From a candidate division WOR-3 bacterium (lineage in GTDB: Bacteria > Hydrothermota > Tepidihabitantia > Tepidihabitantales > DTDR01): DNA of 33,133 nucleotides. The position numbers were made by a program, and so were the translations under genes. The DNA lies in NCBI GenBank assembly GCA_039801725.1, contig JBDRVE010000014.1:6297-39429 (forward strand), written 5' to 3'. This document shows positions 1 through 33,133 of the stretch, one piece after another. The first letter of the stretch is position 1, and each line of letters opens with the position of its first letter. Under the pieces are notes generated by a model. The model searched no databases and was not told the DNA's origin. It saw only the letters and a program-made list of their open reading frames with translations.

Positions 1-1
1 G

Positions 2-106
2 GTGGCTTGGTCAGCCCATATTGGTGGTTTTATTATTGGTCTAATAATGGGACTATTTTTTAGAAAAAGGAAAAAGAAAATAGATTATGAAATATACGAT
101 GGATAG
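2..106 (+). CDS. Rhomboid family intramembrane serine protease, C-terminal fragment
   Basis: The window opens inside this gene, and only the last 34 codons are present, read in frame from base 2 to a TAG at 104-106. The visible peptide has an AHIGGF motif inside a hydrophobic helix, followed by a very basic tail (RKRKKK). This is the last catalytic transmembrane helix of rhomboid proteases, in which the His of the AHxxG motif forms the Ser-His dyad and the Gly residues allow tight helix packing. The catalytic Ser (GxSG) lies upstream, outside the window. The basic tail would be cytoplasmic. The gene converges on the TPR gene 30 bp away. Seen: the motif and stop. Known: the family role. Confidence is limited by the short fragment. 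Confidence 0.75.
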   Translation: MAWSAHIGGFIIGLIMGLFFRKRKKKIDYEIYDG

Positions 107-136
107 ATTGCTTTTACAACTAATTAGCAACAAAAA

Positions 137-1474
137 TTAAAAGCAACTGTTCTTAATCTCTTCTAATTCTTTTCCTTTTTTAAAACATTCTTGTGCTTCT
201 TCTTTTTTCCCCATTTTTTCAAGGATTTCGCCTTTATCGTACCACAATTGAGAATTATAGGGGTTTATTGTGATTGCTTCATTAATAAATCTTAATGCTT
301 CCTCTAAACGATCCATTTCTTTTAATGCTAACGCTTTACCAGAAAATAATAAATAGGAATTGATATCATACTTTAAACCTTCGTCAAAACATTGAGAAGC
401 CGTTTTCGCATCGCCCGTTTCTAAATAAAATAGTCCTAAGGAATACCAGTAATTACCAATTTTAGGATTTAGCTGAACTGCTTTTAATAGGTGATAATAT
501 GCCTTTTCTCCTTCTTTTTTTTCTAAATACAAAATTCCAATATTATGATGAACTTCGGAGGCTGCCGGATTTAAACTCAGCGCCTTTTGAAAAAGTTCTA
601 ACGCTTTTTCTTTTTCTTGAAGTTCATAATATACAACACCTTGATTAAAATATGCTTGCCAATCATTAGGATTGAGTTTGATGGCTCGTTCGTAATATTT
701 TAATTCTTCTTTAATTCTTCCTAATTTACCTAAAATATAACCTTTTGATACCAAAATTTTTGAATCATTGGGCGCTAAAGTGATTGCCTGGTTAATTAAT
801 TTTAACGCCAAATCATATTTTTTAAGTTGACAAAAAATAAAACTGAGATTTAAAAGTGTTTCAATATCATTGGGATTTTCTTCAATAATCTCTTCTAATG
901 GTTCAATCGCTTCTTCATATTTTTGTAAGGCGAGCAGAATATTTGCTTTTTCTTTTAAAATTTTTGTATCTCGGGGTCTTAATTCAAGTGCTTTGTTGAT
1001 ATATTTTAAAGCTTTTCCATAATCTTGTAATTGGAAATAAATTTGAGCCAATTGAAAATAGGGGAGAACATCGGTAGGAGAATATTTAATTGCTTTTTCA
1101 AAGGCTTCAATTGCCTTTTCATATTCTCCTCGATTGATTTGAATTATTCCTATCTCTTCCCAGCAAGCACTATTGGTGGGATCTTCTTTTAAAACTTCTT
1201 GAAAATAGAAGAGGGCTTTTTCCCAATCTTTTAACCGAAAATAAGCAAAACCTAAAGAGTATTTTGCTGAAAGGTTTTCTGGATCTAAATCAAGGATTCT
1301 TTCAAATATCTTTTTGGCATAATTAGGGTCAGAATAGATGTTAAGAAGAACACCAACTTTTTCTAAAATTGGTATGTCAGAATAATTAATATTTGCAAGG
1401 GTTTCGTCGATTTTACCATCTTTTATTGCTTTTAATAATTCTTTTGCTTTATTTATCTCTTCTTTTTCTTCCAT
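137..1474 (-). CDS. TPR-repeat protein (about 11 repeats)
   Basis: A 445-aa protein built almost entirely of 34-residue tetratricopeptide repeats, recognisable from recurrent units such as A-x-x-x-x-G-x-x-Y/L, then a Y-A/E-E/K-A-L/I core and a P-N/T-D turn, running from about residue 55 to 440. It has no signal peptide or membrane segment, so it is probably a cytoplasmic scaffold binding partner proteins. The start codon overlaps the stop of the secreted-protein gene upstream by one base (TAATG), which indicates translational coupling as the last gene of that transcript. The partner is unknown. Coupling to an exported protein hints at a role in export or assembly, but this is inference. Confidence 0.85.
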   Translation of the reverse strand: MEEKEEINKAKELLKAIKDGKIDETLANINYSDIPILEKVGVLLNIYSDPNYAKKIFERILDLDPENLSAKYSLGFAYFRLKDWEKALFYFQEVLKEDPTNSACWEEIGIIQINRGEYEKAIEAFEKAIKYSPTDVLPYFQLAQIYFQLQDYGKALKYINKALELRPRDTKILKEKANILLALQKYEEAIEPLEEIIEENPNDIETLLNLSFIFCQLKKYDLALKLINQAITLAPNDSKILVSKGYILGKLGRIKEELKYYERAIKLNPNDWQAYFNQGVVYYELQEKEKALELFQKALSLNPAASEVHHNIGILYLEKKEGEKAYYHLLKAVQLNPKIGNYWYSLGLFYLETGDAKTASQCFDEGLKYDINSYLLFSGKALALKEMDRLEEALRFINEAITINPYNSQLWYDKGEILEKMGKKEEAQECFKKGKELEEIKNSCF

Positions 1475-3714
1475 TATTCAATCATCAGGATTTTAAATTT
1501 TGAGATTTTCTCATCGGCAGTTTTTAAAAAGATAAGATAGATACCTGTTGGTAGTTTCTTATCAATATTATAGGTTTGCCAACCTTTTTTGAAATATTTG
1601 TTTTCTTTTTTTATTAACTGACCATTAAGATTGTAAATAAAAATAGTATATTCTTTATCTTTTTGCGAGTAGAATGTTATCTTTTTCTTTTGGGGAATAA
1701 TTGTTTTTCTTATTATTTCTTTATTGGAAGATTCTTCAATTGATACTTGCGGCGGATTAGGAGTAATTTTAATTACCCTTCCTTGTTTTAAACTGTCAAA
1801 ACCGCGAGAAATCTGAGTGTTATAAAGAATGTTAATAAAAGAGGTTCCGGTTAGATTTTGAAAACCAACAGTATTAGAGAGGTAGTAATTATTAGAATAA
1901 TATTGGAAAAGAATAACATTGTTACCATTAATTGTTCTTACCGTTGTATCATAAATAATAATCTGAAATTTATCCCACTGGTCTCTTGGTGAGAAATAAT
2001 GGACAGAATCCCATTCAATAATTAACCGATGATTTAAAGAGTCAAAATAATACCAAATCCCGCCACCGGTTGGTGGATAATAATCATCCCAAGAACAAGC
2101 AAGATGATTTGGTATTTGGGAAGGTAAAGGAGTGTTGGAATAATCGGCTCTCGTTGTATAACCAATTGCTGCCCAGCCATTAGAACAAATAGATATTTGA
2201 TTATAATAGGTATCATAATATTTAATTAAACCAAAATGACTTGGTAAATCAATTACCCTTGTTTCATCATCACCTAAATCTAATCGCACACCTTGGTTTC
2301 TTATTTCAACCCATTCATAATTTGGACATTCGGAATAGAAAGTATCAATATCTTCATAAACCCAATAAAAACCATCAGTTACTGGATCGCAAGGCCTTAA
2401 TTCGCCAACCGTTATAGTAAATGGTAGAATTTGGGAAAAATTATCGCCATAAATTTTTAAAGTACATGGTATTGGAGTTTCTGGTATAATTCTTGGGCTA
2501 GCATAAACATAATAAAAATCAGATAAATTCATACTACTATCACCTGCTGGAATATTTCCGTAGACACCAATTGAATCAATTATTCTTAAACTGGTATCGG
2601 TTGATTTTAATATTGCATAAATATTATAACCATTTCCGTAACCGATATTTCTTAATTGAATAGCAATTGCGCACTCTTCACCAGGGTCTAATCTTCGATT
2701 ATTATTTCCCGGTGGTGTATCCAAGGCATAAACAATTCCAGTTGTAAAAAGGGCAGTTCCCACTTTTAAATAAACCGAAGAAAGCCAGACGCTATCTAAT
2801 TCGTCGTAACATCTTAAAATAAAATTAATCCGATAACCATTTGTGCAACTATTGGCGACTCGGAAAAGATAACCTTCTTCACCGGTATATGCTGAATCTT
2901 GTGGTAAAATATTACCGAAACTTTTTATACTATCAATCAAAATAATATTGGGATCAGGAAATTGTAAATTAAGTTTACCAACCACATTATTAATTTGTCG
3001 TGAAGAATAATTTCTTACCCAGAGAGGTAGGTTTATCTCTTCACCAGGATTAATAATTCCGTCGCCATTACCTCTTGGTGGATTATCGTCAATTAACCAA
3101 CGATGAGCAACAACACCAAAAACAGGAATTAAAGAAATATCATCGGCGAAGACCTTCGCCCAACAATGACCTGCTCAACAACCGTTTGTAGAATCAAGAA
3201 GAACAACTCTTATTTTTTTAACAGCAAAAGGATTAATTCCTGGTAAATTGGCAAATTCTTCAAAAATATTTAAATTATAATCGTTCCAAAGAGTATCGGT
3301 AATTTCAATAAGATGTTGATTAGAAGTATTGGTCAAAGGACAATGGGGAGTTTTATAAATAAACATTGTACGACCAAGATAATTCTCGCTTTCATCAAGA
3401 TATTCTAAAACTAATGAGGAAAAAGCAAAATAAGGAGCCGAAGGGTTAAGTTCTTGCGCCAACAATTTACCACTAAAAGAAAAATTCAAATAAATATGGG
3501 GAATCTCAATTGTTTGAAATATTTTTATATAATCAGCATCATATTTATAGAGATAAACTTCGTTATCTGGGTCAGGATGATGATAAGGAGATACATTTAA
3601 ATCAGAAGTTCCTGTTCCTCTACTAATCTGCCAATAATTTAGACTATCCTCAAAGTTGCCATTGGGTATTAATTGTTGATTAAAAATAAAACTAACTAAT
3701 AAAAAATAAATCAT
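1474..3714 (-). CDS. Secreted multidomain protein with in-frame UGA; candidate selenoprotein
   Basis: One continuous frame of 746 codons, with a single UGA at codon 180 (3177-3175). In order: a short hydrophobic signal sequence (residues 1-13); a jelly-roll, carbohydrate-binding-like domain (about 15-195, beginning with NGNFEDSLNYW and ending FADDISL); a linker domain with NGDGIINPGEEI (about 210-330) followed by a second PGEE-type domain; a domain with ICSNGWAAIG and LACSWDDYYP (about 440-650) of the type found beside secreted peptidases; and a Por/type IX-like sorting tail (about 675-746, IYNLNGQLIKK...LPTGIYLI). The jelly-roll domain itself spans the UGA, so the two halves belong to one protein. 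The ATG at 3714 follows GGAGAT. If UGA is read as Sec, the local motif is C-U-A-G-H-C. If it is a nonsense mutation, the gene is a pseudogene. See the hairpin at 3145-3160. Confidence 0.7.
3145..3160 (-). promoter_or_regulatory. Candidate bacterial SECIS hairpin downstream of UGA
   Basis: On the mRNA strand the bases GGCGAAGGTCTTCGCC form a perfect 6-bp stem (GGCGAA/TTCGCC) with a GGUC loop, or a 5-bp stem with an AGGUCU loop. The loop begins 20 nt after the UGA, within the 16-37 nt range usually quoted for bacterial SECIS elements, and it has G among its first two bases as required. CAU (3168-3166) and AUG (3143-3141) could add a lower stem across an asymmetric internal loop. As I recall it, the E. 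coli fdhF apical loop is also AGGUCU. The hairpin is 11 of 16 G/C in a strongly AT-rich gene. SelB binding is inferred, not shown. Confidence 0.55.
3175..3177 (-). other. In-frame UGA, candidate selenocysteine codon
   Basis: The minus strand reads GGT TGT TGA GCA GGT CAT TGT TGG, that is G-C-stop-A-G-H-C-W. The frame is open for 179 codons before and 566 codons after this single stop. UGA terminates other genes here (for example those ending at 5452, 5198, 10148, 16767, 24429, 28507 and 32970), so the code is not reassigned genome-wide. A Cys (TGT or TGC) at this place in homologs would support selenocysteine or a single-base mutation, whereas Trp would argue against Sec. Confidence 0.55.
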
Positions 3715-3722
3715 AAAATCTC

Positions 3723-4010
3723 CTATTTTTTAATTGCTTTTAAAAACTCATCAATTGGTATGGCAACATAAGTAGTTATTTGAATTGTTCCTCGGGCACC
3801 AAGTTCTGTTGAAATCTTAGCAATTGTTTCGTTATTCGGTGCTTCCAAAATATTAAGAAAATCAAAGTCGCCAAGAATCGCATACTGGGCAATAATCTTT
3901 GCTCCCATTTCTTCTACTTCTTCGTTTACTTCCTTTAGCCTTTGAGGATAATCCTTTAAAGTTTTTCTTCCTTCATCAGTCAATTTTGTTAATAAAATAT
4001 AATAAGGCAT
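3723..4010 (-). CDS. GYD-domain protein
   Basis: A 95-aa protein matching the GYD domain family (small alpha/beta-barrel, ferredoxin-like proteins of about 90-110 aa). It begins PYYILLTKLTDEGRKTLKD, has the family's glycine-acidic core as LGDFDFLNILEAP, and ends with a predicted TTYVAIPIDEF strand and helix. The family is widespread but biochemically undefined, so no reaction can be assigned. The ATG at 4010 has a strong Shine-Dalgarno sequence (AAGGAGG, 5-6 nt upstream). It lies 57 nt downstream of the flavoenzyme gene and 8 nt upstream of the secreted-protein gene, so it may be in a transcript with either or both. No convincing promoter is visible in the 57-nt gap. Confidence 0.85.
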   Translation of the reverse strand: MPYYILLTKLTDEGRKTLKDYPQRLKEVNEEVEEMGAKIIAQYAILGDFDFLNILEAPNNETIAKISTELGARGTIQITTYVAIPIDEFLKAIKK

Positions 4011-4067
4011 CTTTCCTCCTTTTTATTTTTATAAAAGATTAACCAATTTTTATATAAAAATCAATAT

Positions 4068-5201
4068 TTATTTCATTACCTCTTTTTTAGAAAAATCTCT
4101 AAAAAGAGAGAATTCTTCTAAAGGTAATATAGATTCTTTTTTTACAATATAATGAGCTAATGCCTTGCCAATTGCTGGGGCAAACATTAAACCGTGACCA
4201 CACATTCCACAATTTAGATAAAATCCTTCAATTGGGGTTTCGCCAACAATTGGATTACCATCCGGAGTCATTTCATAACTTCCTGCCCATTGGCGCAAAA
4301 TTCTTATTTCCTTTAATTTAGGAATTATTCTTGCCATTCTTCTGGGCATTTCAATAAAAAATTCAAAAGAACTTTCCAGAGAGTAACCGGGAACATTAGG
4401 CACTGGAGTATAACAACCAACAATGTTTCCAGTTTTATGTTTTTGCACAAAATAACATCCATCCATACGATAATCTACAATCATACAAGGAAAAAGATGT
4501 TCAACTTTTTCTGTTACAATAGCCTCGTGCCTTTCCGGTTCCACCGGAATATCTAAATTAACTAATTTCCCAATCTCTTTCGCATAAGGACCAGCACAGT
4601 TAATAATAATTGGCGAAGAAAAGTACTCATTCTTATCAGTTTTTAATCCAATTACTTTTGAATTTTTAGTTTCAATTTTTACTACTTTTTGAAAATTATA
4701 AAGTACTCCTTTATTTCTTTTTATTTCTTTTAAATAATTGAAAGTCAATTTAAAAGGATTAACTTGACCATCAGTAGGGCAAAAAGCACCTCCAAGAAGT
4801 CCTTCTGAATTTAAATCGGGGACAATTTTCTGACATTCTTCGGGAGACAAGAAGTTTACTGGTAAATTAAACTCTTGCTGGATTTTTATTGCTTTTAAAT
4901 AATTTTCTTTTTCTTTTTCGGAATAAGCTAAAAAAAGATATCCTCCTTGATACCACTCAATATCCCACTTTAGTTCTTCTTGGTATTCCGTAAGTAGTTT
5001 TACGGATTGAATCATTAATTTAATAGTTGGTGGGTGAGCAAACTGTTGACGTACACCGCCAATACATCTCCCAGTTGAGCCAGCAGTAGGATAATCCTTC
5101 TCAATAATAGCCACTTTTAAGCCAAACTGAGATAAATAATACCCGGTAGCGGCACCAACTACTCCAGCGCCAATTATTACTATATCAAAATTGTTTTTCA
5201 T
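4068..5201 (-). CDS. FAD-dependent oxidoreductase, DAO family (amino-acid dehydrogenase beta-like)
   Basis: A 377-aa DAO-fold flavoenzyme. The dinucleotide-binding motif GAGVVG is at residues 11-16 with the ribose-binding acidic residue in IIEKD, followed by the STGRCIGGVRQQF segment typical of sarcosine oxidase, glycine oxidase and the beta subunit of L-proline dehydrogenase or hydrogen cyanide synthase. The C-terminal flavin region is present (NCGMCGHGLMFAPAIGK). Such enzymes oxidise the C-N bond of a secondary or primary amino acid to an imine. ATGA overlaps join it to the BFD-like gene upstream, and a ferredoxin gene precedes that, so the electrons probably go to iron-sulfur carriers rather than O2. 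The substrate cannot be read from the sequence; proline, sarcosine, glycine or an opine are all possible. Confidence 0.85.
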   Translation of the reverse strand: MKNNFDIVIIGAGVVGAATGYYLSQFGLKVAIIEKDYPTAGSTGRCIGGVRQQFAHPPTIKLMIQSVKLLTEYQEELKWDIEWYQGGYLFLAYSEKEKENYLKAIKIQQEFNLPVNFLSPEECQKIVPDLNSEGLLGGAFCPTDGQVNPFKLTFNYLKEIKRNKGVLYNFQKVVKIETKNSKVIGLKTDKNEYFSSPIIINCAGPYAKEIGKLVNLDIPVEPERHEAIVTEKVEHLFPCMIVDYRMDGCYFVQKHKTGNIVGCYTPVPNVPGYSLESSFEFFIEMPRRMARIIPKLKEIRILRQWAGSYEMTPDGNPIVGETPIEGFYLNCGMCGHGLMFAPAIGKALAHYIVKKESILPLEEFSLFRDFSKKEVMK

Positions 5202-5455
5202 TTTTCAAAATAATTTATAATTTTTTCAATGCTAATTGGTTTCAAGGGCGGTCGTTTTTTGGGAATTTTTTTTGGATCGCTAATTTTTAATAGTCGGATA
5301 AGAATATTAAAACAGGTTCTACCTTGACAATAACCCATGCCACAACGGGTTAATTTTTTGATTTCCTCTAAAGTAAACCCTCTTTTAACCAATTCTTCAA
5401 TTTCTTGCCAAGTTATATCTTCACAACGACAAACAATAAAATTATCTCTTTTCAT
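5198..5455 (-). CDS. BFD-like [2Fe-2S]-binding protein
   Basis: An 85-aa stand-alone version of the bacterioferritin-associated-ferredoxin fold. It has C9-R-C11, then TRCGMGYCQGRTC with C38 and C43 as the remaining probable ligands and C48 nearby. The same domain forms the C-terminus of the large subunit of opine oxidase, hydrogen cyanide synthase (HcnB) and archaeal L-proline dehydrogenase complexes, where it relays electrons between flavins. Here it is a separate gene overlapping its neighbours by ATGA on both sides, consistent with a fixed-ratio subunit of a flavoenzyme complex with the 4068-5201 and 5452-5886 products. A basic, proline-rich tail (KKIPKKRPPLKP) follows the cluster domain. 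Confidence 0.88.
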   Translation of the reverse strand: MKRDNFIVCRCEDITWQEIEELVKRGFTLEEIKKLTRCGMGYCQGRTCFNILIRLLKISDPKKIPKKRPPLKPISIEKIINYFEK

Positions 5456-5886
5456 ACCTTAATCATTCGAATTTTATCAGAATATTTCTTTTTTACACGA
5501 ATTTGAATAATTGCACAGTGATTAAATTTTGGGTTTTCAATAACCCTTTCGACAGTTACTTTGCAAATCCTTTTGCCATTTCGATCTAATCCCCAGACTT
5601 TTGTTCCTTCTTTCGGTCTTGGTAAAAATTCATAGGGAATAGAAAGAAGAACTTCTTTTTTATTATAATCGTGGTTAATACCAAAAATGGCTAAACCTGG
5701 ACATTTAGGAATACATAAAAGACAGCCAATACACTTATTATAATCAACTTTTGGAATATTAATCAAAGAATCTTTAATAGTGATTGCTTTTTTAGGGCAT
5801 ACGTCCACACAAGGATTACAGGGAATTCTTTCGGGACATTCGATAATAATTGTGAACCTTTTTTTAGTCTTTGCACTTTTTTCCAT
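5452..5886 (-). CDS. 2[4Fe-4S] ferredoxin-like subunit of the DAO flavoenzyme complex
   Basis: About 144 aa from the ATG at 5886. The N-terminal half holds two clusters: a slightly unusual first set (C-x6-style spacing, CPERIPCNPCVDVCP) and a classical CIGCLLCIPKCP. The C-terminal half (about residues 75-144) is a cysteine-poor, strand-rich domain without a recognisable family. An ATG four codons upstream (5898) is rejected because a promoter -10 element (TATGAT, 5899-5894) covers it. The accepted start lies 7 nt after that element, implying a leaderless message. The protein would hand electrons from the flavoenzyme and BFD-like subunit to cellular ferredoxin or a quinone-reducing partner. 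The specific acceptor is inference. Confidence 0.82.
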   Translation of the reverse strand: MEKSAKTKKRFTIIIECPERIPCNPCVDVCPKKAITIKDSLINIPKVDYNKCIGCLLCIPKCPGLAIFGINHDYNKKEVLLSIPYEFLPRPKEGTKVWGLDRNGKRICKVTVERVIENPKFNHCAIIQIRVKKKYSDKIRMIKV

Positions 5887-5893
5887 TTTATTA

Positions 5894-5921
5894 ATCATAA
5901 TAAAAAATTTATTTATGTCAA
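5894..5921 (-). promoter_or_regulatory. Promoter for the ferredoxin-BFD-DAO operon
   Basis: On the minus strand TTGACA (5921-5916, perfect -35) is followed by 16 nt and TATGAT (5899-5894, one mismatch to -10). The ATG at 5886 begins 7 nt after the -10, so transcription should start at or next to the A of the start codon. No Shine-Dalgarno sequence precedes this gene. Confidence 0.7.
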
Positions 5922-5925
5922 AAAT

Positions 5926-5954
5926 TTGAAAATAAAAAGTGGTTAAATTATAAT
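5926..5954 (+). promoter_or_regulatory. Promoter for the deoA-cca operon
   Basis: TTGAAA (5926-5931), a 17-nt spacer and a perfect TATAAT (5949-5954) are followed only 5 nt later by the ATG at 5960, again implying a leaderless transcript. The -35 box lies 4 bp from the -35 box of the divergent promoter on the other strand. Confidence 0.75.
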
Positions 5955-5959
5955 ATAAA

Positions 5960-7267
5960 ATGGAATTTAATTTTCTTTCTTTAATTAGAAAAAAAAGAGA
6001 CGGTTTAGAATTAACGAAAAAAGAGATAGAAATTTTTATTAAAAAATTAGTGAACCAAGAAATCCCTGATTATCAGACTTCGGCTTTTTTAATGGCAATC
6101 TACTTTCAAGGTCTAAATTTCCGTGAGACAGCCGATTTAACATTAGCAATGATGAGATCGGGCAGAATTTTTAGATTTAAAGAAAAATATGTGGTGGATA
6201 AACATTCTACTGGTGGAGTAGGTGATAAAGTTTCATTAATTTTAGCGCCAATTTTGGCTGCTTTAGGATTTAAAATTCCAATGATTGCCGGAAGGGCTTT
6301 GGGACACACCGGTGGAACAATTGATAAGTTGGCTTCCATACCCAATTTTAAAACAAAACTTACCTATCAGGAATGCGAAAACGCAATAAAGGAAGTTGGA
6401 TTTTTTATTGCTGAACAGACAGAAGAAATGGTGCCGGCTGATAAGTATTTGTATTCTCTTCGTGATGCTACCGCTACCGTTGAATCAATTCCTCTGATTG
6501 TCGCCAGTATTATGAGCAAAAAGTTAGCCGAAGATATAAATTTTTTATTATTGGATATAAAAACTGGAAACGGTGCCTTTTTAGAAAAGTTTGCCGACGC
6601 CAAAAAACTAGCTGAAACGATAATAAAGATTGGAAAGTTATTAAAAAAGAAAATAAGTGTTTTTATTACTGATATGAATCAGCCATTAGGCAAAGCCATA
6701 GGAAATAGCTTAGAAGTAATCGAAGCAATTGAATTTTTAAAGGGAAGCCAACCGATTGATTTGAAGGAGATTGTATTTACTTTCACGAAAGAATTCCTTA
6801 TAAGAACTAAATTTGCAAAAAGTAAAGAAGAAGCAGAAGGGTTAATAAATAAAGTAATTAAAGAGGGAAAGGCTTTAGAAAAATTTCGAGAAATGATAAA
6901 AAATCAAGGTGGAAAAGAAGCGATAATTGAAAATTATAATTTGTTGCCAAAAGCAAGATACCAAGAATATTATCTTGCTCCACAAAACGGTTATATTTTT
7001 CATATTGATACTAAAAAAATTGGGTTTCTTTGTAATTTTTTAGGTGGTGGACGGACAAAAATAGGTGAAGAAATTGATTATTCCGTTGGTTTTATTTTTG
7101 CTAAAAAAGTTGGCGAAAAAGTGGAGAAAGGAACGCCGATATTAGAAATTCATGCAAACGATAAAAGGAAATTAAAAGAAGTAAAAAGAAGATTGAAAGA
7201 AATAATTTTGATAAGAGAAAAAAAGCCTAAATTATTGCCTTTGATTTATTGGCATGGAAGAACTTAA
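5960..7267 (+). CDS. deoA: Pyrimidine-nucleoside (thymidine) phosphorylase
   Basis: A 435-aa protein with the full family architecture: an alpha-helical N-terminal domain (1-65), the phosphate-binding signature KHSTGGVGDKVS at 81-92, GRALGHTGGTIDKL shortly after, the substrate-site RDATATVESIPL segment, and the C-terminal PYNP domain from about 345. It splits thymidine, uridine or deoxyuridine with phosphate into free base and (deoxy)ribose-1-phosphate. The sequence does not decide between strict thymidine phosphorylase and the broader pyrimidine-nucleoside type (pdp). It shares 14 nt with the following nucleotidyltransferase gene, so the two are co-transcribed from the leaderless promoter at 5926-5954. 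Confidence 0.93.
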   Translation: MEFNFLSLIRKKRDGLELTKKEIEIFIKKLVNQEIPDYQTSAFLMAIYFQGLNFRETADLTLAMMRSGRIFRFKEKYVVDKHSTGGVGDKVSLILAPILAALGFKIPMIAGRALGHTGGTIDKLASIPNFKTKLTYQECENAIKEVGFFIAEQTEEMVPADKYLYSLRDATATVESIPLIVASIMSKKLAEDINFLLLDIKTGNGAFLEKFADAKKLAETIIKIGKLLKKKISVFITDMNQPLGKAIGNSLEVIEAIEFLKGSQPIDLKEIVFTFTKEFLIRTKFAKSKEEAEGLINKVIKEGKALEKFREMIKNQGGKEAIIENYNLLPKARYQEYYLAPQNGYIFHIDTKKIGFLCNFLGGGRTKIGEEIDYSVGFIFAKKVGEKVEKGTPILEIHANDKRKLKEVKRRLKEIILIREKKPKLLPLIYWHGRT

Positions 7268-8624
7268 AAAAATAATAGATTATATAAAAAAACAACAAAT
7301 TTTAAATAAAGGAGTAGAAATTCTTTTCCAAATTTACAAAAAGCACGATTTTTATTTAGTAGGAGGGACAATTCGAGATATAATTTTGAATAAAGACCCT
7401 TTGGATTTTGACTTTGTTGTTTATGGGAGTGGAATAAAAGGAGCGAAAATTTTCGGAGAAAAAATGAAGGGGAAATTTATTCTTTTGTCTGAAAAGGATG
7501 ATGAAGCAAGAGTTGTGGCTTATAAAACTATCTTTGATTTTAAAGGGCTTAATAAAAAAACTATTATTGCTGATCTTTCGGAAAGAGATTTTACTATAAA
7601 TGCGATTGCCTTCTCTTTTAAAGAAAACAAATTACTTGATCCCTTCAAAGGTATCAAAGATTTAAAAAATAAAAAAATCCGCTTAACAAATGATTTTGTC
7701 CTTCACCAGGACCCTTTAAGAATATTAAGAGCAATCAGATTTGCCTCTCAATTGGGTTTTAAAATTGATAAAAAAATCTTAGAAATCAGCAAAGAAATCT
7801 CTCTTCAAGAAGTAGCAAAAGAAAGAATAAATTATGAACTTTTTCAAATTTTAGCTACTGATAAAAGTTATGCCTACATTAAAAAACTTTATGATTTAAA
7901 ACTTTTAGCACAAATCTTTTCAATCAACTCTTCTTTTTTTGATGATAAATATTTAATAAGGCATTCTTTAAAGACTTACAAAAAAATTGAAGAAATTATC
8001 GCTACTCAAGAATTTTTTGGTCAATTTCAAAAAGAATGGGAAGAGTATTTTTCAATTCCTCATAGTAAAGAAATTTTGAAGTTGGCGGGATTATTTCACG
8101 ATGTCGCAAAACCGCTGACAATTAAAAAGAATGAGAATGGGGAAATTCATTTTTATGGTCACGAAGCAGTTGGGGCGAGACTGATAAAAAAAGTTTTCAA
8201 AAATTTAAAATTTTCTAATGATGATATTCATCATATTACTAACTTAGTATTTTATCACATGCGCCTTCATCTTTTAGCTTCGGCTCCCATCTTAACGGAT
8301 CGAGCAATAAGAAGATTTTTCCGTGATTTAAAAAATTATGCTTTTGGTTTGATGATTCTTACTTATGCTGATGGTTATGCAACAGCCGGCTATACCAAAC
8401 ATTTAGAAAAAACAATAAAAAGAATGATTGAGTTAAAAAGAAAGGAGGAAGAAGAAAAGAAAAAGATAAAATTAATAAGTGGCTATGATTTAATTGATTT
8501 AGGATTAAAACCTGGACCTATTTTTAAAAAAATTTTACATGAAATAGAAAATTTATTTTTGGAAGGTAAAATTAAAAATAAAGAAGAAGCAATAACTTAT
8601 GTGAAAGAAAATTATTTATCTTAA
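7254..8624 (+). CDS. CCA-adding-type tRNA nucleotidyltransferase with HD domain
   Basis: A 456-aa class II polymerase-beta-type nucleotidyltransferase. The head domain has LVGGTIRD (35-42) with the metal-binding pair DFD (D51, D53), followed by ERDFTINA (about 110) and the RILRAIRFA tRNA-contacting segment (about 156-164). A C-terminal HD phosphohydrolase domain has HD at 282-283 and further His residues (HFYGHEAVGARL and HHITN). This layout fits CCA-adding or A-adding enzymes that mature tRNA 3' ends, with poly(A) polymerase as the alternative. It overlaps deoA by 14 nt and overlaps the convergent protease gene by 9 nt at its end. Confidence 0.88.
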   Translation: MEELKKIIDYIKKQQILNKGVEILFQIYKKHDFYLVGGTIRDIILNKDPLDFDFVVYGSGIKGAKIFGEKMKGKFILLSEKDDEARVVAYKTIFDFKGLNKKTIIADLSERDFTINAIAFSFKENKLLDPFKGIKDLKNKKIRLTNDFVLHQDPLRILRAIRFASQLGFKIDKKILEISKEISLQEVAKERINYELFQILATDKSYAYIKKLYDLKLLAQIFSINSSFFDDKYLIRHSLKTYKKIEEIIATQEFFGQFQKEWEEYFSIPHSKEILKLAGLFHDVAKPLTIKKNENGEIHFYGHEAVGARLIKKVFKNLKFSNDDIHHITNLVFYHMRLHLLASAPILTDRAIRRFFRDLKNYAFGLMILTYADGYATAGYTKHLEKTIKRMIELKRKEEEEKKKIKLISGYDLIDLGLKPGPIFKKILHEIENLFLEGKIKNKEEAITYVKENYLS

Positions 8625-10151
8625 GGCGGTCTTAAAAAGTTCTTCTTGAGAATTAACCAATTTCAATAGTTCAATAGCCTTTTTAACATGGGGATCAAAT
8701 TTTAGAAGAGTTTCGTATCGGGCTTTCATTCCACCGACTTTGTCAGCAATTTCCACTGCCAAATCTCTTATTATCTCTTCTTCGTTCTTGGCAATTTCTT
8801 CTTCATCAAATTCAATCTTTTTTTCTTTTAAATAAGGAACAAATTCCTTATCAATAAAATCTTTGGTAATGGAAATAGGTAGTTTTAATTCCTTTTTCTC
8901 CGAATGATATTTAACCGCAAATTTAAAGAAGATATTTTCTTGACGAAGTTTGGTCATAAATTTAGAAAGGGGTTGATAGGGTAGATAGATATCAGGAGCG
9001 ATGCCGCCGCCGCCATAAATTTGTCGTTTCATTTTTCCAATTGTTCGATAAATTTGTTTTTGTTCTTTTTCTTTCAAGGAGTCCTTTTTTGTTTTTTTAT
9101 GGATACAACGACCACTGGGAGTGTACCAATAAGCAGTGGTTATTTTAAGAGCCGTATTATCATCCAAAGGACGAATATTTTGAACAGAACCTTTACCAAA
9201 GGTTGTTTCTCCAATAATTAGTGCTCTTTCATAATCTTGTAAAGCACCGGCAACAATTTCAGTGGCCGAAGCACTTCCCCGGTCGACCAATACCACCATT
9301 GGATAATTTTTATATTTTGGTTCTTCTAATGTATAAAAAACTCTTTCGGTTTGTGGATTTTTCCCCTTTACCTTTACGACAATACTGCCCTTTTCTAAGA
9401 AAAGACTAGCCACTCCCACTCCTTCTTGTAACAAACCACCGGAGTTTGATCTTAAATCCAAGATTAATTTTTTTATTCTTTCTTTGCCAAAAAGTGAATC
9501 AAGGGTATTTTTTAACTCTTCCTCCGCCAATGTTGAAAAATCGGCTAATCGGATATAACCAATTTCGTTATCTACTTTTCCCGCATAAGGAATGGCGTGG
9601 ATTTTAATAATTTCTCTTGTTAAAGTAAAATTAAGTTCTTCTTCTACTCCCTCTCTTTTTATAGTTACTTTTACTTTTGTTCCTGGTTCTCCTCTCAATT
9701 TTTTAACTGCCTCTTCCAAAGAGATTCCTTCGGTCGAAATGTCATTAATTTTAATTATTTTGTCTCCAGCAATTATCCCTGCCCGATAAGCCGGAGTTCC
9801 TTCAATAGGGGAGATTACTGTCAATTGATTATCCTGAATACCGATTTGAATTCCGATTCCCCCAAATTGAGCCTCTGTTTTAATTTTTAAATCTTGATAT
9901 TCTTCTTCGGTTAAATATTGAGTATAGGGATCCAAGGAATTTAACATTCCATCAATCGCTGATTTTATTAAATCATTAGGATTTACTTCCTCAACATAAT
10001 CCCTCGTAACAATATCAAGAATTTTAGAAAAGATTTGAAGAGATTGAAAAATATTTTGTTTTTGTGCCCAAAGATTTGTTCCTAAATAGGAAAAAAGAAA
10101 AGCAGAAATAATAATAACTAAAATAATAACAATTTTTTTATTTTTACTCAT
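8616..10151 (-). CDS. S41 family C-terminal processing peptidase (CtpA/CtpB type)
   Basis: A 511-aa membrane-anchored serine protease. One hydrophobic segment (about 7-27) anchors it with the catalytic part outside the cytoplasm. A helical cap (about 35-90) is followed by a PDZ domain (about 92-180, GGIGIQIG...AGDKIIKIN). The protease core has LDLRSNSGGLL (232-241) and a Ser-Lys dyad at S295 (GSASATE) and K320 (TFGKGSVQ), whose 25-residue spacing equals that of Bacillus CtpB. A long charged C-terminal extension (about 400-511) is unassigned. The ATG overlaps the tmk stop (ATGA), making it the last gene of the minus-strand operon from ogt. It probably trims or degrades envelope proteins; its target is unknown. 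Confidence 0.92.
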   Translation of the reverse strand: MSKNKKIVIILVIIISAFLFSYLGTNLWAQKQNIFQSLQIFSKILDIVTRDYVEEVNPNDLIKSAIDGMLNSLDPYTQYLTEEEYQDLKIKTEAQFGGIGIQIGIQDNQLTVISPIEGTPAYRAGIIAGDKIIKINDISTEGISLEEAVKKLRGEPGTKVKVTIKREGVEEELNFTLTREIIKIHAIPYAGKVDNEIGYIRLADFSTLAEEELKNTLDSLFGKERIKKLILDLRSNSGGLLQEGVGVASLFLEKGSIVVKVKGKNPQTERVFYTLEEPKYKNYPMVVLVDRGSASATEIVAGALQDYERALIIGETTFGKGSVQNIRPLDDNTALKITTAYWYTPSGRCIHKKTKKDSLKEKEQKQIYRTIGKMKRQIYGGGGIAPDIYLPYQPLSKFMTKLRQENIFFKFAVKYHSEKKELKLPISITKDFIDKEFVPYLKEKKIEFDEEEIAKNEEEIIRDLAVEIADKVGGMKARYETLLKFDPHVKKAIELLKLVNSQEELFKTALR

Positions 10152-10780
10152 ATTACTCCTTTTTTAGTTAAAAATTTTATTACCTCCGTTCTAATTTCTA
10201 AATGTAAATCTTCAATACTTTTATCCCCATTAAAAATTTTTATTCTTTTGGGAGCTCGTTTTGCCAGAAGAAGATAAGTGTTTCTTACTCTTTCGTAAAA
10301 TTCTTCAGCTTCTTTTTCCAGCCGATCTCTTTTTTCGTTTTTTATTCTTTCTTGGCTAAGAGAGATTGGTATATCAATAAGAATAGTAAGATCTGGTTTC
10401 AATTTGTTAGTAGCGTATTTATTAATTTGGCTTACTTTTTCCAAACCTAAATTTCGTCCCCCTCCTTGATAGGCTAAGGTAGAATCACTAAAACGGTCAG
10501 AAATTACAATTTTTCCTTCTTGTAAAGATGGCAAAATAACTTCTGCTAATAATTGAGTTCGTGCCGCGAGATATAAAAAAAATTCTGTTTTTGGATTCAT
10601 TTTAATATTTCTTTCATCAAGAAGAATTTTTCTAATTTCTTCACCAATTCTTGTGCCCCCAGGTTCATAAACTAATAAACAAGGAAGTTTTCTTTCTTTC
10701 AAATACTCATAAAGTAATTTTGCCTGAGTAGTTTTTCCACATCCTTCAATTCCTTCAAAAGTTATCAAAAGTCCTCGCAA
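10148..10780 (-). CDS. tmk: Thymidylate kinase
   Basis: A 210-aa dTMP kinase that makes dTDP from dTMP and ATP. It has the P-loop GIEGCGKTTQ at residues 10-19, the substrate motif SDRFSDSTLAYQGGGR at about 92-107, and a LID region with KNEKRDRLE. The start is a TTG at 10780, one base after the stop of the inositol-1-phosphate synthase gene; the next in-frame Met would remove the P-loop. It has no strong Shine-Dalgarno sequence, suggesting re-initiation after the upstream gene. Its stop overlaps the protease start. Confidence 0.95.
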   Translation of the reverse strand: MRGLLITFEGIEGCGKTTQAKLLYEYLKERKLPCLLVYEPGGTRIGEEIRKILLDERNIKMNPKTEFFLYLAARTQLLAEVILPSLQEGKIVISDRFSDSTLAYQGGGRNLGLEKVSQINKYATNKLKPDLTILIDIPISLSQERIKNEKRDRLEKEAEEFYERVRNTYLLLAKRAPKRIKIFNGDKSIEDLHLEIRTEVIKFLTKKGVI

Positions 10781-10781
10781 T

Positions 10782-11870
10782 TTATTTTTTTGTTTTCAAT
10801 CCATATTTTTTTATAAACTGTTCTAATTTTTCTCGAGCAAGATGATCGGGTATTTGTTTTGGCGGTGTTTTCATAAAGTAGCAAGAGGGTTCGATTATTG
10901 CTCCACTTAAGTTGTTATCTAACGCTAATTTTGCACAGCGGATAGCGTCAATTACTACTCCTGCGGAGTTGGGTGAATCCCATACCTCTAATTTTAATTC
11001 TAAATTTAAAGGGACATCCCCAAAAGTTCTTCCTTCAATTCGAATATAAGCCCATTTTCTATCTTTTAACCAAGCAACATAATCAGAAGGTCCGATATAA
11101 ATATTTTCTTCGCCAATATCATAAGGAATCAAAGAGGTTACCGCTTTTGTTTTAGAAATTTTCTTTGACTGTAGTCGTGAACGTTCAAGCATATTTAAAA
11201 AATCAGTGTTACCGCCAACATTTAATTGACTTGTTCTTTCAATCTTTACCCCTCGTTCAATAAAAAGATGGGTCAAAACTCGGTGAACAATTGTTGCTCC
11301 TACTTGGGATTTAATATCGTCACCAATAACCGGTAACTTTGCTTCTTTAAAACGATTTTGCCAGTACTTTTCTGAAGCGATAAATACTGGAATGCAGTTA
11401 ACGAAAGCACATTTTGCTTTTAGTGTCTGTTCAACATACCACTTAGTAGCCTCTTCACTTCCCACTGGTAGAAAATTTACTACCACATCGGTTTTCGTTT
11501 CTCTTAAAATTCGCACAATATCAGCAGTTGGACCAGGTGCCTTTTCAATAATTTGTGAAAGATAATATCCTAAACCATCGTGGGTCATTCCCCGTACCAC
11601 TTTTACATTTAATTTAGGAACGTCACAAAATTTGTAAGTATTATTAGGATAGGTGAAAATTGCTTGGGCTAAATCTTTTCCTACTTTTCTTTTATCAATA
11701 TCAATCCCAACTGTGAACTCAATATCCGAGATATGATAACCACCAAGATTAACATGCATTATACCAGGGATAAGATCTCCTTCCTTAGCATTTCGATAAT
11801 AATAAACTCCTTGAACTAAACTAGAAGCACAATTACCCACACCAATAATAGCTACTCTAATTTTGGGCAT
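10782..11870 (-). CDS. ino1: Inositol-1-phosphate synthase (archaeal/actinobacterial type)
   Basis: A 362-aa NAD-dependent L-myo-inositol-1-phosphate synthase converting glucose-6-phosphate to inositol-1-phosphate. It has the Rossmann start [16 protein letters not shown] (about 7-22), conserved [17 protein letters not shown] (about 129-145), NCIPVFIAS, and the catalytic-domain motifs [21 protein letters not shown] and [13 protein letters not shown]. Its length matches the short prokaryotic form rather than the roughly 510-aa eukaryotic one. An excellent Shine-Dalgarno sequence (GGAGGAG) precedes the ATG. It is flanked by an MBL hydrolase and thymidylate kinase, which do not indicate how the inositol is used; inositol phospholipids or di-inositol phosphate solutes are the usual fates. 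Confidence 0.95.
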
Positions 11871-11879
11871 AACTCCTCC

Positions 11880-12503
11880 TTAATTAATATTTAAAAAAGG
11901 GTTAACTTTTTTAATTTTATAAAAATAATCAAATTCTCCATGACCAGGATAAACTATCTGGTCATCTTTTATTATTTGACTTAATTTTTTTAAGGATTCA
12001 AAAATTTTTTTCTCATTTCCACCAGGGAAATCGGTACGACCTATAGAATCAAAAAAAAGAGTATCACCGGTAAAAACAAACTTATCATTGTATAAAGAAA
12101 TACTTCCTTCGGTGTGTCCAGGAGTATGGATTATTTTAAATTCTAACTCTCCAATTTTTATTATATCACCGTCTTTAAGCAATAAATCTGCCTTTTGAGA
12201 CACATAGGAATAACCAAAAAGAAGAGATAAATTTTTTTCTGGCGAACCTAATAATTCACTGTCTAATTCGTGAATCAATAATTGACAATTGAATTCTTTT
12301 AATAATTCGTTATTACTACTAATATGGTCAATATGACCATGGGTATTGAGAATATATTTAACCTTCCCCTTTAACTTTTTTATTTCTTTTATAATTCTTT
12401 CGCTTTCAAAAGCTGGGTCGATCACCAAAATTTCTTCTTTTGATTTCACAATGTAGGTATTGGTGAGAACTTCGCCCACAGGCAATCTGATAATTTCACC
12501 CAT
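11880..12503 (-). CDS. MBL-fold metallo-hydrolase (glyoxalase II-like)
   Basis: A 207-aa metallo-beta-lactamase-fold enzyme. The metal-binding signature HGHIDH is at 55-60 (HTHGHIDHIS), followed by IIHTPGHTEGS, the bridging Asp in FTGDTLF, and a last His in YPGHGEF, so all metal ligands for a dinuclear site are present. Length and motif order match the YcbL/glyoxalase II-like subfamily, which hydrolyses thioesters, but substrate specificity cannot be set from this. The start overlaps the ogt gene by 8 nt. Its stop is 10 nt from the Shine-Dalgarno-bearing start of ino1, so it sits inside the same minus-strand operon. Confidence 0.87.
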   Translation of the reverse strand: MGEIIRLPVGEVLTNTYIVKSKEEILVIDPAFESERIIKEIKKLKGKVKYILNTHGHIDHISSNNELLKEFNCQLLIHELDSELLGSPEKNLSLLFGYSYVSQKADLLLKDGDIIKIGELEFKIIHTPGHTEGSISLYNDKFVFTGDTLFFDSIGRTDFPGGNEKKIFESLKKLSQIIKDDQIVYPGHGEFDYFYKIKKVNPFLNIN

Positions 12504-12786
12504 TTTGTTTGAATATAACTTTGTCCCTAACTATTAGAATTCCTTCTTTTCTGAGTAATTCTATTTTCTTTTTTGCCCCTAAGGAATAACCGCCAATTTT
12601 TCCATCGCTCCTTATTACTCGATGGCAGGGAATTATAATTGGATAAGGATTTCTTTTTAATGCTTGACCAACTGCGCGAGCTAAATTCTTATTTCCTAAT
12701 TTTATTGCTACTTCTTGGTACGTCATTACTTTTCCTTTTGGAATTTCTTTTACAATTGCTAATACTTTCTTAGTGAACTCAGTCAT
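12496..12786 (-). CDS. ogt: Methylated-DNA--protein-cysteine methyltransferase, single domain
   Basis: A 96-aa protein corresponding to only the C-terminal, DNA-binding and active-site domain of O6-alkylguanine-DNA alkyltransferase. The acceptor cysteine is C54 in IIPCHRVIRSDG, and the Arg finger region lies in ARAVGQALKRNP. The Cys in PCHR argues for a true suicide methyltransferase rather than the alkyltransferase-like proteins that carry Trp there, although those are the closest alternative. It is the first gene of the minus-strand operon, with a promoter at 12810-12837 and a leader of about 23 nt. Confidence 0.88.
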   Translation of the reverse strand: MTEFTKKVLAIVKEIPKGKVMTYQEVAIKLGNKNLARAVGQALKRNPYPIIIPCHRVIRSDGKIGGYSLGAKKKIELLRKEGILIVRDKVIFKQNG

Positions 12787-12809
12787 TTTAAAAAAATCAA
12801 ACTCTTTAA

Positions 12810-12837
12810 ATTTTAATTAATCTTTTTAAAAAGTCAA
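12810..12837 (-). promoter_or_regulatory. Promoter for the ogt-MBL-ino1-tmk-ctp operon
   Basis: On the minus strand TTGACT (12837-12832), 16 nt, then TAAAAT (12815-12810). The ATG is 23 nt further on, so this transcript would have a short leader of about 16 nt. The -35 box is 5 bp from that of the divergent promoter at 12843. Confidence 0.55.
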
Positions 12838-12842
12838 TAAGG

Positions 12843-12871
12843 TTGAAATTACTTTTCTTTTCTCCTAAAAT
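12843..12871 (+). promoter_or_regulatory. Promoter for the methyltransferase gene
   Basis: TTGAAA (12843-12848), a 17-nt spacer, TAAAAT (12866-12871), then 7 nt to the ATG at 12879, matching the leaderless layout seen at other genes here. A perfect TATAAT at 12871-12876 overlaps it but would need a 22-nt spacer. Confidence 0.6.
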
Positions 12872-12878
12872 ATAATTG

Positions 12879-13628
12879 ATGGAAAAATCATTTTCTAAGT
12901 TTGCTCAATTTTATGATGAATTTATGTTGAAATTGGTTAATTATGAAGCTTGGGTGGATTATGTAATTGATATTTGGAATCTTTTTAGTTTAAAGCCAAA
13001 AATTGTTTTAGATTTAGCTTGTGGTACAGGGATTCCTTCTCTTATTCTTTTAAAAAAAGGTTTTCAAGTTATCGGTGTAGATAAAAGCAAAGAGATGTTA
13101 GAAATTTTTAAAAAGAAAATAGAAAGATATCCTGAGTTAAAAAGCCAGCTCACAATTATTGAAAGTGATGCAGTCAATTTCATTTTAGATACTCAGGTAG
13201 ATGCAGCGGTATCTTTTTATGATAGTATTAATTATTTATTGACTGAACAAGAATTAGAAAGGTGTTTTTCTTTAGTTTATAAATTCTTAAGAGAAAAGGG
13301 AATTTTTAGTTTTGATATGAATACTATTTTCGTCTTAGAAAAGTTCTGGGATAATAATAAGTTTGTAAGAGAAAGTGAGAGTTTAAAAACTCTTTGGGAA
13401 AATAAATTTGATAAAAAGTTAAAAATTTCTACTCTTTATTTAAAATGTTACTTAAAAGATAAGAAAGAATCTTTTGTAGAAATTCATCAAGAACGGGGGT
13501 ACGAATATAAAACAATAATTCAACTTTTAAAAAAAGTTGGCTTTCGCAGAATTAAAGTTTTCCAACATCTTACCTTTTTACCTGCTAAAAAAGATTCTTT
13601 GAGAGTAATGTTCGTTGCTTTAAAATAA
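12879..13628 (+). CDS. Class I SAM-dependent methyltransferase
   Basis: A 249-aa protein with a standard Rossmann-type methyltransferase domain: motif I VLDLACGTGIPSLIL at about 46-60, the acidic residue binding the SAM ribose in VIGVDKS (about 68-74), and motif II/III around ESDAVNF. The C-terminal third carries a substrate-binding subdomain ending in a LLKKVGFRRIKVF strand-helix typical of this superfamily. The substrate is not identifiable. A TTG codon directly before the ATG (12876) could be used, but the promoter layout places the transcript start at the ATG. The 3' end overlaps the convergent DNA glycosylase gene by 44 nt. Confidence 0.85.
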   Translation: MEKSFSKFAQFYDEFMLKLVNYEAWVDYVIDIWNLFSLKPKIVLDLACGTGIPSLILLKKGFQVIGVDKSKEMLEIFKKKIERYPELKSQLTIIESDAVNFILDTQVDAAVSFYDSINYLLTEQELERCFSLVYKFLREKGIFSFDMNTIFVLEKFWDNNKFVRESESLKTLWENKFDKKLKISTLYLKCYLKDKKESFVEIHQERGYEYKTIIQLLKKVGFRRIKVFQHLTFLPAKKDSLRVMFVALK

Positions 13629-14184
13629 TTTTTATTTTTCCCAAAGCTTCTTTTAATTTCTTTTGATTTTCTTTTTTATTTAACCACACATTAGCTCCTG
13701 AAGGATGGGGTAAAGGAATAATTAAAGAATCTTTCCAATGGAAAATATTGCCCACAACTTCGTCCATTCTTTTTTTTCCTAAGACTGCTTGGATTGCTAA
13801 GATTCCTACAGGAATAATTAACTTTGGTTTAAGAAGTTTTATTTCTGAATGAAGATAAGGCAAACAATTTTTTAATTCGAATGCTTTTGGAGAGCGATTA
13901 CTTCCTAAATAACATTTTATCACTTGAGTAATATAAATTTTTTCTCTTATTTCTTTCTCGGAGAGACCAATTTCTTGAAACCAAGAAAAAAGTTTTTTAC
14001 CTGCCGGTCCCACAAAAGGTATTGTTAATTCATTTTCTTTTTTCCCGGGGGCTTGACCAATAATTAGTATTTGAGCGTTTTTTATAGGTGAAAAAACAGG
14101 TTGATATTTCACTAAATGACGACATTTTTTACATTTTTTAATTTTATTTATCAAACTATCAATAGAAAGAATAGAGGCAACCAC
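13585..14184 (-). CDS. Uracil-DNA glycosylase, family 4-like, iron-sulfur
   Basis: A 199-aa glycosylase of the uracil-DNA glycosylase superfamily. It has the four cluster cysteines of the thermophile-type family 4 enzymes (C18, C21, C91, C107; C-x2-C and C-x15-C), the catalytic motif 1 GQAPGKKE (43-50) followed by PFVGPAGK, and motif 2 PHPSGANVW near residue 161. It removes uracil from deaminated DNA. The N-terminal GTG at 14184 overlaps queH by 26 nt and no Shine-Dalgarno sequence is visible, so the exact start is uncertain. Its last 44 nt are antisense to the methyltransferase gene. Confidence 0.88.
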   Translation of the reverse strand: MVASILSIDSLINKIKKCKKCRHLVKYQPVFSPIKNAQILIIGQAPGKKENELTIPFVGPAGKKLFSWFQEIGLSEKEIREKIYITQVIKCYLGSNRSPKAFELKNCLPYLHSEIKLLKPKLIIPVGILAIQAVLGKKRMDEVVGNIFHWKDSLIIPLPHPSGANVWLNKKENQKKLKEALGKIKIILKQRTLLSKNLF

Positions 14185-14680
14185 AATATTTTTGGGAATA
14201 AATTACTAATTTTTTAATCTCTTCTTTCTTTACAAAAAAGATTTCTTTTAAAGTGAAATAATTAATATTTTCCTTTTCTGCTATTTTGTTGCCCAAAGAA
14301 TCAAGCAAATTTTTATCTTTCTGAGGGCTAGCAATTAAGGTAGTAGAGAAATAAAAGAAATTATTTTCTTTAGCAAATTGGGCAGTTTTTTCTAATCTTA
14401 TCTGGAAACAAATTTCACATCTTTTTCCACCCTCTTTTTCCTTTCGGTATTCTTTTGTTTTATTTAAAAAATCAATTGGCCTGTAAATAGGCACAATTAA
14501 TTCCAAATTTTTCTGTTGAGAAATCTTTTCAACAGCTCTTAGTCTTTTTTCGTATTCTTGAAAAGGAAGAATATTAGGATTATAATAAAAAATAATTATT
14601 TTAAAATCTTCTTTCAGAGAATTTAAAAAATTTAAAAGACAAATTGCACAGCAGGTATGTAAAAGGAGGTTATTTTCCAC
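14159..14680 (-). CDS. queH: Epoxyqueuosine reductase, QueH type
   Basis: A 173-aa QueH-family protein (formerly DUF208), which replaces QueG in reducing epoxyqueuosine to queuosine in tRNA. Diagnostic cysteines are present: HTCCAIC (C10, C11, C14), GGKRCEICF (C88, C91) and a CGC near the C-terminus. The set accounts for the [4Fe-4S] and metal sites of the family. The start is GTG at 14680, overlapping the end of porB by 11 nt, so it appears to be the fifth gene of the por transcript. The shared transcript is probably organisational, not functional. Confidence 0.92.
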   Translation of the reverse strand: MENNLLLHTCCAICLLNFLNSLKEDFKIIIFYYNPNILPFQEYEKRLRAVEKISQQKNLELIVPIYRPIDFLNKTKEYRKEKEGGKRCEICFQIRLEKTAQFAKENNFFYFSTTLIASPQKDKNLLDSLGNKIAEKENINYFTLKEIFFVKKEEIKKLVIYSQKYCGCLYSFY

Positions 14681-15599
14681 TTACTTCACATTTTTTGAGA
14701 AGTTTTTGATATTTTTCATCTACATATCTTTGGAATTCTTCTAAAAGATGTTTATTTTTTTCTTCAAATAAATGAGCAAATCTTCCTTGCAATTTTAACC
14801 ATTCTATTATTGGTTTTGGTTCAGAAGGTCTATAATTTAAACGGTAAACTCCGTTTTCGTATTCGTAAAGTGGCCAAAAGTTTGTTTCCACTGCTAAACG
14901 GGAAATTTCAATTGTTAATGAAGGTAAATGTCCCCACCCTAAAGGACAAGGAACCAAAATATTAATAAATGTTGGACCCTCATAAGACTGAGCCTTTTCT
15001 ACCTTTCTAATTAAGTCGTGAAAGAAAGCCACAGTAGTTTGGGCTGCGTACGGAACTTCGTGAGCAATAACGATTTCCATTATATCTTTCCTCGGTTGCA
15101 ATTTTCCTGGCAATTTTTCTCCTTTGGGAGAAGTGGTTGTGTGGGCAAATTGTGGAGTAGCAGAAGAACGTTGAATCCCCGTATTCATATATGCTTGGTT
15201 ATCAGTACAAACATAGAGAAAACTGTGTCTTCTCTCAATTGCTCCTGATAAAGCTTGGAAGCCAATATCATAAGTTCCGCCATCGCCACCAAAAACGATA
15301 AAATAAATTTTTTTGTTTATCTTTCCTTTTCGAGACAAAACTCGATAAGCAGCTTCCATACCAGAGATGGTAGCAGCAGCATTTTCAAAAGCTGAATGGA
15401 ACATAGAAACCTGCCAGGCAGTATGGGGGAAAATTGTGGAAACAATTTCTAAACAACCAGTAGGCATAGCGCAAGCGATCGGTTTTTTACTAGCCAATAA
15501 TACCTGTCTTACAGCTAAAACTTCGCCACACCCAGCACAGGCTCGGTGGCCAGAGCTAAAAAGTTCTTCTTCTTTTAATAAGTCCTTTATATTTTTCAT
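14670..15599 (-). CDS. porB: 2-oxoacid (pyruvate):ferredoxin oxidoreductase, beta subunit
   Basis: A 309-aa thiamine-diphosphate-binding subunit. CAGCGE (C21, C24) and a Cys in MPTGCLE supply ligands of the [4Fe-4S] cluster close to the thiamine; FGGDGGTYDIGFQALSG is the TPP-Mg motif; and NQAYMNTGIQRSSATP is the characteristic beta-subunit loop. Length and motifs match the archaeal-style four-subunit enzymes. With the alpha, gamma and delta genes it oxidatively decarboxylates a 2-oxoacid to an acyl-CoA and reduces ferredoxin. Pyruvate is most likely, but 2-oxoisovalerate (VOR) cannot be excluded. The start follows GAGGT and sits next to the porA stop. Confidence 0.92.
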   Translation of the reverse strand: MKNIKDLLKEEELFSSGHRACAGCGEVLAVRQVLLASKKPIACAMPTGCLEIVSTIFPHTAWQVSMFHSAFENAAATISGMEAAYRVLSRKGKINKKIYFIVFGGDGGTYDIGFQALSGAIERRHSFLYVCTDNQAYMNTGIQRSSATPQFAHTTTSPKGEKLPGKLQPRKDIMEIVIAHEVPYAAQTTVAFFHDLIRKVEKAQSYEGPTFINILVPCPLGWGHLPSLTIEISRLAVETNFWPLYEYENGVYRLNYRPSEPKPIIEWLKLQGRFAHLFEEKNKHLLEEFQRYVDEKYQKLLKKCEVSGK

Positions 15600-15600
15600 A

Positions 15601-16770
15601 TTACCTCACATTAATGTATTTAAATTTTTCAATATCTTCTCTTTTTTTATCTTTTAGGGAAAGTAATTCTAAAAAAACTTCCTCAATTTCTTCAGGTGTA
15701 ATTTCTCTACCGCCTAATCCGTAGACATAAGATATGGTTAATGGCCTTTGAACTTCGTCATACAAAACGGAACGAATTTCATTAAATAGCGGACCACCAA
15801 AAGCACTTAAACCTTCCATTCTTTCTAAAATACCTAAAATCTTAACATTTTTTAAAGCCCTTTGAAGATATTTGGCTACAATTGGGCGGAAAACCCTTAA
15901 TTTAAATAAACCTACTTTATAACCTTTGTTTCTTAAACTATCTACCGCAATTTTCGCTGTTCCCGCAGTAGAGCCCATGCAGATAACGGCAGTTTCTGCA
16001 TCATTGGTTTGATATTCTTCTAAAATAAATAATTCTCGATTAAATCTTTCTTTATATTCTTTAAAAACTTCTTCAATATAATTTAATGCTTGATTCATTG
16101 CCTCCGCTTGGGCTCTTTTGTGTTCAAAAAAAGAATCAGGTAAACAAGCCGGTCCAAGAGTAATAGGATTATCAACATCTAAAAGATTATAATTTGGTTT
16201 ATATTCACCAATAAAAGATTTAACTTCTTCATCGGAGAGAACTTCAATTTTTTGCATACAATGAGAAATAATAAAACCATCAATTGTTACCATAACTGGT
16301 AAAAAAGCTTTTTCAGCAATTTTTACTGCACAAATTGTAGTATCGTAAGCCTCCTGAGCATCTTCACAAAAAATTTGTATCCAACCAGAATCACGAGAAG
16401 CAATTGAGTCAGTGTGGTCACAATGAATATTTAATGGCGAAGAAAGAGAGCGGTTAACAACACATAAGACAATTGGTAATCGCAAACCGGAAGCAATAAA
16501 AAGCATTTCATGCATCAAGGCTAATCCTTGGGAAGAAGTAGCAGTCATTGCTCTTGCTCCCGAAGCAGCCGCAGCAATACAAGCACTCATTGCCGAATGT
16601 TCACTTTCTACGGCAACAAATTCGGTATCAATTACTCCATCAGCGACATAAGAAGAGAAAATTTGGACAATTTCGGTAGAAGGAGTAATTGGATAAGCAG
16701 CAACCACATCGGGATTTATTTGTTTCATCGCATAAGCAATCGCTTCGTTTCCAGTTTTTGCTAAAATCAT
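15601..16770 (-). CDS. porA: 2-oxoacid (pyruvate):ferredoxin oxidoreductase, alpha subunit
   Basis: A 389-aa alpha subunit. It starts MILAKTGNEAIAYAMKQ, contains YPITPSTEIVQ, the VAVESEHSAMSACIAAAASGARAMTATSSQGL stretch (residues about 50-81, thiamine pyrimidine-binding domain) and GSTAGTAKIAVD in the C-terminal domain. A longer reading from 16845 is rejected: the ATG at 16770 overlaps the porD stop (ATGA), has GGGAGG just upstream, and begins exactly where the family begins. Together with porB it forms the catalytic core of the complex. Confidence 0.93.
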   Translation of the reverse strand: MILAKTGNEAIAYAMKQINPDVVAAYPITPSTEIVQIFSSYVADGVIDTEFVAVESEHSAMSACIAAAASGARAMTATSSQGLALMHEMLFIASGLRLPIVLCVVNRSLSSPLNIHCDHTDSIASRDSGWIQIFCEDAQEAYDTTICAVKIAEKAFLPVMVTIDGFIISHCMQKIEVLSDEEVKSFIGEYKPNYNLLDVDNPITLGPACLPDSFFEHKRAQAEAMNQALNYIEEVFKEYKERFNRELFILEEYQTNDAETAVICMGSTAGTAKIAVDSLRNKGYKVGLFKLRVFRPIVAKYLQRALKNVKILGILERMEGLSAFGGPLFNEIRSVLYDEVQRPLTISYVYGLGGREITPEEIEEVFLELLSLKDKKREDIEKFKYINVR

Positions 16771-17087
16771 TTTTCCTCCCTTACCATTATGATTGCCTGA
16801 ATTTTTCGAGGACATTCGTGGGCACAGATACCACAACCTTTGCAATAGTCATAATTAATACCAACAACCTTATCATTTTTAATTATTATTGCCGCATCTG
16901 GGCAATGCATCCAACAGCGATAACAATTAATACATTTTTCTTTATTCCAAATTGGCTTTAAACTTCGCCAAGAACCAGTTTTATTTTCTCTTATTCTTTT
17001 TAAATCTCTGATCAAAGCACCCTGCGTTAAATTTTTCCAACTAATTATGAAACACTCCTTTTTTTCTTCGTTAGAATAACTACTCAC
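16767..17087 (-). CDS. porD: 2-oxoacid (pyruvate):ferredoxin oxidoreductase, delta (ferredoxin) subunit
   Basis: A 106-aa 2[4Fe-4S] ferredoxin subunit. The two clusters are CINCYRCWMHCPDAA and CKGCGICAHECPRK, following the usual W-K-N-L and W-R-S-L-K-P-I preamble of PorD. It passes electrons from the thiamine core to free ferredoxin. The GTG start at 17087 is supported by AGGAGG 6 nt upstream and gives a 13-residue N-terminal extension not usual in the family. An internal AAGGAG without a good start codon after it was noted but not used. Confidence 0.92.
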   Translation of the reverse strand: MSSYSNEEKKECFIISWKNLTQGALIRDLKRIRENKTGSWRSLKPIWNKEKCINCYRCWMHCPDAAIIIKNDKVVGINYDYCKGCGICAHECPRKIQAIIMVREEK

Positions 17088-17667
17088 TTTTTACCTCCTC
17101 ATAAGCTCTTTTAATTGCTTCTAAATTTTTCTCGATAAGTGCCTCTTTTCCTCGAAATTTTTCTTGTAATCTCTTCTTTACAGACTCAAAAAAACTAGAA
17201 AAATCTAAGATACCTAATATTTTTACTAAAGCTCCCAGCATCGGTGTATTAGGGATATCACGACCTAAACATTCCATAGCAATTTTTGAAGCGTCAACAG
17301 TATAAATTTTTATTTTACTCTCTTTTAAACCTAATTTCTCTCTAATTATTTCTGGTGATTCTTTAGTATTTACTAAGATAATGCCATCTTCTTTTAATCC
17401 TTCTAAAACATTACAGGCATCAAAGAGGGTGGTATCTAATATTACAAGAACATCCGGATTTTTTATTCCCGAATGAATTCTAATTTCTGAGGAAGAAATT
17501 CGATTATAGGCAGTAACCGGAGCACCCATTCTCTCCGGACCATATTCAGGAAAGGCTTGGATAAATTTTCCTGTCTCTAATGCCGCCTCACCAAAAAGTA
17601 AAGCTGCGGTTTTTGCTCCTTGTCCGCCTCGTCCATGCCATCTAATTTCCAAAATCTCTTTTCCCAT
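17080..17667 (-). CDS. porG: 2-oxoacid (pyruvate):ferredoxin oxidoreductase, gamma subunit
   Basis: A 195-aa gamma subunit. It starts with the family motif EIRWHGRGGQGAKTAA and contains YGPERMGAPVTAYNRI and NTPMLGALVK; it binds coenzyme A and closes the active site. It is the first gene of the gamma-delta-alpha-beta series and overlaps porD by 8 nt. The ATG at 17667 has AAAAGGAG 6-7 nt upstream within a 24-nt spacing from the -10 box, in contrast to the leaderless genes elsewhere in the window. Confidence 0.93.
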   Translation of the reverse strand: MGKEILEIRWHGRGGQGAKTAALLFGEAALETGKFIQAFPEYGPERMGAPVTAYNRISSSEIRIHSGIKNPDVLVILDTTLFDACNVLEGLKEDGIILVNTKESPEIIREKLGLKESKIKIYTVDASKIAMECLGRDIPNTPMLGALVKILGILDFSSFFESVKKRLQEKFRGKEALIEKNLEAIKRAYEEVKSE

Positions 17668-17691
17668 ACTAACTCCTTTTAATAAATAAAA

Positions 17692-17719
17692 ATTATATTA
17701 AATTTTATTCTTTTTTCAA
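17692..17719 (-). promoter_or_regulatory. Promoter for the por operon
   Basis: On the minus strand TTGAAA (17719-17714), a 16-nt spacer and a perfect TATAAT (17697-17692), then 24 nt to the ATG, with the Shine-Dalgarno sequence at 17680-17673. The remaining bases 17720-17946 of this divergent gap are AT-rich and show no other feature. Confidence 0.65.
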
Positions 17720-17946
17720 TATATTAACAGACAAACTAACAATTTTTTAAATTTATATTAGATTCTACAAAATATTTTTAAAAAATCTTTGTATTTTTTT
17801 AAATCTCTTAATTCACATATTTTAGAGTTTATTAATGCTCCTTAATTTATCTAAAAAATAAAAATTTTATTTAATTTTATAAGTCTTTATTTTTCAAATA
17901 CTTAACATATTTATAGATTAAATTTTCAGTTTTGACTTTTTTTTCA

Positions 17947-17955
17947 TGTTATATT
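17947..17955 (+). promoter_or_regulatory. Possible extended -10 promoter
   Basis: TGTTATATT fits an extended -10 (TG-N-TATATT). A TTGACT at 17932-17937 is only 12 nt upstream, too close to serve as -35. If real, transcription begins near 17962, just before the 15-codon frame at 17968. Confidence 0.3.
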
Positions 17956-17967
17956 TCTAAGGAGAAA

Positions 17968-18015
17968 ATGGAAAAAATATTGAAAATTATAAATAAAAAC
18001 TTTAAAATAAAATGA
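17968..18015 (+). CDS. Possible 15-codon leader ORF
   Basis: A small frame encoding MEKILKIINKNFKIK with a perfect AAGGAG ending 3 nt before its ATG and a TGA that overlaps the GAGGAG of the next gene. The strong Shine-Dalgarno sequence and tight spacing would couple translation to the following gene at 18022. The product is Lys- and Ile-rich with no family. It may be a leader peptide or a chance frame in AT-rich DNA. Confidence 0.3.
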   Translation: MEKILKIINKNFKIK

Positions 18016-18021
18016 GGAGCA

Positions 18022-18690
18022 ATGAGAAATTTAATTAAATTGGTTGTCTTAATTTTTATTTCTTTAATTGTTTTTGTCCAAGATGAAGGAACAGGTGCTG
18101 AAAGTTGGCTTGGCAATTCGGGTTTTGACACCTCTCGTCATTATGGTGCTCCTGTAATGGATAAGGTTTCTAATATTTCAAATCCAAATTATTAAACTTA
18201 TCACATTGTTATTTCTCCGGCTACTGGTGAAACCTTAGAAATTTACGGATGTAAAGTGAAGGCTGATGAAACTACTTTTTGCGCAATTTGTAGACCTGAA
18301 ATGAAATACGGAGTGATAGAACCTTCCTTAATAGATCCGCAACATCCAATAAGCGATAGATATAAAAAAACAGTTGTTTGGTCCTATACGCAGGTACCGC
18401 CTCTACGACCTCATCCTGCTACCTTTTGGATTCCGGAAAGTGCAATTGTAAAATGCCAAACTCTTAGGTGGGATAATAATCATCTAAGATGGATAATTTT
18501 TGAGGGAGAAAAGCGAGAGCATGGTGATTATGCGAGGATTTCGATTACATTTTGGCACCTAGAAAATATATGTTATCGCTATTGGTGGCAAAGAGGTTGG
18601 CATGAAGGAGTGTGGTTTGTTCCTTCACGAACTCAGAATCAGTATCCCAGGATGTATGATTATTCTCACGCCTATCTTTTAAATTGGTGA
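18022..18690 (+). pseudogene. Secreted hypothetical protein interrupted by in-frame TAA
   Basis: A single frame of 222 codons runs from the ATG at 18022 (GAGGAG upstream) to TGA at 18688-18690, broken by one TAA at 18193-18195. Residues 1-20 form a clear signal peptide (basic MRNLIK, then VVLIFISLIVFV). Text on either side reads smoothly (NPNY, stop, TYHIVISPATGETLEIYG), so the stop is probably a recent mutation or a sequence error. Downstream it has a CAIC motif, many aromatic residues and ends at YLLNW, with no sorting tail. I do not recognise the family. An ATG at 18256 after the stop is unlikely to give a functional protein because it has no signal peptide. Confidence 0.6.
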
Positions 18691-18706
18691 ATAAAAGGAA
18701 GCCTCT

Positions 18707-18740
18707 GGTAGGCGGGCAAAAGCCTACCACATTTTTATTT
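18707..18740 (+). terminator. Rho-independent terminator
   Basis: A 7-bp stem GGTAGGC (18707-18713) and GCCTACC (18722-18728) with an 8-nt loop, followed by a T-rich run (18731-18740). It lies directly after the 18022-18690 frame and 6 nt before the next gene, so it should separate the two transcripts. Confidence 0.7.
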
Positions 18741-18746
18741 TAATAT

Positions 18747-20079
18747 ATGTATTTTTTTATAATATTTTCAATTTTTGCTCAGTATCTTGAAGCCCAAATT
18801 GTTGTGGGGAAAAATCCTTGTGAAGTTTGTTATAATCCAATAAATCATAAACTTTATGTAAGTATAGCAGAAGCATCAATTATTATTGTTGATGGCTTTA
18901 ATAATGAAATCACTGACTCAATTATCGGGCTTTTTAACAATCATTCCTTGGCGTATAATTTTTTAAACAATAAATTGTATTGCGCTTATGGTTCTGATTC
19001 AATAGCAGTAATTGATGGCGCTACAAATCAAATAATTAAAAGAATATGGAGTGCTAATACTGGTTTGGGGCGTTCACTTTATAATCCAATAAATAATAAA
19101 ATTTATTTTGCTAATCATAATAGTAATAATGTTTCTGTTATTGATGGAGAGAGATAGTTTAATTAAAATTATTGAAGAAGGAATTGGTGAAGGTCCTATT
19201 CATTTGTGTCTGTCAGAACACAATAACAAAATCTATTGCGTCAATTGGGGTGGAAATGTTTCAGTAATTTCCAGTGATTTAGATAGTGTAATTAATGTGA
19301 TTTCTGTTGCTCCGTGTTCCCATTCTATGTGCTATAATTTAAGAGATAAAAAAGTGTATGTAGGCCACTTGTATAACCCTGTTGTTGAAATTATTTGTAC
19401 CGAAGGAGACACAATTATTACCACAATAAATGTTGGCTCTGACATTGTACCATTTGGTATATGTTATGATTCCATTCATAATAAAATTTATATTAGCACT
19501 GGGGCTAATTATGTAGTAGTTATTGATGGTGAAACCAATAATATAATTGATGTAATCTATTTTTATGGTTGGCCATGGATTGTATTTTTTAATCCACTGA
19601 ACAAAAAAATATACGTTAGTTATGAAAATCCTTGGATTCCTGAAAGCTCATTTGTTGGAATAATTGATGGCAGCACAGGTAGAAAAATAGATTCTATTTC
19701 TCTTTATAGAAGAGGGGCTTATTATCCTTTCTGTCTTAATCCGCAAGAAAATAGGGTTTATATACCCCATGCTTGGTGCGATGCGAATGGAAATCCAATG
19801 GATTCAGTAATTTCAATTATTAAAGATAATAGTGAAATATCAGAAAGTTCAACTTGCTTTTTTGAAATAAAATATTTTCCTAATTCTTTTAACCCCGAGT
19901 ATATTATTTTACCTTTTTGGATTGAAAATATAGAAATCTTTGAAATTTCTGGAAAATTAATTAAGAAAGAAAGAAGAGGAAATATAATTTTTCTCAAAAA
20001 TTTAAAAAGCGGAGTTTATTTTGTTAGAATGTCTAGTTTTAAAAAAGAATATATTAAAAAATTATTAATAATCAAATAA
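18747..20079 (+). pseudogene. Secreted YVTN-type beta-propeller protein, frameshifted
   Basis: Two frames together encode one protein of about 444 residues. Part one (18747-19157) has a signal peptide (MYFFIIFSIFAQYLEAQ) and three repeats of the N-K-L/I-Y-V/F... V-I-D-G type. The frame then ends at TAG (19155) inside a (GA)4 run at 19147-19154. Part two continues in the +1 frame from the same spot with further propeller repeats (YCVNWGGNVSVIS, KIYISTGANYVVVIDG and others) and a Por/type IX-like sorting tail (IEIFEISGKLIKKERRG...LKSGVYFVRM). Adding one GA joins them as VIDGERDSL. An ATG at 19144 overlaps the stop and could allow re-initiation, but without a signal peptide. Probably a surface or secreted binding protein before the shift. 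Confidence 0.7.
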
Positions 20080-20092
20080 GGTTACGATTTGG

Positions 20093-21112
20093 TTAGTAAT
20101 TTTGATAAGCAAGTTGACCGCAACCGGCAAGGATTTCTTGACCACGACTTTTTCTTAGAGTGACAGTATAATTCGCTTCGGCTAATATTTTCATAAATTT
20201 TTCTATTCTTTTTAAAGAAGATGGCTGAAAAGATACTTCTGGAAAAGGGTTAAAAGGAATTAGATTAATCTTGCAAGGGATTTTTCTTAACATTTTTTTT
20301 AAACGATAAGCATCTTCTTCATCATCATTAATATCCTTTATTAAAACATACTCAAAAGTTATTCTTTCTCGTTTTTTCTGCCAGTAATATTCACAGGCTT
20401 TGAGAATTTCAGAAATTGGATATTTCTTATTAATCGGCATTAAATATTCTCTAATTTCGTCTTTCGTGGCATTTAAAGAGATCGCTAATTTTATTTTCTT
20501 TTTTATTTCGGCTAACCGATAAATACCTTCAACGATTCCGGCAGTAGAAATAGTAATTTTTCTTGCGCTTATTCCAAAACCAATTGGTGAATTGATAATT
20601 TGGATTGCTTTTAGGACTTCTTCTAAATTTAGCAAAGGTTCGCCAATTCCCATAAAAACAATATTTGTTGGTTTTATATTTAAGATTTTCTCAATCATTA
20701 ATATCTGATCACAAATTTCATAGAAATATAAGTTTCTCTTAAAAGGAATTTTACCACTATTGCAAAGAAGACATTTTAACGGACAGCCTACTTGAGAAGA
20801 AACACAAATCGTTCTTCTTTTTTCTTCGGGGATAAATACTGCTTCAATTTTATTACTATCAGATAATTCAAAAAGAAATTTCTCTGTTCCATCTTTTGCT
20901 TTTTTAGTTGCCAAAATTTTTAATTCACTTATTACAAAATTATTTTTTAAATATTCTCTTTTTGATTTAGAAAGATTAGTCATTAAAGAAAAATCGTTCA
21001 CCTTTTTTTGCCAAAGCCATTGGAATATTTGATAAGCATTATATTCTTCCCAATTAAAATTTTTCACTAGTTCTTTTAATTCTCTAATAGTAAAAGATTT
21101 GATATTTTCCAT
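20093..21112 (-). CDS. rlmN: Dual-specificity 23S rRNA/tRNA adenine C2-methyltransferase
   Basis: A 339-aa radical SAM enzyme that methylates C2 of A2503 in 23S rRNA and A37 of some tRNAs. It has the radical SAM motif C-P-L-K-C-L-L-C at about residues 109-116, GIGEPLLN, KITISTAGIV, LAISLNATKDE, and the C-terminal RGQEILAGCGQL with the second catalytic Cys that forms the methyl-protein intermediate. The N-terminal accessory domain (YQIFQWLWQKKVNDF) is present. It is the last gene of the cell-shape operon, 6 nt after rodA, a position that is probably organisational. Confidence 0.95.
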   Translation of the reverse strand: MENIKSFTIRELKELVKNFNWEEYNAYQIFQWLWQKKVNDFSLMTNLSKSKREYLKNNFVISELKILATKKAKDGTEKFLFELSDSNKIEAVFIPEEKRRTICVSSQVGCPLKCLLCNSGKIPFKRNLYFYEICDQILMIEKILNIKPTNIVFMGIGEPLLNLEEVLKAIQIINSPIGFGISARKITISTAGIVEGIYRLAEIKKKIKLAISLNATKDEIREYLMPINKKYPISEILKACEYYWQKKRERITFEYVLIKDINDDEEDAYRLKKMLRKIPCKINLIPFNPFPEVSFQPSSLKRIEKFMKILAEANYTVTLRKSRGQEILAGCGQLAYQNY

Positions 21113-21118
21113 TATTAA

Positions 21119-22285
21119 TCATTGGTTAATTAAGTTTAAAATTAAACCGATTATTAATAAATTAGTAATCAGAGAAGTTCCACCATAGGAAATAAATGGT
21201 AAGGTTAAACCGGTAACCGGTAAAATTCCTGAGACCATTCCCAAATTTACAAAAATGTGGTAGAGAAAAATCGCACCTAAGCCAGCGATGGTTAATTGGT
21301 ATTTTAAATCAACATTCTTTATTAAATAATTGTAAATTTGATAAAGAAGCAAAAAGTATAAAGAAATTAAAATAATAACTCCGATTAACCCAAATTTTTC
21401 ACAGTAGGTAGCAAAAATAAAATCGGTATGGGGATTGGGGATGAAATCTAATTTGCTTAATGGAGGATGGGAAAAACTTTTTCCTAAAATTCTTCCGCTA
21501 CCGATAGCAATTTGTGCCTGAATCGCACTCCAGCTCATTCCTTTTGGATCCAAATAGGGGGCTAAAAAAGCAATAATTCTTTCTTTTTGATATTCTTTCA
21601 AACTTTGCCAGATTAACGGATTTAAGAGCCCAAAGAAACTATTTATTGCCAAAACACCAAAACCATAAAAGATAGTATTTTTTCTAAAAGCAATGAAGGT
21701 AAGTAAAAGAAAATACACTATCCATGTCAGCAAAGAGAAACCAAAAATAAAAGAAAATATTGGAGAATAAAGAATAAAAATTTGGGAAAAAGAAAATCCC
21801 CGAAAATAAAGAATAACGGCAAAAAGAAAAAGAAAAGTAAAGGCTGAGCCTATATCTGGTTCAATTAAAACCAAAAGAGCAGGTATTAAGGTGATTAATA
21901 TAGGCAAAAAAAGTGAGTTAAAATTAAAATCGAATTTCTTTTTGTTCGCCAAAAAATAAGATAAAAATAGTACATAGGTAATTTTTGCTATTTCTGAAGG
22001 TTGAAAGGTGAAAAAATAAAAATTTAGCCATCTTTTGGCACTATTCTTAGAGATAAATAGAACCAAAATTAATAAAATAATAGAAAATAGATACCAATAA
22101 AAACTTAAATCAAAAACAATTTTTAAAGGTATCCGCGTTACCAATGTCAAAAAAGTTAATCCTAATATAAAGAAAATAACTTGACGAATAAGATAGTTTT
22201 TTCCGCCGGTAAGATAGATAGTAAAGAAACCAATAAAAATTAAAATTAAACTAATTGCTAAGATTGTTTTTCCTTTCGCTGGCAT
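21119..22285 (-). CDS. rodA: Rod shape-determining SEDS glycosyltransferase RodA
   Basis: A 388-aa polytopic membrane protein of the SEDS family with about ten hydrophobic helices. It has the family motifs RWLNFYFFTFQPSEIAKI, PDIGSAFTF, the large loop with YLDPKGMSWSAIQAQIAIGSG, HTDFIFATYCEKFG, and the ending FISYGGTSL. It polymerises lipid II glycan strands along the cell cylinder with PBP2 (the adjacent gene) under MreB control. A TTG two codons earlier (22291) is possible, but the ATG at 22285 is preferred. It overlaps mrdA by about 35 nt. Confidence 0.94.
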   Translation of the reverse strand: MPAKGKTILAISLILIFIGFFTIYLTGGKNYLIRQVIFFILGLTFLTLVTRIPLKIVFDLSFYWYLFSIILLILVLFISKNSAKRWLNFYFFTFQPSEIAKITYVLFLSYFLANKKKFDFNFNSLFLPILITLIPALLVLIEPDIGSAFTFLFLFAVILYFRGFSFSQIFILYSPIFSFIFGFSLLTWIVYFLLLTFIAFRKNTIFYGFGVLAINSFFGLLNPLIWQSLKEYQKERIIAFLAPYLDPKGMSWSAIQAQIAIGSGRILGKSFSHPPLSKLDFIPNPHTDFIFATYCEKFGLIGVIILISLYFLLLYQIYNYLIKNVDLKYQLTIAGLGAIFLYHIFVNLGMVSGILPVTGLTLPFISYGGTSLITNLLIIGLILNLINQ

Positions 22286-24053
22286 ATTCAAACTCTAAAA
22301 AATAACGAATAAAGATTTCTTTTGCTAATGGAGCAGCATAGGCACCACCTGCACCAACATTTTCTAAAAGAATTACTAATAACAAATTTTTATTTTCTTT
22401 TTCAGCATAACCTACAAACCAAGCGTGGTCTTTGCCAAAGGGATTTTGAGCAGTACCGGTTTTTCCGTATACTTTTAAACCAGCAATATTTGCGCCTCCA
22501 CCGGTTCCTTTTTCAACAACCGCTGATAAACCTTCTTTTACAATTTCTATTGCTTCTTGAGAAAAAGGAAATTGATAATATCTATTTATATATTGATAAA
22601 GAGTCTCGTTTTTATCATTAATAACCATCTTAATAATGTTTTTTTTCATTAAAGTATCTAAGAAATCTTGATGAAAAGGTTTAGTATTTTTTATTGAATC
22701 AAGAAAATGGAGTTGGGGAATATTACCGTTATTAAAAATTCCACAATAAATTTCTGCTAATTTAATTGGTGTTAACGCTATTTCACCTTGACCAATTGCT
22801 AAATTGGCTATCTTTCCTAAGGGAGCAATTTGATAATTGGGAATTTTGGAATTTATTTCTTCTAATAAATCAATATTTGTTTTATTAAAAAGATTTAAAT
22901 CTTTCATTAATTTTAAAATTTCTTTTAATCCCAATTTGATTCCCAGTTGATAGAAATAGATATTACAAGAATAGGCAATAGCGTCAATAAGATTTAGTGC
23001 GCCATGGGCTTGCCAGCATTTAAAAGTTTTTTTACCGATTTGATATTTACCATAACAAGGAAGGAAAAGGGAGTTCTTACTAATTACTTTTTTGGTTAGT
23101 GCCTGTAAGGCAATAAAAGGTTTAAAGGTCGAACCCGGTGGATAAATACCGCCAACGATTCGGGAAAATAAAGGTTTTTTCTTATCTTTTATTAATTTTT
23201 CCCATTCTTTATAACTTAATCCCAAAAAGATATTTGGATCAAAACTCGGTTTGCCAACAAAAATAATAATCCGACCAGTTGTTGGTTCCACGCCTAATAT
23301 TAGTCCAGCAGAGTAATTACTAAGTAGAGAATCACAAAAAATATTTAATTTCATGTCTAAAGAAAGATAAATATCAGCACCAGCAACTGCTGGAATTTCT
23401 CTTGCTTCGGAAAAAGGCTGAACTTCTCTTCCTCGGGCATCAACCTCGATTAAAGCAATACCGTTTTTTCCTCTCAAAATCTTTTCGTAATAACCTTCAA
23501 TACCATAACGACCTGTGAGATCACCTAAGTCATATAAACTATCTTTAATCAAGATATCCTTGCTTACTTCGTTGAGATAACCAATTGCCCAAGAGGAAAC
23601 ATTTTTAAAGGGATAAACTCTCTTGGGATTAATTTCAATTCTTATTCCTTGTTTAAATATCAAATTTTCTTCTAACTTGATTATTTCTTCTTTTGATAAA
23701 TTTCTTTTGATTAAAATCGGATAGGGATAATTTTTATACTCCGTTAATTTTTCTCTTAAATTATTAACATCAATATTAAGAATTTTGGGAAGATATTGAA
23801 AAATAAAACCGGTATCGACCTCTTGTGGCAGGATAGATAAATTATAAGATAATTTGGTATCGGCAATTATTAAACCTTGGGCATCAAATATTTTTCCTCT
23901 TGGGGCTCTTAGAATAACTTTTCTTATTCTTTGATTATAAGCCAATCTTTCATATCTTTCCCCCTTTACAACTTGGAGATAAAAAACTCTTCCGAAAATA
24001 ATTAAAAAGAGCGAAGAAATAAAAATAATAAAATTTTTAAATTTTCTTTTCAT
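22251..24053 (-). CDS. mrdA: Penicillin-binding protein 2 (elongation transpeptidase)
   Basis: A 600-aa class B PBP. It has an N-terminal membrane anchor (about 8-27), the pedestal with RAPRGKIFDAQG (about 53-64), and the transpeptidase motifs: SxxK as PPGSTFKPF (catalytic Ser near residue 316), SxN as YSCNIYFYQLG (near 367), and KTG as KTGTAQNPFG (near 533). It cross-links peptidoglycan in partnership with RodA. It overlaps mreD by 17 nt. The order mreB-mreC-mreD-mrdA-rodA is the classic elongasome operon. Confidence 0.95.
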   Translation of the reverse strand: MKRKFKNFIIFISSLFLIIFGRVFYLQVVKGERYERLAYNQRIRKVILRAPRGKIFDAQGLIIADTKLSYNLSILPQEVDTGFIFQYLPKILNIDVNNLREKLTEYKNYPYPILIKRNLSKEEIIKLEENLIFKQGIRIEINPKRVYPFKNVSSWAIGYLNEVSKDILIKDSLYDLGDLTGRYGIEGYYEKILRGKNGIALIEVDARGREVQPFSEAREIPAVAGADIYLSLDMKLNIFCDSLLSNYSAGLILGVEPTTGRIIIFVGKPSFDPNIFLGLSYKEWEKLIKDKKKPLFSRIVGGIYPPGSTFKPFIALQALTKKVISKNSLFLPCYGKYQIGKKTFKCWQAHGALNLIDAIAYSCNIYFYQLGIKLGLKEILKLMKDLNLFNKTNIDLLEEINSKIPNYQIAPLGKIANLAIGQGEIALTPIKLAEIYCGIFNNGNIPQLHFLDSIKNTKPFHQDFLDTLMKKNIIKMVINDKNETLYQYINRYYQFPFSQEAIEIVKEGLSAVVEKGTGGGANIAGLKVYGKTGTAQNPFGKDHAWFVGYAEKENKNLLLVILLENVGAGGAYAAPLAKEIFIRYFLEFEYASERKNNLSN

Positions 24054-24432
24054 ATTTTCTTAGAAGGAAAAAAGATAGTAATGTTAAAAGAAAACTTATG
24101 AAAAAGAAGTTTTTGTTGATAAGAGAAAAGAGGATAAAAACAAAGAGTGAGGAAAAGAAGAGATTATAAGGGGTGGGTAAGATATAATTACGCAGATAAG
24201 GAATAAGAAAACCAACTGAAGAGAAAATGAGCATATTGAAACCAAAAATTGGTGGATTATTTAAGTCAAAAAGAAAACCTAAAAGAAGTCCCAAAAGAGT
24301 AGAAAATAATATGGAGGAGGAAAAAGCACTAAAAGTGAAAAGAAGAAGGCTTATTTTAGGAAAAATATTGGGAATAAGGGTCTCTAAAAGAAAGGAAAGA
24401 TAAATTAAAATTATCAGAATAACCTTTTTCAT
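24037..24432 (-). CDS. mreD: Rod shape-determining protein MreD
   Basis: A 131-aa very hydrophobic protein with about five membrane segments and few charged residues apart from the termini. MreD is poorly conserved in sequence, so the call rests on size, topology, the LLGLLLGFLFDL segment typical of the family, and position between mreC and mrdA. It overlaps mreC by ATGA. It is a membrane component of the elongasome that opposes MreC in controlling PBP2. Confidence 0.85.
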   Translation of the reverse strand: MKKVILIILIYLSFLLETLIPNIFPKISLLLFTFSAFSSSILFSTLLGLLLGFLFDLNNPPIFGFNMLIFSSVGFLIPYLRNYILPTPYNLFFSSLFVFILFSLINKNFFFISFLLTLLSFFLLRKYEKKI

Positions 24433-25268
24433 CGGATAAATTTTATTTCGGGCAATTTTAATTCCAATTGTTTCAATAATACTTCTAACTCATCTTTTTT
24501 AATTTTTCTTTCCTTCTTTTGTAAAATAAAAAGGTCGTCAATTTTAAAAATATCAACTGTTGGTTCAATTATCACCTTTAAAGAGCCGTCTCCTTTTTTC
24601 TCAATCTTCTTTACTACACCAATATATAATCCTTCGGGAAAAATGCCACCAATCCCTGAAGAAATAATCGTATCTTCTTCTTGAATATCCGGATTTTCAT
24701 CCAAATAATCTAAAGTCAAAACTCCGTTTTTACAACTAACACAAATAAGGTAATTAGTTCTCAAAATTTTAGCAGAAATTTTGGAATAAGGAGAATAAAA
24801 AGTTTCCACCACACTAATATCCTCACCAACCGCAATAATTTTCCCCACAATCCCTTTTTGAGAAACAGCAGGAAAATTAACCATAATAGAATCTTTTAAA
24901 CCTTTGTCAATAATTAAATATTTTTTTAAAGAATTATCTCGACTAATAATATTGGCTCTTTTAACAACATAAATATCGGTTAAAGATTCCAAGGAAGCAA
25001 AAGAAAAGTTAGCATTTTTTCTTAATTGGGCTAAGGCTAGATTTTGCTTTATAAAGAGTTCGTAAAGATAATCTCTTTCTTTTCGATAATTTTTAAGAGA
25101 TAATAAGACCTGATTAGTTATTATTAAAGGTCTCAATAAGAGAGAACTGGGCAAAAGAGAAACTTTTAATTTAAGATCCTTAGGAAGAAATAAAATAATT
25201 AAAGATAAAAAGACAAAGATAAGAGAAAAATATTTATCCTTATCGCTTCGTTTTTTGGATACCAACAA
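24429..25268 (-). CDS. mreC: Rod shape-determining protein MreC
   Basis: A 279-aa protein with a single N-terminal membrane helix (about 14-29), a coiled-coil stretch (about 50-90, YRKERDYLYELFIKQNLALAQL) and the two beta-barrel domains of MreC (about 100-250), with conserved VSQKGIVGKIIAVGEDISVV, ISSGIGGIFPEGLYIGVV and VIIEPTVDI. It links cytoplasmic MreB to periplasmic PBP2. The start is a TTG, either 25268 or the next codon, 3 nt after the mreB stop and without a Shine-Dalgarno sequence, so re-initiation is likely. Confidence 0.92.
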   Translation of the reverse strand: MLVSKKRSDKDKYFSLIFVFLSLIILFLPKDLKLKVSLLPSSLLLRPLIITNQVLLSLKNYRKERDYLYELFIKQNLALAQLRKNANFSFASLESLTDIYVVKRANIISRDNSLKKYLIIDKGLKDSIMVNFPAVSQKGIVGKIIAVGEDISVVETFYSPYSKISAKILRTNYLICVSCKNGVLTLDYLDENPDIQEEDTIISSGIGGIFPEGLYIGVVKKIEKKGDGSLKVIIEPTVDIFKIDDLFILQKKERKIKKDELEVLLKQLELKLPEIKFIR

Positions 25269-25271
25269 ATT

Positions 25272-26315
25272 TTAGGAGAAATCAGTTTTTAGTAATAGTT
25301 TAGAATTCTTTTTTATATCTTCCAAAATTTTGCCAGCGCCTAATACCACACAGTCAATAGGATTTTCTGCGACGTAAACCTTTAAATTAGTTTCTTCACT
25401 AATCAACTTATCAAGTCCCTTTAATAAAGAACCGCCACCGGTCATATAGATACCGTGATCAACAATATCAGCAGCCAGTTCTGGTGGCGTTCTTTCTAAA
25501 GCTTTCTTTACAGCTGCCACAATAAGGGAAACTGGTTCTTGTAGTGCTTCTCTTATCTTAGAAGAAGTGAGTTTTATTGTCTTGGGGATGCCGGAAACTA
25601 AATCCCGTCCTTTTACTTCCATTTCTTCTTCTTGACCTGTGGGATAGGCAGAACCAATTTGGATTTTTATCATTTCTGCAGTCTGTTCACCAATTACCAA
25701 ATTGTAATTCTTTTTAATATAATTAATAATTGCTTCATCCATCTCGTCACCGGCAACCCTTATTGAGTTACAGGTAACTACACCAGAAAGAGCCACGACC
25801 GCAATTTCGGTTGTGCCGCCACCAATATCAATAATCATATTACCGGTAGGTGCATCAACCGGTAAACCAACACCAACTGCTGCCGCAATTGGTTCAGAAA
25901 CCAGATAAACTTCTCGAGCTCCACAGGCTTCTGCTGAATCTCTTACAGCTCTCTTTTCTACTTCGGTAACTCCTGAAGGAACACAAATAATTATTCTTGG
26001 TCTTACAAATAACTTTTTTTTCTGTACTTTTTCAATAAAACTGCGCAACATTACTTCTACTAAACTAAAATCAGCAATTACACCATCTTTCATTGGTCGG
26101 ATAGCATTTATTCCTTCCGGTGTTCTTCCTAACATTTTCTTTGCTTCCCAACCAACAGCAATTGGTGTATGATTTTTTTCATCAACTGCCACGATAGATG
26201 GTTCCCGTAACATTATTCCTTTCCCTTTTACATAAATAAGGGTAGTAGAGGTGCCTAAATCAATAGCAATTTCATTACTAAATCTTTCTCTTATAGAAGC
26301 AAATAATCCAAACAC
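25272..26315 (-). CDS. mreB: Rod shape-determining protein MreB
   Basis: A 347-aa bacterial actin. It has phosphate-1 motif AIDLGTSTTLIYVKGKG (about 18-34), IICVPSGVTEVEKRAVRDSAE, the second phosphate motif MIIDIGGGTTEIAVVALSG, and the adenosine motif YMTGGGSLLKGLD. It forms membrane-bound filaments that direct side-wall synthesis. The start is a GTG at 26315, lying 5 nt after a TATAAT -10 box with no Shine-Dalgarno sequence, so the mRNA is probably leaderless. It is the first gene of the elongasome operon. Confidence 0.96.
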   Translation of the reverse strand: MFGLFASIRERFSNEIAIDLGTSTTLIYVKGKGIMLREPSIVAVDEKNHTPIAVGWEAKKMLGRTPEGINAIRPMKDGVIADFSLVEVMLRSFIEKVQKKKLFVRPRIIICVPSGVTEVEKRAVRDSAEACGAREVYLVSEPIAAAVGVGLPVDAPTGNMIIDIGGGTTEIAVVALSGVVTCNSIRVAGDEMDEAIINYIKKNYNLVIGEQTAEMIKIQIGSAYPTGQEEEMEVKGRDLVSGIPKTIKLTSSKIREALQEPVSLIVAAVKKALERTPPELAADIVDHGIYMTGGGSLLKGLDKLISEETNLKVYVAENPIDCVVLGAGKILEDIKKNSKLLLKTDFS

Positions 26316-26320
26316 AATTT

Positions 26321-26348
26321 ATTATAATTTATCAAAAATAAAAGTCAA
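26321..26348 (-). promoter_or_regulatory. Promoter for the mreBCD-mrdA-rodA-rlmN operon
   Basis: On the minus strand TTGACT (26348-26343), 16 nt and a perfect TATAAT (26326-26321), then 5 nt to the GTG start of mreB. Confidence 0.75.
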
Positions 26349-26752
26349 TAATTTTTAACTGAAAATACATTGATTAAGGTTTAAAAAACTTATAGGAATG
26401 AACAATTAGATATTCCTTAAGAAAGCCTATTTTCCATATCTTCGACGAATTCCACTAAAACGTTTGACAAATTGAAAAAGCAAAATAAAATAAGATAAAA
26501 AAATATCTTCACAGGTGTTTTCCCTAAATAATAAAAATGATACTTAAGCGAAAATTTGAATAAAACCTTTTTATCTACTGAAAAAGTTTAAATAAGAAAT
26601 TACTAAATCACATTTTGGTATACTTATTCTTATAAAAACAAAATTTTAATAAGAAAAAAGTGAAGGTATTTTTTTAAAGGTATCCGAGCATAAAAATAAT
26701 AAAAACCTTCAGAAATATATAACAAGAAAGCAAATAAAAAAAATTAAAAATT
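26349..26752. other. 404-nt intergenic region with orphan promoter and inverted repeats
   Basis: No protein gene is visible. It holds a plus-strand promoter-like pair (26464-26491) and two imperfect hairpins. The first (26586-26639) has GTTT/AAAC, a 2x2 internal loop, ATAAGAA/TTCTTAT, a 2x6 loop and TACTAAA/TTTGGTA closing a TCACAT loop. The second (26661-26711) has TGAAGGT/ACCTTCA with a bulge and a large loop; read on the minus strand it is followed by CTTTTTTCTT, which would resemble a terminator. A small RNA is possible but unproven. Confidence 0.35.
26464..26491 (+). promoter_or_regulatory. Orphan promoter-like element
   Basis: TTGACA (26464-26469, perfect), a 16-nt spacer and TAAAAT (26486-26491). 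It points into 260 nt of non-coding DNA, ahead of an independent promoter at 26753. It may drive a small RNA or simply be chance in AT-rich sequence. Confidence 0.4.
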
Positions 26753-26781
26753 TTGACTTTTTCTTTTGAATTTATTATAAT
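26753..26781 (+). promoter_or_regulatory. Promoter for the iorAB-purF cluster
   Basis: TTGACT (26753-26758), exactly 17 nt, then a perfect TATAAT (26776-26781), and 7 nt to the ATG at 26789. It overlaps an apparent upstream in-frame start at 26753, which is therefore rejected. Confidence 0.8.
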
Positions 26782-26788
26782 TTCCTTT

Positions 26789-28507
26789 ATGAGCAAAGCT
26801 TTATTAAGTGGTAATGAAGCAGTTGCCCGTGGTGCTTATGAAGCAGGTTGTTTAGTTGCCTGCGCCTATCCAGGAACCCCTTCTACCGAAATTTTAGAAG
26901 AGATTTCTAAATATAAGGAAATCTATTGTGAATGGTCAGTAAATGAAAAGGTTGCCTTGGAGGTTGCTTTGGGTGCAGCACTTGCTGGTGCCCGTTCTTT
27001 GTGTGCAATGAAGCATGTTGGTTTAAATGTTGCCAGTGACCCATTATTCTCTTCAGCTTATATTGGTGTCAACGGTGGCTTTATTATTGTTACCTGTGAT
27101 GACCCAGGTATGCATTCTTCCCAAAATGAACAAGATAATAGATTTTATGGACTTTTTGCCAAAATTCCAGTAATATGCCCAAGCGATTCCCAAGAAGCAA
27201 AGGATTTGACAATTAAGGCATTTGAAATTAGTGAAGAGTTTGATATCCCAATTATTTTAAGAATGACAACAAGGGTTTCTCATTGTAAATCAGTTGTAAG
27301 TTTAGGCGAAAGAATAGAGAAGGAGATTAGGGGATATAAGAAAGATGTGAGTAAAACAAATCTTTTGCCCCAGTTTGCTAAAAGAAGGCATATATTATTA
27401 GAAGAGAAGATAGAAAAATTAAAAGAATATAGCAATAATTTTTCTTATAACCGATTTGAAAAAGGAAATAGTGATTTATTAATAATTGCTGATGGTGTTG
27501 CCTATCAATATGCGAAAGAGGTCTTTAAAGATGCTTCCTTTTTGAAATTGACAATGGTTTATCCATTTCCTGATAAATTGGTAAGGGAAATCTGTCAGAA
27601 TTATAAAGAGATAATTGTTGTGGAAGAGGTTGACCCTTTTATTGAATTAATGGTAAGAAGTTTGGGATTTAAAGTCAAGGGAAAGGATTATCTGCCAAAG
27701 TTTGATGAGTTAAATCCCGATAAGTTAAAAGTTTTTATAAAAAGAGAGATAAAAGAAGAAGTAAAGACTGATAATCTACCAAGAAGACCACCTGCTTTAT
27801 GTCCTGGTTGTCCACATATTGGGACTTTTTATTTATTACAAAAGAAAGATTATATTATTACTGGTGATATTGGTTGTTATACTTTGGGTGCCTTAGCACC
27901 CCATTACGCAATGGATACGTGTGTCTGTATGGGTGCTTCTATTACCTTGGCTTGTGGTATTGAAAAGGTAAATAAAAGAATTAATGACGAAAGACCAATA
28001 ATAGCCGTTATTGGGGATTCCACTTTTTTTCATATGGGACTTCCTGGACTTTTGAATATGGTTTATAATAAATGTAATATTATTCTTTTTATTTTGGATA
28101 ATGAAACAACCGGTATGACCGGTCATCAAGACCATCCAGGAACCGGTAAAACATTAATGAAAGAAGAGACAAAAAGAATATTGCCAGAAGATATTGCTCG
28201 GGCTTGTGGTGTTGAGCAGGTTTATGTATTAAATCCTTACAAAATAAAAGAGAATAAAAAAATTATTGATAAACTTTTAAAAGAGAGAAAACAAGCAGTT
28301 GTTGTGATGAGGGAACCTTGTATTTTCTTAAAGAAAAGAGAAAAACCAAAAGAGATAGATATTGAATTGTGTACTGGTTGTAAACTTTGTATTAGGTTAG
28401 GTTGTCCAGCAATCTCTTATGAAGATAGCAAAGCAAAGATTAATAAAATTTTCTGTGTGGGTTGCGGAATGTGTGTTGAAGTCTGTCCAAAAGGAGCAAT
28501 AAAATGA
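26789..28507 (+). CDS. iorA: Indolepyruvate:ferredoxin oxidoreductase, alpha subunit
   Basis: A 572-aa subunit with thiamine and iron-sulfur domains. It has LLSGNEAVARGAYEAG and YPGTPSTEIL at the N-terminus, ALCPGCPHIG and GDIGCYTLG (TPP domain), GDSTFFHMGLPGLLN with NETTGMTGHQDHPG, and C-terminal clusters CTGCKLCIRLGCP and CVGCGMCVEVCP. It oxidises aryl 2-oxoacids, derived from Trp, Phe or Tyr, to aryl-CoA and reduced ferredoxin. The ATG at 26789 is chosen over an upstream 12-codon extension because that extension lies under the promoter. Its stop overlaps iorB by ATGA. Confidence 0.93.
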   Translation: MSKALLSGNEAVARGAYEAGCLVACAYPGTPSTEILEEISKYKEIYCEWSVNEKVALEVALGAALAGARSLCAMKHVGLNVASDPLFSSAYIGVNGGFIIVTCDDPGMHSSQNEQDNRFYGLFAKIPVICPSDSQEAKDLTIKAFEISEEFDIPIILRMTTRVSHCKSVVSLGERIEKEIRGYKKDVSKTNLLPQFAKRRHILLEEKIEKLKEYSNNFSYNRFEKGNSDLLIIADGVAYQYAKEVFKDASFLKLTMVYPFPDKLVREICQNYKEIIVVEEVDPFIELMVRSLGFKVKGKDYLPKFDELNPDKLKVFIKREIKEEVKTDNLPRRPPALCPGCPHIGTFYLLQKKDYIITGDIGCYTLGALAPHYAMDTCVCMGASITLACGIEKVNKRINDERPIIAVIGDSTFFHMGLPGLLNMVYNKCNIILFILDNETTGMTGHQDHPGTGKTLMKEETKRILPEDIARACGVEQVYVLNPYKIKENKKIIDKLLKERKQAVVVMREPCIFLKKREKPKEIDIELCTGCKLCIRLGCPAISYEDSKAKINKIFCVGCGMCVEVCPKGAIK

Positions 28508-29088
28508 ATACTATTAACATTATTATTTGTGGAATTGGTGGTCAAGGAGTATTACTTTTATCTGATATTTTAGGCGAAGTAGCAATGGAGAATGGATTTT
28601 TAGTTAAAAAAAGTGAAGTAAAAGGAATGGCACAAAGAGGCGGCAGTGTTATTAGCCATTTAAGATTTGGTGAAGAAGTTTATTCACCATTAATCCCTTT
28701 AAAAGAAGCAGATTTTCTTTTAAGTATGGAGAAGTTAGAAGCATTAAGATACTTAGATTATTTAAAAGAAGACGGAATTTTGATTACCGATAATTTTTAT
28801 CTTCCACCATTACCAGTTTTGATTGGTGAAAATGAATTTGATTCTAATATTATTGATAAAAATTTAAAGGAAAGGGTAAAAAATCTTTATTATGTTCCAG
28901 CCCAAAACATTGCCAAGGAACTTGGTGATGTTCGAGTTAGCAATATTATCTTGCTCGGCTTTTTATCTAACTTTTTAGATTTTAAATTAGAAGATTATTT
29001 CAAAGTATTAGAAAGAAATATTAAAAAAGAGTATTTAGAAATAAACAAAAAAGCCTTCCAGAAAGGAAGAGAGTTCTTCTCTCATTAA
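28504..29088 (+). CDS. iorB: Indolepyruvate:ferredoxin oxidoreductase, beta subunit
   Basis: A 194-aa partner of IorA, homologous to the gamma subunit of pyruvate oxidoreductase. It begins with IIICGIGGQGVLLLSDILGE and contains EVKGMAQRGGSVISHLRFG, both diagnostic. It binds CoA at the interface. The start overlaps the iorA stop. Five nt separate its stop from purF, so these unrelated functions share a transcript. Confidence 0.93.
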   Translation: MNTINIIICGIGGQGVLLLSDILGEVAMENGFLVKKSEVKGMAQRGGSVISHLRFGEEVYSPLIPLKEADFLLSMEKLEALRYLDYLKEDGILITDNFYLPPLPVLIGENEFDSNIIDKNLKERVKNLYYVPAQNIAKELGDVRVSNIILLGFLSNFLDFKLEDYFKVLERNIKKEYLEINKKAFQKGREFFSH

Positions 29089-29093
29089 TTAAA

Positions 29094-30533
29094 ATGTGTG
29101 GTGTTATTGGAATTTATGGTAATGATGATGTAGTATATGAAATTTATGAAGGATTGATTGCCCTTCAACATCGGGGACAAGATTCTTGCGGCATAATTAC
29201 TTATAATGGGATGTTTCATTTAAAAAGGGGGATGGGATTAGTTAATAATGTTTTTAACGAAAAGAATATTGCTCGACTAAAAGGCAAAATAGGAATTGGT
29301 CATGTTCGATATCCAACAATTGGTGTTGGCAGTTTAGAGGATGCCCAACCTTTTTATATTAACTATCCCTTTGGAATTGCAATGGCTCATAATGGTAATG
29401 TAACTAACTATTACGAATTGAGAGAACTTTTAGAAAAGAGATTTTATAGAAAACTTACTTCTTATTCGGATGTGGAAGTGATTTTAAATATGTTTGGTGT
29501 CTTTTTAGAGAAACATATTGATACCAAAAATTTCTTTAATGCTTTATGTGAGGCAACAAAACAGGTATTTAAATATGTGAAAGGTAGTTATTCGGTAGTG
29601 GGAATTATTGCTGATTATGGAATTTTTGCTTTTCGGGACCCCTATGGAATAAAACCATTAGTTTTTGGCAAGAAAAATAATAATTGTTATGCCTTTGCTT
29701 CTGAAAGTGTTGCCTTTGATATGCTTGATTTTGAACTTATTCGTGATGTTTATCCTGGAGAAATAATCTTCATCGATAAAGATAGAAAAGTTTATTCCAA
29801 AAGATTAAAAAGAGAAAAGAGAAATTATCCTTGTATTTTTGAATATGTCTATTTTGCTCGACCCGATTCAATAATTGATGGGATTGGTGTTTATGAGGCA
29901 AGATTGAGATTGGGTGAAGAACTGGGCAAAGAATGTTTAAAAGAGAATATTCAGCCGGATGTTGTGATTCCAGTGCCCGATACTGCTAGAGCAGCTGCTT
30001 TCAGTGTAAGTAAAATTCTAAAAGTTGATTGTAAAGAAGGATTGATAAAAAATCGGTATATTCCAAGAACTTTTATTATGCCTACTCAAAAAGAAAGAGA
30101 AATAAAAGTGAGGCAGAAACTTAATCCAATAAAAAGTGAGATTGAAAATAAAAAGGTATTGGTTGTTGACGATTCTATCGTACGTGGTACAACTTCTAAG
30201 GAGATAGTTTTATTATTAAGAAAGACAAAGGCAAAAGAGGTTTATTTAGCAATTACCTGTCCGCCTTTAAGATTTCCCTGTGTTTATGGAATAGATATGA
30301 TGACAAGAGGTGAATTTATTGCGAGAAAATATAGCATTGAAAAGATAAAAGAAATTATCGGTGCTGATAAACTTATCTACCAAACAATTGAAGGGTTAAT
30401 AAGAGCGGTAGGTGGTGGTAAAAGAAAAGATTTCTGTACTGCCTGCTTTACTGGTATTTATCCAACAAAAATAAAAAAGAAAGAGATTGAAAAATTAGAA
30501 AAAGAAAGAATAAAACAAAAGATTATTTTATAA
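29094..30533 (+). CDS. purF: Amidophosphoribosyltransferase
   Basis: A 479-aa enzyme that catalyses the first committed step of purine synthesis, making phosphoribosylamine from PRPP and glutamine. It starts M-C-G-V-I-G, so the nucleophile is Cys2 with no propeptide. RGQDSCGI and GIGHVRYPT are glutaminase motifs; VLVVDDSIVRGTTS (about 361-374) is the PRPP-binding loop. Cysteines in NYPCIFEY, FPCVYGID and DFCTACFTGIYP match the [4Fe-4S] ligands of the Bacillus-type enzyme, which are absent in E. coli. There is no Shine-Dalgarno sequence; it probably depends on iorB translation. Confidence 0.95.
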   Translation: MCGVIGIYGNDDVVYEIYEGLIALQHRGQDSCGIITYNGMFHLKRGMGLVNNVFNEKNIARLKGKIGIGHVRYPTIGVGSLEDAQPFYINYPFGIAMAHNGNVTNYYELRELLEKRFYRKLTSYSDVEVILNMFGVFLEKHIDTKNFFNALCEATKQVFKYVKGSYSVVGIIADYGIFAFRDPYGIKPLVFGKKNNNCYAFASESVAFDMLDFELIRDVYPGEIIFIDKDRKVYSKRLKREKRNYPCIFEYVYFARPDSIIDGIGVYEARLRLGEELGKECLKENIQPDVVIPVPDTARAAAFSVSKILKVDCKEGLIKNRYIPRTFIMPTQKEREIKVRQKLNPIKSEIENKKVLVVDDSIVRGTTSKEIVLLLRKTKAKEVYLAITCPPLRFPCVYGIDMMTRGEFIARKYSIEKIKEIIGADKLIYQTIEGLIRAVGGGKRKDFCTACFTGIYPTKIKKKEIEKLEKERIKQKIIL

Positions 30534-30545
30534 AAGGAGGAAAAA

Positions 30546-32036
30546 ATGAAAGAGTATAAAAATTTTATTGATGGTAAATGGGTGCCATCAGTTACTGGTA
30601 AAACTTATGAAGATAGAAATCCGGCAAATTATGATGAAGTAATTGGAATTTTTCCTCAATCTAATTATGAAGATGTTGAAAAGGCAATAAAAGCGGCAAA
30701 AAAGGCATATGAATATTGGAAAAAAATACCAGCACCAAAAAGGGGAGAGATTTTAAGAAAAGCCGGTGAGATAATGCTCCAAAGAAAAGAAGAATTGGCA
30801 AGATTAATGACCCAAGAAATGGGAAAGATTTTAAAAGAAGCAAGAGGTGATGTCCAAGAAGGGATTGATACTGCCTTTTATGCCTTTGGTGAAGGTAGAA
30901 GGCTATTCTCTTATACTACAACAAGCGAACTACCTAACAAAATGGCATTTGTTATAAGACAACCAATCGGTGTTTGGGGAATTATTACTCCTTGGAATTT
31001 TCCCATTGCTATTCCTTCTTGGAAAATATTTCCTGCCTTATTATGTGGTAATACCGTTGTATTTAAACCAGCAACTGATACGCCGGCTTGTGCAGCAAAA
31101 TTAGTTGAAATTCTTGCCGAAGCAGGTGTTCCTGATGGTGTTGTTAATTTGGTATTCGGTAAAGGTGGAGAAGTAGGGGAGGCGATTTTAAACCATCCTG
31201 ATATAAGAGGAGTATCTTTTACTGGTTCCAGTGAAGTTGGTAAAAGAATTGGTGAAGTGTGTGGTAAAATGCTTAAAAAGTGTTCATTAGAATTGGGTGG
31301 TAAGAATGCTCAGATTGTTTTAAATGATGCCAATTTAGATTTGGCATTAGAAGGAGTTTTATGGGGTGCCTTTGGAACCACCGGTCAAAGATGTACTGCT
31401 ACTTCAAGATTAATTTTAGAAGAAGGAATCTATGATGAATTTGTTGAAAGACTAATTGAAAGGGCAAAGAAAATAAAGATTGGTAACGGTTTAAAAGAAG
31501 ATACTGAAATGGGACCACTAATTAATGAAAGCCAAAGAAAAAGGGTTGATGAATATGTAAAGATTGGGATAAAAGAAGGAGCAAAACTTGCTTGTGGCGG
31601 TAAATATTATGAAGAGGGAGAATGTAAAAAGGGATTTTTCTATGAGCCAACAATCTTTTTAGATGTAAAAGAAGATATGAAGATATTCCAAGAAGAGATT
31701 TTTGGTCCGGTTTTGTCAGTAATCAAGGCAAAGGATTTTGAAGAGGCGATTAGGATTTTAAATAATAGTAGATACGGACTTTCTTCTTCTATTTATACTA
31801 ATGATATTAGAAAAGCAGCAAAGGCAATTGAAATGATTGAAGCAGGAATTACCTATGTGAATGCGCCAACAATTGGTGCCGAATGCCATTTACCTTTTGG
31901 TGGTGTAAAAGAAACCGGTAATGGTCATCGGGAAGGCGGTTGGACAGTTTATGATATCTTTTCCGAATTAAAAACAGTTTATATTGATTATTCCGGAATA
32001 TTACAAAAGGCACAAATAGATACTTGGGAGAAATAA
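30546..32036 (+). CDS. NAD(P)-dependent aldehyde dehydrogenase
   Basis: A 496-aa ALDH-superfamily enzyme with all catalytic residues: N151 in TPWNFP, K174 in VFKPA, E249 in LELGGKNAQ and nucleophile C283 in GQRCTATSR. The C-terminal motif GAECHLPFGGVKETGNGHREGG resembles a group annotated as semialdehyde or piperideine-6-carboxylate dehydrogenases. Its substrate is not determined by sequence alone; an amino-acid-derived aldehyde would suit the neighbouring iorAB. It has a very strong Shine-Dalgarno sequence (AAAAGGAGG, about 6 nt from the ATG). Confidence 0.9.
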   Translation: MKEYKNFIDGKWVPSVTGKTYEDRNPANYDEVIGIFPQSNYEDVEKAIKAAKKAYEYWKKIPAPKRGEILRKAGEIMLQRKEELARLMTQEMGKILKEARGDVQEGIDTAFYAFGEGRRLFSYTTTSELPNKMAFVIRQPIGVWGIITPWNFPIAIPSWKIFPALLCGNTVVFKPATDTPACAAKLVEILAEAGVPDGVVNLVFGKGGEVGEAILNHPDIRGVSFTGSSEVGKRIGEVCGKMLKKCSLELGGKNAQIVLNDANLDLALEGVLWGAFGTTGQRCTATSRLILEEGIYDEFVERLIERAKKIKIGNGLKEDTEMGPLINESQRKRVDEYVKIGIKEGAKLACGGKYYEEGECKKGFFYEPTIFLDVKEDMKIFQEEIFGPVLSVIKAKDFEEAIRILNNSRYGLSSSIYTNDIRKAAKAIEMIEAGITYVNAPTIGAECHLPFGGVKETGNGHREGGWTVYDIFSELKTVYIDYSGILQKAQIDTWEK

Positions 32037-32037
32037 A

Positions 32038-32970
32038 TTGTTAAAACCCCTAAATTTGACCAATAAGCCAACACCGATTGAAAAATATCAGTTTAATGAT
32101 TTTACTATTCATATCAAACGTGATGATTTAAATGGACTTGTTGAGAGTGGTAATAAGGCAAGAAAATTAGAATATCTTTTATCCGATGCCTTAAATAAGA
32201 AATGTGATACTATTATTACTGCTGGTTATCTTAATTCTAATCATTGTCGGATTACCGCTTATTTTTGTAGTCGATTAGGACTAAAGAGCATTTTGGTTTT
32301 AAATTGCTTAAAGAAAAGAAAAAAGATAGAAAAAGATGGAAACCTCTTGTTAGATTATCTTTTTGGAGCTGAAATCCATTTTTTAAATAATAAGGAATAT
32401 AAAGAAAAAGAAAGATATGTTGGAAACTTGGTAAAGCGATTAGAAAAGGAAGGTTATCGTCCTTATTACATTCCTACCGGTGGCTCAAATGAAATTGGAA
32501 TTTTAGGATATCGGGATTGCTTTTTAGAAATGGTTGATTATCTAAAAGAAAATAAGATAGACGGAATTTTCTGTGCTGTTGGCAGTGGCGGAACTTATGC
32601 TGGACTTCTTTATGGAAAGTTGCTAACCAATTTAGATATTCCTATTTATGGGATTTTAGTTGATGAGACGATTGATTATTTTAAAATAAAAATAAAAGAT
32701 ATTCTTAAGAAGTTAGATTGTCAAATTGATGAAGAAAGTTTTCATTTGATTGATGGTTATATTGGCAAAGGTTATGGAATTCCCTATAAAGAAGAGATAA
32801 AACTTATGAAAGAATGGGCAAAGAAAGGAATTATTTTTGATTTAACCTATACAGGAAAGGCATTCTATGGAATGATAAAAGAGAGTAAAAAGATAGGATT
32901 AAAAAATCCCTTATTTATTCATACCGGTGGTATCTTTTCAATATTTGCTCATAAAGAATATTTAAAATGA
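32038..32970 (+). CDS. D-cysteine desulfhydrase/ACC deaminase-like PLP enzyme
   Basis: A 310-aa fold-type II PLP protein. IHIKRDDLNGLVESGNKARKLEYLL has the family's lysine (K40) that forms the aldimine, followed by TAGYLNSNHCRITA and GSGGTYAGLLYG, which bind substrate carboxylate and PLP phosphate. Known members release sulfide and pyruvate from D-cysteine or deaminate 1-aminocyclopropane-1-carboxylate; the specific reaction cannot be fixed. The start is TTG at 32038, one base after the ALDH stop and supported by GGGAGA 7 nt upstream. Its stop overlaps the next start by ATGA. Confidence 0.85.
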   Translation: MLKPLNLTNKPTPIEKYQFNDFTIHIKRDDLNGLVESGNKARKLEYLLSDALNKKCDTIITAGYLNSNHCRITAYFCSRLGLKSILVLNCLKKRKKIEKDGNLLLDYLFGAEIHFLNNKEYKEKERYVGNLVKRLEKEGYRPYYIPTGGSNEIGILGYRDCFLEMVDYLKENKIDGIFCAVGSGGTYAGLLYGKLLTNLDIPIYGILVDETIDYFKIKIKDILKKLDCQIDEESFHLIDGYIGKGYGIPYKEEIKLMKEWAKKGIIFDLTYTGKAFYGMIKESKKIGLKNPLFIHTGGIFSIFAHKEYLK

Positions 32971-33133
32971 AAATAATTATTACTGGTGCTACTGGCCTTT
33001 TAGGTAGCGAACTTTCTTTATATCTCAAAGAAAGAAAATATGAGATAATTGAATGGAACTCTAAAAATCAAGACATAACTGATATTAATACTACAATTAC
33101 AAACATAAAAAAGATAAAGCCAGATGTGATTAT
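32967..33133 (+). CDS. dTDP-4-dehydrorhamnose reductase-like protein, N-terminal fragment
   Basis: The first 55 codons only; the window ends inside the gene. MKIIITGATGLLGSEL is a Rossmann NAD(P)-binding start (G-A-T-G-L-L-G), and DITDINTTITNIKKIKPDVII matches the D-I-T-D...P-D-V-V segment of RmlD-like reductases. Such enzymes finish dTDP-rhamnose, or in related families act on S-adenosylmethionine synthetase complexes. Without the catalytic YxxxK the exact role is open. Confidence 0.75.
   Translation, partial: MKIIITGATGLLGSELSLYLKERKYEIIEWNSKNQDITDINTTITNIKKIKPDVI

Follow-up and report, generated by a model that had tools for sequence, protein, structure and literature searches.

The window analysed here, a stretch of 33,133 nucleotides from a candidate division WOR-3 bacterium, contains a gene that almost certainly encodes a selenoprotein, to judge from its own sequence and that of its relatives. 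The features of the gene are collected in Table 1. Overall, the data are best explained by an exported protein that is made by selenocysteine (Sec) read-through and takes part in an extracytoplasmic redox relay, a reading in which we have high confidence as a whole and a more guarded view of the relay itself. According to this model, SelB and Sec-tRNA-Sec would read UGA-180 as selenocysteine, guided by the adjacent hairpin, and read-through would give the full-length protein of 746 residues. The product would then be exported, and the type IX system (T9SS) would probably sort it; its Sec would sit in an N-terminal jelly-roll that resembles carbohydrate-binding modules (CBMs), within the loop leading into the last strand.

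Table 1. Features of the predicted selenoprotein gene and its downstream neighbor, in window coordinates.
Feature	Position	Strand	Basis or remark
Predicted selenoprotein gene	1474..3714	minus	746 codons, with UGA as Sec; stop codon TAA (1476-1474)
N-terminal hydrophobic segment, probable signal peptide (residues 1-12)	3679..3714	minus	sequence
Predicted Sec-bearing jelly-roll beta-sandwich domain (~residues 14-198)	3121..3675	minus	AlphaFold2, Foldseek
UGA codon 180, predicted to be read as selenocysteine	3175..3177	minus	in-frame TGA in 110 homologous genes
Predicted SECIS hairpin, GGCGAA-GGUC-UUCGCC	3145..3160	minus	covariation in 65 homologs; R1 model match
Predicted beta-domain (~residues 321-438), moderately confident	2401..2754	minus	full-length AlphaFold2 model
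Type A T9SS C-terminal sorting domain (residues 674-743)	1486..1695	minus	TIGR04183, PF18962
TPR protein gene	137..1474	minus	its ATG overlaps the selenoprotein stop (TAATG)

The UGA at codon 180 is the single in-frame interruption of the frame, just as the initial annotation had claimed without naming the strand. An AGGAG motif resembling a ribosome-binding site precedes the ATG, and the gene is probably co-translated with the TPR gene that it overlaps; the same gene order recurs at L090, a locus from the same genus. TGA terminates 10 of the 30 other window genes that we counted (at least eight had been claimed), so UGA is an ordinary stop codon here and wholesale recoding of UGA is ruled out.

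We searched 147 genomes of the phylum, first with a 90-residue query and then with a 42-row profile of the N-terminal domain. Among the matches of the query were many homologs with exactly one in-frame TGA. With the profile, in-frame TGA was found in 110 matches from 50 genomes (counted from the match table), and in the 88 distinct genes that we read directly the UGA occupies the same column. The domain family reaches up to nine copies per genome. One clear profile match spans the column without a TGA (G105:C1:2500103-2500666), and one marginal match (G055, E 1.7e-6) likewise has none. The lone clear non-UGA homolog, variant L172, has Pro in place of Sec, and the canonical stem is absent there. 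The initial annotation had reasoned that homologs with neither Cys nor Sec at this column would speak against a selenoprotein; the column proved to be UGA almost without exception, with 110 matches against one clear exception. It had also proposed a translated search for Sec/Cys pairs, which yielded the Sec homologs and no such pairs: the family is Sec-only save for the one Pro variant, and no Cys version was found among the profile matches spanning the column. Cys homologs are usual for bacterial selenoproteins, though not defining, and because there are none here, catalysis cannot be argued from Sec/Cys pairs in the usual way.

Selection on the protein is the same on either side of the UGA. 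Compared with the L090 protein, which is 84-85% identical to the window protein and in which Sec aligns with Sec, dN/dS comes to 0.112 before the UGA and 0.117 after it. A pseudogene or a sequencing error is ruled out by these ratios together with the conservation of the UGA; a local sequencing error is further excluded because the UGA and its hairpin are found again, independently, in tens of assemblies. Standard annotation would nevertheless end the gene at this codon, which the genome also uses as an ordinary stop, so that one could read the locus as a pseudogene or as two genes separated by a true stop. To this reading we assign a vanishingly small probability, since the comparative data already refute it: purifying selection is equal on both sides, the same UGA occurs in about 100 genes, the domain is continuous across it, and the hairpin shows compensatory changes.

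That hairpin consists of a perfect 6-bp stem and a 4-nt GGUC loop with G in first position. The stem begins 14 nt past the UGA and the first base of the loop lies 20 nt past it; the free energy of the 20-nt hairpin is -8.9 kcal/mol (RNAfold). The published bacterial SECIS (bSECIS) rules call for a loop of 3-9 nt, a stem of 4-16 bp, a G in the first two loop positions, a distance of 16-37 nt from the UGA, and an MFE <= -7.5 kcal/mol, and the window hairpin (4-nt loop, 6 bp, 20 nt, -8.9) lies within every one of these constraints. The perfect GGUC hairpin described initially thus stands, with the correction that 'twenty nt downstream' holds for the loop and not for the stem. A comparably strict hairpin accompanies 5 of the 995 TGA triplets of the window and arises in 5.7% of cases when the same protein is recoded with the window's codon usage, and for this reason a single copy is only suggestive. 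At the sequence level, conservation over about 100 genes makes the case for a SECIS element decisive. Among the 88 genes read directly, 85 have a GGU loop at 17, 20, 23 or 26 nt, and the remaining three share a GGCGGA-AGUU-UCCGCC variant that still has a G in the second loop position.

Upon examination of a gap-free alignment of 65 genes, we found that 99.7% of the cells in the stem are paired and that 32 cells have changed on both sides. None of 500 shuffles, which ignore relatedness, had as many double changes or scored as high for covariation as the real alignment, and control structures slid along the alignment scored far lower than the hairpin. In pair 21-30 both partners are third-codon positions; this pair is GC in 58 genes, AU in 6 and UA in 1, and pairs 22-29 and 23-28 co-vary with changes in the protein (AKVFADD, ARVLADD, AEVSADD). 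Because the pairs covary at synonymous sites as well as where the amino acid changes, we reject the idea that the hairpin simply follows from the protein motif. Such double-sided changes in separate lineages would be hard to explain except by RNA-level selection on the hairpin. A covariance model of the hairpin (R1) has its sole match in the window's genome at this locus (E 2.3e-8). Alongside the bSECIS model, we count the E. coli fdhF-type element among the closest known systems. With the bSECIS model the window family shares the small apical loop with a G, the 6-bp upper stem, the loop at 20 nt and an MFE < -7.5; it differs in its very uniform GGUC loop and in a stem that covaries with the encoded protein.

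The window's genome assembly (1.63 Mb, 97% complete) contains the machinery for selenocysteine insertion. SelA (568 bits), SelB (377 bits) and SelD (317 bits) all exceed their cut-offs and the tRNA-Sec, at 70.8 bits, is above its threshold of 47, so that selA, selB, selC and selD, which the initial annotation had proposed to look for, are all in place. The selD gene carries an in-frame UGA of its own, followed by its own hairpin-like stretch. Across the 147 genomes the domain and selB occur together in 45, the domain only in 5, selB only in 16, and neither in 81 (Fisher p 1e-18, uncorrected for relatedness); the five genomes with the domain and no selB are mostly fragmented or incomplete assemblies. 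A genome of the same genus (G100, 98% complete) has neither. Beyond WOR-3, going by record labels only, contigs assigned to Eisenbacteria have both the UGA and the hairpin, as do records that bear the names Thermoanaerobaculales and Desulfuromonas, and selB exceeded the cut-off in four of the five tested genomes labelled outside WOR-3. The viral contigs that we scanned by pattern gave no match. Close relatives go under several labels, among them candidate division WOR-3 and Stahlbacteria; in the current NCBI listing WOR-3 is the phylum Caldifarciminota.

The inserted residue is not identifiable by sequence alone, and a suppressor tRNA or near-cognate read-through could in principle place another amino acid, such as Trp or Cys, at the UGA. 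We consider this highly improbable, given a hairpin at SECIS distance that follows the SECIS loop rules, the full Sec machinery and the strong association with selB, as well as a second UGA family in the same gene row that resembles a known selenoprotein.

The N-terminal domain was predicted with high confidence by AlphaFold2 (42 homologs; mean pLDDT 92.4, pTM 0.87). In this model the chain runs on across the UGA without a break, and Sec sits in the loop that precedes the last strand of the jelly-roll. Both the predicted model and Foldseek point to a jelly-roll beta-sandwich: Foldseek matched it to CBM16, CBM61, CBM4 and CBM11 with E of ~1e-7 to 1e-5, at TM-scores of just ~0.4-0.5 by query length. 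At the level of sequence, no significant match to a CBM family was found. A Pfam search with the window's Sec domain returned no match, 6 of the 42 domain members match CBM_4_9 weakly (E 0.01 for the best), and a sequence search of the PDB gave nothing strong (best E 0.014). Thus the domain has a predicted fold in common with the jelly-roll CBMs (CBM4, CBM16, CBM61, CBM11; CBM_4_9), whereas its sequence similarity stays below Pfam significance and none of these CBMs is known to contain Sec. Most selenoproteins are enzymes that have Cys counterparts and are either thioredoxin-like or built around a metal centre, the thioredoxin fold being typical. The window domain is instead a predicted jelly-roll, and its family has no fixed UxxC or CxxU nor any other fixed redox motif in 80 aligned domains. 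If borne out, selenol chemistry would here be carried by a sugar-binding type of fold in which Cys is never used.

The protein is very probably exported. Its hydrophobic N-terminal segment, which homologs also have, is a probable signal peptide, and the sorting tail described initially is supported at its C-terminus, with 26.1 bits for TIGR04183 (cut-off 23) and 26.4 bits for PF18962 (just below the cut-off of 27). The T9SS component that we searched for, SprA, is found in the genome with 290.9 summed bits (cut-off 200). The C-terminal domain and the presence of SprA are both as expected for T9SS cargo, and sorting by this system is probable. Between the two ends, structure prediction is poor: the full-length AlphaFold2 model has a pLDDT of 56.8 overall and reaches 69-85 over most of residues 321-438. 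What follows the Sec domain looks like spacer domains and the sorting tail. Some relatives consist of the Sec domain nearly alone, and one (L179) resembles a lipoprotein.

The 2026 catalogue comprises 119 prokaryotic selenoprotein families and subfamilies, none of which is an exported sorting-tail selenoprotein like the window's. Neither Pfam nor NCBIfam has a model that matches the Sec domain, and the nine new families of deep-Sep, each of which has Cys homologs, differ from the window family. Pfam, NCBIfam and the 2026 catalogue thus rule out membership in a known selenoprotein family, and because the protein is absent from all of these sources, we assign it to a new family of selenoproteins, which combines a known decoding mechanism with a new fold context, a Sec-only column and a T9SS tail. 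Our search of the literature on selenoproteins of WOR-3/Caldifarciminota and on Omp28 selenoproteins, with preprints and most subscription journals outside its reach, found nothing relevant. The catalogued extracytoplasmic selenoproteins include the cytochrome ExtKL, the GSU2204-type outer-membrane barrel and the FCYXU TonB receptors. They, too, place Sec in an exported protein; their sequences are unrelated to that of the window, and the review does not describe any of them as a jelly-roll protein with a T9SS tail. The novelty first proposed for a Por-tail secreted selenoprotein therefore lies in the family, its fold and its setting, and not in extracytoplasmic selenoproteins as such. A large, exported, Sec-only jelly-roll family would mean that whole families are still missing from the catalogues in uncultured phyla, where they are overlooked because annotation stops at the UGA. 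The family also offers a clean natural data set on the co-evolution of SECIS and protein.

The gene neighborhoods of relatives provide insight into a possible role. In 19 genomes the domain gene adjoins a gene for an Omp28-like UxxC selenoprotein (UPTC, UGSC or similar), usually directly downstream of it and on the same strand. Several loci (including L096, L104, L106, L109, L114, L120, L121, L124, L130 and L138) continue with some or all of a UxxC lipoprotein (UPFC, UPYC, UGFC or UIFC), a TlpA-like protein, DUF6029, and a NapH-like membrane 4Fe-4S protein. Both neighboring UxxC families (A and B) resemble NF045500 at only 38-58 bits (cut-off 200); the domain family of the window protein gave no match to NF045500. 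The catalogued Omp28-related selenoprotein (NF045500; GOS_C, UxxC) is likewise exported and UGA-containing and occurs in related settings, its distant relatives being those that adjoin the window-type gene; by contrast, it is Omp28/thioredoxin-like with a UxxC, while the window protein is a predicted jelly-roll without one. The Omp28-like gene has its own recurrent hairpin, 22 nt past its UGA. Because of these UxxC, TlpA-like and Fe-S neighborhoods, we infer an extracytoplasmic selenol/thiol relay with this protein as a surface component, in which the Sec would act together with Omp28-like UxxC selenoproteins to reduce some substrate, with TlpA-like and membrane Fe-S proteins as partners at some loci. 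We favor this role over others tentatively. With greater reserve, we suggest that the protein might form the surface end of an extracytoplasmic selenium redox system in WOR-3 and some Eisenbacteria-labelled genomes, running from Fe-S protein to TlpA-like protein to Omp28-like UxxC protein to jelly-roll Sec. The argument for a redox partner is drawn from relatives, because within the genus of the window's bacterium the gene lacks an adjacent Omp28-like gene. There it is flanked by an FAD oxidoreductase/BFD/ferredoxin/GYD gene group and the TPR gene, and the Omp28-like gene of the window's genome is on another contig. Taken together, the family suggests that several selenoproteins work as a system outside the cytoplasm, with a function open to direct testing.

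The surroundings of the Sec bear on two other roles for the same selenoprotein. Of the 80 aligned domains, 52 have a Cys immediately before Sec; in the others, Gly, Asp, Thr or Ser is frequent at that position. Vicinal Cys-Sec is thus common, CU motifs occur in the catalogued metal-related proteins SaoL, HgcA, SaoC and MbdU, and according to the selenoprotein review metals dominate among predicted Sec ligands. The Sec might accordingly be a metal or metalloid ligand that sequesters or senses soft metals at the cell surface. We find this unlikely, as CU is not universal in the family (SGU, DDU and NGU occur) and the neighborhoods examined contain thioredoxin-like and Fe-S proteins rather than metal-resistance genes. 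Another Cys, at residue 125 in a neighboring loop, is present in 61 of the 80 domains. Together with the predicted CBM fold it would suit a Sec that is structural or ligand-binding in a glycan-binding domain, for example by stabilizing the domain through a selenenyl-sulfide. This we regard as rather improbable: Cys would normally be enough for such a bond, yet there is no Cys version and Sec is kept despite the cost of the SECIS, and the domain is mostly absent from genomes without selB. For a redox relay, the relevant feature is that in most relatives the sequence probably has at least one cysteine close to Sec. Since the positions of these cysteines vary among members, Sec is the sole constant feature of the loop and its possible thiol partners differ. 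The SGU-GTP subgroup, for instance, instead has three cysteines around residues 95-104. Elsewhere in the domain, the N-terminal NG-FE, PDPD-E, Q67, W143, E153 and the ADD near Sec are invariant or nearly so.

Directly 3' of the jelly-roll selenoprotein genes, we observed genes for lipoproteins that carry a UxxC motif (variants UPFC, UPYC, UGFC and UIFC). These lipoproteins are remote from the NCBIfam model for Omp28-related selenoproteins, NF045500, and possibly constitute a selenoprotein family of their own. In four genomes, roughly 2–8 kb separate selB from a jelly-roll selenoprotein gene. The only clear jelly-roll homolog that lacks the UGA (L172; G105:C1:2500103-2500666) has proline at the selenocysteine position; the canonical hairpin is absent there, and a different one, GACUC-GGUCA-GAGUC, lies a few bases upstream.

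In the window's own genome, the Omp28-like protein contains a UGSC motif, and its gene a CCAGCA-GUG-UGCUGG hairpin. The UGA in selD resembles that of known selenocysteine-containing SelD proteins. The start codon of the TPR gene overlaps the selenoprotein stop codon, and read-through of the UGA may therefore be needed for the TPR protein to be translated. Two overlapping frames elsewhere in the window look like a single beta-propeller protein with a sorting tail, split by a frameshift. In a gene for a repeat-rich protein, an in-frame TGA (L122:9184) is followed 34 nt downstream by a GGTC-loop hairpin, possibly a chance match.

Coordinates of selenoprotein candidates and neighboring genes (L, excerpted loci; G and C, genomes and contigs; G000, the window's genome)
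Feature	Location	Strand	Detail
Omp28-like protein gene	G000:C10:44811-45560 (L006)	+	second candidate selenoprotein of this genome; TGA at locus position 2716
selD	G000:C8:19983-20891 (L086)		in-frame UGA, CPGU
selB near jelly-roll selenoprotein gene	G067:C48, G076:C1, G085:C233, G094:C59		
Overlapping frames	window 18747-20079	+	18747-19157 and 19108-20079
TPR gene	window 137-1474	-	start within selenoprotein gene's stop codon (TAATG)
Redoxin-like candidate	L131:2567-3734	-	in-frame TGA, UALC
Secreted-looking candidate	L127:4394-5492	-	in-frame TGA, UGGC
UxxC lipoproteins	L109:8124, L121:8077, L106:8082, L096:6976, L104:8129, L120:8144, L138:7842 and others
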